Part shown: one piece after another, positions 1 to 64,000 of the stretch
Layout: every line of letters begins with the position of its first letter
How positions within the stretch are numbered: position 1 is the stretch's first letter
NCBI GenBank assembly: GCA_017347445.1
Contig: AP021856.1
Coordinates: forward strand, 1,000,613 to 1,064,612
DNA length: 64,000 nucleotides
Source of the DNA: Candidatus Brocadia pituitae
GTDB taxonomy: Bacteria > Planctomycetota > Brocadiia > Brocadiales > Brocadiaceae
Direction of reading: 5' to 3'
Notes under the pieces: generated by a model
What the model was told of the DNA's origin: nothing
Database searches by the model: none
What the model saw: only the letters and a program-made list of their open reading frames with translations
Made by a program: the position numbers and the translations under genes

Positions 1-809
1 GACTGTGAGATGCCAGTCACTATGCCAGACTCCTGGGCCAGTTTGGTATTGGGTTTGATGCCGATAGAGAGGATGACCATATCTGCAGGTAGTTTTTGCT
101 TGCCCGTAATTACCGTTGTCACAGCGTCACCGCCGTTCCCTGCAAAGGATTTAACACCATCCGATGTAATGACCCCGACTCCCTTTTCCATCACGTGTTT
201 CTGGACGAGCATCGCCATATCCTTATCCAATGGCGGCAGGATCTGATCGAGGAGTTCAACTACAGTCACCTTGATACCGCGCAGAACCAGATTTTCCGTC
301 ATTTCCATACCAATAAGCCCGCCACCCACAATCACGGCATTTTTTACCTTTCCGCTATCCACACATGCCCTTATCCTTAACACATCGCTAACCGTTCTCA
401 GGGTAAAGATATTATCCAGAGAAATTCCTGGCAGGGGAGGAATAATGGGTTGTGCCCCCGTGGCGATAATAAGCTTGTCGTAACTCAGGGTGAGGTCGCT
501 CTTTTTCTCAAGATCCCTAACGCTAACCTGTTTGGATGTAATGTTAATGGCTGTAGCCTGATGGCGGGTAAAGACGTCGATGTTATGCATGTGCTTAAAA
601 TAGGGCGGTTCCCGGAGGATGAGTTTTTTCGAATCCTTGATAACATTCCCGATAAAATAGGGCATGCCGCAACCTGCGTAGGAGATGTATGGTTCATCGG
701 TTACAACGGCAATCCTCATCGCGGGAGACTCACGACGCGCCTTTGCTGCCGCCTTCATCCCCGCTGCCACGCCGCCAATGATAAGAAGGTCTTGACTGTT
801 GCTTGCCAT
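1..809 (-). CDS. CoA-disulfide reductase-like FAD/NAD(P) oxidoreductase, C-terminal part outside window
   Basis: Partial gene: it starts at the ATG at 809-807, after a GAGGT ribosome site at 813-817, and reads open to the window edge. About 269 codons are present. A GGVAAG dinucleotide motif lies at residues 12-17 and YAGCGMPY at 44-51. Cys47 matches the redox cysteine of the CoA-disulfide reductase/NADH oxidase/NADH peroxidase family. A second nucleotide motif, GGGLIGME, follows near residue 157. These enzymes pass electrons from NAD(P)H through FAD to a thiol or sulfenic acid. The substrate (CoA disulfide, peroxide, polysulfide or O2) cannot be told from this part. The missing end would show whether a rhodanese domain is fused. 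Confidence 0.85.
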   Translation of the reverse strand, partial: MASNSQDLLIIGGVAAGMKAAAKARRESPAMRIAVVTDEPYISYAGCGMPYFIGNVIKDSKKLILREPPYFKHMHNIDVFTRHQATAINITSKQVSVRDLEKKSDLTLSYDKLIIATGAQPIIPPLPGISLDNIFTLRTVSDVLRIRACVDSGKVKNAVIVGGGLIGMEMTENLVLRGIKVTVVELLDQILPPLDKDMAMLVQKHVMEKGVGVITSDGVKSFAGNGGDAVTTVITGKQKLPADMVILSIGIKPNTKLAQESGIVTGISQ

Positions 810-910
810 AGTTACCTCAATTCACAATTAAGGGTACCCATAACAAAAAATGGCAACCGTTTCATTTTTGAAAAGCACCAATAGTTAAAAATGTTTTTGA
901 GATAGCAGGT

Positions 911-934
911 AGTGGCAATTCATGAATTGCCACT
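911..934. repeat. 24-bp perfect palindrome, GTAGTGGCAA family copy 1
   Basis: Perfect palindrome centred on TTCATGAA with AGTGGCAA arms. The same unit recurs at 48047-48074, and a variant with a different core lies at 11515-11542. Confidence 0.75.
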
Positions 935-980
935 GCCTTGATGCCAAGGAATTTCAAAGTTTATAGCATGGCATACCAGA

Positions 981-1083
981 CAACCCCCTGAATCCCCCTT
1001 TCTTAAGGGGGACTTCAAAAAATCCCATTAGCAATGGGGAGGACTTGAAGAAATCCCCCTTAAGAAAGCGGGCAAGGGGGTTG
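981..1083. repeat. C-rich/G-rich imperfect inverted repeat
   Basis: The outer arms CAACCCCCT and AGGGGGTTG can pair, and each half holds its own CCCCCTT/AAGGGGG hairpin. With the palindrome at 911-934 it fills most of the gap between the flavoenzyme and the broken PIN gene. No gene was seen in 810-1276. Confidence 0.55.
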
Positions 1084-1276
1084 TAAAAAACCTCCCTATA
1101 ACGGAAAGATTTTACAAGGTAATACGGTAAATATCAATAAACAATCACGAAAATATTTGTATTGTTTCTCTTGACATGAAATTGGGTTCTGCTAAATTAC
1201 TCAGCCACTCAGCTGTCCCTGTGGATATAGGTCATGCTAATAATGAAATAATTGATAAATTATTGTATGGCATGAG

Positions 1277-1422
1277 ATGTCAGAAATACTATTTGCAGAC
1301 ACATCCTTCCTCATTGCGTTTTACAACAAGAAAATGCATTAAAAGTTGCAGCCTTTGACCGCCATTTTATAGCGGCCGGTTTTCATGTAATTCCTGAAAG
1401 CAAGGACAGCTCTTTTACTTAA
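1277..1422 (+). pseudogene. PIN-domain toxin remnant
   Basis: The frame from 1277 reads MSEILFADTSFLIAFYNKK and then stops. This is a typical PIN-domain N terminus with the first acidic metal ligand in FADTSFLIA. In another frame the DNA continues with FDRHFIAAGF and VIPESKD up to the TAA at 1420-1422, matching the C-terminal FDRHF element of PIN nucleases. The middle, roughly 90 residues, is gone, so an internal deletion destroyed the toxin. The intact antitoxin-like gene at 1490 lies just downstream. Confidence 0.6.
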
Positions 1423-1489
1423 ATTCTATATTGTGATAAAATGTGCATAATAATTTAAAAAACAATTAGACTAAATAGGAGGTCTTTAA

Positions 1490-1687
1490 ATGCCGGAGTT
1501 AAAAGTGCCTATATCAGCCGATGAAATCATTGAAGCAGTAATGAAAATGAAGAAAAAGGACAGAGAGGCTTTTATCAAGGACCTGCTTGCCATTACATCT
1601 CCTGATTACCTGCAAAGCATACAGGTGGCAAGAGAAGAGTATAAAGCGGGCAAAACGAAATCGCATAATGAGATTTTTGGCGGATGA
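1490..1687 (+). CDS. Small antitoxin-like protein (65 aa)
   Basis: An AGGAGGT ribosome site lies 6-12 bases before the ATG. The 65-residue product is charged and helical, and ends in an EEYKAGKTKSHNEIFGG-type tail. Such tails are common at the C terminus of type II antitoxins of the Phd/YefM or addiction-module type, where they bind the toxin. The PIN remnant upstream and a second decayed TA gene downstream support an old TA patch. No DNA-binding domain can be assigned with certainty; the antitoxin role is inferred from tail and context. Confidence 0.6.
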   Translation: MPELKVPISADEIIEAVMKMKKKDREAFIKDLLAITSPDYLQSIQVAREEYKAGKTKSHNEIFGG

Positions 1688-1763
1688 ATTATAAGCTCAA
1701 TCTTATAATCAATGAAATGTTTTTGGAGAGATGTTTCTACTTCTTAAAGAAAGGCATCGGTGT

Positions 1764-2057
1764 TCATCTCTTTTTAAATCCCTTGAGCTTGGACAATACC
1801 AGTAAGAACTCCTTTTTTCCCATCTCCAGCATTTCCCAGTCTATAAAGTCGCTTTCTGTTTCATGACCGTGCCTGTTCTTTATCTTGCCGCTATCCCACA
1901 TTTTTTCAAATTCGCTGAAGGCAACACCGTATTTCTCTTCAAATTTCAGTATCTCCCTGGTGTACTATTCCAGCCTGTTTTCAATTGCGGAAAGGAGTAT
2001 ATCGTCTATTTTTTCTTTTAAGACACCTTCACCAAAAGAGTCAACGAGGGCATTATG
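1764..2057 (-). pseudogene. Antitoxin-like gene with in-frame TAG
   Basis: A frame running from about 2057 down to the TGA at 1766-1764 reads through one amber codon at 1967-1965. Before the stop lies VDSFGEGVLKEKIDDILLSA and after it EILKFEEKYGVAFSEFEKM, then a C-terminal EKKEFLL-like helix. The continuous similarity of style on both sides, and the lack of a start codon or ribosome site, point to a small helical TA-type protein (about 100 residues) killed by a point mutation. The family is not firmly identified. Confidence 0.5.
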
Positions 2058-2070
2058 GTGGTGTATTTTT

Positions 2071-2116
2071 TTCTATAATCATATCATCCCTTCAGGATTT
2101 TCCCGTCTGCCCGTTT
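2071..2116. repeat. Dispersed intergenic repeat, copy 1
   Basis: TTTCTATAA, then CCTTCAGGATTTTCCCGTCT and CCGTTT. It is repeated with few changes at 11269-11318. Confidence 0.6.
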
Positions 2117-2134
2117 ACTCTGTAATTTGACTGC

Positions 2135-3250
2135 TTAAAAAGCCCATGAGACGGCAGCCATCGCCCGCCAGTCCACCACCTGCTGAATGCCTCTGGCATG
2201 CTGATAGAGCGGTTGCTGAAATTTCAGAACGATGCTGCCGCCCGTCCCGGGAATCTTTATCTGAAGAGAGGGCGAAACAGAGAGCGAGGTGACGCCGGTG
2301 TTATCGGTGTTGTCTATCAGGGATTCATCCGGTCTTGAATATCGGTCGTCGTGATCAGTATCCTGCCCTGCATAGAATAGATTGAGCTCCAAACCAGGAT
2401 TCAGATAGCTGGTTGCCTGGTACCGGCCGATAATATCAAATGAGATTTTGTCGCCAAATTCATAACCCTCATCACCTTCTGTCGTCATCTGGTAAAAGAG
2501 ATTGGTTTGGAATATCACGGGGTGAAACGCATGCATATAAATAACGAGAAAAAGCGGGTCCCATGAACCCGTGCCCGTTTGCATTGCGGCGTGAACAAGA
2601 TCGCCGGAGTCAAATTCCTCATCATTTTTCCCCGTGGGGGTTTTTACCCCCAAACCCAGGGTAATTTTTTTCGTTGGCAGATCAGGTTTATCGGTGTAAA
2701 GGGTATAAAGACCCATAAGGGTCATATCGCCAAATCCCTCAATCGTATCCATCTCCATGTTCATCCTCGTATCGCTCCCTGTCATATCGCCCGCTAATGG
2801 TTTCGGATACGGCGGTTGGCCACGTTGCACGGCATGATGATGGCCGCCTCCTTTGCCCCTTGCCACCATCCTCATATCCATGTCATTGATAACATAGGGC
2901 ATCGTAGCCAGGAATTGGAGTCTCCTGGTCACGGCATAGGTACCCAAGAGGGTATATTTCTGCATAATCATTCGGGTTGGCACAGAAAAGGTCTTTTCCT
3001 CTTCCGGCATTTCCGGCCATGTTGCAGCAACATCATCCAATACTGAATCAGGGCTTACGCTATGGCTGCCATCCCGTATCGTCTCCATGTTTGTGTATTC
3101 ATACTGGAGAGAAAGCCCAAAATTTGGTGCAATGGTAACATCTGACAGTGTTGCCTCTGCAAGGGATTTTGAAAGACAACACTCGCCGTGCGCATAAATA
3201 ATTTTGTGAGCACAGGTGAAAAACAAGAGAACTAGGGCAAGAATTTTCAT
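2135..3250 (-). CDS. Putative outer-membrane beta-barrel protein, metal-locus type
   Basis: This 371-residue protein has a signal peptide (hydrophobic LALVLLFFTCAHKIIYA) and the alternating aromatic/polar pattern of a beta-barrel. It ends in a C-terminal aromatic residue (SWAF), as outer-membrane porins do. The general look is that of the PF13557-like putative transporter group; the protein at 12145-13164 is of the same kind. A His-rich loop (GGHHHAVQRG, near residue 137) and a CC pair just after the signal peptide suggest metal contact. It lies downstream of the YcnI-like gene in the same direction. Substrate unknown. Confidence 0.6.
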   Translation of the reverse strand: MKILALVLLFFTCAHKIIYAHGECCLSKSLAEATLSDVTIAPNFGLSLQYEYTNMETIRDGSHSVSPDSVLDDVAATWPEMPEEEKTFSVPTRMIMQKYTLLGTYAVTRRLQFLATMPYVINDMDMRMVARGKGGGHHHAVQRGQPPYPKPLAGDMTGSDTRMNMEMDTIEGFGDMTLMGLYTLYTDKPDLPTKKITLGLGVKTPTGKNDEEFDSGDLVHAAMQTGTGSWDPLFLVIYMHAFHPVIFQTNLFYQMTTEGDEGYEFGDKISFDIIGRYQATSYLNPGLELNLFYAGQDTDHDDRYSRPDESLIDNTDNTGVTSLSVSPSLQIKIPGTGGSIVLKFQQPLYQHARGIQQVVDWRAMAAVSWAF

Positions 3251-3281
3251 ATCTGCACATTTCCTTCTTTCATGTTAGGCC

Positions 3282-3348
3282 TTAGGCGACTTTCCCCCCT
3301 GTCTCCCCCCGTAAACGGGGGGATTATGGGGGGATGATTGAAATTCCA
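3282..3348. repeat. G-run/C-run hairpin repeat, copy 1
   Basis: Unit: GGCGACTTTCCCCCCTGT, a C6-GTAAAC-G6 hairpin, ATTATGGGGGG, and ATTGAAATTCC. Copies occur at 5180, 9545, 29999 and 36484. Each lies between genes. Confidence 0.8.
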
Positions 3349-3385
3349 AAACCTAACGTTAGACAAAACAAGATATTACAAATCA

Positions 3386-4234
3386 TTACTGCTTATGATT
3401 ATCATGCTTGCCGTGATCACCTTTGCCATTAGTTGCAGGCCAATATCCCGTAATTGGCAGAAATTCATCGATTGCTTCGTCTGAGGGATACACGCCAATC
3501 TCAAATCCTTTGCCACACCCTTCAGGAAGGGGGTTCTTCTCCAGGTCTCTTACGACTCTGAGGTATGGCCAGAAGTCAACCGATACGACGTCAGGGTCAT
3601 TATATTTCTCCGTTAAACGGCCTATCCATATATCTGCGCGGTCGTCATCTTGCTCGTTGCTGGAATTGGTGCAATAGTTGGCAATAGCAATGTACACGGT
3701 CAACGCAGTTACACAGGAATTTGATTTAAATTTTGGAAATGATGCACTCCATGGGACAACCCCCAGCAGACCATCTTCAAGCTTTCCATGGGTGAATACA
3801 AAGGCCCTTACATCTTCTGTTAACTCTGAACCATGTGAAATAAATGGCGGAACGGGTCCTTTCAGCGTCCTGATCTTCTTGAAAAGGCCGTTTACGGCAG
3901 GCTTTGCAGACATTACCGGATTGCCTTCCAGATGATCCGCAAGGTTTACTGGTTCTTTTGTGTCCGTGCGCTCAGCAAGAGAGTCAGCGCCATTGGGAAA
4001 CACAACGCTCTGTGCCCGTACCGATTGATTTTTTCCACCATGTGCATGGGACGATGCGCATCCATGGGGTATGCTAAACCAATTGAAGGCTGTTGTTCCT
4101 TCAAGCTCATCGCGGGTACTGAACTGGGTAGGGGTATTTTTCGACATGACCGTGGTATGAGCCATGGCATTTCCTGAAAACATCATCGTTCCCAGCATTG
4201 CAATAACGGCAAGATGTTTTGTAAATTTTACCAT
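3386..4234 (-). CDS. Secreted YcnI/DUF1775-like putative copper-binding protein
   Basis: The start at 4234 is preferred to the ATG at 4279: a GGAGAG ribosome site precedes it and the protein then begins with a clean signal peptide ending in GNAMA. Cleavage there would leave a mature N-terminal His (HTTVMSKN). In B. subtilis YcnI such a residue forms a copper-binding histidine brace. An early IPHGC motif and a VVFPNGAD-like stretch fit the DUF1775 fold; the last residues are His-rich (GKGDHGKHDNHK). Length is 282 residues, longer than a single DUF1775 domain. Copper chaperone or storage at the cell surface is inferred from family and His content. Confidence 0.6.
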   Translation of the reverse strand: MVKFTKHLAVIAMLGTMMFSGNAMAHTTVMSKNTPTQFSTRDELEGTTAFNWFSIPHGCASSHAHGGKNQSVRAQSVVFPNGADSLAERTDTKEPVNLADHLEGNPVMSAKPAVNGLFKKIRTLKGPVPPFISHGSELTEDVRAFVFTHGKLEDGLLGVVPWSASFPKFKSNSCVTALTVYIAIANYCTNSSNEQDDDRADIWIGRLTEKYNDPDVVSVDFWPYLRVVRDLEKNPLPEGCGKGFEIGVYPSDEAIDEFLPITGYWPATNGKGDHGKHDNHKQ

Positions 4235-4570
4235 AAGATATTCTCTCCAATTTTTAAAGATATTAAAGGTGTCTCGCACTTTCTATTTACAAGGTAGACA
4301 GGATAAAGGGAAGAGACGGGTGACAAAACATACAATGAATCATCCCCGTCGTAAGTAAGATGTCTCCTTACCTATTTTATCTTGTTTCCTTAACAAACGT
4401 ATTACTGCGTGAACATTCAAGAACCAAAGGTTCACGAAAGGGCATGAACATACGCCACCCTCCCTTTATTCCTCCCGTCAAGGGAGGAGGACAAGTTCCC
4501 TCGCCCCTTGTGGGAAAGGGTCTGGGTAAGGGGTATTTTCGTACCAATTTTATTGAATGATAATTGAACT

Positions 4571-5005
4571 TTATGCGTGACAGCGTGGAGGTTTTTCGGG
4601 AGGTGATACCATAGCATCACAGAGATGCATTAGGGTATCGCTGGCAAGAAAACACAAAAATGCTATTTGTGGGATTACACAATCGTCGTCCGGGATGTAT
4701 TTCAGTTCGGCGTTTATTAAGGTAACTGCACCACTTCCTGATTTACACTTGAGGCTGCTTATGAATGATTGAAGGCTGTTCTTCTGTTTTTTTACGCCAT
4801 GGTAAGATTTTCCCTGATTCCCCTGTGTCAGGCAACAGCACCGGGTCATGCAATCTGTCTCGGTTTTACAACCACATGCATGACTTTTACAGGGATATTC
4901 ACCCGATTTCACCGATGCCTTGAAGGGAATACCGCTGCCACACAAGGTGAGGCTAAGAAAAATAAATATTTGTATACCGGCAAAAATCTTGCTCGCCTTA
5001 CTCAT
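4571..5005 (-). CDS. Small Cys-rich exported protein
   Basis: With the start at 5005 the protein (144 aa) opens MSKASKIFAGIQIFIFLSLT, a signal or anchor helix. The longer start at 5098 has no ribosome site. The exported part carries a dense Cys cluster (CKSHACGC, then CMTRCCC) and a few later Cys and His residues. Such clusters bind soft metals or form disulfides. It sits upstream of the YcnI-like and barrel genes in the same direction and may share their metal-handling job. I do not recognise the family. Confidence 0.5.
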   Translation of the reverse strand: MSKASKIFAGIQIFIFLSLTLCGSGIPFKASVKSGEYPCKSHACGCKTETDCMTRCCCLTQGNQGKSYHGVKKQKNSLQSFISSLKCKSGSGAVTLINAELKYIPDDDCVIPQIAFLCFLASDTLMHLCDAMVSPPEKPPRCHA

Positions 5006-5179
5006 AGCTGCTTGCAGTATCTCCTGGCGCGGCTTAGCCGCAACCTTATGTTGCACTGTTTCATTGATCTTACGCAGGTTAAAGCCCGCGGCTATCATAC
5101 GTGGAAATGTTGACGTCTTAATGAATCAAGATACCAATAAAACCAATAGGGATTCTTAAAAGTTGCTACATTGAATTAT

Positions 5180-5248
5180 GCCTTCGGCGACTTTCCCCCC
5201 TGTATTCCCCCGTAAACGGGGGGGATTGTGGGGGTGATTGAAATTCCT
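5180..5248. repeat. G-run/C-run hairpin repeat, copy 2
   Basis: Same unit as 3282-3348: GGCGACTTTCCCCCCTGTAT, C5-GTAAAC-G7, then ATTGAAATTCC. Confidence 0.8.
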
Positions 5249-5518
5249 TAACGTAAGGATACTAGCAGGTTACATAGGTAAAGTCAATTTTATTTAAAGC
5301 CATTTTTACCCTTTCCGCCTGTTTGTCTTATGTTCTTTTTTATCTTGGTAATAATTGCAAATCGGGGTATCATTATTACCTGTAGTTTTTTTCTTTGCTT
5401 GAAACCGAACCATAATTTCTATGTTTACGTAGAAAAATAGGGAGGGAATTGTTCGTAGACGTACTACATAACGTATCTTTTGTTTTTTCAATAATCTCAG
5501 AAAGAAGGTAGCAAAGCG

Positions 5519-7918
5519 ATGAGAAACTTGTCTCGTGGTCGTGTATCGAAGAATGGCGAGATTCTTTGGTGTCTGGTGGTTATTGCTTTTTCCCTCCTGA
5601 CGGTGGCGTCTCTTTTCGCGGGGCAAGGCCATACAGGTAAACTCTCAAAAGAAGAGGCACTCCAGGAAGTACAAAGGCTTCAGGTGCCTTTTATTGTCAA
5701 CAACGGACAGATTGATGAAAGGGTGCGTTTTTATGTAAAGACCTTCGGGGGAACAGTGTTTGTGACAAAGGACGGAGAGGTCGTCTATTCGTTGCCGGAA
5801 AGCAGACAGGAAGACGCAGTGATGGCGGAAAACGGTGGAAAGCAGGCAATGGAGATGTCTGATGACACACTATTTTCCCGAGGGAAAGGTCTTTCTCCTC
5901 TGGCAGCCGGCATGCCATACTCAGCCCCGCAAGGACATCAGATCTGCAGGATGAGAGGTATTGCCCTGAAAGAACAACTGATAGGAGGCAAGATTGGTGA
6001 AATCACCGGCAGGGGGCAGTCCCCATCCACGGTGAATTATTTTCACGGAAACGACCCGACACGATGGAAGAGCAACATATCAGCTTATACTATCGTTGAT
6101 ATGGGGGAGGTCTATACGGGAATCGGTTTACGGCTGAAGGCATACGGCAACAACGTGGAAAAACTCTTTACGGTAAAACCCGGCGCAAACCATGAGGCGA
6201 TCAGGGTAAGATTGGAAGGTGCAAAGGGATTGAAGGTAAACGAGGCAGGAGAGCTTGTGGCAGAGACGGAACTTGGTCCGGTAAAGTTCACAAGGCCCGT
6301 GGCGTATCAGATGATTGAAGGGATGCGGGTAGAGGCGGAATGTAACTATACGATTTCGGATTACGGAATACGGAATGTGAAACGTAAAGCAAGTCCGAAA
6401 TCTGCCATCCGAAATCCGAAATCCAAAACCCCGTCACCCGTTTATGGTTTTAAGGTTGCGCGGTACGACAAAACACAAGACCTCATTATCGACCCCCTCC
6501 TGGCTTCCACATTCCTGGGTGGAGCTTATGAGGATTATGGCAAATCTGTTGCCGTTGATACCGGGGGAAACGTTTATGTGGCTGGCGAAACGTTATCGCC
6601 AGATTTTCCTAAAACATCCGGTGTTTATGATATGTCACACAATGGCAGTACCGACGTCTTTGTTTCTAAGTTCAATAGTGAGCTGACGAATTTGCTGGCT
6701 TCAACATTCCTGGGTGGGGCACTTAATCATGATCGTTGTTATTCAATTGCCGTTGATTCAGGAGGGAATATTATTGTAGCTGGCGCTACTTACGCAACTG
6801 ATTTTCCCACGACGCGCGGTGCTTATGACCCGGCTGGCAACGGAAGCTGGGACGTCTTTGTGTCGAAGTTCAACAGCGGCTTAACAAAGCTGCTGGCATC
6901 CACATTCCTGGGGAAAAAATCCGATGAGTTTGGCTATTCAATCGCTCTCGATGCCGGAGGAAACATTTATGTGGCCGGCGCTACGTATTCAACAAATTTC
7001 CCCACAACATCGGACGCTTATGATGCGTCATACAATGGTGGTTATTCCGATGTCTTTGTATCGAAGTTCAACAATACGCTGACGACCCTCCTCGCGTCCA
7101 CCTTTCTTGGTGGTGGTTCTGGTGACTATGGCATGTCGGTTACCATCGATGGGTTGGGTAACGTCCTGGTGACTGGAAACGCCGCGTCAAAAGACTTTCC
7201 CACAACAACCGGTGCCTATAAAACGGTTCACAATGGCGGCAGTGAAGACGTTTTTATATCGAAGTTCAACAGCGGGCTGACGGGCCTGCTGGCATCCACA
7301 TTTCTGGGTGGATATTCCAGTGATTCCGGCAAATCCATTGCTGTCGATGATAGCGGAAACGTTTACGTCACCGGCGAAACGATATCTTCAAACTTTCCAA
7401 CGACAGCCGAAGTATTTGATACTTCTTACCATCGTGGCTCTAAAGACGCCTATGTGTCGAAATTCGACAGTGGGCTGACGGGTTTGTCTGCATCCACGCT
7501 CCTGGGCGGACATCTTCATGATTCTGGCAAATCTATGGCGATCGACTCCGAAGGAAACATCTTCGTGACTGGCGCTACTCAGTCAACAGATTTTCCCACT
7601 ACGTCGGGCGCTTACGACACCTCGGCTAACGGCAGTAGCGACGTCTTTATATCAAAATTCAACGGTATGCTGACGAGTCTGCTGACGTCTACATACTATG
7701 GAGGGTCCCGTTCTGATTTTGGCAATTCAATTGCCGTTGATCGTGAGGGCAACGTTTATGTGACTGGCGAAACGCAGTCGTCCGACCTTCCTGCGATATC
7801 TGGCGCTTACAACACCTCTTACTATAGATGTGAAGACGTCTTTGTTTCAGTATTCGACTCAAAGCTTTCTGCCGATAAAGCAAACAAGGAACGAAACATT
7901 CAAACAGGAGTTCCTTGA
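5519..7918 (+). CDS. Secreted SBBP beta-propeller repeat protein
   Basis: The ATG follows GAAGGTAG at about 10 bases. A signal peptide (residues 17-36) leads into an N-terminal domain of the kind found before SBBP repeats (FIVNNGQIDERVRFY near residue 59). From about residue 325 come seven 65-residue repeats, each starting LLASTFLGG and carrying DxxGNVYVAGET and DVFVSKFN (about 195 bp periodicity, 6500-7860). They should fold as blades of a beta-propeller. Such proteins are exported surface or S-layer-associated proteins of unknown ligand. A low-complexity linker (6353-6430) appears to be a captured intergenic repeat. No anchor is seen at the C terminus. Confidence 0.85.
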   Translation: MRNLSRGRVSKNGEILWCLVVIAFSLLTVASLFAGQGHTGKLSKEEALQEVQRLQVPFIVNNGQIDERVRFYVKTFGGTVFVTKDGEVVYSLPESRQEDAVMAENGGKQAMEMSDDTLFSRGKGLSPLAAGMPYSAPQGHQICRMRGIALKEQLIGGKIGEITGRGQSPSTVNYFHGNDPTRWKSNISAYTIVDMGEVYTGIGLRLKAYGNNVEKLFTVKPGANHEAIRVRLEGAKGLKVNEAGELVAETELGPVKFTRPVAYQMIEGMRVEAECNYTISDYGIRNVKRKASPKSAIRNPKSKTPSPVYGFKVARYDKTQDLIIDPLLASTFLGGAYEDYGKSVAVDTGGNVYVAGETLSPDFPKTSGVYDMSHNGSTDVFVSKFNSELTNLLASTFLGGALNHDRCYSIAVDSGGNIIVAGATYATDFPTTRGAYDPAGNGSWDVFVSKFNSGLTKLLASTFLGKKSDEFGYSIALDAGGNIYVAGATYSTNFPTTSDAYDASYNGGYSDVFVSKFNNTLTTLLASTFLGGGSGDYGMSVTIDGLGNVLVTGNAASKDFPTTTGAYKTVHNGGSEDVFISKFNSGLTGLLASTFLGGYSSDSGKSIAVDDSGNVYVTGETISSNFPTTAEVFDTSYHRGSKDAYVSKFDSGLTGLSASTLLGGHLHDSGKSMAIDSEGNIFVTGATQSTDFPTTSGAYDTSANGSSDVFISKFNGMLTSLLTSTYYGGSRSDFGNSIAVDREGNVYVTGETQSSDLPAISGAYNTSYYRCEDVFVSVFDSKLSADKANKERNIQTGVP
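6353..6430. repeat. ATCCGAAATCC-type repeat inside a coding region
   Basis: Short direct repeats of ATCCGAAATCC and ATTACGGAATACGG are translated in frame into an Arg/Lys/Ser/Pro linker (AIRNPKSKT). A related unit encodes the last residues of the gene at 14925. Confidence 0.5.
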
Positions 7919-8039
7919 CAAAATACGTTATGAATACTTAATACTATGGCGCAATGATGTCGCAGCTATGGTCTCGCTTTTCTTTTCCTCTGGATAGGGG
8001 AGAGGGTGTGGAAAAAAGGGCTGTAAAAGTTAACATAAA

Positions 8040-8963
8040 ATGGAAATCTTCATAAACCTCATAACACTCACAGCAAGCCTCGGCGTATTGATTTTCTTAG
8101 GCGAAAAGCTCATTAACGCCGCGATGAGGCTTGCGAAGGCATTTGGTGTTTCACCGACAGTCATAGGGCTTACAGTCCTTGCCTACGGGACATCACTCCC
8201 GGAATTTGTTGTATCATCCATTGCCGCTGTCAAACAATACAGCGATTTATCCGTTTCCAATATCGTTGGCTCGAATATTTACAATATTGCATTTATCCTC
8301 GGAATAGCAAGCATCATAAGTTCTCTCTCTATAAAAGAGCGTATTTTCGCAAAAAGGGATGGGTTGGTAATGCTGTTCGCCGTTGTTATCTTGTGCCTTT
8401 TTACCTATCTTGGAAAGATAGGAAGGCTTACAGGAATGGCGATGATGGTGTTCATTACGTGCTATACGTATACCATAATACGGTCCGACAGGGTTCACGG
8501 CGATGCGGAGCCTAATAAGAATTTATCGAAAATCAGAGAGGTTATCATCGTTGTCCTCTTGCTTACCGGAGTTCTTATTAGCGGAAATTTTACCGTGAAC
8601 TATGCGGTAAAACTGGCACGATCTGCCGGAATTACCGAGTGGCTCATCGGGGCGACCATTGTGGCATCAGGTACTTCATTGCCTGAAACGGTTGTTTCAA
8701 TTATTGCAGCAAGGAAGGGAGAATATGCAATGTCAATCGGGAATATTGTGGGGTCAAATATATTCAATATCCTTTGGATTCTTGGTTTTGCTTCCATCCT
8801 GCACCCTTTAACAATAGGCTTTCCTAAGATTTATCCAGACCTCATCTTTCTCGCTGTGATAACCCTGCTCTTTTATGCTGGCCTTTGTAAAGGACGGCTG
8901 ACAAAGGGAGAGGGAATGCTGTATATTGCGCTCTATATCGGCTATATCTATTGCCTGCTGTAA
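8040..8963 (+). CDS. Calcium/sodium antiporter (CaCA family, YrbG-like)
   Basis: This 307-residue inner-membrane protein has about ten hydrophobic helices. It carries the two internal alpha-repeats of the CaCA superfamily, each with a GTSLPE signature (near residues 50 and 217) and a following N/S-IVGSNI(Y/F)N motif. Those acidic residues line the cation path. The expected role is Ca2+ (or other cation) export in exchange for Na+ or H+. The start has no good ribosome site, but the N-terminal helix begins at once, as usual in the family. It stands alone on the plus strand. Confidence 0.88.
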   Translation: MEIFINLITLTASLGVLIFLGEKLINAAMRLAKAFGVSPTVIGLTVLAYGTSLPEFVVSSIAAVKQYSDLSVSNIVGSNIYNIAFILGIASIISSLSIKERIFAKRDGLVMLFAVVILCLFTYLGKIGRLTGMAMMVFITCYTYTIIRSDRVHGDAEPNKNLSKIREVIIVVLLLTGVLISGNFTVNYAVKLARSAGITEWLIGATIVASGTSLPETVVSIIAARKGEYAMSIGNIVGSNIFNILWILGFASILHPLTIGFPKIYPDLIFLAVITLLFYAGLCKGRLTKGEGMLYIALYIGYIYCLL

Positions 8964-9041
8964 TTATTCAGCGGTTTTTGTACATAACACGCATGCAATA
9001 CTGCAAATGTGCATGCACGTGCCACCAGTAATTTAAGCGCT

Positions 9042-9281
9042 TTAGTGAGGGTGTTCACTGGAGTGATCACTTTCTCCCTGGCGTACTTGTTCAATTGCCC
9101 TTGCCAGATCGTGGTTTGCCGCCTCCAGTTTTTCAACAGCAGCCTCGAGATGATGTGCCAGATGCTCCTTGCCAACAGAGCGAGCCCGGCTTGCCCATTT
9201 CAAGAACTCGTTGGCATGTTCGGCATTGTGCTCCAGCCAATGAGGCAGCAACCGGCGTAATTTTTCAATATCAGTCATCAT
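9042..9281 (-). CDS. Small His-rich partner of CooT
   Basis: This 79-residue protein (MMTDIEKLRRLLPHWLEHN) has many His residues (HWLEHNAEH, HLAHHLE, and the tail HSSEHPH). It is mostly helical. A GGAGGAG ribosome site precedes it, and its ATG overlaps the stop of the CooT gene (ATGA), so the two are translationally coupled. I know this type of small protein beside metal genes but not its function. A nickel-handling accessory role is inferred from coupling to CooT and the His content. Confidence 0.7.
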   Translation of the reverse strand: MMTDIEKLRRLLPHWLEHNAEHANEFLKWASRARSVGKEHLAHHLEAAVEKLEAANHDLARAIEQVRQGESDHSSEHPH

Positions 9282-9493
9282 GTATTCTCCTCCTGTTCTG
9301 ATGATCGAAGAGTTTTTCCGGAAGACACGAGCAATATACGGTGTTTCAGCAAGTCTATATCTGTGATTACGCCTTTAACGAAGACGGGTTCATCAAAGAA
9401 AGTGCGAATCTGGATGCCACCGGCAACTGGTTTAACCCAGATAACATCCTCCATGATTTTTTCTTCGTCAAGATAAACGGTCGTTTGGCACAT
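9278..9493 (-). CDS. cooT: CooT-family nickel-binding protein
   Basis: Seventy-one residues opening MCQTTVYLDEEKIMEDV, with the conserved Met-Cys start of CooT. In Rhodospirillum rubrum this Cys2 binds nickel for CO dehydrogenase maturation. The middle (GVITDIDLLKHRILL) also fits the family. An AGGAG site lies upstream. Its stop overlaps the next gene by four bases. In an organism of this type the likely client is a nickel enzyme such as CODH/acetyl-CoA synthase. That is an inference: no CODH gene is in the window. Confidence 0.85.
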   Translation of the reverse strand: MCQTTVYLDEEKIMEDVIWVKPVAGGIQIRTFFDEPVFVKGVITDIDLLKHRILLVSSGKTLRSSEQEENT

Positions 9494-9544
9494 AGAATTA
9501 ACTCCTGGTTGATATTATGGATTACCTGCTTATAATAAAGTTAA

Positions 9545-9614
9545 CCTTCAGCGACTCTCCCCCTGTTTTCCTCAGTACATATGGGGATTATGGGAGGGGA
9601 TTGAAATTCCTTAA
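9545..9614. repeat. G-run/C-run hairpin repeat, copy 3 (degenerate)
   Basis: Same ends as the other copies (CAGCGACTCTCCCCCTGTTT and ATTGAAATTCC) but the central hairpin is eroded to CAGTACATATGG. Confidence 0.65.
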
Positions 9615-9679
9615 CATAAAAGTATTGTAACAATTTAGCTTTTGAAAAAACCCTAATAATAGCGATGTTTCCATGCCGC

Positions 9680-9751
9680 GTAGGGGTGAAGCATTTGTTG
9701 CACTTGGCGCAAACACGTCCACACCCAGGCGGGCAAATGCTTCGCCCTTAC
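9680..9751. repeat. GAAGCATTTG inverted-repeat element, copy 1
   Basis: The arms GTAGGGGTGAAGCATTTG and CAAATGCTTCGCCCTTAC flank a 37-base centre. Other copies lie at 11415 and 33305. Confidence 0.75.
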
Positions 9752-9777
9752 TTATTCTATTGCAAAAAAATTTACCT

Positions 9778-10818
9778 CTACCATCCAAGCACATAGGCAA
9801 AAATCAGTGGTGCAACGATGGTGGCATCCGATTCGATGATGAATTTCGGCGAATCCTTTCCGAGCTTGCCCCAGGTTATTTTTTCATTTGGCACTGCGCC
9901 CGAATACGAACCGTAGCTTGTGGTTGAGTCACTGATTTGACAAAAATATGCCCAAAGAGGCACATCGGGACGTCCCAGGTCCTGATGAAGCATTGGCACC
10001 ACACAGATAGGGAAATCTCCTGCAATTCCACCACCGATTTGAAAAAAACCCAGACCTTTCGGGGCGGTCTGCGTGTACCATTCGGCCAACAAGATCATAT
10101 ACTCTATCCCCGTTTTAACCGTGTGGATGTTCCTGATTTCACCTGCAATACAGTGTGCGGCGTACATGTTACCGAGCGTAGAATCCTCCCAGCCCGGTAC
10201 AAAAATGGGTAGATTTCGGACCGCTGCTTCCATCAGCCAGCTATCCCGAGGGTCGATTTGATAGTATTGCTTAAGTTTGCCACTCAGCAGGATTTTAAAC
10301 ATAAACTCGTGTGGAAACAACCGTTCTCCCAGGCAATCTGCGGCTACCCATTCCTCAAGCACGGCGTTTTCAATACGCCTTAATGCTTCCGCCTCGGGAA
10401 TGCAGGTGTCGGTTACCCTGTTCAGGTGTCTATTACACAAATTTTCTTCATCAGCGGGGGTCAGTTCACGATAGTTTGGAATACGTACGTAATGCTCGTG
10501 GGCAACCAGGTTGAAGACGTCTTCCTCAAGATTGGCGCCCGTACAACAGATACCATGTACCTTGTCCTGACGAATCATTTCAGCAAGAGAAAGTCCGATC
10601 TCGGCGGTGCTCATTGCGCCGCCTATCGTCAACAACATCTTTCCGCCATTTTCAAGATGTTGTTTGTAAGCCCGGGCAGCATCTAATGTGGTAGCAGCGT
10701 TAAAATGCCGATAATGATGGCACATAAACTGAGAAATGGGACCTTGTGTCGTTCTGAGCGTGTCTTTATGCGACTTCGCAACTTTTGTTAAATCTGGCCT
10801 ATCAAAGTTTGTTTTCAT
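9778..10818 (-). CDS. Deoxyhypusine synthase-like protein
   Basis: Starting at MKTNFDRPDL (10818, with GAAGAA upstream) the protein has 346 residues, the usual size for the deoxyhypusine/homospermidine synthase family. Family marks include LTIGGAMSTAEIG (NAD-binding region), GGGIAGDFPICVVP, and WGKLGKDSPKFI, whose Lys matches the imine-forming lysine. Bacterial members lack an eIF5A target and probably act in polyamine metabolism, moving an aminobutyl group or acting on agmatine. The exact reaction cannot be read from sequence. A small zinc-ribbon gene lies directly upstream in the same direction. Confidence 0.8.
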   Translation of the reverse strand: MKTNFDRPDLTKVAKSHKDTLRTTQGPISQFMCHHYRHFNAATTLDAARAYKQHLENGGKMLLTIGGAMSTAEIGLSLAEMIRQDKVHGICCTGANLEEDVFNLVAHEHYVRIPNYRELTPADEENLCNRHLNRVTDTCIPEAEALRRIENAVLEEWVAADCLGERLFPHEFMFKILLSGKLKQYYQIDPRDSWLMEAAVRNLPIFVPGWEDSTLGNMYAAHCIAGEIRNIHTVKTGIEYMILLAEWYTQTAPKGLGFFQIGGGIAGDFPICVVPMLHQDLGRPDVPLWAYFCQISDSTTSYGSYSGAVPNEKITWGKLGKDSPKFIIESDATIVAPLIFAYVLGW

Positions 10819-10831
10819 GATTTGTTCTTCT

Positions 10832-11029
10832 TCATGCTCTAAATCTTTCAAAACATAACTGACACTCGATATAGTTATCACCTTGCCGCAAGTTCGGTAA
10901 AATACTACTTTCAAATGAACGTATTCCTGCTTCAGGGGATTGGTAAATTACTTGGAAATTACTTGTGAATACTTTAAATTTCTCATCATAACCACAATTA
11001 GGACACATGAAGAATTTACACGATCTCAA
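10832..11029 (-). CDS. Small zinc-ribbon protein
   Basis: About 65 residues with CPNCGY near the N terminus and ECQLCFERF at the C terminus, two CxxC knuckles typical of a zinc ribbon. The TTG at 11029 is chosen because a GGAGG lies nine bases upstream; a TTG at 11035 and an ATG at 11008 are alternatives. It ends 13 bases before the deoxyhypusine-synthase-like gene, so the two are probably cotranscribed. No function is known to me. Confidence 0.55.
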   Translation of the reverse strand: MRSCKFFMCPNCGYDEKFKVFTSNFQVIYQSPEAGIRSFESSILPNLRQGDNYIECQLCFERFRA

Positions 11030-11268
11030 GGACAATATCCTCCATAAAGACGCTTACATAATTTGAAGAAATAATGAGGACAATGAAACTATTCAGCGTA
11101 CTTTCACCCGCAACCAACACGAGTGAACAAAATATTGATTCTGTAATCCCGAAGGGATGTCATGATTATAGCATATTGTTAGGTAATTATGGTTAACCCC
11201 GTAGGGGTGGCATGGTATTATTCTTTTACGCGATATTTCACCCCCACGGGGTTGAATATTGTGGTATG

Positions 11269-11318
11269 TTTTTTCTATAAACAGGTCATTCCTTCGGGAT
11301 TTTCCCGTCTGTCCGTTT
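11269..11318. repeat. Dispersed intergenic repeat, copy 2
   Basis: TTTCTATAA, CCTTCGGGATTTTCCCGTCT and GTCCGTTTT; it matches 2071-2116. The flanking CACCCCCACGGGGTTGAATA belongs to a common CCCCGT-hairpin repeat type. Confidence 0.6.
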
Positions 11319-11414
11319 TCCCTGCTGTACGGGCGTATTGCCATACACCCCTGCATCTCTGAGAAAATATCCTCTGTCAGTTTTGCTGAATAGTTACCAA
11401 TCTCATCGTACATT

Positions 11415-11487
11415 GCAGGGGCGAAGCATTTGCTATAATTGTCGTTAACACGTTCATACCAAAACGGGCAAATGCTTCGCCCCTGCT
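11415..11487. repeat. GAAGCATTTG inverted-repeat element, copy 2
   Basis: GCAGGGGCGAAGCATTTG pairs exactly with CAAATGCTTCGCCCCTGC across a 37-base centre. Confidence 0.8.
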
Positions 11488-11514
11488 ACATTGTCACAAT
11501 GATTCATGTTAACG

Positions 11515-11542
11515 GTAGTGGCAAGGCGTGCCTTGCCACTAC
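11515..11542. repeat. GTAGTGGCAA palindrome, copy 2 (variant core)
   Basis: A 28-bp perfect palindrome with GGCGTGCC-type core and the same GTAGTGGCAA arms as at 48047. Confidence 0.75.
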
Positions 11543-11550
11543 GCGGATAA

Positions 11551-12099
11551 TTACTTCACCTCTTCAATTTCTGTACAAACCTTTCCCTGTTCTGCAGAAT
11601 GGGGACAGGCTGAAGCACAGTGCTGAGATTGAAGCCAACAATGCCCATCATGTTTGCATTGGCACATTTTTAGTTCATTCCGTTTGAGCTGGTTAGGCCA
11701 TGACTTAAAAAATGGCAAGAGGGCATCGCTTATTGATGCAAATGCCTTTTGTGCTTCCTGAACGCTTTTTGCTTTCTTCAGATCTTCTGCACCTGCAAGC
11801 ACGTGCTCCATCATATGCCGGCCGTCGCCGTTTGATTCGGTTTCGATAGCCTGTCTGGCAGCGTCTGACAATTTCTGGGCTATATCAGAAATACCATTCA
11901 AATCTTTTTTTACTAAATGCGTATGGACATCCTGATAGGCTGACAGGATTGACTGAAGATGAACAACCGTCTTCTTCCCGATGGTAACCATCGCTTCATG
12001 GGAGTGACCCTCATGGGCAGAGACGGTATGCCCGTAAACAAAACAACAACAAAACAATAGGGTTGTCACGCATTTTTTGAAACAACTATTTTCAAGCAT
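11551..12099 (-). CDS. Exported DUF3347-like putative metal-binding protein
   Basis: This 182-residue protein has a signal peptide ending in VSA, then AHEGHSHEA at the mature N terminus. A four-helix-like central part (ILSAYQDVHTHLVKKDLNGI and LKKAKSVQEAQKAFASISDAL) fits the DUF3347 pattern seen beside copper or other metal efflux systems. The C-terminal segment carries CQCKHDGHCW and more Cys/His. An expected role is binding Cu, Ni or a similar ion in the periplasm. It follows the barrel protein at 12145 by 45 bases in the same direction, so they form an operon. Confidence 0.7.
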   Translation of the reverse strand: MLENSCFKKCVTTLLFCCCFVYGHTVSAHEGHSHEAMVTIGKKTVVHLQSILSAYQDVHTHLVKKDLNGISDIAQKLSDAARQAIETESNGDGRHMMEHVLAGAEDLKKAKSVQEAQKAFASISDALLPFFKSWPNQLKRNELKMCQCKHDGHCWLQSQHCASACPHSAEQGKVCTEIEEVK

Positions 12100-12144
12100 T
12101 GTTATCTCCTTTCCGTTTCCACAAAAAGTCGCTGAAGTTCTGAT

Positions 12145-13164
12145 CTAAAACGAAATTGAGCAAGTAACGACCGCCCGGTAATCTTCCAGGCCTTCAGCTC
12201 CTTGCTGCTCGGATTCGTTGTTCAGATCCTTCCATGTAGGCAATTTTATCAGCATTCCAATACTGACGTGTTTGCCAAACGTTGCCCTTAAACCCGGCGA
12301 AAGATAAAGAATCGTCCCGCCCGTCGCATCATCTGTTTCGTTCTCGTCATCCTGATCTTTGGTAAGATGGAGTATGTTCGATTCTGCAATAATATCAAGC
12401 CGGGAGAGAAATCCGTTCTTTTTTTCATAGATTTCGTAACCACCTGCTACGTTGAAACGAATTTCGTTGCCTGGCTTGCCCTCGTTGTGCTCAGTAAATG
12501 TCGTAAGCGATGTATCCCCGGTCAGGGTAAAATGAGGAAAGATCATCTTCGATGCAACAAAACCAAACATAAATGTGGGGGCGTCAAAACCCGGCTGCAT
12601 ACCCATATCAAAGATATTTCCCTGATTATCCCGATTCGATGTTTCACCGGTTGGCACCGTGAACCCCGCCTGCAGGGCCATCTTTAAGTCATCCGCACTG
12701 TGTTCCGCGCCATATGAGTCTTCCGGGCCGTAACCATATAACCCACGAACACCATCCCTTTCGCCATACTTAAAACCGTACTGAAAAATGAACCCCAAAT
12801 CTCCCAGACCGCTTGAAGTACCCAGGCTATCCTGTTCCTTTATCGCCACCGGCAATATGGCATAGACACTGAGGGCGTCGGTAAAGCCGTAACCGACAAG
12901 GGTATTGAAAAAGGTAAAAGTGTCGATATTCTCCGGCTCTGCATGGCCTTTGTGTTCAAATGGCACGTATTCAAACTTTTCGTAGAGTAAAAAATTTCCC
13001 TTTCCTAAAGCCAGGGGAGAAGCCGTTTCAATGGGAGCCCCAGGGCCAAATGCTGTTGAAACGCCTCCGTGATGGGCAAAGCTGTTAGTTATTTTTATGA
13101 TAAAAATTAAAAAAAATATGATAAAGCAATTTAAGCAATAACGGTGCCTTTTTTCTGCTAACAT
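12145..13164 (-). CDS. Putative outer-membrane transporter protein
   Basis: Start at the ATG 13164 (MLAEKRHRYC), six bases after GGAGG. The 339-residue product has an N-terminal hydrophobic signal segment, then AHHGGVSTAFGPGAPIETASP, a mature N terminus typical of a group of metal-locus outer-membrane proteins. It ends in alternating hydrophobic strands with a final Phe (TCSISF). Beta-barrel pores of this class are often called putative MetA-pathway or transporter proteins (PF13557). It is the first gene of a pair with the DUF3347-like gene and lies downstream of the nickel operon. Substrate unknown. Confidence 0.6.
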   Translation of the reverse strand: MLAEKRHRYCLNCFIIFFLIFIIKITNSFAHHGGVSTAFGPGAPIETASPLALGKGNFLLYEKFEYVPFEHKGHAEPENIDTFTFFNTLVGYGFTDALSVYAILPVAIKEQDSLGTSSGLGDLGFIFQYGFKYGERDGVRGLYGYGPEDSYGAEHSADDLKMALQAGFTVPTGETSNRDNQGNIFDMGMQPGFDAPTFMFGFVASKMIFPHFTLTGDTSLTTFTEHNEGKPGNEIRFNVAGGYEIYEKKNGFLSRLDIIAESNILHLTKDQDDENETDDATGGTILYLSPGLRATFGKHVSIGMLIKLPTWKDLNNESEQQGAEGLEDYRAVVTCSISF

Positions 13165-13212
13165 TGATACCTCCAAACCTTTAAATTAGGTTGCCTTTGG
13201 CAACGACTTTAA

Positions 13213-13294
13213 ATCTCCCCTCTAAAAAGAGGGGCCGGGGGTGTGTTACGACCGATTTACACACCCCTTAATCCCCTCTTTCTAGAGGGGAATT
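13213..13294. repeat. CTCCCCTCTAAAAAGAGGGG hairpin repeat pair
   Basis: Two CCCCTCT hairpins in inverted arrangement around GTGTGTTACGACCGATTTAC. Together with further short repeats it fills 13177-13529, where no gene is seen. Confidence 0.5.
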
Positions 13295-13529
13295 ACAAAA
13301 GTTTGAAATTCCTGTACATAAATCTACGAATATCGTGAAGGCAAAAGTTGTCATTGCGGGTGTACGACATGTGCGAGATGTCAGTGCAATCTAAACGACA
13401 TATTTAGTTGCTTCTTTGCCCGCAATGACAACGATCAAACGCTTCCCTCTGCCTAACGACATCAAAAGACGCTACCCTAGGACAAAGTATTATATTTATA
13501 ATAATCGTGCTACTCATAACAAAAAATTA

Positions 13530-14252
13530 TTATCTTCTTATCGCCTCCATTCCGTATTGTTGTAAGGTATATTCATCACGAACTAATTCATCGGTGGGTC
13601 TATCCGCCACAATCTTCCCCTTATTCATGAGCACACAACGTTGTGTAACTTCTGAAATCAGAGATAAATCATGGGAGGCAACCATCATGGCTATCGGCAA
13701 ACCCTTCAGATACGTAATCAACCTGCGCCGGTTCCTGTGATCAAGGTCATTTGCCGGTTCATCAAGAATCAAAAGCTGAGGTTCCATAGCCATTGCAGCC
13801 GCCAGGGCAACACTCCGTTTCTGGCCGCCTGATAAATGCTGTGGAGGCCGGTGGCTGAGCTCCTTCAGGTCGAAATATGTCAGCCACTTCTCCACGGTTT
13901 CATGGATCTTTTGTTTCGGCCAGCCTAAATTCCTCGGACCAAAGGCGATTTCTTCCCCGACAGAAGAACAAAAGAGCTGATCGTTGACCTGTTGAAATGT
14001 CAGTGCCACATGACGCCTGACCTCGTTAATATTTTTGTGCTTTGCAAGAGGACGATCGAGCACCTCGATACACCCAGAAACGGGTTTTAAGAGCCCGTTC
14101 AAATGCCAGAAAAAGGTTGTTTTACCAGCCCCGCTAGGCCCGATCACTCCCACTTTTTCGTGCTGATGAACGGATAACGACAGATCAGACAGCGCCAACC
14201 CACCATTTCCATAGCGGAAAGATAGATTTCGGGCACGGATAACACAGGACAT
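13530..14252 (-). CDS. cbiO: Nickel/cobalt ECF transporter ATPase
   Basis: ABC ATPase of 240 residues from MSCVIRARN. It shows Walker A GPSGAGKTT, Q-loop TFQQVNDQLF, signature LSGGQKRS, Walker B LLILDEPAND, and the ASHD switch histidine. TFQxxxDQLF and FGPRNLGW are CbiO/NikO hallmarks. It powers metal uptake through CbiQ and CbiM. It is the last gene of the operon. Its start overlaps the end of cbiQ by 68 bases, an unusually long overlap. The earlier ATG at 14276 would lengthen that further. Confidence 0.9.
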   Translation of the reverse strand: MSCVIRARNLSFRYGNGGLALSDLSLSVHQHEKVGVIGPSGAGKTTFFWHLNGLLKPVSGCIEVLDRPLAKHKNINEVRRHVALTFQQVNDQLFCSSVGEEIAFGPRNLGWPKQKIHETVEKWLTYFDLKELSHRPPQHLSGGQKRSVALAAAMAMEPQLLILDEPANDLDHRNRRRLITYLKGLPIAMMVASHDLSLISEVTQRCVLMNKGKIVADRPTDELVRDEYTLQQYGMEAIRR

Positions 14253-14928
14253 CGCACAAGACTCCACACCAAACAAGACAAGTAAAGAAAGACAGAAATA
14301 TCAGACTGCCATAGGGCGTTGCGATGGCATTATTATCTTCAACCAGGAGGGGATACCTGCCACTAAACCCACGGGACTGCATGGCCCGCTCAACATTTTC
14401 AGCCTGTTCAAAACTTGATACCAGCAGGCAGCCAATCCCTCCCGCAAGATTGTAAAGATGTAAAGGATGCACACCCCTTTTCGAACCGCGTGATGCCTGT
14501 GCAGCAAGCATCATCTTTAACCGTTCCGACAAGATTGGTAAAAACCGCGCAGTAAATGCGATAATATGGATGAGCACCAGCGGCATCCTTAACTCTTCAA
14601 ACGTTAGCAAGATGCGTTCGAATCCAACCCAGGTTATCCAGAGTACAACCCATAACCACATTACCAGCATCTTTGTTAGCAGGACAGGGGCAAGGGAGCG
14701 TCCTTCTTCTGTCCAAAGCAATGTGGCACCCGTTAGAACAAAAAAAAGCAATATCTCTTTACAACGCCATACGGCAACAAACGTCCGTCTCACTCCCGAT
14801 ACAGCAAGCAAATTGATAATGAACAAATACAAGAGAAGATAAGAAAGGTTATCAACCAAGCCGATCCCGATCAGAATGAACAAAATAAGTACCGTTCCCA
14901 AGCGGTTTGATGGGGGAGATATACTCAT
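14185..14928 (-). CDS. cbiQ: Nickel/cobalt ECF transporter T component
   Basis: Starts at MSISPPSNRL (14928); the longer frame from 14991 would read through the previous gene's repeat-derived tail. The 247-residue membrane protein has several helices and the coupling segment RFLPILSERLKMMLAAQASRG, in which the ARG-type motif contacts the ATPase. It joins the ATPase to the metal-binding CbiM subunit. Its ATG overlaps the upstream stop (ATGA). The last 25 residues lie inside cbiO coding DNA and look less conserved, so the true end may be nearer 14252 if a frameshift exists. Confidence 0.85.
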   Translation of the reverse strand: MSISPPSNRLGTVLILFILIGIGLVDNLSYLLLYLFIINLLAVSGVRRTFVAVWRCKEILLFFVLTGATLLWTEEGRSLAPVLLTKMLVMWLWVVLWITWVGFERILLTFEELRMPLVLIHIIAFTARFLPILSERLKMMLAAQASRGSKRGVHPLHLYNLAGGIGCLLVSSFEQAENVERAMQSRGFSGRYPLLVEDNNAIATPYGSLIFLSFFTCLVWCGVLCDVLCYPCPKSIFPLWKWWVGAV

Positions 14929-15356
14929 GTTGGATTGCCGATTTGGGATTTTGGATTTAAAAGTCGTTTTAAAATAAAACCCCCTCCGCAAAGAACAACA
15001 ATTCCCAAGGCGATCCGGATACTAAAACGATCAAAAAAACCCTGAGATGTACCACGTATAACCTCTTGCCATGTCAGCCTGGTAAGGTGGCCGCCAGGCG
15101 CCTCGACAATGACAAATTTAGGCTCTTCTTCAAAATTTTTCGGGAGCGCCCACGTGCCTTTCTCATCCATGGCATCTCTTACGATAACAATACCGTCATC
15201 ATTCACAACGGTAACCACAGCGCCGGAAGCAGGGGAATGATCGCTAAAATGAGCAAATAATTTTCCATCATGCGAAGTGAGATATAATCCATGCGCACGC
15301 GCAACCGAAGGAACCAGAAAAATAATAAACAAAAGATAGAAACACCATTTTTTCAC
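14925..15356 (-). CDS. Small exported subunit of the nickel transporter (NikL/CbiN-like)
   Basis: A GTG start at 15356 is chosen: GGAG lies seven bases upstream and it begins three bases after the cbiM stop. The 143-residue protein has a signal helix, a periplasmic beta-sandwich-like domain starting AHGLYLTSHDGKLFAHFSD, and a C-terminal membrane helix (IALGIVVLCGGGFIL). That layout matches the small accessory subunits (NikL or CbiN class) placed next to CbiM/NikM. The final residues (KSQIGNPT) are translated from an AATCCCAAATCGG repeat, like the insert in the gene at 5519. Confidence 0.7.
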   Translation of the reverse strand: MKKWCFYLLFIIFLVPSVARAHGLYLTSHDGKLFAHFSDHSPASGAVVTVVNDDGIVIVRDAMDEKGTWALPKNFEEEPKFVIVEAPGGHLTRLTWQEVIRGTSQGFFDRFSIRIALGIVVLCGGGFILKRLLNPKSQIGNPT

Positions 15357-15358
15357 GG

Positions 15359-15958
15359 TCAGACTCCAAGCATGGATGGTTTCACTTTTTGAAGAAAATG
15401 CACCAGCCAAAAACTGATGACACCTTCTACCAGCGCAATAGGAATATGTCCCAGAAATACTAATTTAGCAAGAGGCATAAGGGCTGTACTCGTAGTAGAC
15501 AGTGTTGTGTAGAGCAAGATAGCTGATACCACGATTGTTCCTCCGCCAACAAAAGACCCCACCCACGGCCGTCTTTTGGGAGAAACCTTTTTTATCCAAT
15601 GACGCCCCAGCACCCCCATGATAGCGCCCGGTAATGCCATGACGGAAACATTGACTCCTAAAACTATCAGTCCACCAAAACCAATGAAGAGCGCCTGTAA
15701 TAATAGCCCCACCGTTATTACCGTTAAGGCACCCCAGCCGAGTAACAACCCTGCTATACCACTGAGCACGAGATGCATACTGAACGGACCAACCGGCACA
15801 TGGATCGTTGAGCCGGCAAAAAATGCTGCCGCAACCACCCCGTAAGTGCCTGCCTGAGTCGTCTGCAAGCGGCGAACTGATATTGCCAGGGCGGGCAAAG
15901 CGACTGCCCAGCCTATTCCGATAACGACTGAAGAAAGGACTCCATCACTGATATGCAT
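15359..15958 (-). CDS. cbiM: Nickel/cobalt ECF transporter substrate-binding membrane subunit
   Basis: The start at 15958 gives MHISDGVLSS, the canonical CbiM/NikM N terminus in which His2 helps bind the metal. The 199-residue protein has about six membrane helices. It carries GSTIHVPVGPFSMHLVLSG, whose histidine is the second metal-site region. It is the specificity subunit of the importer. Because nikR is immediately upstream, nickel rather than cobalt is the likely substrate; nikM would be an equally fitting name. Confidence 0.9.
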   Translation of the reverse strand: MHISDGVLSSVVIGIGWAVALPALAISVRRLQTTQAGTYGVVAAAFFAGSTIHVPVGPFSMHLVLSGIAGLLLGWGALTVITVGLLLQALFIGFGGLIVLGVNVSVMALPGAIMGVLGRHWIKKVSPKRRPWVGSFVGGGTIVVSAILLYTTLSTTSTALMPLAKLVFLGHIPIALVEGVISFWLVHFLQKVKPSMLGV

Positions 15959-16028
15959 AAAAAATTCTTTGCGAAAATTATACAAATATAAAAAACGTGC
16001 TATCGTTTGAGAAAAAAAATATGAACCC

Positions 16029-16445
16029 TTACATTATTTCAGCCCCTGTTGTTGTCATGGAAACCCCCCCATGTTTTACCCCCTTTGCAGATTTTAACTT
16101 TCCATAGAGCGCTTCTATTTCTCTTGGTTTTCCTTTTACCACAATAATTTCAAGACAATTATCATGGTCTAAGTGGATGTGCTGGGTAGAGAGGACGGTA
16201 TCATGATAATCATGCTGAATATCAATGAGGAGATTCGTCAATTCCCGTTTGTGATGATTGTACACAATCGTTATTGAGCCGGTAACCTCTTTATTCTCCT
16301 GCCATTCCTTTTTTACCAGATCGTCCCGAATTAGGTCGCGTATGGCCTCGGAGCGATTCGTGTATTTCTTCTCTTTGATACGTTCATCAAATCTTTTGAG
16401 CAATTCCTGCTCCAGAGAGACCCCAAATCTTACCAGGCTTGACAT
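16029..16445 (-). CDS. nikR: Nickel-responsive ribbon-helix-helix repressor
   Basis: From MSSLVRFGVSLEQELL (16445, GAGGA six bases upstream) the protein has 138 residues, normal for NikR. The N-terminal ribbon-helix-helix runs to RSEAIRDLIRDDLV. The C-terminal ACT-like domain keeps the metal ligands in HDYHDTVLSTQHIHLDHDNC: the H, the HIH pair and the Cys of the square-planar nickel site. It is first in the operon with the nickel transporter and has its own operator just upstream, so it should repress itself and the transporter when nickel is plentiful. Confidence 0.93.
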   Translation of the reverse strand: MSSLVRFGVSLEQELLKRFDERIKEKKYTNRSEAIRDLIRDDLVKKEWQENKEVTGSITIVYNHHKRELTNLLIDIQHDYHDTVLSTQHIHLDHDNCLEIIVVKGKPREIEALYGKLKSAKGVKHGGVSMTTTGAEIM

Positions 16446-16464
16446 ATTATTCCTCAAATATACA

Positions 16465-16491
16465 GTATTACGAATTTCAGCATTATAACAC
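16465..16491 (-). promoter_or_regulatory. NikR operator
   Basis: On the minus strand the sequence is GTGTTAT, 13 bases, GTAATAC. This matches the NikR site form GTRTTAY-N13-RTAAYAC in all fixed positions. It ends 20 bases before the nikR start codon. Confidence 0.8.
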
Positions 16492-16595
16492 GCTTTTTCC
16501 CGTAATCAAGATATTTTCCGTTTTAACACCATAATTCTGCAGATGCACTTAAAGGTTTTCTTTTTATACTATTCAGGAAACCAATCCATACCACA

Positions 16596-19535
16596 TTAGC
16601 GTGCATTCAGGGTCAGCGGCATTCTGATCTCTCCGTTCGATGCCGTCGCTTTTATATCAGCGTCAAGGAGGAAGATACGAGGTTCTCCTATGCTGCCAAG
16701 ATGTATCATATAATCCTTAACCGATGCAGCCCTCTCATGCGCAAGGATGCGTAAATCATCATCGGAAATGGGATAATTTTCGACCAGCCGCCTTCTGGAT
16801 GCTTCTGCTACAGCAGTCTTATATACGTCACGAGGCAGCTTCGCTCCCTTTTCATCGGTTGGCGATACCAGATCACGGGGGTCTTCCTTTTTAAAGGTCT
16901 CGCGGTAGAGCTTGAGCAGCCGTTTTTGTTCATCTTCGGTAAGAGTACCTTCTGAAGGAGTAGTCGCTTGCACGCGAACGCGCGCCATGACAGCCCGCTC
17001 TGCAAGGGCAAGACGATCAGCAACCTCCACAGCCGTGCCTCGCAAATCAAGCGTGAGTTGCGGTCTATTGCCGAGCGCTTTGGCTAGTTTGGCAAGCTTT
17101 TCTTGTTGCTCCTGACTTAGCGAACTGGAGCCGGGTGCAAAACTTATAAATCCCAGTTCTTCGCCTTCACCTCCCACCAGGGCGCCAAGCATCTTGAACG
17201 GCGCCGTTGCCGCCTTCACAATAAGACCAACGAACGCTTTCAGAATCAATGGGGCAAGGCTAAACTCAGGATCATTTAAATCGCCACGTACCGGCAGATT
17301 GATATCGATTACACCGCGGGAATCCTTGAGTATTGCGATTGCAAGACGGACGGGCAATTTGGTGGCGTCAGGGCCTTCTACCCTTTCCCCAAGGGTAAAC
17401 TGATCCATAACGACATGGTTTTCACCGATGAGAATTTTCTCAGAAAGCTTATAATGTAATTCAAGCGTAAGCTTTCCCTTTTCTATTTTGTACCCGGCAA
17501 ACCTCCCTGAATACGGAGAAAATGTAGTAAGATCAATTCCCTGGAAATTCATGACAATATCAGTAAACGCCTGGTCGCTGAGCGGGTTGATCTTTCCCTG
17601 AATGAAAACCGGTGCGTATTTATCGACCTGGCCCTTCAAATCGATATCAGCACGTGCAAGCTGTTCGGAAGAAAGCCCTTTAACCGTACCGTTCAGATTT
17701 TGGATGCCCGTAGCAAACCTGGGGGTAAGGGAGAGATCGGCAAAATTCATCGAACTGTCTATCACGCTCACCTGGTCAATCCGGATGGGCAACTGCGTAC
17801 CGCCCGTTTGCTGACTGCCCTGGTTCACCGGCGCCTGATCGTCTTTCACCAGGATCTGTTGTATGTTCGTAGTACGATCAGGTCCTACGATGATACGGGT
17901 ATAGAGACCACGGGCAACAATTTCTTTCATCGACAGCAAGTCAGGGTTGTTCTGGTATTTTACCTCTTCAAAATTAAGACGTTCGCATCGAAGAATATCC
18001 TCTTCGAGTACCGGATCCGTAACGCGAGCCGACTCAATTGCAATATTACCCAGGAAGCCAATGCCGGACGATCCAGCGGATGGTGAGTAGCTAACGTGGC
18101 CATCCATCGACACCGCTCCATCCTCGATTACAAGCTTGGCGAACTGGTTAACATAGGGTTGAAAAGGCCGGAGCGCCACTTTGGAGAGTTGCATGTCTAA
18201 CTCAGACGCAAGAGAGTCGAATGCTACCTTCCCGGCAACGCGAATTGTTCCTGTCTGATTTAAACCTGCCTGCAATTCAATATGCGCCGAGCCAGGCGCA
18301 CCGATCTGAACATCTTCAAGCTTCATGTTAAGCGGTGATACCTCAAGGTGCGCGGTAGGTTTTGTGCTACGGTCTTCCATATGGAATGCGTAATCTGCTA
18401 TCTCAATCGTACCGATCGCGACGTGCCAGATATTTGATTTTTCTTGCTTCTGAGATTGTACCTCCCCAGAGCCTTCGATCGATTTTGGCTGGAACATCGT
18501 CAGCAGGCTAATACTCCCATCCGCATTCCTTCTGCCGCTGATTTTCGATGAATTGCTCTGAATGCGGGCAACGGTTAATTGTCTCTTTTCGTAATCAATG
18601 TCTGCACCACTCATAGTAAGAGACGGCAGGCTAATAACTTCTTCCTTATCGTCCTTCTGCACAACTGTAAGGGACCGAACGTTTATATTTCCATTTTGCA
18701 CCAGCATGCGCGGCTTTTCACCGGTGCCGTCGAATTCGTAATTTCCGCTTATATCCAATTCACCACCCGCTATCTCGAAATTAAGCTGCTCCTGCAGATA
18801 TGACCACAACAGGCCTCTTAGTTTAATTCCGGAAAGTTCCAGACTGCCTTTTGAGTACCGTGGAGACATACTGATATTGCCACGATATTTCAGCGCTTCA
18901 CCCTGGTCTGTGGTAGCTTCGAACTCATACAGGCCTTCGCGATTGGGTTGGGTCGTAAAATTCTTCAGTGAAAAGCTCACGGCATTTATCTGCGCCTTCA
19001 AAGGAGTTGTCCGGCTATGATCCTCAAAAATGGTTTGTCCACGGTCGACGATAAGCTGTTGAATGAGAAGTGGAACCATGGTTCCTTGTTGCCTCGTGCT
19101 TTTTTCTTTGTTAACTGCCAGAAGATCCTGGAAATTGAACGTTTTATCCTTCAGTATTTTGATGCACACATAGGGAGCCGTGAGGTAAAGCTGAGCAAAG
19201 GTGTATGTCCGGCGAAACAGAGAACTTACCTGGAAATTGACGTAGAGCTCATCAAAACCAATGAACCGGTTGCCATCCCGTTCCTGCATCTCAAACTTTT
19301 GCATGGTAGTTGACAATGCAAATGGATTCACCTGCAGCTCGCCGAGTTCTACATGTCGCCCCGTACGATCTGCAATTGCTTTTACCAACCGGGACTTAAT
19401 CAGCGGAGGCAATAGCAAAAAACCGATACCCGCATAAAGGGCAACCAAAATACAGCCGATGGCCATTAAACGAGCCGGCCATGACCACGAAGCATAGGTG
19501 CGACCGATACGAAAGAAAGACTTAACGTGAGACAC
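16596..19535 (-). CDS. DUF748/AsmA-like envelope protein
   Basis: The GTG start (19535) follows AAGGAG at eight bases. At 979 residues the protein has one N-terminal membrane helix (about 21-45) and a very long periplasmic part of repeated amphipathic strands, as in the AsmA/TamB/DUF748 group. Motifs such as DVQIGAPGSAHIEL, and a C-terminal segment resembling an OmpA-like end (LTLDLRGTAVEVADRLALA), match large DUF748 proteins. Such proteins are thought to span the periplasm and help lipid or envelope transport. It is transcribed alone. Confidence 0.8.
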   Translation of the reverse strand: MSHVKSFFRIGRTYASWSWPARLMAIGCILVALYAGIGFLLLPPLIKSRLVKAIADRTGRHVELGELQVNPFALSTTMQKFEMQERDGNRFIGFDELYVNFQVSSLFRRTYTFAQLYLTAPYVCIKILKDKTFNFQDLLAVNKEKSTRQQGTMVPLLIQQLIVDRGQTIFEDHSRTTPLKAQINAVSFSLKNFTTQPNREGLYEFEATTDQGEALKYRGNISMSPRYSKGSLELSGIKLRGLLWSYLQEQLNFEIAGGELDISGNYEFDGTGEKPRMLVQNGNINVRSLTVVQKDDKEEVISLPSLTMSGADIDYEKRQLTVARIQSNSSKISGRRNADGSISLLTMFQPKSIEGSGEVQSQKQEKSNIWHVAIGTIEIADYAFHMEDRSTKPTAHLEVSPLNMKLEDVQIGAPGSAHIELQAGLNQTGTIRVAGKVAFDSLASELDMQLSKVALRPFQPYVNQFAKLVIEDGAVSMDGHVSYSPSAGSSGIGFLGNIAIESARVTDPVLEEDILRCERLNFEEVKYQNNPDLLSMKEIVARGLYTRIIVGPDRTTNIQQILVKDDQAPVNQGSQQTGGTQLPIRIDQVSVIDSSMNFADLSLTPRFATGIQNLNGTVKGLSSEQLARADIDLKGQVDKYAPVFIQGKINPLSDQAFTDIVMNFQGIDLTTFSPYSGRFAGYKIEKGKLTLELHYKLSEKILIGENHVVMDQFTLGERVEGPDATKLPVRLAIAILKDSRGVIDINLPVRGDLNDPEFSLAPLILKAFVGLIVKAATAPFKMLGALVGGEGEELGFISFAPGSSSLSQEQQEKLAKLAKALGNRPQLTLDLRGTAVEVADRLALAERAVMARVRVQATTPSEGTLTEDEQKRLLKLYRETFKKEDPRDLVSPTDEKGAKLPRDVYKTAVAEASRRRLVENYPISDDDLRILAHERAASVKDYMIHLGSIGEPRIFLLDADIKATASNGEIRMPLTLNAR

Positions 19536-19970
19536 GATTTTTCTCCTTATGCATTCTGTAACTAATTCATATTACTTTTTTTCATTTATATATCAACAAA
19601 ATTTTAGTAACTATTCAGCGAAAATATTTTGTATCAGTTGCGTATTGTAAAAATGACATCTGTTTTGCCTTGCGAAATACGGTGGGGATGTTACCTTTTA
19701 TGCCCGAAGGGCAGGCAGGGTATAGCAGGGGGTGAAGCCCTCTGCACATGGATAAAGTTGTGTCAGCCCTGAAAGGGCGAAAAGAATTTGTTTGGCGGGC
19801 ACATATAGATATTTAGCAAGTCGTCTTGTGTTGAGCACAAAAAAAATAGAGCGCCCTTGCCTCCTCAATACCATGCGGGAAGGTTTTTTCACAGAGTTCT
19901 TTCGCCCCTTTGAGGCTTGTTGTTTTTGTGTAAAAAATGAAAAAACATTCTTTTTCGATTTGTTAGGGTT
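19536..19970. other. Gene-free stretch
   Basis: No coding region supported. It contains a short GCCCGAAGGGCAGGCAGGG hairpin segment near 19700 and the GAAAGGGCGAAAG motif near 19770. After it begins the repeat-TA island. Confidence 0.5.
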
Positions 19971-20364
19971 AGGATACATAGCTTGATAAGATTGACATTC
20001 GTTGGGAACCGTGCGCGGGAAAAACTAAACCTATGTTTGATGAAGAACCGTTCAAGATATGTGTGGTAAATTAAGGCGTTGGTTTTTACGCCGTATCTAC
20101 CTTCAATATTATGATATGGTGGATTCGCTTCGCCGCTAAAATTTTTCCGATCTGTTTCCAAAAATTTCCAGAAATGAAATATGGTCATCATCAGTAAAAA
20201 TGCTCTTTGCTCATTTCCCCGTGATAAGGCTTGTCCTCGCGAAAACTGTGATGTAATTTTGTGCCCCTTCAAATTCTATACTCCATTATCTTAGCAGGCA
20301 GACGAGATGGCAGAAAGAGCGAATCTTGTCAACAATATAATCACAAATCAAGATGTGTCCCCAA
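19971..20364 (+). repeat. TA-island repeat, copy A
   Basis: About 394 bp running from AGGATACATAGCTTGATAAG to GATGTGTCCCCAA. Inside are a hairpin (GTAAATTAAGGCG/CGCCGTATCTACC) and a second one (GACGAGAT/ATCTTGTC). Four related copies follow in the same orientation at 21415, 22386, 23790 and 25104. Confidence 0.85.
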
Positions 20365-20437
20365 TTATTGTGCAGCGTCTATTATAAACAGACCATATTC
20401 TGGTTGAAATAAGACCTTTTTTAATTAGTAGAAGTGG

Positions 20438-20755
20438 TCAGGCGTGTATAAAAGCAGGCAATCTTTTTATCTTTTGTATCTCCTTCGCAGTTGATGAGTG
20501 AGTTACGTGATAGAGATCCCATGCCAACTGCAAATTAAGCCAAAACTGTGCGTCCATGCCAAAAAGTTTCTCCAGACGAAGCGCAGTGTCAGGGGTAACC
20601 CCCCTTTTTTTATTAATCAGTTCATTAACACGCGGATATGAAACCCCAAGCTTTTCTGCCAGCTCGCTCTGCGTCATATTCAGAGGTTTGAGAAATTCCT
20701 CCAATAACATTTCCCCAGGATGCGTGGGTGGCCCATTTTTTGGTATACGAACCAT
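20438..20755 (-). CDS. higA: HigA-type antitoxin
   Basis: The 105-residue protein contains a helix-turn-helix of the HigA/XRE class: HPGEMLLEEFLKPLNMTQSE, then AEKLGVSYPRVNELI and DTALRLEKLFG. It neutralises the neighbouring toxin and represses the pair. It follows the toxin gene by 17 bases, the usual toxin-first order of higBA. A palindromic operator overlaps the promoter upstream of the toxin. Confidence 0.93.
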   Translation of the reverse strand: MVRIPKNGPPTHPGEMLLEEFLKPLNMTQSELAEKLGVSYPRVNELINKKRGVTPDTALRLEKLFGMDAQFWLNLQLAWDLYHVTHSSTAKEIQKIKRLPAFIHA

Positions 20756-20772
20756 ATCTTTCTCCTTATTAT

Positions 20773-21066
20773 TTAGTGGTAATCTGTAATTTCGACGTTA
20801 TCTACACCATCATCAGTCCACACAAAACAAACTCGGAACTGATCGTTAATCCGGATACTGTGCTGTCCCTTTCGATCATCCTTAAGGACTTCCAGCATGT
20901 TTCCCGGTGGAATTTTCAGCGAAGCTAAAGAAACAACTCCATTCAGTTGATCGAGCTTTCGTTGTGCCGCTCGCCAGATTTGCTGCGGACAGGTCTTGCG
21001 CGCCTCTCCGGTGTTTTTCCTATCAAAAATATCCTCTGTTCCCTTATCACGGAATGATTTTATCAC
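20773..21066 (-). CDS. higB: HigB-type mRNA interferase toxin
   Basis: Ninety-seven residues opening MIKSFRDKGTEDIFDRKN, with PPGNMLEVLKDDRKGQHSI and RINDQFRVCFVW, the RelE-fold core of HigB. These toxins cut mRNA on the ribosome. It is full length and followed by higA, so the pair looks functional. Confidence 0.93.
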   Translation of the reverse strand: MIKSFRDKGTEDIFDRKNTGEARKTCPQQIWRAAQRKLDQLNGVVSLASLKIPPGNMLEVLKDDRKGQHSIRINDQFRVCFVWTDDGVDNVEITDYH

Positions 21067-21105
21067 CAGAATTACTCTCTTTTTGCATTACCCATACATC
21101 AGTAT

Positions 21106-21147
21106 TATAACGGATACCGTTATATATAGTAAAATATATTTTTGCAA
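21106..21147 (-). promoter_or_regulatory. higBA promoter with HigA operator
   Basis: Minus strand: TTGCAA (21147-21142), 17-base spacer, TATAAC (21124-21119). A perfect inverted repeat TATAACGG-N3-CCGTTATA at 21106-21124 covers the -10 box and is the likely HigA binding site. Confidence 0.75.
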
Positions 21148-21327
21148 GTCTGGATACATACCGGAAAAATTGATAAATACTATTCTAAAATTCTGCATAA
21201 AGCATTTGATGCAAGGCAGGAGAGTGCTTATAAAGAATTTGTTGAATTATCTACTAAAGACGCTGCTGAGGCAGTAAAACTTGCAAGGGAATTTGTTGAA
21301 TGTATCAAAGAAATTATACGTATATAA
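21142..21327 (+). pseudogene. C-terminal remnant of a HEPN-type protein
   Basis: The 61-residue frame reads KILHKAFDARQESAYKEFVE and EAVKLAREFVECIKEIIR. This resembles the last two helices of small HEPN-domain TA proteins (DARQ..DY.EFVE..EEA pattern). The N-terminal two thirds and the RxxxxH catalytic motif are absent and there is no ribosome site. It lies between higBA and repeat copy B, and is best read as debris of a further TA module. Confidence 0.5.
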
Positions 21328-21414
21328 CCGCCTGTATTTATTGCTTTAATATTTCAGAATTGTTTTCAACGATGTTAATTTGAAAAATGAAATATGAAGG
21401 TGCGACCCTACTCT

Positions 21415-21680
21415 CAATTTATGATGTGGTGGATTCGCTTCGCCGCTCAAACCTTTCCGACATGTTTCCTAAAATCTCCAGAAATAAAATGCGGTCATCA
21501 TTATCAGTAAAAATGTCCTTTGCTCATTTTCCCCGCGATAAGGCTTGTCCTCGTGAAAACAGGGATGTGATTGTATACCCCTTCAAATTCTATGCTCCAT
21601 TATCTTAACATGGCAGACAAGATGGCAAAAAGGGCAAATCTTGTCAATAATATGATCACTGATCAAGATGCGGCCCCAAG
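21415..21680 (+). repeat. TA-island repeat, copy B (5'-truncated)
   Basis: Starts at the GTGGTGGATTCGCTTCGCCG part and runs to CGGCCCCAAG. It lacks the AGGATACATAGC start and the first hairpin. Confidence 0.85.
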
Positions 21681-21706
21681 TAATTTATTCTCTGTGTCTT
21701 AGAAAA

Positions 21707-21967
21707 CTAATCCATAGTTGAAATTTCTCGTTTGATTTCATCAAGGGATAACTTCTTTCCCAATTTAAAATCTTTTCTGGATGTTTCTATAATTTCCATA
21801 AATTCTGGACTCGTACTCAGTGACAACGATTCCATATCAACATTTTTCAAAGATACTATTGCAGCGATTGGTTTATCATTAGAGGTTATCACGAGTATTT
21901 CGTTATCCAATTCTTTTGTATAATCAGATAATGATTTTGATGCCTTTGTTATTTCAATAGTCTTCAT
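21707..21967 (-). CDS. Phd/YefM-type antitoxin
   Basis: Eighty-six residues with the Phd/YefM N-terminal pattern (MKTIEITKASKSLSDYTKEL, then ILVITSNDKPIAAIVSLKN) for DNA binding and dimer formation. A charged C-terminal tail follows for toxin wrapping. Its ATG overlaps the toxin stop by four bases, giving coupled translation. Unlike most phd modules the toxin comes first here. Confidence 0.88.
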   Translation of the reverse strand: MKTIEITKASKSLSDYTKELDNEILVITSNDKPIAAIVSLKNVDMESLSLSTSPEFMEIIETSRKDFKLGKKLSLDEIKREISTMD

Positions 21968-22251
21968 AATTTCACGGCCTTTCCTGATATATATAACGTA
22001 TTTCCTTCTTTGTACCCCCTAACAACGTTTGATTCTTCGGACGCTATTTCGTAAAAAACACGAAGATTATCTATACGTAATTCCCATGGCGCAATTGGAT
22101 TGGGTCTAAGGGGTTTTCTATTCCGTGTTTCCTCAAGTGGTTCGTTAATAAGTTGTTTTTCAACAGAGTCAATGATAATAGCACGTTGATGAGCGGTTAA
22201 ACTCTTCAACTGTTCTTTAACAGAATCTGCAAATTCGAGTGTATAAGCCAT
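21964..22251 (-). CDS. RelE-family toxin
   Basis: Ninety-five residues beginning MAYTLEFADSVKEQLKSL, with PIAPWELRIDNLRVFYEI and the terminal strand GNTLYISGKAVKL, a RelE/ParE fold. Functional residues in the R-I-D-N-L-R-V-F-Y segment are kept, so it should be an active ribosome-dependent RNase. An inverted repeat ACTATAC/GTATAGT (22262-22268 and 22304-22310) just upstream may be its operator. Confidence 0.88.
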   Translation of the reverse strand: MAYTLEFADSVKEQLKSLTAHQRAIIIDSVEKQLINEPLEETRNRKPLRPNPIAPWELRIDNLRVFYEIASEESNVVRGYKEGNTLYISGKAVKL

Positions 22252-22385
22252 TTTTGCTGATACTATACTTCATGAGGCTTAACGATTCAGGAGTTCGTAA
22301 AGGGTATAGTTTACATTTCCTGCCAATTTGGCCCTATGTAAAGCTAACAGAAATAGAAGACAATGTCAACAAAGTGTCCCTGCAT

Positions 22386-22885
22386 TGAAAATGTCTGTGC
22401 AACTCCAAATACACACGAAATGAGCAAATATTTACAAATTAAGCATTAAAGCCAAGGAAATAAAGCCCATCCGATCCATGCATCAATAGGATACATAGCT
22501 TGATAAGATGGACATTCGTTGGGAGCCGTGCGCGGGAAAAACTAAGCCTATGTTTGATGAAGAACAGTTCAAGATATGTGTGGTGGATTAAGGCGTCGGT
22601 TTTTACGCCGTATCCACCTTCAATATTATGATATGGTGGATTCGCTTCGCTGCTCAAATCTTTCCGACATGTTTCCCAAAATCTTTAGAGACGAAATACG
22701 GCCATCATTATTAGTAAAAATGTCCTTAGCTCATTTGTTCGTGATAAGGCTTGTCCTCGTGAAAACGGGGATGTGATTGTTACCCCTTCAAATTCTAGGC
22801 TCCATTGCCTTAACATGACAGACAAGATGGCAAAAAGGGCAAATCTTGTCAATAATATAATCACTGATCAAGATGTGGCCCCAAG
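22386..22885 (+). repeat. TA-island repeat, copy C (5'-extended)
   Basis: It shares with copy D an extra 5' part (AAAATGTCTGTGCA, then AAAGCCAAGGAAATAAAGCC), followed by the common body ending GTGGCCCCAAG. A minus-strand frame through it is not a gene; it recurs only because the repeat does. Confidence 0.85.
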
Positions 22886-22948
22886 TACTCCCCAAGTACT
22901 CCCCTCCCAAAGATGTGGCTCCAAGTACTTTCAGTTGACATTGCTGGT

Positions 22949-23013
22949 CATTGCGAGCGACAGCGAAGCAATCCCACTATTAAGATTGCTTCGGGCTAGC
23001 GCTCTCGCAATGG
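22949..23013. repeat. CATTGCGAGCGACAGCGAAG hairpin repeat
   Basis: Inverted arms CATTGCGAGCG and CTCTCGCAATG around AGCAATC/GATTGCT. A relative with a different middle lies near 13350-13430. Confidence 0.55.
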
Positions 23014-23058
23014 CAACTTTCCTTATGCGCTTACTATAATATTTTATAGGAACACTTT

Positions 23059-23334
23059 TTAAAAAAATTCATCGTGTTTACCACAGCGCAAGAGGGTAAA
23101 GATATTGTTCTCAATTAAAAATAAGAATCGATAATTTTTAGTAATTCTTCCTTCAAAGACGTTGCTGAATCCTTTTATAACTTCTCCCTTGGTCTTTTTG
23201 ATATGTAACGAAGGGTGAAAGGGATGAAAAGGATTCGTTGCCACCAATATTAAAACCTTTTCAGTTCTTCGTTTTATATCAGTCGGTAGTGCTTCAAAAT
23301 CCTTTAAAAAGGATGCGGTTCTTATAATTTGCAT
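23059..23334 (-). CDS. RelE/YafQ-like toxin
   Basis: Ninety-one residues (MQIIRTASFLKDFEALPTDI) with HPSLHIKKTKG, VFEGRITKNYRFLF and the C-terminal CGKHDEFF, all typical of the mRNA-interferase RelE family with the final HDxxF. Its start overlaps the upstream antitoxin gene by 13 bases, so it is translated from the same message. It appears intact. Confidence 0.88.
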   Translation of the reverse strand: MQIIRTASFLKDFEALPTDIKRRTEKVLILVATNPFHPFHPSLHIKKTKGEVIKGFSNVFEGRITKNYRFLFLIENNIFTLLRCGKHDEFF

Positions 23335-23609
23335 GAATTTAGGTCTTTGATAAGGTCTTCAACATTATTAAATTTTTTTGTCGCACCTTTTTTGATGTCT
23401 TCCAAGGCCTCCCTTACCTTTTTCTTCCCCTGTTTTGAAAGCTTAAACTCTGATTCTGGAATTTTATCAATTAAGATTTTAGGTTTTAGCACCATTTGAT
23501 TTTCCTTTATCTCCGCCTCTAAAATGTCTCCCTCTTTCACTCCTAACGCATCTCTAAATTCTTTAGGAAGTGTTATCTGTCCGTTTCTTATAACCTTGAT
23601 AACAGGCAT
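23322..23609 (-). CDS. AbrB/MazE-type antitoxin
   Basis: Ninety-five residues with an N-terminal swapped-hairpin AbrB domain (VIRNGQITLPKEFRDALGVK, then EGDILEAEIKENQMVLKP). A charged C-terminal part (KKGATKKFNNVEDLIKDLN) should bind the toxin. It precedes the RelE-like toxin. A TTGACA-N16-TATACT promoter with an inverted repeat lies directly upstream. Confidence 0.9.
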   Translation of the reverse strand: MPVIKVIRNGQITLPKEFRDALGVKEGDILEAEIKENQMVLKPKILIDKIPESEFKLSKQGKKKVREALEDIKKGATKKFNNVEDLIKDLNSCKL

Positions 23610-23642
23610 GCCAAATGCTCCTTTAGTAAGTATTTTTATATG

Positions 23643-23699
23643 TATTTACGCTATTACGTAATTATGTAAATAGTATAAATGATTGAAATATTTTGTCAA
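23643..23699 (-). promoter_or_regulatory. Promoter and operator of the AbrB/RelE module
   Basis: Minus strand: TTGACA at 23699-23694, 16-base spacer, TATACT at 23677-23672. An inverted repeat TATTTAC/GTAAATA at 23643-23672, with ATTACGTAAT nested at its centre, follows the -10 box and fits antitoxin autorepression. Confidence 0.75.
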
Positions 23700-23789
23700 T
23701 CATTTTAACCCGAAAATTTTAAACACATAAAATGTTGTAGTAATCTGCCACCTAAGTTCAGAAGGTAACAGCAAGGAAAAACTAAGTCA

Positions 23790-24274
23790 AAAAATGTCTG
23801 TGCATTTCCAAATACACACAAAATGAGCAAATAGTTACAAATCAAGCATCAAAGCCAAGGAAATAAAGCCCATCCGATCCATGCATCAATAGGATACATA
23901 GCTTGATAAGATGGACATTCGTTAGAAGCCGTATGCGGGAAAAACTAAACCCAGTTCAAGATATGAGGGTGGATTAAGGCGTTGGTTTTTACTCCATATC
24001 CACCTTCAATGTGAGATGATATGGTGGATTCGCTTTGCTACTAAAATCTTTCCAACATATTTCCCAAAATCTCCAGAAACGAAATACGGCCACGTTGTCA
24101 GCAAAAATATTTCTTCGTTCATTTCCTCGTGATAAGGCTTGTCCTCGTAAAAACGGGGATGTGATTATATACCCTTCAAATTCTATGCTGCCATTGATTT
24201 AACATGGCAGACAAGATGGCAAAAAAGGCAAATCTTGTCAACAATATAATCACAAATCAAGATGTGGCCCCAAG
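23790..24274 (+). repeat. TA-island repeat, copy D (5'-extended)
   Basis: Long form with the same extra 5' part as copy C. The first hairpin is altered (GGTGGATTAAGGCG/CATATCCACC) and the end is GATGTGGCCCCAAG. Confidence 0.85.
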
Positions 24275-24368
24275 CACACCTTATCCAGTGTATCCTGTCG
24301 ATCCTGTTAATCCTGTTTAACAAGGATTACGGCAACGATCAAATAACACAAAAAGCACAAATATTTTA

Positions 24369-24404
24369 TTGCAATTAATCCCCTATTATCTTATAAAGAA
24401 TAAG
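24369..24404 (+). promoter_or_regulatory. mazEF promoter
   Basis: TTGCAA at 24369-24374, 17-base spacer, TATAAA at 24392-24397. The -10 box lies within CTTAT-N5-ATAAG (24390-24404), a possible MazE operator. Confidence 0.65.
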
Positions 24405-24422
24405 ATTGAAAGGAGGTTAAAC

Positions 24423-24698
24423 ATGCCATCTGCGAGGTTCTTACGGAAAGCAAAACTGACAGTAACAATCAGTGGTGATGTGGTTAATGAAATAGACGAA
24501 ATTGCAAAGGAAAAAGGGACCCCAAGGAGCCAGGTTATGGAAGAAATGTTACGTGATTGGCTGCTGCAATCCAAAAAGAAAATGATAGAAAAAGATATTG
24601 AAACTTATTATCTATCTCTCACAGAAAAAGAGAATAAAGAAGACAAAGAATGGACTGAGATAGTGGCAGATAGTGCAAAAAGGACATGGGATGACTGA
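24423..24698 (+). CDS. MazE-type antitoxin (ribbon-helix-helix)
   Basis: Begins MPSARFLRKAKLTVTISGDV five bases after AAAGGAGGT. The 91-residue protein has a ribbon-helix-helix DNA-binding part (TVTISGDVVNEIDEIAKEKG, SQVMEEMLRDWL) and a charged tail ending in Asp-Asp. It overlaps the mazF start by eight bases. Confidence 0.88.
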   Translation: MPSARFLRKAKLTVTISGDVVNEIDEIAKEKGTPRSQVMEEMLRDWLLQSKKKMIEKDIETYYLSLTEKENKEDKEWTEIVADSAKRTWDD

Positions 24699-25035
24699 TT
24701 ATCCTAAAAGAGGAGAGATATATTTAGTTAATTTGCCATCAAAGCCAAAGGATGTTAAGAATCGTCCTGCCCTGGTGGTTTCTTTAGATATTCGGAATAA
24801 GTTTGCTAATGATATAATTGTTATTCCTTTGTCTACAAACTTAAGACCCTCTCCTACCCATGTTTTACTTCAAGAGGGCGAAGGTGGTTTATCAAAGGCA
24901 TCTATGGCTAAATGTGAACAGGTAACAACCATAGATAAATCCTTACTTATAAGGGGTCCTTTTTCAGGCAGGGTAAGCAGCAAAAAGATGCATGAAATAG
25001 AAAAAGCGATTATGATATCCATTGGAATAATATAA
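24691..25035 (+). CDS. mazF: MazF-family endoribonuclease toxin
   Basis: From MTDYPKRGEIYLVNLP the protein has 114 residues and shows the MazF N-terminal pattern RGEIYLV...KNRPALVVS, IIVIPLSTN and AKCEQVTTID. All core motifs, including the active-site Arg of the RPALV loop, are present. It cuts single-stranded RNA at a short specific sequence. This is the only TA module of the island on the plus strand. Confidence 0.92.
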   Translation: MTDYPKRGEIYLVNLPSKPKDVKNRPALVVSLDIRNKFANDIIVIPLSTNLRPSPTHVLLQEGEGGLSKASMAKCEQVTTIDKSLLIRGPFSGRVSSKKMHEIEKAIMISIGII

Positions 25036-25103
25036 ACTTTAAGTGATTTTTTTCCCCTCATTCTCAAGGTGGGGACTTCGTCGTGATCTCAGTCGAACGA
25101 TAT

Positions 25104-25408
25104 AAGGGTGGATTAAGGCGTTGGTTTTTACACCGTATCCACCTTCAATATTATGATAGGTTGATTCGCTTTGCTACTAAAATCTTTCCAACATATTTCC
25201 CAAAATCTCCAGAAACGAAATACGGCCATCGTTGTCAGCAAAAATATTCCTTCGCTCATTTCTTCGTGATAAGGCTTGTCCTCGTGAAAGCTGGGATCTG
25301 ATATATACCCTTTAAATTCTATGCTTCATTGATTTAAATGGCAGACAAGATGGCAAAAAGGGCAAATCTTGTCAACACTATAATCACAAATCAAGATGCG
25401 GCCCCAAG
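25104..25408 (+). repeat. TA-island repeat, copy E
   Basis: Starts at the GGGTGGATTAAGGCG hairpin and ends CGGCCCCAAG. It closes the island downstream of mazF. Confidence 0.85.
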
Positions 25409-25467
25409 TACAAATCCACTCTACTAACACACATTTCTTACTACTTTTCTTTTTCCAAAAACACTCA

Positions 25468-26460
25468 TCAATGAACGGCAAAGCTATGGTTCGGCTCAAC
25501 AAATACTTCCTGAAAACCTACACTAGCTTTCGTTGCAAGATAGCTTTGTGTGGGTAACAAGGTCTCCCACTCAGTCCATTGACCGCTCTCATCACACGCA
25601 GAAAGGTGAGTTTGAAGAAAACCGAGATGATTGGTATTGCTGCAAGATTCCTGAAACACCTCCACTATCGGCCCCCACCAGCCATAACCTGAGGGATCAT
25701 ATACTTTTTGCTCGATTTTTGAACAAGGGTATTCAAATCTATAAATCTGGTCGTATGTGTTATTGCGATAATTATAGAGCCATACCGTGTTGGTCCAATT
25801 GCCGTTTTGACTTTCAGATGTCTGGTTCTGAATGCTAAGCACTTGATAGCTGTTCCCATGAGCAGTCTTTTTTGTCAGATAATCGCCGAGATCATTATAA
25901 GTAATATTAATATTCGTTTGCCAACCAGAGTCATGATTATTGTTTACTATACGAGCAGGGTCAAATACTCTGAAGCGCATGTCTTCTTGTGGACTATAAT
26001 ATACAAGGGCCTCTACACCCTTAGAAGCTCGATTAGTAGCAGTAAGGTAAAGATAGTTACAGATGTTACCACCTGTTTGGGTAGGCGCTATGAAATCTAA
26101 AGCAATCACAGTACCCGTATCAAACGCTGTTCGAAAAGAATCCTGGTAATAAAAAAATCCATAACCAACACGGCTTCCAGTTGGTTCGCATTTATAACCC
26201 TCTTGCAAAAATGACTGCAAACGACTTACTGCAGCATTTCTGTATGATTCAGCAAGGTGAGTCTGTTTCTTTAACGTCTGGATTTTGCTGAGAAGGAACG
26301 CTTGCTCGAAATCAATATTCCGTGCAGATTTCTTCGATAAATCCGCAAATTTCTCTTGAACATCCTTTGTAGGAACGTAACGGCCTGATGCAGGTTCCAA
26401 TAATAAAGTGTCTCTACCTTTTTTGATAAATAATGGCCGATTTTTAGCATGATCTGTCAT
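25468..26460 (-). CDS. Hypothetical protein (330 aa)
   Basis: AAAGGAG precedes the ATG at nine bases. The product has no signal peptide or membrane helix. It begins with a basic segment followed by two helical stretches (residues 35-90). After residue 95 it is rich in Tyr, Asn, Gln, Trp and Thr (for example NHDSGWQTNINITYNDLGDY), which suggests a beta-structured domain. No motif I recognise. The three genes downstream on the same strand are also unassigned, so it may belong to a cluster of unknown role. Confidence 0.6.
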   Translation of the reverse strand: MTDHAKNRPLFIKKGRDTLLLEPASGRYVPTKDVQEKFADLSKKSARNIDFEQAFLLSKIQTLKKQTHLAESYRNAAVSRLQSFLQEGYKCEPTGSRVGYGFFYYQDSFRTAFDTGTVIALDFIAPTQTGGNICNYLYLTATNRASKGVEALVYYSPQEDMRFRVFDPARIVNNNHDSGWQTNINITYNDLGDYLTKKTAHGNSYQVLSIQNQTSESQNGNWTNTVWLYNYRNNTYDQIYRFEYPCSKIEQKVYDPSGYGWWGPIVEVFQESCSNTNHLGFLQTHLSACDESGQWTEWETLLPTQSYLATKASVGFQEVFVEPNHSFAVH

Positions 26461-26501
26461 TGAGCAATTCTCCTTTTAAAGATATGATTTAGGCATATTC
26501 A

Positions 26502-27119
26502 TTAAAGTCCAAAATCTTTTATTATTGAGGCTGAGGCAATGATCTTTCCGTCTCTCGCTATTAACTTTACTGGTGTTTCACGAGAAAGAATATTTGCGAA
26601 TTTTTGCCATTCAATCAGTTCCACAGGAATAGCAACCCATTCACTTTGGCCAGCAGATAAAGTAATTCCATGCGTATACTTTTGAGAAGAATATCCTCTA
26701 TAAAAAGAATCAAATTCAAGATGCCCGATAGCGAAAGTTTGAATCGTTACATTTTGATTGGCTATGATTTTTGTTCCTATCCAAAATCGTTCCTGTCCAT
26801 TGATTTTTGGATCATATTGCGCCCAGGTACCATCGCTTTCATATTCATCACGATAAAGTCCAATGTTTTCCATTGTTGCAATAATATCTTCCTTATGATT
26901 GTTTCCTTTTATGTCGGATTTCGTTACAACATAGCCAAATAAAAAAACGCCGGAAAAAAGGAATAGAAAAACGGTGAATTTATATTTATTGGAAGAATTT
27001 CTAAAAAAGTAAAAGGCAAGCATTGAGAGGATTATGATCATCAAAGCCAAGATTCCTAACCGGCTTTTTGCTGCCTCAGCAATAATTTGTGAAATGTTCT
27101 GATTTAAAAGGACATTCAT
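26502..27119 (-). CDS. Hypothetical two-helix membrane protein
   Basis: 205 residues. Two hydrophobic helices (about 23-39 and 48-64) are followed by a soluble domain of about 130 residues, likely outside the membrane, with YRDEYESDGTWAQYDPKI and ITLSAGQSEWVAIPVEL. The ATG has no clear ribosome site. Not recognised. It lies 41 bases upstream of the 330-residue protein on the same strand, and the two may be cotranscribed. Confidence 0.5.
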   Translation of the reverse strand: MNVLLNQNISQIIAEAAKSRLGILALMIIILSMLAFYFFRNSSNKYKFTVFLFLFSGVFLFGYVVTKSDIKGNNHKEDIIATMENIGLYRDEYESDGTWAQYDPKINGQERFWIGTKIIANQNVTIQTFAIGHLEFDSFYRGYSSQKYTHGITLSAGQSEWVAIPVELIEWQKFANILSRETPVKLIARDGKIIASASIIKDFGL

Positions 27120-27406
27120 TTTTTAAGTTAATGGCAAATTGGACGGCAACCACAGGAACCACTCAATGCGGATTACTATAGTGAAACCTCCGGGAGCAGG
27201 CTGCAAATCTGCTCCCCGCATCAGACCCTTCCCGACGCGGTAAATGGAACCAGACAATGTATGATAAAAATGATTGGGATTTGTGCCTAACTGGTTGCGT
27301 TAACTGTACTGGGACCCTTAATCCCATATGCTTCTATTGTAGTGAAAAACCACGATCAAGCACTTCCCCACCTTGAATCTTGTTGCCCCTATGTTTAGGG
27401 GCGCAG

Positions 27407-27730
27407 TTATACGAAGCTACTGGCGGTTTTTAAAAGGTCGTCCAAGATTTTCACAAGACTCCCCAACTGTGTAATTACCTGCGCGATGTTTTGTAAAACA
27501 GAGATGGTATCCTGCAACTTGGCGTTCAGTACTTTTAGCTGATTGTTTGCATCGATCACAGCTTGTGTATTATCTTTAAACTGTGCAGACAAAAGGTTCA
27601 ATAGTGAACCTCGCAATCGCTTCCCTATTGCTAGAAAATCCTTCCTCTCATTTATATTTAATCGGGCATCCATTGACAGGTCAAAACAACGTTCGACCAA
27701 TTGTGCGAGCTCAGTATTGGTAATTTTCAT
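27407..27730 (-). CDS. Hypothetical helical protein
   Basis: The 107 residues are almost entirely heptad-like helix, with three or four amphipathic stretches (LNAKLQDTISVLQNIAQVIT, LGSLVKILDDLL). AGGAGG lies before the ATG and the gene starts three bases after the stop of the lipoprotein gene, so both are one operon. It could be a coiled-coil partner of that lipoprotein, which is also helical. Not recognised. Confidence 0.6.
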   Translation of the reverse strand: MKITNTELAQLVERCFDLSMDARLNINERKDFLAIGKRLRGSLLNLLSAQFKDNTQAVIDANNQLKVLNAKLQDTISVLQNIAQVITQLGSLVKILDDLLKTASSFV

Positions 27731-27733
27731 GGC

Positions 27734-28723
27734 TTATCCTCCTTTTCTCAAATCACGAATTTGTTTTACAGCATCAGCAATCTCTTGAGCACGGCTCTTA
27801 AACGTTTCTAAGGCTGCTAAAAGTTCAGTAAAGTTCTGGGGTGTCTTAGGCGACCCTGCATATTTGACCAGTGATTCGTGTGTGTCCAACATGGTTTGAA
27901 TCAGATTGGCAGGATTTGCAGTCAAAGCTGCTTCATAACGTGAAGCAGCAGCGTCGATTTCTGCAAGTGTCTGTTTTCTTTGTGCGAAGTTATCTTTTAT
28001 ATTGAGCACCGTATTACGATTTTCGTTGAAATACCCCGCGCGATGCGCCAATTTTTCCTTTAGACCGATCCTTTTCAACGGATCAATGACACTTGTCAGA
28101 TCATTCTGCAAAAGTATAAGTACCTTCCGAACCTCTGGAGCACCATCTTCTATTGCCTTTTTGATTGCATCATCTCTCTGCTTTTCTAAATACATACGAC
28201 CAATAACACCTACTATAGTTCCTATTGGACCTGAATAATTCTTTGCGGTCTTGTCAATTATCTTTTTTTCCTCATCACTTTTGCCCAATTTATCAAATGT
28301 CACTTGGAGATTGAAAAGGTTGTCACCAAGTATTTTTGATCCTTCGGCAAATTGCTTGGGAGCCTCACTACCTGCTAATTCTCCAAGCCGTTGTGCATAA
28401 ACCCCGAGTATCTCAATCGCATCGGTTCGTGCCTTGATTGATTCTGCGCTGAATGGTGACCCTATGAGGGGGGTCGGATTACCATTATTATCTGTGGTTG
28501 ACACCTCCATGTTAGGATCGTATAAACACTCGTCCAGATATATCTCTCGCTCAAATTTATTTAGCTCGGCATAATAGACACCGATCGCGGTACCTGAGGT
28601 ATTGATGCTATCTCGCAATGATGTTATTGGCTCAGAAAAACGAGATGTAACACAGCCAGTTAGTGAAATTGTTGATAACAGCATGATAGCAATACGATAC
28701 GAAAAACTCGAAAGATTAAACAT
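27734..28723 (-). CDS. Helical lipoprotein
   Basis: An AAAGGAGAG site precedes the ATG. The N terminus MFNLSSFSYRIAIMLLSTIS leads to LTGC, a lipobox with Cys23 as the lipid-anchored residue. The mature part is long helices with a short Gly-rich hydrophobic stretch (GPIGTIVGVIG, near residue 164). It is probably an outer-membrane-attached coiled-coil protein. The family is not recognised. It is first in an operon with the 107-residue helical protein. Confidence 0.65.
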   Translation of the reverse strand: MFNLSSFSYRIAIMLLSTISLTGCVTSRFSEPITSLRDSINTSGTAIGVYYAELNKFEREIYLDECLYDPNMEVSTTDNNGNPTPLIGSPFSAESIKARTDAIEILGVYAQRLGELAGSEAPKQFAEGSKILGDNLFNLQVTFDKLGKSDEEKKIIDKTAKNYSGPIGTIVGVIGRMYLEKQRDDAIKKAIEDGAPEVRKVLILLQNDLTSVIDPLKRIGLKEKLAHRAGYFNENRNTVLNIKDNFAQRKQTLAEIDAAASRYEAALTANPANLIQTMLDTHESLVKYAGSPKTPQNFTELLAALETFKSRAQEIADAVKQIRDLRKGG

Positions 28724-28925
28724 TTTTTCTCTCCTTTGTCTTGGATTAAGTTCTCGTTGACCCTTCTAGAAGAAAATTTTTTGCTATAACCAATAGCAAA
28801 AGTGTAAATTATAATTAATTCATTTGACTCTTCCTCCTTTCTTATTCGTGAGTGTCTTGCAAGGCTTGAAAAGCCGTACAAATAGCCATATTTAAGCCAT
28901 TATCCTTTTAAAAATCCTTCTTATT

Positions 28926-29429
28926 CTAGCCAGCGAAAGCAGGCCAAAGACTTCTGTTAACCCCGGCTATAGTGCAAAGTGCGTCTGCAAGCATTTCAAG
29001 TTCTTCGGTCGTATTATAAATAATGGGGTTGATATACGAATCGCGTTAGCATTGTCTTCCTTTGCGTACTTTGTATGTATTGGGAGCCATTTCTCATTTG
29101 GAGTTTTTAGTTTCTTATAGACATCTTCACGGACATCTTTATCTTTGCCCCTAATCCTAAAACATATCATCACACAAGCCCAGCTATTTTCCTTGGGGGG
29201 TCAGAAGTTTGAAAACTTCAGGATACTGAGATAATCCTTTGCGCAACCAACTTCCAATGTGCAACAACCTCTCATACACAACCTGCTTGCCTATGTGATT
29301 ATAAAAATTGAGTGCCTCATGTAAGGACAATATGTTTGTATAAGGAGCAACTCCGCCCTTTTGGTAAGGAGATGTTGGCATCTTGTCAGGCTCGAAATTA
29401 TGACTATCTACATCCCATCCCACGGCCAA
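28926..29429 (-). pseudogene. Aminotransferase class V (PLP enzyme) remnant
   Basis: Three successive frames on the minus strand give the C-terminal third of a cysteine-desulfurase-like enzyme. They are SPYQKGGVAPYTNILSLHEA (to a stop at 29184), MICFRIRGKDKDVREDVYKK through DNANAIRIST (28967-29173), then YNTTEELEMLADALCTIAGV to the TAG at 28928-28926. At least two frameshifts and loss of the N-terminal part, including the PLP lysine, mean it cannot be active. A c-di-GMP-I riboswitch and its terminator stand just upstream. Confidence 0.7.
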
Positions 29430-29512
29430 GTTGTCGTATTAGTCATAACGTTTGTGTTATTATCAATCTTGTTTAACTTAGATCAACATGACCAATTAAT
29501 GAGAAAAACTCA

Positions 29513-29572
29513 TAAAAACAAAAAAGCCTTACTGCAAAAATGTTCATTTGAAACAGCTTTGGCAGTAAGGCT
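29513..29572 (-). terminator. Intrinsic terminator of riboswitch 1
   Basis: Minus strand: AGCCTTACTGCC and GCAGTAAGGCT form the stem, followed by TTTTTTGTTTTT. The 5' arm is also the 3' end of the aptamer. Confidence 0.85.
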
Positions 29573-29685
29573 GTCTTTTCCCATAAGCCGTTTAAACTGC
29601 TTAAACGGTTCAAACAGTTTAAACGGCTTGTAAAGACCCTATTACTTTGCGCCCCCTGATCACTCAGGGTTTACCTTTATCAAAT
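29561..29685 (-). ncRNA. Cyclic-di-GMP-I riboswitch (GEMM-I), copy 1, degenerate
   Basis: Minus strand: AAAGGTAAACCCTGAGTGAT, CAGGGGGCGCAAAG, GGGTCTT, then AAGACAGCCTTACTGCC. P2 is closed by a GTGA (GNRA) tetraloop. Compared with the other two copies it has GGTAAAC for GGCAAAC and GGGCGC for GGACGC. The guanine and the first A of GCAAAG that clamp c-di-GMP are kept. P3 carries an inserted GTTTAAAC-type repeat. The gene downstream is a wreck, so the switch may be an orphan. Confidence 0.8.
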
Positions 29686-29998
29686 GTTTTCTGATATATA
29701 CCATTGGCGAAAGAGAAGTCATACCATAGAAAAAACAAATATTTTTGACTAATTATTTCGTTAGTCATGTATTCTAAACCAGTTATAGATAAAAAAAGCA
29801 TAGACATACAGAGCAACAGGTTCATGGAAAACCCGTAAAAAAGTGTGTCATGACACACAAGTGCGACGTCCCAAAGTGCGCCATGTCACACTTTTTTGCG
29901 ATAGTAAACGCTAAATAACCAACGCAATGGTAACCATGAATCCAATCTGGCACAGCAAAACCTACAGATTTCCCGGGATTTAATACCCTGGAAGTATA

Positions 29999-30066
29999 GG
30001 AATTTCATTTACCCCCCATAATCCCCCCGTTTACGGGGGGGAAACAGGGGGGGGAAAGTCGGCAGT
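29999..30066. repeat. G-run/C-run hairpin repeat, copy 4
   Basis: Inverted relative to copies 1-3: GGAATTTCATTTACCCCCCA, C6-GTTTAC-G7, ACAGGGGGGGG, AAAGTCGGC. Downstream (30075-30155) lies a CGAATATCGAACAA inverted repeat, related to 37530-37690. No gene is seen in 29686-30421. Confidence 0.8.
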
Positions 30067-30421
30067 GCGCTGAATATCGAATATCGAACAAAGAATGTTG
30101 TGTGATGAAGTATTTTTACTTCACTATTCGATATTCCTTGTTCTGCGGTTCGATGTTCTCTTTAAATAAGTCACCGATGGCTTAACTCAATGAATATTTT
30201 CAAAGAGCTGAACTATTACATGTCTTTAACTTGTGGAATGCTTATGGCAACAGAGACGTATTCTTTTCATTCATATATGCACATGCCGCGCCTCCAGAGT
30301 CTGACACGTTTTTCAGATGCCATTTCCCTTGACTGTCCTCGTATTACTGATAAAATGGGTAAACTTTTTTGACTTTTATGGTAAACCGTCTTTATTTACA
30401 TTTTTCCGGGACACAAAATAT

Positions 30422-31852
30422 ATGGAACATTACGAACAGGAGCGCCTTGATAAACTCCAAAAACTGCGCGAAAAAGGGATAGAACCCTATGGAAAACGAT
30501 ACGATAATACACAATCGATACAGTCGGTTTTGGATAGCTTTATCGCAGACCGTGATGACATAAAGGTCAAGACCGCCGGGCGCATCTCAACTATGCGGCC
30601 CCATGGGAAGACGGCATTTTTAGATGTAAGAGACTGGACGGGGAAGATACAGGTCTATATAAAACTGGACAAGGTCGGCCCTGAAACATTTGAGATATTT
30701 AAATTACTCGACCTCGGCGATATCGTTGGCGTGGAAGGCACACTCTTTAAGACCAGAACCGGTGAGATTACCATTTACGCGGACGATTTTACCATCCTGA
30801 CAAAATCCCTGTTAACGCCACCAGAGAAGTGGCATGGACTCAAAGACGTGGAGCTACGGCACCGGCAGCGTTATGTCGATCTATTTACCAATACGGAGGT
30901 CATGGATACCTTCCTGAAACGGATAAAGATCATGAAACATATACGGAAATTCCTGGATGACCGTGGTTTTGTAGAGGTGGAAACGCCCATGATGCAGTCG
31001 ATTCCCGGCGGCGCTGTAGCACGGCCTTTCATCACACACCATAATGCCCTCGATATCGATCTCTATCTGAGGATTGCCCCGGAACTCTATCTGAAGAGGC
31101 TGCTCGTGGGCGGGATGGAACGGGTCTATGAGATCAACCGCAATTTCAGGAATGAAGGCATCTCCACGAAGCATAACCCGGAATTTACCATGATGGAGTT
31201 GTATCAGGCCTACAGCGACTATCACGGCATGATGGAACTTACGGAGAGTCTGGTGACATCGCTGGTAAAAGAGCTTTATGGCGGATACGAGATACCCTTT
31301 GGGGACCGCAAGATCGATATGACCCCGCCCTGGCGACGCGCCACTTTTTGTGAGTTGTTAAAGGAATGCAGTGGCGTGGGTTTTGAGGACGAGGCCGGTC
31401 TGATGAGAAAGTCAAAGGAACTGGGACTTGCGACCCAAGGCGTTGACAGGGACAATATGGCGAACAATATCTTTGAGCATCTGGTAGAACCGGCGCTGAT
31501 TAACCCCACCTTTGTGCTAGACTATCCCACCTCGATTTGTCCTTTAACCAAGGCCTGCGAAGGTGATCCCCGTTTTGCTCAGCGGTTTGAGCTGTACATT
31601 GCCTCTATGGAAGTTGCCAATTCGTATTCTGAGCTTAACGACGCACCGGAACAGGACAAGCGGTTCCGTGAACAGTTAGGCACCGAGGCCGATATTACCG
31701 GGAAGATAGACGAAGATTTCCTGACTGCCCTGAAATATGGCATGCCGCCGGCCGGCGGCCTCGGAATCGGCATCGACAGGCTTATCATGCTTCTTACCAA
31801 CAATGTCTCCATCAGAGAGGTCATCCTCTTTCCGCTCCTGAAACCAAAATAA
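30422..31852 (+). CDS. lysS: Lysyl-tRNA synthetase, class II
   Basis: The ATG at 30422 (MEHYEQERLDKLQKLREKGI) gives 476 residues, a normal LysS; the longer frame from 30317 is unlikely. The N-terminal OB fold (GRISTMRPHGKTAFLDVRD) recognises the anticodon. The catalytic domain shows motif 1 (DDRGFVEVETPMMQ), motif 2 (FRNEGISTKHNPEFTMME) and motif 3 (GLGIGIDRLIML). It charges tRNA-Lys with lysine. It stands alone between repeat-rich spacers. Confidence 0.97.
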   Translation: MEHYEQERLDKLQKLREKGIEPYGKRYDNTQSIQSVLDSFIADRDDIKVKTAGRISTMRPHGKTAFLDVRDWTGKIQVYIKLDKVGPETFEIFKLLDLGDIVGVEGTLFKTRTGEITIYADDFTILTKSLLTPPEKWHGLKDVELRHRQRYVDLFTNTEVMDTFLKRIKIMKHIRKFLDDRGFVEVETPMMQSIPGGAVARPFITHHNALDIDLYLRIAPELYLKRLLVGGMERVYEINRNFRNEGISTKHNPEFTMMELYQAYSDYHGMMELTESLVTSLVKELYGGYEIPFGDRKIDMTPPWRRATFCELLKECSGVGFEDEAGLMRKSKELGLATQGVDRDNMANNIFEHLVEPALINPTFVLDYPTSICPLTKACEGDPRFAQRFELYIASMEVANSYSELNDAPEQDKRFREQLGTEADITGKIDEDFLTALKYGMPPAGGLGIGIDRLIMLLTNNVSIREVILFPLLKPK

Positions 31853-32263
31853 GTAAAATAATGCAAAACAAACCACAGAGTCACAGAGAAACAGAGTTAT
31901 TATTATATTCAAGATACTCATAAATGTCGAATTTTACATTGGTAACAGGATGGCACGAACAAACTCCGTTTGTCCGTGCTGGACTTGCACGACATTGTTA
32001 CGAAGTATTCATTTTAACATGTGGATAGACAATACAAGGCAGACCATGAAAGCGCAAAGCATTACGCATGTATTGTAAAACACGGACAAGCATAGCTTGT
32101 ACGTGCCACCCTGTTAGATTATGGTGATTCTGTATCAAGTTCATGAATCACAGACTATGAGCAGCTTGAGTCTATACATCTGTATTGAAAGATGGAATTA
32201 GGAGGCTTGTATTATAATCATCTTTGTGTCTCCGTGCCTCTGTGGTTCTGTAATCAATAAAAA
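31853..32263. other. Repeat-bearing spacer
   Basis: No gene supported. It holds a GCACGAACAAACTCCGTTTG/TCCGTGC inverted repeat (31953-31980) and a related CACGGACAAGCATAGCTTGT/ACGTGCC element (32080-32108). Confidence 0.5.
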
Positions 32264-33142
32264 ATGACAAAGATTAACGAACCCCTCTATGTTGCAATCT
32301 CTCTGGATATCGACCCGGATGCCAATAACGCCGTTAAAGGAAGGTATGATGCCCTTTCTTCTCCGGTAGAGCAGGGTGCGGTACGTATAGAGGCATGCAA
32401 AAGGGGACTGCAAAAGATCCTGGAACTCCTGGATATCTTTGATATAAACGCCACCCTGTTCTATGAGGCAAGAACGGCGCAGATGCTCGTTGCGGACGGA
32501 GTGGATTTGCCTAAATTATCAGAAAGACACGAGGTGTCATGCCATTCGCTAAAACACGAGGATTATTTGGGCAAGGTATCAGGTGTGCCTATGGAAGAGG
32601 CGTCCATTGAAGAATCGATAACAAAGGCAAAGGAAATTTTGGAGAAAATATTTGGACGTGAAACGAGGGGGTTTCGGGCACCCTATACAAGGATCAATCA
32701 GGCGGTAGTGAACGTTTTAGAGCGACTGGGGTTTCAGTACGATTCATCTGAGACGGTAGCCTTGGGTACCGAATGGAAGGGATGTCCGTTTCTCCTGGAA
32801 AAGTTTGACGCTGATCTGCTGGAACTGGCGTTGCCCACATTTCCGGACTCAAAGGGGAAAAAGATGTCCTCTTATTTGTGGGCAATATTTGAAGGCCGAA
32901 GGGTTTCCAGCGATTATATTGATGCGACCTTGCGGGCAAGAGAAACAGCCAAAGGCGGACTCTTCATATTTTCAATCCACCCGTGGCATCTGTATGTGGA
33001 TTGCCGGGGGAAACCATTTCATGAGGAACAAGCAACACAGAATTTGGAGCATTTGGAATACATCCTTTCCCGGTTAAAACAGATGCAGGGAGTCCAAATA
33101 ATCCGGCAGGATGCATATTTGGATCATTGGCTGCTCTCATGA
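32264..33142 (+). CDS. Polysaccharide deacetylase (NodB domain) family protein
   Basis: 292 residues with the five NodB motifs: the catalytic Asp region ISLDIDPD, the metal-binding HEVSCHSLKHEDY, RGFRAPYTRIN, the Asp in FQYDSS, and the late His in FSIHPWHLY. Enzymes of this family remove N- or O-acetyl groups from cell-surface sugars, or act on small amides. The short, cytosolic form without a signal peptide suggests an intracellular or lipid-linked precursor substrate. There is no strong ribosome site. Confidence 0.85.
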   Translation: MTKINEPLYVAISLDIDPDANNAVKGRYDALSSPVEQGAVRIEACKRGLQKILELLDIFDINATLFYEARTAQMLVADGVDLPKLSERHEVSCHSLKHEDYLGKVSGVPMEEASIEESITKAKEILEKIFGRETRGFRAPYTRINQAVVNVLERLGFQYDSSETVALGTEWKGCPFLLEKFDADLLELALPTFPDSKGKKMSSYLWAIFEGRRVSSDYIDATLRARETAKGGLFIFSIHPWHLYVDCRGKPFHEEQATQNLEHLEYILSRLKQMQGVQIIRQDAYLDHWLLS

Positions 33143-33304
33143 CAAACGGGTAGTGTTTTATTGCAATCATCGCGTGCAAGCAATAGCCAAAATAAAAAAT
33201 TAAATACCTTGCAATTTTCTTCATTTTTACTTTATTATTTATCTCCATGAGAAAAAGCAATTTTCTATCAATTTCCCTTTTCGAAAAATTCCAATGATAG
33301 CAAG

Positions 33305-33375
33305 GTAGGGGCGAAGCATTTGTTATAATTGGCATAGATGTGTTCATACCCACGTGGCAAATGCTTCTCCCCTAC
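33305..33375. repeat. GAAGCATTTG inverted-repeat element, copy 3
   Basis: GTAGGGGCGAAGCATTTG pairs with CAAATGCTTCTCCCCTAC over a 35-base centre. Confidence 0.8.
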
Positions 33376-33438
33376 TTTTTCAAAAAATAAAATTGTTACC
33401 AAGTTCCTATCATTTTTCTATGATTTCGTGAGGTACCA

Positions 33439-34749
33439 TTGAACGATCAGAAAACAGTTACGCCAAAGAATTTTCTCTTCGTCACCATCAGCGCCTTGAT
33501 TGCTGACATCGCCTGGCACGTCGCTAAGGAAGGACACAACGTTAAGTTTTATACGGAAAGCGAAGAGGATAAAGAGGTCGGTGACGGATTCGTACAAAAA
33601 GTAGCCAATTGGGAAACCGAAGTCGCCTGGGCAGACGTGATCGTCTTCGACGATGTGCTCGGACAAGGGACAAAGGCACAACGATTACGACAACAAGGGA
33701 AAAATGTGGTCGGAGGAACACCGTACACGGACAAACTCGAAGACGATCGTAGCTTCGGACAAGAAGAACTCAAAAAGTACGGTATCCCAATCATCCCTTA
33801 CAAGGAGTTTACAAACTTTGGAGATGCCATGACCTACGTCCACCAAAACCCCGGACGCTACGTCATCAAGCCAAGCGGAGAGTCACAAAACACGAAAGGG
33901 CTCCTCTTTGTCGGAGAAGAGGAAGACGGAAAAGACGTTATACAGGTACTCGATGATTACAAAAAAGCGCTTGCGAAAAAAATACCGGTCTTCCAACTCC
34001 AAAAACGTATCACAGGCGTGGAAATCGCAGTCGGGGCGTTCTTTAACGGAAAAGAATTCGTCCTCCCCATTAACGTCAACTTCGAACACAAAAAACTCTT
34101 TCCGGGAAACCTCGGACCATCGACAGGAGAAATGGGGACTTCGATGTTCTGGTCAGGACCGAACAAGATCTTTAACGCGACGCTCAAAAAGTTCGAACAA
34201 AAACTTGCAGAAGAACAGTACGTAGGTTATGTAGACATCAACTGCATCGTGAATAATAGCGGTATCTACCCACTCGAGTGGACTTCGCGCTTTGGCTATC
34301 CTACTATCAGCATACAACAAGAAGGAATGCTCACCCCCATCGGAGAATTTCTCCATGGAATTGCAACCGGAAGACTCAAAGAAATCAAAATCAAAAAGGG
34401 ATTTCAAATAGGCGTACGACTCGTCGTACCGCCGTTCCCCTTTAAAGATAAGGAAACATTCAGGATCAAATCAAAGGACGCGATTATTCACTTCAAGAAA
34501 AAACCGGCAGAAGGAATACACATAGAAGATGTTAAACTCGTCAATGACGAGTGGGTTATCACGGGAAATACAGGAGTCGTGCTCATTGTATGCGGAACAG
34601 GTCAAACCATGAGAGAGGCGCAGGCACAAGTCTATAAAAGAATTAAAAACATCATCATACCACACGTCTACTACAGAGACGACATCGGCGAGCGATGGTT
34701 CGAAGACTCGGACAAACTTCATACGTGGGGATATTTGAGAGAAACGTAG
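33439..34749 (+). CDS. PurD-like (GARS-type) ATP-grasp protein
   Basis: A TTG start follows TGAGGTAC. The 436-residue product contains an ATP-grasp fold like that of phosphoribosylamine-glycine ligase: YVIKPSGES (ATP site), GVEIAVGAFFNG, and YVGYVDINCIV...YPLEWTSRFGYP with the acidic Mg ligands. A C-terminal domain (VRLVVPPFPFKDKE) resembles GARS-C. PurD makes glycinamide ribotide. However, the N-terminal GGREHAL motif of true PurD is missing, so a different amide or peptide bond is possible. Codon choice is strongly skewed to GGA and CTC compared with neighbours. Confidence 0.75.
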   Translation: MNDQKTVTPKNFLFVTISALIADIAWHVAKEGHNVKFYTESEEDKEVGDGFVQKVANWETEVAWADVIVFDDVLGQGTKAQRLRQQGKNVVGGTPYTDKLEDDRSFGQEELKKYGIPIIPYKEFTNFGDAMTYVHQNPGRYVIKPSGESQNTKGLLFVGEEEDGKDVIQVLDDYKKALAKKIPVFQLQKRITGVEIAVGAFFNGKEFVLPINVNFEHKKLFPGNLGPSTGEMGTSMFWSGPNKIFNATLKKFEQKLAEEQYVGYVDINCIVNNSGIYPLEWTSRFGYPTISIQQEGMLTPIGEFLHGIATGRLKEIKIKKGFQIGVRLVVPPFPFKDKETFRIKSKDAIIHFKKKPAEGIHIEDVKLVNDEWVITGNTGVVLIVCGTGQTMREAQAQVYKRIKNIIIPHVYYRDDIGERWFEDSDKLHTWGYLRET

Positions 34750-35185
34750 GCCGAACTCAGAGGTCAGTTCCCGGAAGTCAGAAGATTGCAGGCAGAACAG
34801 GTATATTTTAAACTCATAGTCTCACCCATTGACCCACGATGACCCCAAGAGCCAAAACCTGCTTGACATGGATACGCATTATTATACTGTAGTATTACCC
34901 TGTAAAAACTTTTCTTTTTGTAAGTATTTCTTTGTGTCCTTTGTGTAAACCTTGTGTACTTTGTGGTTAAACTCTTTTTGGTTACGGCTTTGCTGCGCTA
35001 TGAAGGATAACATTTATCAAAGTATGACTATTTAGTGCGGTACAATTTATGGAATACATACCGAAGGCTTCACCGGAGGTACAAGTTGTCTTTCCGAAGA
35101 AATTGAAGGCTATTTCTCGGAGTCTTAATATTCACAAGTGATCAAGTCTTTTAAATAAATATACGACTATGACAAGGAGAACCGC
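34750..35185. other. Spacer without a firm gene
   Basis: A 30-codon frame at 35049-35142 (MEYIPKASPEVQVVFPKKLK) has no ribosome site and may be a gene stub. Otherwise nothing is recognised. Confidence 0.4.
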
Positions 35186-36004
35186 ATGAAGTTACTGGTG
35201 GAAGAGGCAAATGTGTTCTTTACGTTAATGTGGGGGTTGCAGTCCTTCATAAATCAGCAGTGCCAAATCCTGCCGGGTATCAAATCAGCTAAAGAATATG
35301 CGGATTTGCCGGTGACAGAAAAGATGAAAGTACGTGACAAGCTGTGGAAAAGTCCGAACCTGATTGATGCTTATGTGGAAAAAAACCCCGACAGTTTGTC
35401 AGCTCAGGAACTGGATATCGTCAGCAAGTGGAAACGGTTTGTCTCCGGAGGATTCCAGATTTTTCGTCACTTGAAGAACCATACAATCTTCATTGGTGAA
35501 AAGTCACAGGTGTATGGTGTATTGGGGCTATACGATAATCTGGAGGACATGTTTCCTGACAGGCCGCTACCGATGATGGTTAAGGCGGTACTCTTGCCGT
35601 TCAAAGAGAAGATTGTGTATGATGGAATGCTGGAGGCATACAATATTTTTATTGGAGGCGGTATCCGATCCGGTTTAAATGAGGCGTATATGGCTGCCAA
35701 ACAGAACAATCGTATTGTCACTACCCTGGTACCGGAGACCGTACCACAGATACAAGTCAGGCATCAACAGAAGCCCGGTAAAGACTGGAACCCCGTGGTA
35801 GAGGAGCTCGTGAGAGCATGTGAAAATTTGCGGGGAGGCTCTCTGGTTCAGAACGCTGCTTTTGCCCTGCTTCGTGGCAGTGCACGGGTGGTACAATCGG
35901 CAGTGCAGCAAACGGATGATCTGGAAGAGATTTGGCGTTCGAAACAACAGGTGCAAAAGGCATTAAAACGGCTTCAAATAGTTCTGGACCGTGCCGAACA
36001 ATAA
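35186..36004 (+). CDS. Hypothetical protein (272 aa)
   Basis: The start (MKLLVEEANVFFTLMWGLQS) follows AAGGAGA. It is a soluble, largely helical protein with no signal peptide. Features include a WKRFVSGGFQIFRHLKNHTI stretch, GVLGLYDNLEDMFPD, and a Gly-rich GGGIRSGLNEAY near residue 158. Its C terminus (IWRSKQQVQKALKRLQIVL) is a charged helix. I do not recognise the family. A single-gene unit. Confidence 0.65.
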   Translation: MKLLVEEANVFFTLMWGLQSFINQQCQILPGIKSAKEYADLPVTEKMKVRDKLWKSPNLIDAYVEKNPDSLSAQELDIVSKWKRFVSGGFQIFRHLKNHTIFIGEKSQVYGVLGLYDNLEDMFPDRPLPMMVKAVLLPFKEKIVYDGMLEAYNIFIGGGIRSGLNEAYMAAKQNNRIVTTLVPETVPQIQVRHQQKPGKDWNPVVEELVRACENLRGGSLVQNAAFALLRGSARVVQSAVQQTDDLEEIWRSKQQVQKALKRLQIVLDRAEQ

Positions 36005-36253
36005 GAGACTTAGTTAGCAAAAACAACATGATCCATCTGTCGCTGTCATGCCCGAATGATGTTGTCGGGCATCCATATTTCTATCTTTCCTTGTTTTTTC
36101 TGCGTTCTTCGCACCCTCTGCGCTGAACTATTACAAAATTTGTTATGGTGGCAGCAGTTATTTCAGACAGGGTGGGTGTGATAGTTTTCAGGTGACACAG
36201 GAGATCCGTTAGGGAAATAGCGCCGTTCCCCTTATCCTGATCACGCAGGTGGG

Positions 36254-36397
36254 ATGAACGATTATTTCAAACAGCCCGTTTCGTTTGAGGCGCTTGCAGC
36301 AGGTATTCGCAGATATCCTTCCGGATTTTTTTTCACGTATCTTCTGAAATACAGGAAACCTCACGGTGGGTCATTTTTGATGCAGAGAAATTCGTAG
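36254..36397 (+). pseudogene. Response-regulator receiver domain remnant
   Basis: MNDYFKQPVSFEALAAGIRR matches the end of a receiver domain (GMxDYxxKPxxxEAL) with the usual Lys replaced by Gln. Just upstream in another frame is VPLILITQVG, like the beta-4 strand of the same fold. Phospho-acceptor Asp and flanks are missing, so it is a degraded fragment, probably of a two-component protein. Confidence 0.45.
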
Positions 36398-36483
36398 GTG
36401 ACTGTCCACCGATTTAACGGTAGGACAAGCGCCCCGCTTGTCATTATGATGTCAACCGGGACGGTTGACCTACCTCGATGTTT

Positions 36484-36554
36484 AGGAATTTCAATCACCC
36501 CCCATAATCCCCCAGTTTACTGGGGGATTATGGGGGGGTAAGTTGCCGAAGGCC
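36484..36554. repeat. G-run/C-run hairpin repeat, copy 5
   Basis: GGAATTTCAATCACCCCCCA, C5-AGTTTACT-G5, ATTATGGGGGGG, ending TTGCCGAAGGCC. Orientation as copy 4. Confidence 0.8.
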
Positions 36555-36588
36555 TAATTTATGGGTTTTATGAAGTTGTAAAAATTGG

Positions 36589-36765
36589 TGTTACACTGTT
36601 ACACAAAATGTTACACTTTTTGTTACACTTCATTTTGTCGTATGAATCATCTGTCTTCCTTCATCTAAACACGCATTTTTACATATCTTAACGGCATTCC
36701 CTTGTTTCTTTTAGCACTTCATTATCCGATTTTTCAGCCAGAGGATGTTACACAATCTGTTACAC
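36589..36765 (+). repeat. Six direct TGTTACAC repeats
   Basis: Exact 8-mers start at 36589, 36597, 36609, 36621, 36746 and 36758, spaced 8, 12, 12, 125 and 12 bases. They lie in a 1.2-kb region (36005-37202) with no intact gene, which otherwise holds only fragments and hairpins. They look like a protein-binding array. Confidence 0.7.
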
Positions 36766-37202
36766 TTGTCAGTTTTCACCAGATAAACAGGAAAATTCAA
36801 AACCAGCGGAAACCCAGTAAACGCAGGGGTTTTAAGGAGAATTCCACTTCAAGTCTGATTTGGTACCGACATTGCTTATATCCAAAATAACGAGGGAATG
36901 CACAGTTGTCATCTCCTCTGTATCCTCCTCAACGAGTGGGACAACCATCTGTCCCCCGCTGGCGGGGGGTTAGGGGAGTGGACGACCGATAAATAAACAC
37001 AACCCTTTGTCCGATTGTGCGTTCACGACGAAATCTCATGAGGGGAAGGAACACCCCCTCTCCTCTTGAGAAGGGAGTATAAAAGTCCCCTCTTGGGAGG
37101 GGATTGAGGGGTGAGTAAGAAAGCCATTGGGTTTTACCATGTAAAACCTGATCTATTGGAAATGTATAGAGAAAGTAAACGTCTGAAAAGAAAAGATTGT
37201 TC

Positions 37203-37469
37203 ATGGGCTATGATAGAAATAAAAGTTTTCAGGGAGGCGAGGAATTAGAAGGGCGGTATGCGAATGCCTTCAAGGTCGGGCAAAATGCCTTTGAATTTGT
37301 GATCGACTTTGGTCAGGCGTATGTTGAAGGGAAGAGGGAAATATTCCATACGAGGATCGTCAGCAGCCCCTTTTATGCAAATCTCCTGTTAAAGACACTG
37401 CAGGAGTCTATCGAACGGTATGAAAAGGTATTCGGGTCAATACCGGAGGAAGATAAAAAGAGTGAATAG
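37203..37469 (+). CDS. DUF3467 family protein
   Basis: From the ATG at 37203 (MGYDRNKSFQGGEELEGRYA) the protein has 88 residues; a TTG at 37197 is possible. The pattern GRYANAFKVGQNAFEFVIDF, then HTRIVSSPFYANLLLKTLQE, matches DUF3467, a small conserved protein of unknown function found as a single gene in many phyla. It is not part of an obvious operon. Confidence 0.85.
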   Translation: MGYDRNKSFQGGEELEGRYANAFKVGQNAFEFVIDFGQAYVEGKREIFHTRIVSSPFYANLLLKTLQESIERYEKVFGSIPEEDKKSE

Positions 37470-37728
37470 CAACTATAGTGAACGTGACAGGTTAAGATAG
37501 CGCTATTCTTTTCATGGGGATTCTAACATCGAATATTGAACATGGAATAATGAATGTCGAAGGATGAGAGAATATTTGATATTGAAGAACGCTTAATAGA
37601 TTTTGCCGTAAGAATTATTCGCATAAAAGAAAGATAAGAAAACTTCATAATTCGAAATTCCTTGTTCGATATCCGTTATTCAATACACAGTTAATTAGTG
37701 GGTTTCATTCATTTTAAGTTAGTGCTTA
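37470..37728. other. Spacer with CGAATATTGAACA repeats
   Basis: Holds inverted copies of a CGAAxxTxGAACAxGGAAT unit (37530-37560 and 37655-37680), related to 30075-30155. No gene is seen. Confidence 0.45.
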
Positions 37729-37758
37729 TTGGTGAGAGGTATTTCGTACAAATATTAT
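37729..37758 (+). promoter_or_regulatory. Possible promoter before riboswitch 2
   Basis: TTGGTG, 18 bases, TATTAT. The match to the sigma-70 form is weak at -35. It would start RNA some 20 bases upstream of the aptamer. Confidence 0.35.
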
Positions 37759-37779
37759 AAATCAGCAATTATACCATCA

Positions 37780-37907
37780 CGATAAGGGCAAACCCTGAGT
37801 GATCAGGGGACGCAAAGTAACAGGGTCTTGCGAGCCGTTTAAACAGTTTAAACCGCTTAAACCGCTTAAGCCGTTCAAACGGCTTTGATAAAGACAGCCT
37901 TACTGCC
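37780..37907 (+). ncRNA. Cyclic-di-GMP-I riboswitch (GEMM-I), copy 2
   Basis: AAGGGCAAACCCTGAGTGAT, CAGGGGACGCAAAG, CAGGGTCTT, then AAGACAGCCTTACTGCC. P2 (CCCTGA/TCAGGG) has a GTGA tetraloop, and GGACGCAAAG is the conserved ligand-binding segment. P3 is closed by GTCTT/AAGAC and carries a 58-base insertion of GTTTAAAC-type repeats. P1 uses TAAGG with CCTTA. The CCTTACTGC segment is also the first arm of the terminator, so ligand binding should favour read-through into the S8 peptidase gene 155 bases downstream. Confidence 0.92.
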
Positions 37908-37947
37908 GAAGATGTTTTAATGAACATTTTGCAGTAAGGTTTTTTTG
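37898..37947 (+). terminator. Intrinsic terminator of riboswitch 2
   Basis: CCTTACTGC pairs with GCAGTAAGG, followed by TTTTTTTG. It overlaps the aptamer's 3' end and forms the expression platform. Confidence 0.88.
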
Positions 37948-37999
37948 CTTTTAAACAATGTATTGCAGCGCATTGTTTTGTATAAGGAGGTGATGACCT

Positions 38000-38017
38000 A
38001 TGATTAGTAACAAGTAA
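38000..38017 (+). other. Five-codon leader frame MISNK
   Basis: ATG ATT AGT AAC AAG TAA follows AAGGAGGTGAT, a full match to the 16S anti-Shine-Dalgarno. It lies between the riboswitch terminator and the peptidase gene. It may be a leader peptide, a ribosome standby site, or chance. Confidence 0.35.
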
Positions 38018-38061
38018 GTCGTATTTTTTTATTGGTTTGTTAACAGAGAAAGGAGGAATAT

Positions 38062-38821
38062 ATGGAGAAAATGAACAAAAATAATATGTACGCGGAAGTT
38101 GTACTCCGCTCGCGCACAGGGGCTTCACTAATTGCAGATGGTACCCGTTGTATAACTGCGGATAAACTTCGTTTATACCAAGCCGAGCCAGATAGTCCTG
38201 AAGAGATTAAACGTAAGTTGGAAAAGGTAGGGTTTACGGTCGTCGCAACGAGTCAATTTGGGGTTTCGATTTCTGGGTCCGAAAAGCTTTATCAGGATTT
38301 TTTCAAGACAAAGATTATTGAGCGCCCAGTTACGATGTTCCTAGGTGAAGGAATTGAGCATCAAAGCAACGCCTTTTTTTTAGAAGAACCGCCAAAGATT
38401 CCAAATGATGTGTCAGGCTTAGCGGAAACTCTGTACATACCCAAAAAGGGTTACTTTTTGGCTGGAGAGGGGACTATGCCTACACCATCGTATTATCATC
38501 TCAGGCCACCGGCTGATATAAGCAGGCTTACGGGTGCTGATAATGCACATACTCGCGGGTTTCGTGGCAATGGTATAAAAGTAGCAATGGTTGACAGCGG
38601 ATTCATTCTTAATCATGATTACTATGCAGGCCGTGGCTACAATATTACCGTGCACACAGCAGTAGGGTCTGCGACCCAGGACGAGTATGGTCATGGCACA
38701 GGCATTGCGGCGAATCTATTGGCTATTGCCCCTGCATGTGAATTCCATTTTGTTAAGATGTCAGACGGAGTGCAGTGGGCAACATTAGCTGCATTTCGTA
38801 TGGCTGTTCAGGCTGGTGCTA
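38062..38821 (+). pseudogene. S8 subtilase with prodomain, 5' part (split by IS630)
   Basis: ATG after AAAGGAGGA at five bases. Residues 1-130 form a prodomain (VVLRSRTGASL, QFGVSISGSEKLYQDFF) which has a free-standing paralogue at 42493. The catalytic domain follows with Asp178 in VAMVDSGF and His211 in YGHGTGIAANL. Coding is cut after base 38821 by an insertion sequence; the frame would close early at 38829. Joined to 39969-41056 it gives a 615-residue protein, the frame restored exactly as codon AGG (VITNSWG follows). The protein has no signal peptide that I can see. It could become active again if the element excised precisely. Confidence 0.9.
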
Positions 38822-39966
38822 GTGCTTAATTGCATAAATTCATTATAGTATTTCTTAATTGCGAACCCTTAACCTCTCTCTTACGCCACACGAAAGGTTT
38901 TGCATTCGGTTGATAAGCTTCGATGAATGCCTCGATTGCACACCTCAATTGCTCAACACTTTTAAAGCTGGCGTTCTTCAAAGCTTTTCTCGAAAGAATA
39001 CCAAACCATATTTCCACCTGATTGAGCCAACTTGCAGAAGTAGGTGTAAAATGGAATTTAACATTCGGGTGTGCTGCCAACCATTCCCCGTTTCGCTTGT
39101 GAATACAGTAGTTGTCGAGAATAACATGGATTTCCTTCTTGTCGCTATCCGGTAAATCCAAAAGCAGTTGATCCATGAATGCCAGAAATTCCACTCGTCT
39201 TTTTAATTCTGTTGTTTGCGTATGAATAGTTCCTGTTGCCACGTTGAGAGCTGCAAACAGGTTCAGCGTCCCATGACGCTTATAGGTACTTTTAAGACCA
39301 TGTACGATTTTTCTGTTGCTTGTACATACATAGCCTTTGGTTCGCTCTAAAGCTTGTATACTTGGCTTTTCGTCAACAGAAATCACTATGGCATTCTCTG
39401 TCGGGGACAGGTATAAACCTACGATATCAGCCGCCTTGGTCGTAAATTCCGGGTCAGTACTCACACACCAGCTTCTTTGCCGCGCAAGGCAAATGCCTTC
39501 CTTTCGAAGAATACGCCAGATGGCATCGTCTGATGCCCCCAAATGCTTTGCAAGGGAGGGACCATCCCAACTTGCCTGTCCTTTTGGCGGCTCAAGCTCC
39601 AATGTCTTCAAAACCTGATTGCGAAACTCCTTATCATATTTCGCAGGTTTGCCGGAACGAGGCAGATCGTACAAGCCTTTGATCCCGTTTGTACTAAAGC
39701 GACCACGCCACTCAATAACAGTTTTCTGGGATGTCCCAAGGGCTGTGGCCACCTTATTCACCTGCTCTCCGGCAAGCAGCATGTTCATGATTTTAGCTCG
39801 TCCAACAAGCCTCCACTCTGCACTCCGACTATTAGCCCATTCGGCAAAAATCTGCCGATCTTGCTCCGAACAACAAGGTATTGGTGCTTTTCTTGGCATG
39901 GCAGACCTCCTTCATATAGAAATAAAAGGAGTCTACTATATTTAACTTATTTTTGCAAGTATACAC
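38822..39966 (-). mobile_element. IS630-family insertion sequence
   Basis: 1145 bp with imperfect terminal repeats (GTGCTTAATTGCATAAAT at the left; GTGTATACTTGCAAAAAT read inward from the right; 14 of 18 match). TA dinucleotides at 38820-38821 and 39967-39968 are the target-site duplication typical of IS630/Tc1-mariner elements. The host gene is the S8 peptidase. Confidence 0.92.
38826..39899 (-). CDS. IS630-family transposase
   Basis: 357 residues, with GGAGG seven bases before the ATG. The N-terminal part holds a helix-turn-helix (VATALGTSQKTVIEWRGRFS). The DDE core shows VISVDEKPSIQ, HVILDNYCIHK and SWLNQVEIWFGILSRKAL, the three acidic residues in IS630 spacing. Full length, so the element may be active. 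The stop codon lies inside the left terminal repeat. Confidence 0.95.
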   Translation of the reverse strand: MPRKAPIPCCSEQDRQIFAEWANSRSAEWRLVGRAKIMNMLLAGEQVNKVATALGTSQKTVIEWRGRFSTNGIKGLYDLPRSGKPAKYDKEFRNQVLKTLELEPPKGQASWDGPSLAKHLGASDDAIWRILRKEGICLARQRSWCVSTDPEFTTKAADIVGLYLSPTENAIVISVDEKPSIQALERTKGYVCTSNRKIVHGLKSTYKRHGTLNLFAALNVATGTIHTQTTELKRRVEFLAFMDQLLLDLPDSDKKEIHVILDNYCIHKRNGEWLAAHPNVKFHFTPTSASWLNQVEIWFGILSRKALKNASFKSVEQLRCAIEAFIEAYQPNAKPFVWRKREVKGSQLRNTIMNLCN

Positions 39967-39968
39967 TA

Positions 39969-41056
39969 GGGTTATCACGAACAGTTGGGGACAAAGTCAT
40001 GATCCTGTGCTCGAGGCTGAGATTATTGCTGCTGTAGCAGGAGGTATTACCGTCATTTTTGCTTGTGGAAATGGGGGAACAGTTGGCTGGCCTGGGTGTA
40101 TGCCCCATGTCGTCTCTGTCGGCGGTGCCTACCAAAGACAAGACGGTACATGGGAAGCATCGAGTTACGCGTCTAGCGGTGTACATTATAGATACCCAAA
40201 TAGACACTGCCCCGACTTATCTGCCATTGTTGGTCACGCACCGAAAGGAATCTTCATTGTGATGCCTACAATGGCTGGTGCTATTTTTGACGGCTCATTC
40301 GCTGGCGGAGTTTTCCCTAATGGCGATGAGACTGGAAAGAGCGATGGTTGGCTCGTCGGCAGTGGCACATCAAGCGCTGCCCCTATGGTAGCAGGTGCTG
40401 CAGCATTATTGTTACAAGCTAAACCTAGTCTTACACCTGCGGAGATAAAGCAGGCTCTGTCAGACACCTGCATTGACGTTGTTCAAGGAACCAGCGCTAG
40501 TGGGGAAATGGCTGGCATCGGCCCAGACAGTGCGACTGGTGCTGGTATGATAAATATTGGGGCTGCCGTGGATAATGTCTCACCTCCAATTACTTGTCCA
40601 CGTGCGCCTACAATTATATGCCCCCGTGCACCTACCATATGCAAGCGCGCTCCAATCGTATGCGCTCGTGCACCCTTTTGTCTGCGAGCCCCGATCGATG
40701 CATGCGTTCGTGCACCCATTGACGTATGCGCTCGCGCACCTTATGTCTGTGCGAGAACTCCGATTATTACATGCACCCGAGCACCAATTGATGGCTGCCT
40801 TGCTGGACCATGGAAAAAACCAGTCCCCATAGATAAGATTATCCCACCAGAGGGAACACGCCTTGAAGGTGAAGCAGCCTCTCGTAGGCTTGTACCCGTT
40901 GTGGTCATGGTGAGCGAGGAAGTATTGGAAATGTGGAGGGCAAAAGAGGAAGCATATAATATAATTTACAAAATCGGTATGGTTGAAGAATATACAGACT
41001 TCCCTGGTGCAGAAGGATGTGAGAGAGGTCCATTCAATCCGACTGGCAAAGAGTAG
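39969..41056 (+). pseudogene. S8 subtilase, 3' part with Cys-x-Arg-Ala-Pro tail
   Basis: Continues the protease: oxyanion Asn in FACGNGG and catalytic Ser388 (restored numbering) in VGSGTSSAAPMVAG. From residue 463 to 530 lie nine C-x-R-(A/T)-P units, CPRAP, CPRAP, CKRAP, CARAP, CLRAP, CVRAP, CARAP, CARTP, CTRAP, and a tenth CLAGP. Spacing between Cys is 6-8 residues. A soluble C-terminal part of 85 residues follows (IIPPEGTRLEGEAASRRLV). Without the 5' part this half has no start. I infer that the tail is the target of the radical SAM enzyme next door. Confidence 0.9.
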
Positions 41057-41067
41057 TTTTTATTACA

Positions 41068-41100
41068 GGCGCAGGGAGTGATCGAGACACTCCCGGCGCC
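41068..41100 (+). promoter_or_regulatory. Intercistronic hairpin between protease and radical SAM gene
   Basis: GGCGC-A-GGGAGTG pairs with CACTCCCGGCGCC around ATCGAGA. There is no T-run, so it is a stable hairpin rather than a plain terminator, and may protect or attenuate the message. Confidence 0.6.
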
Positions 41101-41123
41101 TAACTTACAAGGAGATAGTCAAT

Positions 41124-42458
41124 ATGCAGATGCGAACGAATCCTCTTGATTCTGATGTTCCCTTTTTCCCTTTCAACATCCGACCGTCTGGGGACGGCAG
41201 TCATTTTGTTACAACAAACCATCTCACTGCCAAACCAATCCACCTCAACAAACAGGCGGCTGAAATACTTCGCCTAACTGATGGTGAAACACCGCTTTCT
41301 ATCATTATCGCAAGGTTAGTTGACCGTTATCCTGATGCAGGTGGACCAACTGTTATTCATTCTCAGATTATAGATCTTTTACGATTTCTCACAGCAAAAG
41401 AACTTATCTGGTGGAGGGAAAAACCCTTAGAGCTACTGCCTGCAGAACCTCCATCAAGTGTATTTTGGGAACTTACTGCTGCTTGTAATCTTCGTTGTCT
41501 TCATTGTGTTGTAAGTGCTGGCTTAAAAGCGGACAAAGAATTGCCCACAAAACGTTGTCTGGAACTTATCGAAGAGTTGGCTGACTTTGGCCTCCAGAGC
41601 ATAGCCTTCAGTGGCGGTGAACCGTTGCTTCACCCTGACTTTCGTCTTATCGCTGAAAAGGTTAGAAACCGAGGTCTTATGATTCAAGTTGCCACGAATG
41701 GTACGATGGTGACCAAAGAAATTGCTCAATGGCTTAAGGAATTAAACGCTGAGGTACAGGTGAGTCTTGATGGTTCTATCGCAGAAATCCACGACTATGT
41801 GCGACCCGGGTGCGGAGCCTTTGCCAAGGCAGTTGAGGGTATAAGGACTCTCGTGGATACTGGTCACGAGGTTATGATTGGCACTGTACTATCGACGTTG
41901 AATGCCAACGATATTCCCTCCCTTATTTCACTTGCCGAGACACTGGATGTTGCCCACTTCCGTCTTATTCCCTTTGTGCCTAAAGGTCGCGGCGAGAGTT
42001 ACATGAACTTAGAGGTCTCACCATCCGAAGTAAAGAGGGTTGTCCAGTTTTTACATGAATTAAGAGGAAAGACAAAGGTTAATATTGTTGCCCTTGAATT
42101 CGAAGATATGCTGGAAATAAAATTATGTGCTGATCCTTTTGATATTAATCGTCACCTTGGCTGTCATGGAGCCGTTAGTTATGCTACAATTACTCCTACT
42201 GGCGAGTTACTTCCGTGCCACTTTTTTGAAGGTGTCCGTGCCGACAATGTGGCTTTTGCCCCATTTCAAGAGGTCTGGCGTCGTTCAAGATTTTTAAACT
42301 ATTTCAGGCAACTTACCGTTGCTGATCTACATGGGGGATGCCGTGATTGTAATTGGCTTCCACGTTGTGGTGGAGGGTGCAGGGCGGTAAACTTCTCAAA
42401 AGGTGATTTCCTGGGAACCAACCTTCAATGCTGGATCGCTCAAGAACAATTTTTGTAA
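41124..42458 (+). CDS. PqqD-domain radical SAM/SPASM peptide-modifying enzyme
   Basis: AAGGAGAT lies before the ATG. Residues 1-95 form a PqqD-like peptide-recognition domain (HLNKQAAEILRLTDGETPLS). The radical SAM core starts with CNLRCLHC (Cys121, 125, 128) binding the 4Fe-4S cluster and AdoMet, and continues with FSGGEPLLHPDF. The SPASM region follows with GCHGAVSYATITPTGELLPC and GCRDCNWLPRCGGGC, binding auxiliary clusters. Enzymes of this build (PqqE, AlbA, ranthipeptide makers) join or oxidise residues of a ribosomal peptide. It sits 67 bases after the protease whose tail has repeated Cys, the natural candidate substrate. Confidence 0.9.
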   Translation: MQMRTNPLDSDVPFFPFNIRPSGDGSHFVTTNHLTAKPIHLNKQAAEILRLTDGETPLSIIIARLVDRYPDAGGPTVIHSQIIDLLRFLTAKELIWWREKPLELLPAEPPSSVFWELTAACNLRCLHCVVSAGLKADKELPTKRCLELIEELADFGLQSIAFSGGEPLLHPDFRLIAEKVRNRGLMIQVATNGTMVTKEIAQWLKELNAEVQVSLDGSIAEIHDYVRPGCGAFAKAVEGIRTLVDTGHEVMIGTVLSTLNANDIPSLISLAETLDVAHFRLIPFVPKGRGESYMNLEVSPSEVKRVVQFLHELRGKTKVNIVALEFEDMLEIKLCADPFDINRHLGCHGAVSYATITPTGELLPCHFFEGVRADNVAFAPFQEVWRRSRFLNYFRQLTVADLHGGCRDCNWLPRCGGGCRAVNFSKGDFLGTNLQCWIAQEQFL

Positions 42459-42492
42459 TTTTCTATGCAAGAAGAAAGTAAAAGGATTAATT

Positions 42493-42819
42493 ATGAAGGA
42501 TAAGTCCACAATCATCGACGTTATGTTTCGTTCGGCCTCAGGTCTTTCTCTGAGTGACAGAAGACCAGGAATCAAAGAACAAGATATATCACTATATGTT
42601 GCAACAGAGGAGACAAAAAAACAAGCCGTTCTGGCACTGCGACAGTTGGGATTCGAGATCATCGGACCAGCTACTAATTTCGGAGTCTCGATTTCTAGTT
42701 CACCTCAACTTATACGAGAAGTTTTTGGAGAGGGTGAACTTAAAGTGCCCAAATCTCTGGTAAAATGGATAGAGTCGGTTCGTATTCCCCCCCCAGGCGA
42801 GTTCTATAGTAAAAAATAA
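42493..42819 (+). CDS. Stand-alone subtilase prodomain-like protein
   Basis: 108 residues starting MKDKSTIIDVMFRSASGLSL. Aligned by eye with residues 9-136 of the peptidase, it shares V-RS-x-(T/A)-S/G-(A/L)-SL, an LxLY-like step, and FGVSIS(G/S)S with nearby PxLIREVF. Both end in a Pro-rich strand (IPKKGYFL against IPPPGEFY). Free prodomains of subtilases act as folding helpers or inhibitors of the mature enzyme. It begins 34 bases after the radical SAM gene in the same direction and is probably part of its transcript. Confidence 0.75.
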   Translation: MKDKSTIIDVMFRSASGLSLSDRRPGIKEQDISLYVATEETKKQAVLALRQLGFEIIGPATNFGVSISSSPQLIREVFGEGELKVPKSLVKWIESVRIPPPGEFYSKK

Positions 42820-42922
42820 CGTAGTCGGGTAGTATTATCTAACATACAAAGATGAAAGGCTTTTATGAAAAAAAGAATAAATATTTTTGACAATACGCGT
42901 ATTCTTTAGAAAGGAGACTTAC

Positions 42923-44032
42923 ATGAAAACGTCTTTATTTATTTTAGGTATGATTATTTTTTCTTTAATGACAATGCCGCTTTTAGGCTATTCTCCCGGG
43001 ACTTATGCTCAGGAAAAGAAAAGGATTTGTGCAACCATGGAGGTTCATGACAAACTCCTGAAAACTGTTCCTGCCTATAAAGATAGCCGGGCGGCAATTG
43101 AGAATCTTACAAGAGATTATCTCCTTCGGGGGGCATTGAGAACCGAGATAGTGAAAATTCCGGTGGTTGTCCATGTCGTGTATAATACCCCTGACCAGAA
43201 TATTTCAGATGATCAAATCAAGAGCCAGATTCGGATTCTGAATGAAGATTACAGAAAGTTAAATGCCGATATATCCATTGTTCCATCAGTATTTCAGACT
43301 TTGGCAGCAGATTCAAAAATTGAATTTGCCCTTGCTTGCAGAGGTCCTGAGGGTAAACCTACTGACGGTATTACAAGAACAAAGACAGATGTTGCGTCGT
43401 TTACGTATGACGATGCTGTGAAATTTACGCCGAGTGGGGGAATGGATGCCTGGCCAATGGACAAGTATTTAAACATGTGGGTGTGTAACCTGGGAGGAGG
43501 TCTCCTTGGATATGCTCAGTTCCCCGGAGGCCCGGCAGGCACGGATGGGGTAGTCATTACCTATACGGCATTTGGAGATATCGGAACAGCCTCCCCGCCA
43601 TTTAATAAAGGAAGGACTGCAACCCATGAGGTTGGACATTGGTTAAACCTGTTCCACATTTGGGGCGATGATTGTCCCGGTGGAGACCAATGCGGCGGTT
43701 CTGATGATGTTGGTGATACGCCCAATCAGGAATGTTCCAATCCTGGTTGTCCCACCTTTCCACACGTAAGCTGTGATAACGGTCCGAACGGCGACCTCTT
43801 CATGGACTATATGGATTACACGGATGATGCCTGCATGGTTATGTTTACCAAGGGGCAATCTGCAAGGATGGATGCCGCCATATCGGGGCCGAGATCGGCC
43901 ATCATGAGCTCAGACGGATTAAAGTGTAATGGGGCACCGCCTTGCGGACAAGGATCGATAACAGCCTTGGCATTTGTCCTAACAGTGTATGGTATAGGAA
44001 AAATGCGCAAGAAATCCATTAGAACAAAATAG
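42923..44032 (+). CDS. Secreted M43-family zinc metallopeptidase
   Basis: AAAGGAG precedes [20 protein letters not shown], a signal peptide. The catalytic motif [16 protein letters not shown] is the HExxHxxGxxH-like zinc site of pappalysins/cytophagalysins, and [11 protein letters not shown] provides the Met-turn. The C terminus has a hydrophobic segment and basic tail ([17 protein letters not shown]), like a PEP-CTERM-type sorting or anchoring signal. At 369 residues it is a small M43 member. It acts outside the cytoplasm on proteins of unknown identity. It may be a partner or substrate-processing enzyme of the protease locus upstream. Confidence 0.88.
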
Positions 44033-44105
44033 TTGCATGGGAATATTGGGGTGGGTATGCAGATGTTCATTTTCTGCGTGCCCCTTTAAAGGAATGAATC
44101 GAACT

Positions 44106-44489
44106 ATGAAGATTATAACATTATTACTCTTTTTTTCATTACTCCTCTTTAATAATGTCCAAACTATGGGATGCAATAGCGATCTCCCTAAGGAGATTTT
44201 CAAGTATTGGATACATTCTTATGAAGAAGACACAAAAGAGGCAAAGGTTTTCAGACCAAGTCATTACAAATTTCCTCCGGCAAGAGGCAGGTTTGGGTTT
44301 GAAATGAAAGAAGACGGAGAATTTATTCAATATGGGATAGGCCCAACAGATCGTCCAGCAAAGGTTTCTGGCCATTGGAAGGCTGAAGGGAAAGACAAAA
44401 TAATCGTATATTTAGAAAATAAAGACATCCCGTCATATACGATAAATATTATTTTATGTGCGGAGGATGTATTAACGGTAAAAAAGTAA
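44106..44489 (+). CDS. Small exported hypothetical protein
   Basis: From MKIITLLLFFSLLLF the protein has 127 residues: a signal peptide, then a compact domain with HYKFPPARGRFGFEMKEDGE, GIGPTDRPAKVSGHWKAEG and DKIIVYLENKD, a strand pattern like a lipocalin or a META/DUF-type beta-barrel. The starts further upstream put a Cys-rich segment before the signal peptide and are unlikely. It follows the M43 gene by 73 bases in the same direction. The function is unknown. Confidence 0.55.
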   Translation: MKIITLLLFFSLLLFNNVQTMGCNSDLPKEIFKYWIHSYEEDTKEAKVFRPSHYKFPPARGRFGFEMKEDGEFIQYGIGPTDRPAKVSGHWKAEGKDKIIVYLENKDIPSYTINIILCAEDVLTVKK

Positions 44490-44521
44490 ATATCGTATAA
44501 TTCTCCTGTTATCGCTTTTTT

Positions 44522-44618
44522 AAAGACTTCTGTGAAATAGCTTTTTTGCCTGATTTGTGTAGAAGGATGATATTCCAACGACGGCTTGCAGATTATAAAA
44601 AATTTTACAGAAGTCTTT
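44522..44618. repeat. Long-loop inverted repeat AAAGACTTCTGTGAAAT
   Basis: The arm at 44522-44538 pairs with 44602-44618 (16 of 17). The 63-base loop has no gene. It lies 17 bases before the ribosome site of the next gene and could act in attenuation. Confidence 0.5.
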
Positions 44619-44646
44619 CCATACATCAAGAAAGGAGATTCAAGGT

Positions 44647-45483
44647 ATGCCATTCTACGTAATTAAAGGCACTTTCCATGTTTTAGGTTACTCTCCAGAC
44701 GGAGATTCTATTCGATTCAAAGCCAATAACAAGAAAAATTGGACCAAATTATTTGGCCCCCCTGTTGATCTGAATGCACGGCAGCACGCCCAGTTGCGCC
44801 TTGAGGCAATTGATACTTTGGAAACTCACTATCGAAATACGCACCAACCAGTAGAACTAGCTACAAGGGCGTTAGATTTTTTATTGCACCAGCTTCATAT
44901 CACCTGTGTTCAGTGGGATGTGCTACGGACGAGAATAACTGAGGCAAATGACGGCGCTGATGGATATATCATCTGTCGGAATGTGGAGACAAATAGACGT
45001 CCGGTAGCTTTTGTTTTTGCAGGATTACCACCTAAACCTGATGGTTCCAAGGTTTTCTTTGATAAAGATTGGATGCGTCAAAGCTTAAATTATCAATTGA
45101 TTGAAGCTGGGCTGGCCTACCCGACATACTATAAGGGACTGTTTCCAGATCTCCGCTGTGAATTGACTGAAGCAGTTACACAGGCACGTCAGGCAGACAG
45201 AGAGATTTGGGCTAAGGATCGTACAAATACGGGTTTTGAAATAGACGGGCTGGAATCAATTTCTGAACAGCACGTTGTTTTTCCAAAACTGTTTCGCCGC
45301 CTCGCTGAATATTTAGAGACCGGCGGTACGGTTGAAGGTTTCAATGAATTCTTAGAAAACAGAGCAGAAGGTGTTTTCATAATCTCAGCCACACACTTTA
45401 CCCACTTTGATAACATAGTAGAAATTGAGGGGAATAGGGTGAAGATGACAATGCTACCAGAAGACTTGGTGTTTGAGGGATGA
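44647..45483 (+). CDS. Thermonuclease (SNase)-like protein
   Basis: AAAGGAGA before the ATG. The N-terminal part (VLGYSPDGDSIRFKANN, then LRLEAIDTLETHY) matches a staphylococcal-nuclease OB fold with the GDS and (R/A)IDxPE-type Asp/Glu elements. It lacks the standard catalytic R-x-x-G-I-D exact form, so activity is uncertain. The rest (residues 140-278) includes LNYQLIEAGLAYPTYYKGLF, typical of SNase C-terminal strands, and a novel extension. No signal peptide is seen, unlike classical secreted nucleases. Confidence 0.7.
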   Translation: MPFYVIKGTFHVLGYSPDGDSIRFKANNKKNWTKLFGPPVDLNARQHAQLRLEAIDTLETHYRNTHQPVELATRALDFLLHQLHITCVQWDVLRTRITEANDGADGYIICRNVETNRRPVAFVFAGLPPKPDGSKVFFDKDWMRQSLNYQLIEAGLAYPTYYKGLFPDLRCELTEAVTQARQADREIWAKDRTNTGFEIDGLESISEQHVVFPKLFRRLAEYLETGGTVEGFNEFLENRAEGVFIISATHFTHFDNIVEIEGNRVKMTMLPEDLVFEG

Positions 45484-45534
45484 ACCACAATAAAGGCTTG
45501 GAATAAAAGTAAATAAAAATAAAGGAGATATCTT

Positions 45535-47346
45535 ATGTCAGACCATTTTGATTGTATCGTGTTGGGAGCGGGTATTGCCGGTGTTGCAGCCGCCAGAAAA
45601 CTGAAAAATGCCGGAAAGAGCGTCCTATTGCTTGAGGCAGCAAACCGCGTTGGGGGGCGAATGAGTTCCAGGGAAGATTTTGTGCTCACCGACAACGGCG
45701 GTATTGCAAGAGAAGGATTCCCGGTTGAGGAAGGGGCGCACCTCATCCACGTTGATGATGATCCGTATAAAGAGTTTTGGGCAGGGATAGAACGACTGAA
45801 TTTCAGGTATGAAACATATTCCAAATTCAAGAACGTTCGGGTAGCCTTTCCGGGAGACCCAGACCCAAATTGGAATTTGCCTCAACCGGCTACGTTTGCA
45901 CACACATACGACACGAATTTGTTTAAAATGGGAGTAAAAAATTCTGGACTCTTCGGAAAGATTAAAAATTTTGACACCGCCAATGGTGACCAATCGGCAA
46001 AAAAATTTGTTGAGTCATTAGGATATCAGGGAAAGGGACACGACATGGCGCTCTATGCTATTTCATCCCATACACCAGGGATATTGACATTAGATGGCTT
46101 ACCTGCAAAACTTTGTCCACCGAATCACTCTGGAGACCAATTTTGTAAATCTGTTGAAGACAACATAAGTGTTGCAGGGCTAACCTTTGATAAAATTCCC
46201 GAACAGCTCCGTGAAGAACTTTACGAATTCAAGATGCTCGGACCTGACAAACAAAGATGCGGTTTTGACCAGCTTCCGAAGGCTATACTGAAAGAGTTTG
46301 AACGTGAAGTCGCTGGAAAGAAAAAAGGGCAGATCCTTTATGAACACGAAGTTACTACGGTGGAAAAACTCGGAAAAGGGATAAAGATAAAAACAAGAAA
46401 CGGGATGGAATTTACCGCAGATGCTGCGATTTGTACCTTTTCTGTTGGGATGCTCATGCATAAAGGATCGCATATTTTTGGACAGTTCTTTACCGAAGAG
46501 AAAAAGAAAGTATTTAGTATCATAAAACCCGGGCCAATTGCCAAGTTTATCATGCAGTTCAAGGAATGCGTATGGGGATATGATCATATAACAAATGATA
46601 ATCATATGGCACTTTTAGCCAATCCAAACGGACATAAACAAAAAGAAAATCCTCAGCCAAGGACATTCTTTACATCCTTTCCTTATTTGGAAGACGGCCC
46701 ATACGTTCTTACCGCCTTAATGATGGGCATCGATTACTTAATCATAAAGAATATTACCGATAACAAGACGGCTGCTCAGTATATATTCAAACGGATAGAA
46801 GAAATATACAACATGCAAGGCAAGTGGAACTGGAAGCAAAAACTGGTTTGGAGAAGTAATGATGAACCAAACGTTTACCGCAAGGATTGGGGGGCAGATA
46901 AATGGTCAAGGGGTGGAAATTCATATATCAGTTACAATGAAGGGATGGATATTGAGGAGATTAAAAATGTCCGTGAAACTCTGAAGAATCCCCTCGAAAC
47001 ACTTCCAGTTTTCTGGGCTGGAGAAGCTACCGCTCCGGCATACAATAATCAATATCAGCCCTTATCCGTTCACGGGGCTTATATCAGTGGAATAGAAGTT
47101 GGTAAAGATGTGATAGAATATTTAGAGAACCCGGGCGACAAATCTTCGTTTGAAAAATATTATAATGAAAAATACGAGAAAGTATCGTTAGAAAAAGTGA
47201 TGATTGCCATGCCTCATCCAGTGAATATTGCTCTTAGGAATAAAGAGTTTAAAGTCATTGAGGAGTATGCAAATAAGCATACGAATGGGGACATCGATTT
47301 GGCCGTGGAGGATTTACTGGATTATGCTATCAGAGACCGTAGCTAA
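45535..47346 (+). CDS. FAD-dependent amine oxidase-like protein
   Basis: AAAGGAGA at nine bases. The 603-residue protein starts with a Rossmann dinucleotide motif (VLGAGIAGVAAARKL) and LLLEAANRVGGRMSS, then ends with FWAGEATAPAYNNQYQPLSV and the GAYISGIEVGKDVIEYL helix, the flavin-binding signature of monoamine oxidase/L-amino-acid oxidase/phytoene desaturase relatives. It carries no signal peptide. The substrate may be an amine or amino acid, but could also be a peptide side chain. It is the last gene of the run that began with the subtilase. Confidence 0.85.
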   Translation: MSDHFDCIVLGAGIAGVAAARKLKNAGKSVLLLEAANRVGGRMSSREDFVLTDNGGIAREGFPVEEGAHLIHVDDDPYKEFWAGIERLNFRYETYSKFKNVRVAFPGDPDPNWNLPQPATFAHTYDTNLFKMGVKNSGLFGKIKNFDTANGDQSAKKFVESLGYQGKGHDMALYAISSHTPGILTLDGLPAKLCPPNHSGDQFCKSVEDNISVAGLTFDKIPEQLREELYEFKMLGPDKQRCGFDQLPKAILKEFEREVAGKKKGQILYEHEVTTVEKLGKGIKIKTRNGMEFTADAAICTFSVGMLMHKGSHIFGQFFTEEKKKVFSIIKPGPIAKFIMQFKECVWGYDHITNDNHMALLANPNGHKQKENPQPRTFFTSFPYLEDGPYVLTALMMGIDYLIIKNITDNKTAAQYIFKRIEEIYNMQGKWNWKQKLVWRSNDEPNVYRKDWGADKWSRGGNSYISYNEGMDIEEIKNVRETLKNPLETLPVFWAGEATAPAYNNQYQPLSVHGAYISGIEVGKDVIEYLENPGDKSSFEKYYNEKYEKVSLEKVMIAMPHPVNIALRNKEFKVIEEYANKHTNGDIDLAVEDLLDYAIRDRS

Positions 47347-47409
47347 TAATTGTCTTATATTATTAAATAAACGCCTTTGGGTAACGTTACCTGTTAGGTA
47401 TCAGAACCC

Positions 47410-47560
47410 TTGATGTGAAAAGTGCAGGAAAGCCGTATGAGGGAAAACCGTTCGGCTGAGTTCGCGACGAAGCCTCACATACGGTTTGATGTGGCAGGGG
47501 ATGGAAAGGTACTATGGTGAATCTAAACGGGCGCAAAGCTGAAAACGGCGGAAACAGCCA
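47410..47560. other. Possible group II intron fragment
   Basis: GGAAAGCCGTATGAGGGAAA, then CCTCACATACGGTTTGATG, resembles the GCCGTATG...CATACGGTTTGA hairpin found in bacterial group II introns. No reverse transcriptase is present. Similar GCCGTGCGCGGGAAAAAC text occurs in repeat copies A and C. Confidence 0.35.
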
Positions 47561-47732
47561 AAGTAATGTCGCCGGCAACTCGCCATTCCTTGACCCTGCA
47601 GTATTTTTAAAAAACGTTAATAAAGAGGCATTACTGCTGAAGAAGTATTCGAGTTGTCTAAAGCTCTTCATGCTCGAATAATACGGAAATCAGGATTGTT
47701 CATCATCATTGTTGTTATATATATGGTTGAAT

Positions 47733-47809
<77 letters not shown>

Positions 47810-48281
47810 ATAGAATCATGAGTATCTTTTGTCACAATAGAGCATTTTTAGAGAACCAGAAGACTTCCGATTTGCAATTTTAGATTATTTCACAATCGTA
47901 AACCAGGAATCTGTCTCTCTTTTTTGCCCTTAACACTTTACCATAATTTGTTTTTTTATTATATATTTCACGTTCAAAATTGCAAAGCAATTCTTTTCGT
48001 ATAAATCCAACTGAATTTAACTAACCATTCGGTAACCTATAGCGCTGTAGTGGCAATTCATGAATTGCCACTACATGGTCGATTTGAAATTCCTATGTTA
48101 AATTGCCTTTCAGATTGACATATCCCATAGCCTCTGTTAATCTACCAAACATACACCTCACTATAATGAAAGAAAACCTTACTGAAATCAGAATGCCGTA
48201 TTCACGAGAACAATTTTTGGTTTCAGAAGTCAGCATTCAATAATTATTTCGTCGCAACAATAGTAGCTGTAAGACTTTGAC
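47810..48281. other. Spacer after tRNA-Ala
   Basis: No gene supported. It contains the palindrome at 48047-48074. Confidence 0.5.
48047..48074. repeat. GTAGTGGCAA palindrome, copy 3
   Basis: A 28-bp perfect palindrome, GTAGTGGCAATTCA/TGAATTGCCACTAC. Same as 911-934 with longer arms. Confidence 0.8.
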
Positions 48282-49043
48282 ATGATATACCTTTCTTTGG
48301 CGATAGGCCTTGTTCTGACCATTTTTCTTAGTTTTGCAACCTACGGACTGTGGTTAAAGCATGTCAATGGTAAAATGATCCAGGGATTTCTTTTTCCCGG
48401 CACTATTGTCCATGAACTCAGCCACGCTTTCGTGTGCCTTATCACGGGTACGACTATTAAAGAACTGAATCTGTTCACCACCGATAGTACGGGAATTAAA
48501 CACGATAAACCCAGGATTCCCTTTCTCTTTGACTTTGCAATTGCCGCTGCACCTCTCTTTGGGTGTGTCTTTTTTATCTTTTTTATATCGAAGATACTTG
48601 CCAATCCCATTCATGTTGATACGACCTTTCCCAAGGAAATCCATTTCACCGTGAAGGGGTTTTTTGATTTAATGCGACATTTACTTGATACCGTGTGGGT
48701 TACCTTCAATAGTTTTAGGAACCAATTCCGTATAAAAGATATACGCCACATCTTGTTCATCGTAACGCTCATTATCTTTACTGTTTCCCTGGCGCCTCAC
48801 AAACAGGATATCAAACACCTTGTCCTTGGATTCACGATTATTTCAATCGTTCTCTTCTTTCTTGATAAATCGGGTATCTCTTTATTACAATACAAGGGGT
48901 GGAAATATTTTATCCAGGAATTATGGCGCATGACGACCCTTACCATCTCAGTTCTTACTACCCTGCTTTTTGTAACTTTAATTATCATGGGTTTTATTAA
49001 GGCATACCGATTGACGTTTGGACACAAAGGTGCCAGCAAATAA
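48282..49043 (+). CDS. Membrane M50-like metalloprotease family protein
   Basis: 253 residues with about six hydrophobic helices. The segment FPGTIVHELSHAFVCLITG holds HExxH in a membrane helix, like site-2 (M50) proteases, though the second motif (usually LDG) is not obvious; FDFAIAAAPLFG could be the replacement. It may cleave membrane proteins or be a catalytically different relative. There is no clear ribosome site. It overlaps the next gene start by 26 bases if the longest start of that gene is used. Confidence 0.7.
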   Translation: MIYLSLAIGLVLTIFLSFATYGLWLKHVNGKMIQGFLFPGTIVHELSHAFVCLITGTTIKELNLFTTDSTGIKHDKPRIPFLFDFAIAAAPLFGCVFFIFFISKILANPIHVDTTFPKEIHFTVKGFFDLMRHLLDTVWVTFNSFRNQFRIKDIRHILFIVTLIIFTVSLAPHKQDIKHLVLGFTIISIVLFFLDKSGISLLQYKGWKYFIQELWRMTTLTISVLTTLLFVTLIIMGFIKAYRLTFGHKGASK

Positions 49044-49617
49044 TCCTGTCGTAATCAATGTGAGCAGCTTTTTAGCCCCGGTGGGTTACGTATTTGTCGC
49101 AAAAAGCGCAAAAGGAATCTGCCGGATTTCATTCCCACATCCCACAAACAAGGATTTTCCGGAGCCATTTTTGAAAGGCACCTTTTCCGGAACAAAAGAT
49201 ACTGGTGATATAAAAATCCAGCGAGATGATTCGTTTCTTAAATCCGAAATTGAAGTTTTACAAGCATATTTTCACGGCAAACTGGTGTCCTTTCATGGTT
49301 TTTCATTAGACCTGGATCAAGGCACCCCGTTCCAAAAGAAAGTATGGAATAAACTGATGGAAATTCCCTACGGAACATGCCGGTCTTATAAGTGGGTCGC
49401 AAAAAAAATTGGACAACCTTTTGCTTCAAGGGCTGTGGGCATGGCAAATAACAAAAACCCCCTCCCGCCTGTTATCCCCTGCCACAGGGTTATTGGTTCC
49501 CATGGTTCATTGACCGGCTATGCCTTTGGAATCACGGTCAAAAAAGAACTGTTGGAAATGGAATCCCGCACGGTTCATGGTCACCATTTTATCAGCAGCC
49601 AGTCCCTGCAGTCGTGA
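49018..49617 (+). CDS. ogt: Methylated-DNA-protein-cysteine methyltransferase
   Basis: The C-terminal half is diagnostic: GTPFQKKVWNKLMEIPYGTC, then AVGMANNKNPLPPVIPCHRV with the acceptor Cys in PCHRV, and GSLTGYAFG. It takes alkyl groups from O6-alkylguanine in DNA. The N-terminal part is variable. The TTG at 49018 is the first possible start; a GTG at 49030 or 49060 is equally likely, as no strong ribosome site is seen. Confidence 0.9.
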   Translation: MDTKVPANNPVVINVSSFLAPVGYVFVAKSAKGICRISFPHPTNKDFPEPFLKGTFSGTKDTGDIKIQRDDSFLKSEIEVLQAYFHGKLVSFHGFSLDLDQGTPFQKKVWNKLMEIPYGTCRSYKWVAKKIGQPFASRAVGMANNKNPLPPVIPCHRVIGSHGSLTGYAFGITVKKELLEMESRTVHGHHFISSQSLQS

Positions 49618-49756
49618 ATCGACCCATGAGTCATAGAACTGATTTGAGAAAGAACAAAAAAACAAAATTACATTGCAAATAGATTTCCTTTTGCCTTAAA
49701 ATCAAAAAATATATATCCGTATGGTTCCTTCCTTAAAAGCAAGGAGTAAAGAGAAA

Positions 49757-51307
49757 ATGAATAAAAAGACTTTGGTGTCAATCTTTTCGGTCTTCACCTG
49801 CATAGCGCTGTTTACTACCGGTGGGTCATTCGCAAACTCGCTGAAACTTGACGTGAAAGAGCATGTGCTGAAGAATGGTTTAAAATTGCTTATGCTGGAA
49901 AAACATGAGGTGCCAATCGTATGCGTTCGCATTAATTATAAGGTGGGGTCTGTTGATGAACGTCCCGGCATTACTGGCGTTTCTCACCTCTTTGAACATA
50001 TGATGTTTAAAGGCACAAAGATCTTTGGAACCAGAGCTTATGCTGCAGAAAAACCGTTGCTTGAGAAAGAAGAGGATCTGGTTATAAAACTATCAGATGA
50101 AAGAGGGAGGGGAGAGGCTGCGGATAAGAAGAGAATCGAATCGTTCGAAAAGGAGTTGGGGGAAGTAAGAAAAAAACTCCGGGATTTGGTGGTAAAAGAC
50201 GAGGTTTTTTCACTCTATTTACGGCACGGGGCTTCGGGGCTGAATGCAGCAACGAGCACCGACGGCACCTATTATTTTTGTGACCTCCCTGCAAACAAGC
50301 TGGAATTGTGGGCATTTATCGAAGCAGACCGCATGAAAAATCTTGTGCTCAGGGAATTCTACTCTGAACGGGATGTCGTCATGGAAGAGAGAAGACTCAG
50401 AACGGAGAATAGCCCAATGGGCCTGCTGGTTGAACAGCTTAATGCTGTAAGCTTCATTGCACATCCGTATCGCTGGCCTACCATTGGATGGCGATCTGAT
50501 ATACAGCATATTACGAAAGCTGAAACCGAAGAATATTTTAAGCGATATTATGCCCCCAACAACGCAGTGATTGTTATGGTAGGTGATTTTCGTCCGGATG
50601 AGGCAATTCCCTTGGTGGAAAAATATTTTGGCGATATTCTCGCTCAACCTGCGCCACCAATGGTAAAAACGGTAGAACCGGAACAGAAGGGGGAACGGAG
50701 GGTTGAAATTGAATTTGAGTCAAATCCTTATCTCGCTATTTCCTACCACATCCCTGCCATTGGCCATCCAGACCTGTATGCCCTCGATATCCTGGGTTCA
50801 CTGCTCTCGGAAGGCCGAACCTCGAGATTATATAAATCCTTAATTGAAGATAAGCGCATCGCGGTCATGGCTCACGCTTACAATGGGATTGGTAAATATC
50901 CTGATACCTTCACCTTTATTGCCGTACCACGGGCGCCTCATACCGTGGCAGAGATAGAAGCTGCCTTTTATGAAGAAATCGAAAAACTCAAAAAGACACC
51001 GCCCACTGATTGGGAGGTGCAAAAGATTAAAAACCAATTAGAGGCGGATTTCATCCGTGATCTTAATTCTGCATCGGGACTTGCCAATGAGATTGGACAG
51101 TTTGAGGTTCTTTCTGATTGGCGCTATATTAATACCTTCATGGATAAACTGGCGCAGGTAACCGCAGAGGACGTGATGCGGGTTGCAAATAAATATCTCA
51201 GCAAAAGCAACCGGACGGTGGCAACATTAGTGAAAAAAGAAAATAACCACAAAATGAAAGAAACAAAAGGAACAGATACTTCCGTAAAGCCGGCCATGAC
51301 CTATTAA
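49757..51307 (+). CDS. M16 zinc peptidase, catalytic subunit
   Basis: From MNKKTLVSIFSVFTCIALF, with AAGGAG upstream, the 516-residue protein has a signal peptide and an M16 domain pair. The inverted zinc motif HLFEHMMF (HxxEH), with a distal Glu in the downstream helix, is intact. A charged insert (residues 110-150) follows the motif. It pairs with the next gene, which lacks the zinc site. This is the usual two-subunit bacterial M16B design: a periplasmic chamber protease for short peptides. Confidence 0.9.
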   Translation: MNKKTLVSIFSVFTCIALFTTGGSFANSLKLDVKEHVLKNGLKLLMLEKHEVPIVCVRINYKVGSVDERPGITGVSHLFEHMMFKGTKIFGTRAYAAEKPLLEKEEDLVIKLSDERGRGEAADKKRIESFEKELGEVRKKLRDLVVKDEVFSLYLRHGASGLNAATSTDGTYYFCDLPANKLELWAFIEADRMKNLVLREFYSERDVVMEERRLRTENSPMGLLVEQLNAVSFIAHPYRWPTIGWRSDIQHITKAETEEYFKRYYAPNNAVIVMVGDFRPDEAIPLVEKYFGDILAQPAPPMVKTVEPEQKGERRVEIEFESNPYLAISYHIPAIGHPDLYALDILGSLLSEGRTSRLYKSLIEDKRIAVMAHAYNGIGKYPDTFTFIAVPRAPHTVAEIEAAFYEEIEKLKKTPPTDWEVQKIKNQLEADFIRDLNSASGLANEIGQFEVLSDWRYINTFMDKLAQVTAEDVMRVANKYLSKSNRTVATLVKKENNHKMKETKGTDTSVKPAMTY

Positions 51308-51371
51308 ATGAGGCTTTATCTGCAGTTGTCAGGTGATACTTTAGAAGAGATGAAACGAGGGAGATAGAAAC

Positions 51372-52862
51372 GTGAATAAAAAAAGGAATTTTGCATTTTC
51401 AATTGCATGTATAGCATGCGTGTTTTCTCTGATTTATTTCACCAATCTTTACGCGCAGCCCCAGGGACATGAGCGAGTTGTAACTCCACCGGCGGTGAAG
51501 CTGGAGTCAGAAGGTGCAAAAATGGTATCGGGTTTAAAATTTAAACCGCTCGATTTTACCCCCCCAAAAGTGGAAAGGCTTGCCCTGGAAAACGGAATGA
51601 TTATATATCTGCTGGAAGACCATGATCTGCCGCTGTTTCATGTTACTGCCCGTATCAGAACCGGTGCAGTTTATGAACCACCGGAAGAGGCAGGGTTGGC
51701 AAGTTTGGCTGGATATGTAATGAGAAGCGGTGGCACGGTATCGATGCCGGCTGATAAAATGAACGAGGAACTCGAATTTATGGCTGCTTCTGTGGAAACC
51801 TCTATTGATCGTGAGTCAGGCAGCGCAAGCCTGTCTGTGCTCAAGAAAGATATTGACAAAGGCTTAAAAATCTTTGCCGATGTAATCAGGAATCCCGCAT
51901 TTCCTGAAGATAAGATCAAGATGAGAAAGGACGAAGTTGTCGAATCCATCCGGCGTGAAAACGATAATCCCTCGCAAATTGCGCACAGGGAATTCCGCAG
52001 GATTCTGTATGACAGCAAGCATCCCTACAGCAGAAAAGTTGATGGAACCCTTGAAACCATCGGGAAGATTAGCCGGGACGATGTCGTCTCATTTCACAGA
52101 AAATATTTCCATCCGAACAATATCATACTGGGCATATCGGGGGATTTCCAGAAGGATGAGATCATCAGGAAACTCAATGCCGTATTTACGGGATGGAATA
52201 AGGAAGAAGTGCGTTTTCCGGAAGTCCCTAAGGTCGAAAACCGGTTCGAGAAGTCGGTTTATTATGTATACAAAGACATTAATCAGGCAAATGTAATTAT
52301 GGGACATCTCGGTATTCACCGCAAGAGTCCTGATTATTTTCCTGTTATGGTTATGAATTTTATCCTGGGAGGAGGAAGTTTTACCGCCCGTATTCCTGGC
52401 AGAATTCGTTCAGATGAAGGGCTTGCCTACTCTGCATATAGCGCCTTTCAGACAGCGCGTGATCTGGGCATTTTCTTTGTTGCCTGCCAGACCAAGCTAG
52501 AGTCAACGAACCGCGCCATCTCAATTGCACTGGAGGAATTAGAAAAAATTCGCAAGGCACCCGTTGATCATGAGGAATTAGCCCAGGCGAAGGAAACTTT
52601 TATGAATCAGTTCATTTTTCGGTTTACGACGAGCGCCAGTATCGTCGCGCAGAAGATTGACATCGAATATGAAGGTTTGCCTTTAAATTATCTTGAAACG
52701 TATCTGGAAAATGTGCAGGCTGTTACTCAAGAAGATATTCAGCGGGTTGCCAGGAAATATCTGCATCCTGACAAGATCAAGATCCTCGTGGTGGGGGACA
52801 GGGAAAAGTTTGACAAGCCTCTGGATAATTTTGGCAAGGTCAATGTAATCGAGTTACCATAA
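51372..52862 (+). CDS. M16 peptidase-like, non-catalytic subunit
   Basis: A GTG start after GAGGGAG. A signal peptide is present. The M16 fold is clear (GLASLAGYVMRSGGTVSMPA, HPNNIILGISGDFQ, GGGSFTARIPGRIRSDEGLA). The zinc motif HxxEH is replaced by SLAGYVM, so this subunit does not cut. The R/Y pair for C-terminal substrate binding (RSDEGLAYSAYS) is kept. It forms the second half of the chamber with the previous gene, 64 bases upstream. Confidence 0.9.
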   Translation: MNKKRNFAFSIACIACVFSLIYFTNLYAQPQGHERVVTPPAVKLESEGAKMVSGLKFKPLDFTPPKVERLALENGMIIYLLEDHDLPLFHVTARIRTGAVYEPPEEAGLASLAGYVMRSGGTVSMPADKMNEELEFMAASVETSIDRESGSASLSVLKKDIDKGLKIFADVIRNPAFPEDKIKMRKDEVVESIRRENDNPSQIAHREFRRILYDSKHPYSRKVDGTLETIGKISRDDVVSFHRKYFHPNNIILGISGDFQKDEIIRKLNAVFTGWNKEEVRFPEVPKVENRFEKSVYYVYKDINQANVIMGHLGIHRKSPDYFPVMVMNFILGGGSFTARIPGRIRSDEGLAYSAYSAFQTARDLGIFFVACQTKLESTNRAISIALEELEKIRKAPVDHEELAQAKETFMNQFIFRFTTSASIVAQKIDIEYEGLPLNYLETYLENVQAVTQEDIQRVARKYLHPDKIKILVVGDREKFDKPLDNFGKVNVIELP

Positions 52863-52869
52863 ATACAGC

Positions 52870-53352
52870 ATGGAAATAAAGACGGTTGTTATAGATATTC
52901 CCGATGGCGCCAATATCATCGTTGGACAAACTCATTTTATTAAAACGACTGAAGACTTGTACGAAGCTATGATCAATGCCGTACCAGGTATTACGTTTGG
53001 TATTGCTTTTTGTGAGGCCTCCGGTCCATGCCTTATCCGGGTGGAAGGAAATGATAACGCTCTTAAGGAGATGGCGATTCGAAATGCCAGTGCAATTGCA
53101 GCGGGACATACCTTTGTTATCCTTATGAAGGGGGCATTTCCGGTAAACGTGCTGAATGCCATCAAGGCTTGCCCTGAAGTATGTTCGGTCTTTTGTGCAA
53201 CTGCCAATCCTGTACAGGTCATCGTGGCAGAAACAGAGCAGGGCAGGGGAATACTGGGGGTTATAGATGGTTATCGTCCAATGGGGGTTGAGGGTGAAAA
53301 AGACGTCCAGAACCGCAAACAGTTCCTCCGCAAAATCGGGTATAAATTATAG
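52870..53352 (+). CDS. Adenosine-specific kinase (PF04008)
   Basis: 160 residues. Typical text: VGQTHFIKTTEDLYEAMINA, FGIAFCEASGPCLIRVEGN, GHTFVILMKGAFPVNVLNAI, EVCSVFCATANPVQVIVAET, and GRGILGVIDGYRP. This family binds adenosine and ATP in thermophile crystal work and is called adenosine-specific kinase. It starts eight bases after the M16 stop. Confidence 0.88.
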   Translation: MEIKTVVIDIPDGANIIVGQTHFIKTTEDLYEAMINAVPGITFGIAFCEASGPCLIRVEGNDNALKEMAIRNASAIAAGHTFVILMKGAFPVNVLNAIKACPEVCSVFCATANPVQVIVAETEQGRGILGVIDGYRPMGVEGEKDVQNRKQFLRKIGYKL

Positions 53353-53496
53353 CAAAGGATTCGTGCTGACCGATAAAAACATTTGAAACCACCAGATTAC
53401 CCGGATTTCACTCATGGTTCATACGGCAGCACATGTACAGGATTTCAATCTTTTTGGTTCCTCTCTAAAACGATATTGTTTTGTTATTGACCCGCC

Positions 53497-54278
53497 TTGA
53501 ATTGGCTCTTTTTGTCTTTGTCTTGTGCCTTTTTTGCCGCATCGGCCGATGCTCTCAGTAAAAAGTCGCTTCTTGAGAGCAATGAATATCTCATTTCTTC
53601 ATTGCGATACTCATTTTGCTTCTGTTAGAGACCATTGCCCTTATATTGTATATGAAGGCAATCAAAATATCACCTTTATCCATCACGTTACCGTTCCTTG
53701 CGTTAAGCCCAATCTTTATGATCTTTACCTCAAACCTCATCCTGGGAGAAAGGCTGGGTAAATTTGGAATGGCGGGCATTGTGCTTACAGCTGTAGGTGC
53801 TTACCTGCTGAATGTAAGCACCACGAGGAAAGGTATTTTAGAGCCTTTTAAAGCCATACGGCGGGAGCGAGGGTCGCTGTATATGATCATGGTGGCCTTT
53901 ATCTATAGTATTACTTCAAACCTGGGGAAGATGGCGGTATTGCATTCCAGTCCGCTCTTTTTTGCCGCTACGTATCTTCCCATTCTTTCAGTACTATTCT
54001 TCCCTATTCTTGTATGGAAGAATCAAGGCAAAATGAAGCAGTTGTTTTCTCATGCTACCCTGTTTGGCCTGATCGGCGTTGCCATAGCCCTTGCAACCAT
54101 TACCCACTTTCTCGCGGTAAATCTTGCTGAAGTTGCCTATGTCATTTCGGTTAAAAGGATGAGTCTCCTCTTTGGCATTATGTACGGCGCTTTTTGGTTT
54201 AAAGAAACCAATGTTATGGAACGACTCATTGGTGGTTTTGTTATGATTCTTGGGGTAATTATCATTACCGTATTGTAA
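53497..54278 (+). pseudogene. EamA/DMT transporter, frameshifted and internally deleted
   Basis: Two frames make up one protein. 53497 onwards gives NWLFLSLSCAFFAASADALS, KKSLLESNEYLISSLRYSF and stops at TAG. From about 53600 in another frame LILLLLETIALILYMKAIKI continues through to ITVL at 54278 (220 aa from the ATG at 53616). The N-terminal helix and its loop are cut off from the rest, and about 20-25 residues seem missing at the join. Full-length EamA proteins have ten helices; seven or eight remain. The gene is probably dead. Confidence 0.65.
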
Positions 54279-54281
54279 CAC

Positions 54282-54389
54282 ATGAGCAAAATTGTTGAAG
54301 GTATTCCAAATTTTAGTGAAGGGCGGGATGCCAAAAAACAGGCTCGTGTATCGGGTGTACCTATATTTTTTAATTGGTTGCTATCATAA
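54282..54389 (+). pseudogene. Glutamate formiminotransferase start, truncated
   Basis: MSKIVEGIPNFSEGRDAKK is the standard start of the FtcD formiminotransferase domain. After 20 residues the similarity ends, and the frame stops at 54387-54389 inside the left end of an insertion sequence. The rest of the gene is not found on the other side of the element. It is a stub left by rearrangement. Confidence 0.6.
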
Positions 54390-55980
54390 CATCGTGAACT
54401 GATTTTTAATACTCCGGAATATTATAACATCGTGAACTTAATCAGATAAAGAGCAGGCATGGTTAACGGAAGGAGTCCGTAGGACGACTGGAGTTAACCA
54501 TGCCTGCCCGCCAAAAAAAATAAAAAAAGTGTAATGGAAACAAACTCGTACCCTTTCAACAATAATCTGTTTTGTCCTACGCTAAATAGTTTCTACAAGG
54601 TTTGTCGTTTCTTTTTATCTTTCAGTAAGGGAACGATTATATGACCCTTTATGGGAAAAGAAAAAGTCTTGTTCGTCTTACCCTCGTGTTTTACCACCAG
54701 TTTCTTGCGCTGTGTAAAAATGGTTGCTACAATGTACTGCCCCTCAAGCTTTTTTCTGATAAAGTATTCAACACCGTTAATCTCAACTCTACCATGAGTG
54801 TCCACCTTCCTTATAAAGGAGACTTTTCCTTTTGCAACGGGAATATTGAGACATCCTTGTGCATTCAGGTAAGGAGCGAGATTGAACCCTACTGGTGTAT
54901 GTTTCAAAGACTCCCACAAAGAGTCTCTGTGTATTCCAGGAAACCGCGTACCATGGTCTTTTTGGGTAAGTCCACGGTGTGGTTTCTTATACTGATAATA
55001 CCACAGAAATCGCTCGTTGACTTTCCTCAATCGTGCAAGGGAAGGACACGTATGCCTTCTCAGTACCCTTTCCTGCCAAAGATCATTAAAACTCTCAACC
55101 GTGGCATTTCTTCCCGGCTCTCCTTGTGGAATAAATACCATGTGAATACCCAAAAGCAGATGAAGGCGAATGACCTGAGAAATACTGTACGGATATCTCC
55201 CACCTCCCGTGGCAGCCATTTCATTGTCCATCTGCGATACATCAGGAATTCCAAGGTTTCTCCATGTCTCAAGCAGGTGTTTGCACAGAGAAATCGACTG
55301 TTTGTCGGTAAACTGACTCGCCCAGACAGTACGCCCTGCAACATCAACCGTATGAAACGTATAAAATCGGATAACCTTGTCAGCACCCCTGAGATATCTT
55401 GGCCCCACAAGATCCGTCTGATGGAGTTCTCCCATCTTTTCTGCTTTAAAGTAAGGATAGGGCTGTTTTTTGCCATTTTTCTTCTGCCCTTGTTTGTTAC
55501 CCGTTCTTCCATACCGAGAAAGAATTCTCGCAATGGTAGATATCGATGGAATATTCCGAATCTTTCTCTGCTCAAGTTCCCAGTGGATAACTTCCGCTCC
55601 TATCCCAGAAAAAGCAGAACGGCGTGTCTTGTGAGTCTCCAGTTCTTCTCGAAGAGAAAGTATTTTCTTTATCAATCGCCCAGATATTTTTCTCCAAATT
55701 CGTCTCGGTGCACGACTGCGATCTTTGAGACCTTTGTTCCCGCATTCTTTGTATCTTCTAAGCCATTTATGCAGCCATCCACGACTCCTTTGTACCAACT
55801 GAAGTATCTGATTGAATCCGTGACCCTTTTTATACAACTGAATCGCTTGGTGCCGTTTCTCATATTCTCTATGATTCTCCATCGTCTCCTCCTCCAAAAA
55901 TGTTTTTGGAGAAAGTTTAGACGATCTTCTACAAAGTTCACGATGTTATGATATTTTTTAAGTTCACGATGTTATGATAT
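54382..55980 (-). mobile_element. Insertion sequence with doubled terminal repeats (rve/IS481-type)
   Basis: The ends carry two copies each of ATCATAACATCGTGAACT: left outer 54383-54400 and inner 54421-54440; right inner 55934-55953 and outer 55960-55979, in inverted orientation. The transposase fills the inside. No target duplication could be recognised. Confidence 0.75.
54593..55882 (-). CDS. DDE (rve) transposase
   Basis: 429 residues from MENHREYEKRHQAIQLYKKG (ATG after GGAGGAGAC). The N-terminal helix-turn-helix covers VQRSRGWLHKWLRRYKECG. The retroviral-integrase core shows HQTDLVGPRYL (Asp), DVSQMDNEMAATGG (Asp) and GEPGRNATVESFND (Glu). It resembles IS481/ISNCY-type transposases. The frame is intact. 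Confidence 0.88.
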   Translation of the reverse strand: MENHREYEKRHQAIQLYKKGHGFNQILQLVQRSRGWLHKWLRRYKECGNKGLKDRSRAPRRIWRKISGRLIKKILSLREELETHKTRRSAFSGIGAEVIHWELEQRKIRNIPSISTIARILSRYGRTGNKQGQKKNGKKQPYPYFKAEKMGELHQTDLVGPRYLRGADKVIRFYTFHTVDVAGRTVWASQFTDKQSISLCKHLLETWRNLGIPDVSQMDNEMAATGGGRYPYSISQVIRLHLLLGIHMVFIPQGEPGRNATVESFNDLWQERVLRRHTCPSLARLRKVNERFLWYYQYKKPHRGLTQKDHGTRFPGIHRDSLWESLKHTPVGFNLAPYLNAQGCLNIPVAKGKVSFIRKVDTHGRVEINGVEYFIRKKLEGQYIVATIFTQRKKLVVKHEGKTNKTFSFPIKGHIIVPLLKDKKKRQTL

Positions 55981-56073
55981 AAACCCTTTAATGAATAACG
56001 CGGGTTAACAAAAAGGGGTTGTGTAATGACATATTACACAACCCCTTTTTAAACTATGTAAGTATCCTTATTT

Positions 56074-56343
56074 TTAATAAGGTACCTGTACAAAATCTCC
56101 GATGGAGCTTCCGTCATTGTTATACACCGTTGGCATATAAAAGGTGTTTTCTGCGGCCTGATCGATCTTTTGGTTACACTTTGGGCACCTCCGGTTGTGC
56201 GGTCCACGGCTAATGAATTTTTTCCCGCACATAAGACAACTCCGCTCTGCTTTATCGGTATAAACGTTTTTCAGGGAAAGGTTTTTTTCGTTATATTTTC
56301 TTTGGCTTTTGCGTTTTGACTTTTCTTTTTGTTGGACACTCAT
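56074..56343 (-). CDS. Small zinc-ribbon protein under riboswitch control
   Basis: 89 residues. A basic start (MSVQQKEKSKRKSQRKYNEK) is followed by CLMCGKKFISRGPHNRRCPK and CNQ, two CxxC-type knuckles of one zinc ribbon. The protein then ends in a Tyr/Val-rich tail. The basic start suggests nucleic-acid or ribosome binding. A complete promoter, a c-di-GMP-I aptamer and its terminator stand immediately upstream on the same strand (riboswitch at 56497-56566), so its expression is probably set by c-di-GMP. The function is unknown to me. Confidence 0.7.
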   Translation of the reverse strand: MSVQQKEKSKRKSQRKYNEKNLSLKNVYTDKAERSCLMCGKKFISRGPHNRRCPKCNQKIDQAAENTFYMPTVYNNDGSSIGDFVQVPY

Positions 56344-56451
56344 GATGCACTCCTGGATAGATTCATATGGAATTGATAACTACCATTAAAAAACAAAACC
56401 AAATATAATATGGTTCCCAATATTCAAATTTTTTTATTTCCTGTTCTTCAA

Positions 56452-56508
56452 CAAAAAAAGCCTTACTGCAAAGATAGTTTTCTCTTACATATCTTCGGCA
56501 GTAAGGCT
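56452..56508 (-). terminator. Intrinsic terminator of riboswitch 3
   Basis: Minus strand: AGCCTTACTGCC pairs with GCAGTAAGGCT, followed by TTTTTTTGTTG. The first arm is shared with the aptamer. Confidence 0.9.
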
Positions 56509-56566
56509 GTCTTTATTAAGACCCTTTACTTTGCGTCCCCTGGTTACCCAGGGTTTGCCCTTGTCT
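56497..56566 (-). ncRNA. Cyclic-di-GMP-I riboswitch (GEMM-I), copy 3
   Basis: Minus strand: CAAGGGCAAACCCTGGGTAA, CCAGGGGACGCAAAG, AAGGGTCTT, AATA, AAGACAGCCTTACTGCC. P2 CCCTGG/CCAGGG has a GTAA tetraloop. This is the most compact of the three aptamers: the P3 loop is only a few bases, without the inserted repeat found in the other two. Confidence 0.92.
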
Positions 56567-56608
56567 GAATATGAATTATTATTGAAAGATAGATATTAAA
56601 TGAAAATT

Positions 56609-56636
56609 ATTGTAATCTTATAAAATTTACTGTCAA
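56609..56636 (-). promoter_or_regulatory. Promoter of riboswitch 3 transcript
   Basis: Minus strand: TTGACA (56636-56631), 16 bases, TACAAT (56614-56609). The first transcribed base would be near 56602, 36 bases before the aptamer. Confidence 0.75.
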
Positions 56637-57012
56637 GAAAAATTTTTAAAAACATGAACATACGCTACCTGTTTAAAAATACATAGTTACTTATTAAAGA
56701 CTTTTTGATGTTCGTATCAGTTCCATTATCATTTACTTAAACTGATCTTCAACAGTTGAAAAGATTAAATATTTGAAAAATAAGGACATAGGGCCAGCCG
56801 GAAAGTTCTTGGCACTACCTTTTGGAGATTTTTGAAATTAATACCCAGCATTTACGCTGGTCTCAAGCTCCACATCCCCTCTCAACTGTCAAAGATCAGT
56901 TAAAATATATCCTTTGAGTCCTGGACACGAAAAAGAAGGTAATCCAAACCGAAACATTTTGTTTCAATGGACAAGATGTAACCAGGAAAGGGAGAATTTA
57001 TAAATATTCATA

Positions 57013-58332
57013 CTACCTCTTTTTCATAACAATTTTGACTTCTTTCTCCTCTCCTTCTTCAAGTTCAACTGTCTGTCTTGATTTCCTGTAACCCTTTTTC
57101 TTTGCAGTGATTTTATAGGCATCCTTCTCTAATCCTTCAAATGCAAAATATCCAGAAGCATCAGATGTGGTTTCTTTTTTAATCTTTGTCCGTTTTCCTT
57201 TTAGTTTTACTCGCACATCCTGGAGGGGATTGCCCTTTTTATCTGTAACAAGGCCATGTATCCTGCCCGGCAAGACGGATGTGGCGTATTTAAGGTCACC
57301 ATTTGTATTATCATAATAACTGATGTGTATCTTCCTTGCTGTGTCAATTGCTATGGCGGTGTACTGCCCTACATCCCCACTACTGTCCACCGTCTTAGTT
57401 ACCCATGTACCAGTGGCATTGGTGGCATACTTAAGATCGTCATTAATATAATCGTAATAGCTGATGTGGACTTTATCTCTAGCATCCAGTGCTATGGAGG
57501 TATAAGCACTTACTGCACCATTTCCATCTACCGTTTCTATTACCCATGTACCAGTTGCATTGGTGGCATATTTGAGGATATCGTTATGAAAATCATAATA
57601 GCTGATATGGACTTTATTTTTTGAGTCCACTGCTATGGAGGTGTATCCACCATCCCCACTTCCCTCTATTTTCTCTGCTATCCACGTGCCTGTGGAATTG
57701 GAGGCATACTTGATATCAAGGGTCAAACGACCAGGATAGCTAATATGTAATTTATCCGTTGAGTCTATTGCCATAGAAAGATAGCCCGCCGTATCTTCGT
57801 CCACCGTTTCTATTACCCACGCACCTGTGGCATTTGTGGCATGTCTCACATCAGTAAAATCAATATCAGAAGCAAGATAGACCAAATGCGCTGTGCCTCC
57901 TGAATCTAGTACCATGGAGGTTTCAGCGCCTATTGCGCCATACTCCTCCACCGTTTCTGTCGTCCAAGTACCGGTGGTATTAGTAGCATATTTAGGGTTA
58001 TGACCTGAATAATCATAATATCCAATGTGTACTCTACCCGTTGAGTCTGGCGATAGGGAAGTATACTGGCCTACCTCTCCACTGCTGTCCACCGTCTCCG
58101 TTGTCCATGTGCCGGTGATGTTGGTGGCATACTTAAGGTCATCATTGGTATTGTCATTATAACTGATGTGTATATTATTCTTTGAATCTACCGCTAAAGA
58201 AGTATATTCACCTACATTCCCGGCACTGTCTATAGTCTCTATCCGCCACGTGCCTGCGGAGGTGTCTCCAACAGCCAGAAATACACTCATACAAACAAGC
58301 CAAAAGTATATTAAAAATCCCTTACGCAACAT
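57013..58332 (-). CDS. Secreted repeat protein with C-terminal carboxypeptidase-regulatory domain
   Basis: 439 residues. A signal peptide (FLIYFWLVCMSVFLAVGDTS) is followed by about seven 45-residue repeats of the form ATNxTGTWxxETVDxxG..Y-TSIAxDxxxKVHISYYD, expected to form a beta-propeller. From about residue 353 comes a carboxypeptidase-regulatory-like (transthyretin-type) domain (GLVTDKKGNPLQDVRVKLKG, GYFAFEGLEKDAYKITAKKK). It should be exported or surface-exposed, binding role unknown. Confidence 0.82.
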   Translation of the reverse strand: MLRKGFLIYFWLVCMSVFLAVGDTSAGTWRIETIDSAGNVGEYTSLAVDSKNNIHISYNDNTNDDLKYATNITGTWTTETVDSSGEVGQYTSLSPDSTGRVHIGYYDYSGHNPKYATNTTGTWTTETVEEYGAIGAETSMVLDSGGTAHLVYLASDIDFTDVRHATNATGAWVIETVDEDTAGYLSMAIDSTDKLHISYPGRLTLDIKYASNSTGTWIAEKIEGSGDGGYTSIAVDSKNKVHISYYDFHNDILKYATNATGTWVIETVDGNGAVSAYTSIALDARDKVHISYYDYINDDLKYATNATGTWVTKTVDSSGDVGQYTAIAIDTARKIHISYYDNTNGDLKYATSVLPGRIHGLVTDKKGNPLQDVRVKLKGKRTKIKKETTSDASGYFAFEGLEKDAYKITAKKKGYRKSRQTVELEEGEEKEVKIVMKKR

Positions 58333-58548
58333 CTCTTCCCCTTTATTAAGGTAATTCCTTTTTATAAAATATAACAGATTTCTCAGTGTAAAGGATAAAG
58401 TAATCTATAACCTGTTGTATCTTGTAGTGCACGTAAAGAACTTACGCTCGAGCTTGGCGATGGCTGCGGAGAAACTATGTAGCTATTCCCTGGTTCGAAA
58501 ATTTAATATTTTTTATTAGATACTATATCATCTGTCCTCTGAACGTTG

Positions 58549-58674
58549 TCAGTTTATCGTATCAGTTAATGCTTGAACAAATCTCGTTCCAAGACCTTCT
58601 TGCTGTTCTTCATAAAATTTGACTGCTTCAGATGCCTCTGCAATAGCTTCAGGATGGAAAAGAAACGATTTCAT
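58549..58674 (-). pseudogene. ParE/RelE-type toxin, truncated
   Basis: From the ATG at 58674: MKSFLFHPEAIAEASEAVKF, then YEEQQEGLGTRFVQAL and a stop after 41 codons. This is the N-terminal half of a ParE-like toxin (hydrophobic start, EAxxFYEEQ, GLGxRF). The C-terminal half with the functional strands is missing. Its start overlaps the antitoxin's stop (ATGA). Confidence 0.7.
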
Positions 58675-58901
58675 GAATACTTCCTTTGAAGCTGACTAAG
58701 CCCTTCCTCACCTGATATCATTTTTACTTTACCTTCATCAATTTCCTGACAATGTCTTTTGATTTCTTTCTTCCATTCATCGTTTATGATAAAGTCTTCT
58801 TCAAAATCTAAGCTTTCAAGTAGTACCTCTACGAGATATGCCCGTGAATTTGCAGGAAGTTTTAAAATGTTGTCCACGATGTCTTCAATTTTTTGTGACA
58901 T
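58671..58901 (-). CDS. Addiction-module antitoxin component
   Basis: AGGAGG before the ATG. 76 residues: MSQKIEDIVDNILKLPANSR, AYLVEVLLESLDFEEDF, then a charged C-terminal EWKKEIKRHCQEIDEGKVKM. This matches the putative addiction-module component family (TIGR02574). It is intact although its toxin partner is truncated. Confidence 0.85.
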   Translation of the reverse strand: MSQKIEDIVDNILKLPANSRAYLVEVLLESLDFEEDFIINDEWKKEIKRHCQEIDEGKVKMISGEEGLSQLQRKYS

Positions 58902-59054
58902 GATAATTGCCTCCTATTTGATTTATAGAAAAATAAATACCTATGAACACCCTCATCTGTTTTACAAGTAATCAGAACGAACCTGCCAATACTTAAAGGA
59001 CATGATAGCAAAAATATTCTAGATTGAAAATCGGAAATAGAGAGAAAGGCGCGA

Positions 59055-59430
59055 TTAATGGGCTGATAGAGTGAAGATCAAAGATACGTCCCCGCTCAAA
59101 ACAAACACCCGCTTCTGCAATGTGCAACCATACTGCACCCTTGCCTCGGCAAGAATAAAGTGAAGGTTTTTGTATTCTATTTTCAAGGTCTGACCCTCAG
59201 CGCTCCCCTTCCCCTCGGTGAATCGGATTTCCGTGGGTGTGCCTTGGGTTTTGGCCGTGGTCACGCCGGCCTGCTCCACGATCGGCTTATCCAGAGAGAG
59301 GCTGAACTTCCCCGCCGTGAAGTCCACGTCCACCTTCCCCGTTCCTCTCGGTCACCCGCAGCACCACGAAAAACCCCAATATTTGAGGGAGATCAATCAG
59401 GGGGACAACGAGCGGAACCGTATCGAGCGA
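59055..59430 (-). pseudogene. Fragment of an unrecognised protein, frameshifted
   Basis: Frame one (to about 59340) gives FFVVLRVTERNG; after a one-base shift it continues VDVDFTAGKFSLSLDKPIVE and LKIEYKNLHFILAEARVQYG to a stop at 59055. The beginning is missing. The DNA has the same high GC as the genes upstream, so it is probably part of the same imported block. I do not recognise the family. Confidence 0.45.
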
Positions 59431-59433
59431 TGC

Positions 59434-60369
59434 CTATTGGTTGACGACGTGCAGCAGCGGTTGCCCTTTCACAAAACGCCTGAGGTTTTCGAGCCACATT
59501 TCTCCGGCACGGACACGGTAGTTTGGGCTCGACCAGGCAATGTGAGGGGTCAGGAATACGTTTTTATAATGCCACAGCTCATCAACAGAGGGCCACGGTT
59601 CTTCCGGCATGACGTCAAGGCAGGCGGTGATGGAGGGGCGTTCGGACAGGCAGCGCCTCAGCGCAGCCGTGTCGATTACATCACCGCGGGAGACGTTGAT
59701 GAGCAATGAACCGTCTTTTATGGCCGCAAGCTCCTTTTCTCCGAGCAGGTGCTGTGTTTCAGAAGTCAGGGGCGTGGCGAGAACGATGATGTCGGCCCGG
59801 GGGATGAAGGATTGAAGATCACAGCCTGTTCCCTGTTCCGCAACTCCAGCCAGCAGTTCCGCCGAGCAGCGGATGCCGAGGACGTGCATCCCAAAGGCTT
59901 TCGCAATGCGGGCAACCCGGCTGCCGATTTCACCGAGCCCGACAATGAGAAGAGTCTGCCCATTGAGCGCGCCGAGTGGCAGCCGCTCCCAGCGGCATTT
60001 CCGCTGCTGTTCGGCGAGCATGTCGATACGCTTGATTTTGTTGAGCATCAACGCAAAGACAAATTCAGCAGTTTCCGGAGCGTTGGCACCGGGGGAACGG
60101 GTGCGGGTGATCCCTCTGTTGATCAGTTCATGATAGAACGGGCTGTCGATTCCCGAATTTTCAGTATGGACCCAGCGCAGAGACTGCATGGCCGGCAGAC
60201 TCGTCTTAAATTCTGGCGTATAGGCGTCGCCGATCAGAACGGCAGCTTCGCAATCGCCGGGATGCCATGGCTTGTCGGGACTGAAAGGAATCCAGTCCAA
60301 ATCCGGGCAGATGGCTTTCGCTTTTTGATGGATTTTTTCAGCAAACTGCTGGCCGGCAGCAATGATCAT
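59434..60369 (-). CDS. D-isomer 2-hydroxyacid dehydrogenase
   Basis: From MIIAAGQQFAEKIHQKAKAI (60369), overlapping the radical SAM stop as ATGA, the product has 311 residues. The NAD site is LLIVGLGEIGSRVARIAKAF (GxGxxG). The catalytic Arg lies in INVSRGDVID, the acidic partner in DVMPEEPWPS and the His in LTPHIAWSS. It reduces a 2-keto acid or oxidises a D-2-hydroxy acid with NAD(H). In this cassette it may supply or alter a building block or end group of a small product. Substrate not predictable. Confidence 0.88.
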   Translation of the reverse strand: MIIAAGQQFAEKIHQKAKAICPDLDWIPFSPDKPWHPGDCEAAVLIGDAYTPEFKTSLPAMQSLRWVHTENSGIDSPFYHELINRGITRTRSPGANAPETAEFVFALMLNKIKRIDMLAEQQRKCRWERLPLGALNGQTLLIVGLGEIGSRVARIAKAFGMHVLGIRCSAELLAGVAEQGTGCDLQSFIPRADIIVLATPLTSETQHLLGEKELAAIKDGSLLINVSRGDVIDTAALRRCLSERPSITACLDVMPEEPWPSVDELWHYKNVFLTPHIAWSSPNYRVRAGEMWLENLRRFVKGQPLLHVVNQ

Positions 60370-61265
60370 AAAAACTCCGGGAATGTTGATCCAAGCGCTC
60401 CGGATGGCGGGAAGCCCCAGCAGATCGCTCCGTGCCGGCACGCCCTGCATTCATCATTCTGCTGATATCCCAGCATACCGGAGAACAGAAATCCATGGTT
60501 TTCTTTCTGGTGGTTGTAATCGACAAAGGCCCGGTCGGGATCGACTTCGGCATAGGGCTCGAAGGGGCCCAGCCGACAAGGCGGCAGTCCCTGTACAAAA
60601 ACGGAGAAGCCGGCCCCCATCAGCAGTTCAAGGGTTTCCTGAAGGTACGGCGCCACTTTACCGAGGTCCGGCGGAACGAATGCTTCCACCTGTTCGTCGC
60701 AGCGCTCAAAGAAGAAAGGCAGCGTGAACAGCGCCTTTTTGACATTCAGAGACAGCAGCAGTTTTCCAATGTCCGGAAGGTTTTTATAATTCTGGCGCAA
60801 AACCACGCAATTGGTGCGCAGCGGCACGTTCTGGTTCTGCAGGTTGATAATTCCGTCCAGGCGGGCCTGAAATGACTTTTCGATACCGGTGAGTTCTCCG
60901 CAGGATGCCTCGTTATGGCAGCTCAGGCCAACGAGGACACGGCTGATAAACGGAGCATGTCTGGATGCGAAATGCGCCTTCCCGAACGAAATGCCGTTGG
61001 TGTGCAGGTACAGGCAAAGTCCTTTTTCGCGAGACAGACGGATGTTCTCGGCAAAAGAGGGATGGACGGTGGGTTCGCCGCCGGAGAGGCAGAGTTCTTC
61101 GATGCCGTATGTTTCGATGAACCACTCCAGGTTTTCCCGGATTTCATCGTGGCTCATGCTGTTCTTCACTGTTCGGTTTCCCGCGCAGCAGTGAGGGCAG
61201 AACGAATTACAGGTATAATTCGCTTTGATTTCCAGGGATCTGAATTTTGAAAGACGTCTGGTCAT
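60366..61265 (-). CDS. Radical SAM protein with C-terminal Cys cluster
   Basis: 299 residues. CNSFCPHC near residue 19 binds the 4Fe-4S cluster, and LSGGEPTVHPSF is the AdoMet GGE motif. Later LRTNCVVLRQNYKNLPDIGK fits the barrel. The C terminus has CRACRHGAICWGF, a short auxiliary-cluster (twitch/SPASM-like) region. Such proteins often modify peptides or small amino-acid derivatives. It is between the ATP-grasp and dehydrogenase genes, seven bases from the first and overlapping the second, so all three are one operon. Confidence 0.88.
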   Translation of the reverse strand: MTRRLSKFRSLEIKANYTCNSFCPHCCAGNRTVKNSMSHDEIRENLEWFIETYGIEELCLSGGEPTVHPSFAENIRLSREKGLCLYLHTNGISFGKAHFASRHAPFISRVLVGLSCHNEASCGELTGIEKSFQARLDGIINLQNQNVPLRTNCVVLRQNYKNLPDIGKLLLSLNVKKALFTLPFFFERCDEQVEAFVPPDLGKVAPYLQETLELLMGAGFSVFVQGLPPCRLGPFEPYAEVDPDRAFVDYNHQKENHGFLFSGMLGYQQNDECRACRHGAICWGFPPSGALGSTFPEFL

Positions 61266-61272
61266 GTGCGGA

Positions 61273-62301
61273 TCAAGTCAGGCCCAGCGCTTTTTTTACA
61301 TAGTACTTTGCGCGGGTTCCAATTTTTTTCGTTGTGTATTTGGGTCCGAGCTTGTTGTAGCAGGCCGTTGTGATGGCGGACGAGCAGAGCACAACCGGAT
61401 CCGGTCCGGAAAACGCGTTTCCGATCTCGCCGAACGCCTTGAGGATGTTTTCCAGAAACCGTTCGTTTTGAGGCAGGCGATTGCCATACTTGGGCATTTT
61501 TTTCGCCTGGATCAGCATGGGATTGGTATTCATTTCCCAGATCTGAACCCGTCCGTCCTTGATTCCATAGTCGATGCGGCCGTAGCGCAGGCCGGCGGCG
61601 TCGGCAACCTTCCGCAATAAAGGTTCGTGTGGATTCTGTTCCATATAGGCGTATTCCTCTTCAAGCATGGAGTCATTGTACTCCATGTTTCCATCAAACT
61701 TCTGCATCCATTCCCGGCCGAAAAAGAGGTGACGGGGAATAATGGCATTACCGACACGGAATGCGGCGTATTTCCGGTAGATACCCTGGTCATCCGAAAT
61801 ATCGCAGAATTCCACGATCATCAGGTCATGGTAGATTTTTGCTTTATTCGGCAGGCTCTCGAGTGCCTTGTGCAGTTCCTTTTCCGAGTGCAGCAGCGGA
61901 GTCAGATTCCCGTTGTGTTCAGAAGCCTGTCGTATGAAAACCGGATAACGCTCAGGCAGTTCACCCTCGGACACCCAGTAGACATTGAAATCGTTGATGC
62001 CCTGTTCATAAGCATACTTCAGCAGGTTAAAGCGGCTCATGGAGCGGGTCGGGTGGTTGAGTACGGCTTCGGCCGGAAGCTGGGCGGCAATCTGCTCCCA
62101 AACCGGTTCCAGCGCACAGGCCTGTCCGGTTGAAAGCCGCTCAATATCGGCAAAAATACAGGCACCGCGCGGCAGTTCCCGCTTCCGGATCAGTTCACAG
62201 TATGGAATGAGTTTAATTGGAGTGCGCAACCGGTCCGGCCACGAGTCGATAAATGGCCGCACGGTGTAGGCGTGTCCAGATGTAAGAAAGAAATGAATCA
62301 C
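61273..62301 (-). CDS. ATP-grasp ligase-like protein
   Basis: A GTG start with AGGA at six bases. The 342-residue protein ends its ATP-grasp fold with GLRYGRIDYGIKDGRVQIWE and MNTNPML, the Mg-ATP acidic residues in E-x-N. ATP-grasp enzymes join a carboxylate to an amine or thiol. The N-terminal part (PIKLIPYCELIRKRELPRGA) is unlike peptide ligases I know. It is the first gene of the operon. No precursor-peptide gene was found nearby. Confidence 0.8.
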   Translation of the reverse strand: MIHFFLTSGHAYTVRPFIDSWPDRLRTPIKLIPYCELIRKRELPRGACIFADIERLSTGQACALEPVWEQIAAQLPAEAVLNHPTRSMSRFNLLKYAYEQGINDFNVYWVSEGELPERYPVFIRQASEHNGNLTPLLHSEKELHKALESLPNKAKIYHDLMIVEFCDISDDQGIYRKYAAFRVGNAIIPRHLFFGREWMQKFDGNMEYNDSMLEEEYAYMEQNPHEPLLRKVADAAGLRYGRIDYGIKDGRVQIWEMNTNPMLIQAKKMPKYGNRLPQNERFLENILKAFGEIGNAFSGPDPVVLCSSAITTACYNKLGPKYTTKKIGTRAKYYVKKALGLT

Positions 62302-62684
62302 GATAATCCTGGTAACTAAGGTATTGTCACGAAATAAGTATTACAACTTTTGTAGTTTTTTACTAGCCATTAATATTTAGTAGCGTTGTCAAGTGGAGAC
62401 CTGACAAAAGCCCTCCAGTGTATAGTTGTCATGCATCAAAGCCGTTGTAATACTAGGCAAGCCGTACCTTGGTAACGTTCAGCGCCCTTGCAATACTCCA
62501 TTTACTCACGTTTACCCGCATGTTAACCGTTCTCATTGCTCACTCTCCATCTCTTATTTTGTGCCCCCTTCCTCGTCTTTCTCTTTTCCATGCATGCCTC
62601 ATGGCAGTCTCGATTTTCTATCTTAACATACTGTCCAGTTTGTGGGGGTACACTATACCTCATACAAGGATTTATTAATTTTGC
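62302..62684. other. Spacer between imported block and tRNA-Pro
   Basis: No gene supported. It marks the return to lower GC. Confidence 0.4.
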
Positions 62685-62712
62685 TTGTATTTAAACAGAT
62701 ACACCGTATAAT
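62685..62712 (+). promoter_or_regulatory. Likely tRNA-Pro promoter
   Basis: TTGTAT, 16 bases, TATAAT; the -10 box is perfect and lies 43 bases before the tRNA. Confidence 0.55.
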
Positions 62713-62754
62713 AGCCAATTCATTACCCTTTTATGAGATGAGCAAATTCAACGA

Positions 62755-62832
<78 letters not shown>

Positions 62833-62928
62833 TTTCAACCGACAGCATCACAACAGTTCAATCCCAAAAATCTGAATTATTTTCGGGTAGATAACAAACT
62901 GGATAAAACATCCTGGTAAAATCCATGT

Positions 62929-63228
62929 CTATTTCTTTGGTTTTTTTGCTTTTCCCACCTTTTTTGGTACCGATTTTCTTACGGCCTTTTTTGCTTTTGG
63001 CAAAGGTGATGGACGGCAGAGCATTTCACGTTTTGAGGCAAGCCGGCCGCAAGAATCACAAATATATTTTAAATTAACAAGCTTGGGCGCACAGACATGT
63101 CTGGGATCACTTGATATCGTTCCGCAAAATTTACAGGTTACAACTTTTTTTGCCGGAATTGGATTACAAAGATGACCTTTCTCTTCCGTTACCAAATCAC
63201 ACGTTTTGCATGTATAAAGATTTGCCAT
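62929..63228 (-). CDS. Cys-rich protein with three CxxC units
   Basis: GAGAGGG before the ATG. 99 residues with CKTCDLVTEEKGHLC, CKFCGTISSDPRHVC and CDSCGRLASKREMLC, three repeats of C-x2-C-x10-12-C that look like zinc-binding units. A basic Lys/Ala/Pro tail (PKAKKAVRKSVPKKVGKAKK) follows, suited to nucleic acid binding. It is tied to the TPR gene downstream on the same strand, with a start 15 bases beyond that gene's stop. Function unknown. Confidence 0.75.
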   Translation of the reverse strand: MANLYTCKTCDLVTEEKGHLCNPIPAKKVVTCKFCGTISSDPRHVCAPKLVNLKYICDSCGRLASKREMLCRPSPLPKAKKAVRKSVPKKVGKAKKPKK

Positions 63229-63243
63229 ATATGCCCTCTCTTT

Positions 63244-64000
63244 CTATCCATTTTTTTTCTGATTATTTTTATAAATTAATAGGATATATTGTACCATTTC
63301 ATCTTCATTTTGAAAGACTTTTCTGAGAAAACGAGTTGCTTCTTTAATGTTTCCTTCCTTTAAAAATACCAAACCAATATTGCCGTAAGCTGCATCGAGA
63401 TGCTCGTCTAATGCTATTGCTATTTTGTATTCTTCGATTGCCAAATCGTAATTTTCATTCCGGTAATAAACCGTCCCTAAATTATTATGCAGTTTGGCGT
63501 TGTCCGGATTACCGCTAATGAGGGCCTTGTACTCTGCTATAGCATGCTGATAATCACCCTTTTCCTTATACGTTAATGCAAGGGAAGCACGGATCTCATC
63601 GTGTAACGGATACTCAGTGAGGGCTTGACGATAGGTTGCAATCGCCTTGTCATATTCTCTGTACTCCAGGAATCTGTTGCCTCTGAGCAGAAGGCGAATG
63701 TCGTGAGGGGTGCTGGTTGCCCAACACCAGATAAGAGTGGAAGAGATTATGAGGCCTATGGTCAGAAAGCTTCTTTTTTGGACCGTTTCTGGTGAGGACA
63801 CATATCTCTTCTCTAAGAGCTTTATCATGAAAACGCCAAAACACAATCCCCATGCAGCGCCGAGAAATGTCTGAAAACTTCCCAGCCATCTTTGAGTATA
63901 ATACGCAACCGTTAATCCACAAGCAACCAGCAAAAGGTCGTAATACCAGAGATATCCCGATGCTCCAGGAATTAGCCATCTGAACCGATGAACTGTTGAA
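63244..64000 (-). CDS. Membrane protein with TPR repeats, N-terminal part outside window
   Basis: The frame runs open past the right edge (GYLWYYDLLLVACGLTVAYY). Three hydrophobic helices (to about the TIGLIISSTLIWCWATS region) precede TPR repeats starting NRFLEYREYDKAIATYRQAL, with DAYGNIGLVF-type units at the C end. Such architecture is common in membrane-anchored scaffold proteins and glycosyltransferase-like TPR proteins. The true start is unknown, so the family cannot be fixed. Confidence 0.75.
   Translation of the reverse strand, partial: STVHRFRWLIPGASGYLWYYDLLLVACGLTVAYYTQRWLGSFQTFLGAAWGLCFGVFMIKLLEKRYVSSPETVQKRSFLTIGLIISSTLIWCWATSTPHDIRLLLRGNRFLEYREYDKAIATYRQALTEYPLHDEIRASLALTYKEKGDYQHAIAEYKALISGNPDNAKLHNNLGTVYYRNENYDLAIEEYKIAIALDEHLDAAYGNIGLVFLKEGNIKEATRFLRKVFQNEDEMVQYILLIYKNNQKKNG

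Follow-up and report, generated by a model that had tools for sequence, protein, structure and literature searches.

Which signal is read by the leader in front of the subtilase and radical SAM genes of Candidatus Brocadia pituitae, and does that signal turn the genes on or off? The genome carries two copies of the hydrazine synthase alpha gene, which mark it as that of an anammox bacterium, and the leader lies in the window analyzed here (the whole stretch of 64 kb), where the first-pass annotation had proposed a GEMM-I riboswitch that starts at 37780 and releases an overlapping terminator upon binding of c-di-GMP. We assign this element (hereafter the main copy; Table 1), with a probability of roughly 0.88, to the class I c-di-GMP riboswitches acting as transcriptional ON switches, one of about 45 that form a genome-wide regulon. 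The observations underlying this reading are the aptamer match, the ligand-contact bases, the strand overlap between aptamer and terminator, and the recurrence of that overlap.

Table 1. Features of the main riboswitch, the genes behind it and the two further aptamers in the 64-kb window
Feature	Position	Strand	Basis
c-di-GMP-I (GEMM-I) aptamer, main copy	37777-37910	+	RF01051, 55.7 bits vs GA 35
Ligand-contact base G20 (Vc2 numbering)	37787	+	Model position 11 = G; role of G20 per PMC9049102
P2 hairpin with GTGA (GNRA) tetraloop (37799-37802)	37793-37808	+	Sequence, covariance model, fold
A47, ligand-stacking base	37814	+	First A in GCAAAG
P3 5' strand AGTAACAGGGTCTT, competes with terminator arm	37816-37829	+	Fold
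P3 loop insert, ~60 nt, palindromic TTTAAAC repeat	37830-37890	+	Repeat recurs elsewhere in genome
Switch strand AGCCTTACTGC, common to aptamer P3/P1b and terminator	37896-37906	+	Folds
Intrinsic terminator: 11-bp outer stem, inner hairpin, T-run	37896-37946	+	Folds; hairpin -22.5 kcal/mol
C92, ligand-contact base	37907	+	Vc2 numbering
Five-codon mini-ORF (MISNK) after strong Shine-Dalgarno	38000-38017	+	Sequence
Subtilase gene, 5' part: prodomain-like, Asp and His of triad	38062-38822	+	ORF 38062-38829
IS630-family insertion between CTAG copies (38819-38822, 39966-39969)	38823-39965	-	Transposase 38826-39899(-), NF033545, 232 bits
Subtilase gene, 3' part: triad Ser, C-terminal tail, nine CxR(A/T)P repeats	39970-41056	+	PF00082, 71.7 bits; ORF 39953-41056
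PqqD-like/radical SAM/SPASM protein	41124-42458	+	Pfam/NCBIfam profiles
Stand-alone protein like subtilase N-terminal (prodomain-like) region	42493-42819	+	BLASTP E = 1e-8
Second c-di-GMP-I aptamer, terminator type as main copy	29558-29685	-	RF01051, 50.6 bits
Third c-di-GMP-I aptamer, terminator type as main copy	56493-56568	-	RF03167, 69.5 bits; RF01051, 72.1 bits

The aptamer and its predicted ligand

An Infernal search with the GEMM-I model had been proposed as a check of the riboswitch, and the aptamer passed the family cut-off: cmscan of the window at Rfam gathering thresholds matched RF01051 with E = 3.5e-8, a value computed over the whole 64 kb. The location given by the first-pass annotation was right except for its start, which is 37777 rather than 37780, and the two elements it had named, the GTGA tetraloop and GGACGCAAAG, were both read in the aptamer sequence; the loop is of the GNRA type, which in this family docks into a P3 receptor. 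In common with the RF01051 family, the main copy has the aptamer structure, the GNRA loop, G20, A47 and C92, and a score well over the cut-off, whereas it is set apart by its long, repeat-built P3 loop (63 nt outside the model alignment display) and by a copy number unusually high for one genome. Judged by its sequence, the main copy is a genuine, ordinary c-di-GMP-I riboswitch of a known class with a clear ON architecture, for which a response to the ligand is predicted.

A dispersed palindromic repeat of the TTTAAAC type occupies the P3 loop in many of the riboswitch copies. Sequences resembling this loop repeat were found at 28 places in the genome, some of them outside riboswitches (including 448037, 1123467 and 1133458), as if the P3 loop tolerated insertion of a dispersed repeat.

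Contact bases were numbered after Vc2, with G21, C46 and A47, key residues described in PMC9049102, as anchors. In this numbering the binding pocket (G20, A47 and C92) is of the c-di-GMP type throughout, and G20 and C92 predict c-di-GMP over cGAMP. Assignment to the c-di-GMP-I-GGC variant (RF03167) was also considered: the main copy resembles it (58.3 bits against a cut-off of 59), as does the copy at 56493, but the RF03167 consensus has G47, whereas A47 was found in all Brocadia copies examined. On account of A47 and the score below cut-off, RF03167 was rejected as the identity of the main copy.

An A at position 20 relaxes specificity, a change associated with cGAMP binding, and A20 occurs in three of the 45 copies (2823848, 128046 and 3564238); together with the identical fold family, this would fit a riboswitch for 3',3'-cGAMP or for mixed ligands, as in the GEMM-Ib riboswitches of Geobacter. 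The main copy, however, has G20 instead of the A20 of GEMM-Ib, as well as C92. The genome encodes 16 GGDEF domains, in line with a supply of c-di-GMP, and all of them (16/16) retain Asp at the site of base recognition, which is Ser in Hypr cyclases, so that no Hypr-type cGAMP synthase is evident. Therefore cGAMP was rejected as the main ligand, cGAMP or mixed sensing being very improbable at this locus, and c-di-GMP is retained as the predicted ligand.

A strand shared by aptamer and terminator

The first-pass annotation had described CCTTA as common to aptamer helix P1 and the terminator stem. The sharing was borne out: the 5' arm of the terminator, AGCCTTACTGC, doubles as the 3' strand of aptamer helix P3 plus closing pairs, while the 3' arm, GCAGTAAGGTT, lies at 37931-37941 and the T-run at 37940-37946. 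The helix had been misnamed, since the Rfam consensus structure and the folds both place CCTTACT in P3, and P1 was rejected as the shared strand. In prefix folding the switch strand was inside the aptamer from transcript length 132 and inside the terminator from length 164. As would be expected without ligand, the complete leader has its energy minimum in the terminator fold; energy alone is thus no proof of switching. With one strand common to both structures, ligand-bound aptamer and terminator would be mutually exclusive, which predicts an ON switch.

The proposed mechanism has three steps: i) as RNA polymerase leaves the aptamer, AGCCTTACTGC would pair within it (P3); ii) without ligand, the later-made GCAGTAAGGTT would displace the aptamer strand, so that transcription ends at the T-run of the completed terminator; iii) if c-di-GMP occupies the site between G20, A47 and C92, the aptamer would keep the strand until the polymerase has passed, and the downstream genes would be transcribed. 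For the main copy we infer ligand binding, the direction of switching and regulation in the cell. The ON logic, already put forward in the first-pass annotation, is supported as a prediction by the covariance model, the contact bases, the folds before and after the terminator arm, and the copies elsewhere in the genome: a terminator overlapping the switch strand was found in 35 of the 45 copies, and folding placed the switch strand in the aptamer before the arm exists in 28 of these 35 and paired it with the arm afterwards in 34. The pilM riboswitch of Geobacter metallireducens has the same ON logic, its terminator taking the 3' strand of the aptamer so that the folds are exclusive (PMC9262584), and a strand common to exclusive terminator and aptamer was likewise found in the main copy; pilM binds cGAMP (PMC9262584), whereas the contact bases of the Brocadia copy predict c-di-GMP.

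Most copies barely differ in sequence, and compensatory changes are accordingly few. All three strands have changed together in copy 3305259 (AGGA/CCTTCCT/AGGAAGG versus the usual AGTA/CCTTACT/AGTAAGG), and in copy 837198 the aptamer and switch strands co-change (AGCA/TGCT) and the terminator retains a G-U pair. Moreover, the outer stem was kept in an RNAalifold analysis of 60 hairpins, with three pairs changed on both sides. The three-strand pairing has some, though limited, support from sequence changes; a strand constrained by two partners would be expected to leave most copies alike.

Among c-di-GMP-I riboswitches there are also OFF switches, such as Cd1 (PMC9262584), and four copies of this genome are without an overlapping terminator and resemble types of other genera, both of which would accord with an OFF switch or with translational instead of transcriptional control. 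For the main copy we consider either highly doubtful, as its terminator requires the aptamer's own strand and cannot coexist with the ligand-bound aptamer, and as the start codon lies 115 nt past the terminator end. A transcriptional ON switch remains the preferred reading.

Start-stop mini-ORFs comparable to the one in the main leader were seen elsewhere: MN, with a strong Shine-Dalgarno, at about 28813-28821(-) between riboswitch and gene, and MSLL downstream of riboswitch copy 2834482.

The protease operon behind the main copy

The riboswitch does stand in front of the subtilase and radical SAM genes, as had been described, but the operon is not intact: an IS630 element splits the subtilase gene. 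Read across the empty IS630 site, this gene is in frame (...AGARVITNSWG...) and encodes 615 residues. Sixteen full or nearly full copies of the element are present in the genome at 99-100% identity, so the insertion is probably recent. From the sequence, the insertion should prevent synthesis of the full-length protease; it may also block read-through into the radical SAM gene and probably separates that gene from the riboswitch. Among the NCBIfam models shown, none scored above cut-off for the radical SAM enzyme of the window, which did not qualify as a TIGR03975-type maturase. Searches for the enzyme at E <= 1e-60 in the 32 remaining family genomes and at E <= 1e-45 in the 391 remaining genomes of the phylum found no match, leaving no orthologous leaders for comparison.

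A homologue of the subtilase was found within the family only in G003, a second species of the same genus, and in the wider phylum in G125, a distant planctomycete of another family. In G003, a c-di-GMP-I aptamer with the terminator type of the main copy (L076:9369-9473(-)) is followed by genes for the homologous subtilase (586 aa, with a PIKP-repeat tail), a RiPP radical SAM C-methyltransferase (TIGR03975, 671 bits against a cut-off of 282) and a prodomain-like protein. The Rfam call for this aptamer was RF03167 (61.2 bits against a cut-off of 59), yet its sequence has A47. The riboswitch precedes the subtilase in both family genomes with that subtilase (2/2), and the repetition in G003 indicates that the association of riboswitch and operon is no one-off. 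G125 has an operon of the G003 type, but the 13 kb examined there contained no Rfam match, so the riboswitch was probably added in the anammox lineage. The suggested tie between a peptide-modifying protease system and c-di-GMP gains from the arrangement in G003, but it is not special, being one of about 45 copies.

Across three operons, the type of subtilase tail tracks the class of the radical SAM enzyme beside it, being Cys-rich next to a SPASM enzyme and Pro/Ile-rich next to a B12-binding one. As a lead from these three operons, this suggests that the tail is the substrate of the radical SAM enzyme. The operons at L156:4180-9044 and L076:4199-8958 encode a subtilase with a PI(K/R)P-type tail and B12-type radical SAM, prodomain-like and 2OG-oxygenase-like proteins, and may represent a protease-borne, RiPP-like system shared by two lineages of planctomycetes. 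A subtilase adjoining a radical SAM enzyme is also seen in QhpD/QhpE-type maturation (radical SAM plus subtilisin-like protease) and in RiPP systems with TIGR03975; unlike these, the subtilases of the window and of G003 bear a repetitive C-terminal tail (CxRAP and PIKP, respectively).

Copies across the chromosome and the family

RF01051 matched 45 times in the genome (one contig, 4.08 Mb), 44 of the matches being over the cut-off and three of the 45 falling in the window. Geobacter uraniireducens reportedly has about 30 GEMM-I elements. We know of no published anammox case of c-di-GMP-I riboswitches, and no description of the anammox set was found in the open-access literature searched. The class was present in all 33 Brocadiaceae genomes searched, with 20-56 copies per genome within the genus and 1-28 in other genera. 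The overlap type recurs across the genus and as single copies in other genera (e.g., L082, L110, L111, L114 and L115); outside the genus, most of the remaining copies sampled differ in P3 (CCATGGGTCTTC / GAAGATTGCCAGGTTGCC) and show no strand overlap of this kind. Two of the terminators that the automatic test called in relatives, L081 and L094, were false positives. At L090, L099, L100 and L101, from two other genera of the family, a terminator AAGACCCA...TGGGTCTTTTT follows the aptamer and its arm may pair with the aptamer's GGGTCTT; these could be OFF switches.

The first downstream ORF of at least 90 aa is co-directional with the aptamer in 41 of the 45 copies (binomial p = 5e-9, with some of the ORFs possibly spurious). 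Pfam matches in the first genes include PKD/cadherin-like, Big, Kelch-repeat and autotransporter domains, polysaccharide biosynthesis protein, glycosyltransferase, trypsin, Trypco2, caspase-PEGA, GspH, sigma-54 activators, cytochrome c' and transposases. This gene set resembles the known targets of GEMM riboswitches. The main riboswitch would be one of about 45 in a c-di-GMP regulon of surface, envelope, protease and signaling genes.

Two further arrangements were observed. Tandem c-di-GMP-I aptamers at 2195100-2195293(-), neither with an overlapping terminator, precede an ORF of 1300 aa or more that carries sortilin-like domains, and the third riboswitch of the window is followed by a small Cys-rich, zinc-ribbon-like ORF (MSVQQKEKSKRKSQRKYNEKN...) at about 56074-56343(-).

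Upstream of the aptamer start, comparison of the copies revealed no clearly conserved element. A shared promoter copied along with the module was rejected because conservation ends at that point, and the promoter apparently does not travel with the riboswitch module. A near-identical module in many unrelated contexts, conserved only from the aptamer start, could be a widely copied repeat that now regulates nothing useful at the main locus, to which the truncated copies (836106, 663299 and 3564238 among them), the dispersal of the P3 loop repeat itself and the broken first gene would also point. This is nonetheless unlikely: most copies retain the contact bases and the overlap while the loop varies freely, the great majority lie ahead of a co-directional ORF, and a second species has the module before a homologous operon. 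Thus a regulatory set of c-di-GMP ON switches is favored.

More tentatively, at somewhat less than even odds, riboswitch and terminator may constitute a portable ON cassette for c-di-GMP that has dispersed among anammox genomes, its sequence largely fixed by the strand with two partners, and that put dozens of unrelated surface and envelope units, including protease-borne, radical-SAM-modified repeat tails, under one messenger. Since anammox bacteria live in granules and biofilms and are not open to routine genetics, signal readers encoded in the genome are valuable. The larger point is one of context, namely the extraordinary copy number of a known riboswitch class in one anammox chromosome: adhesin-like, polysaccharide, protease and regulator genes stand behind about 45 c-di-GMP switches, which makes control of aggregation by c-di-GMP a directly testable hypothesis.
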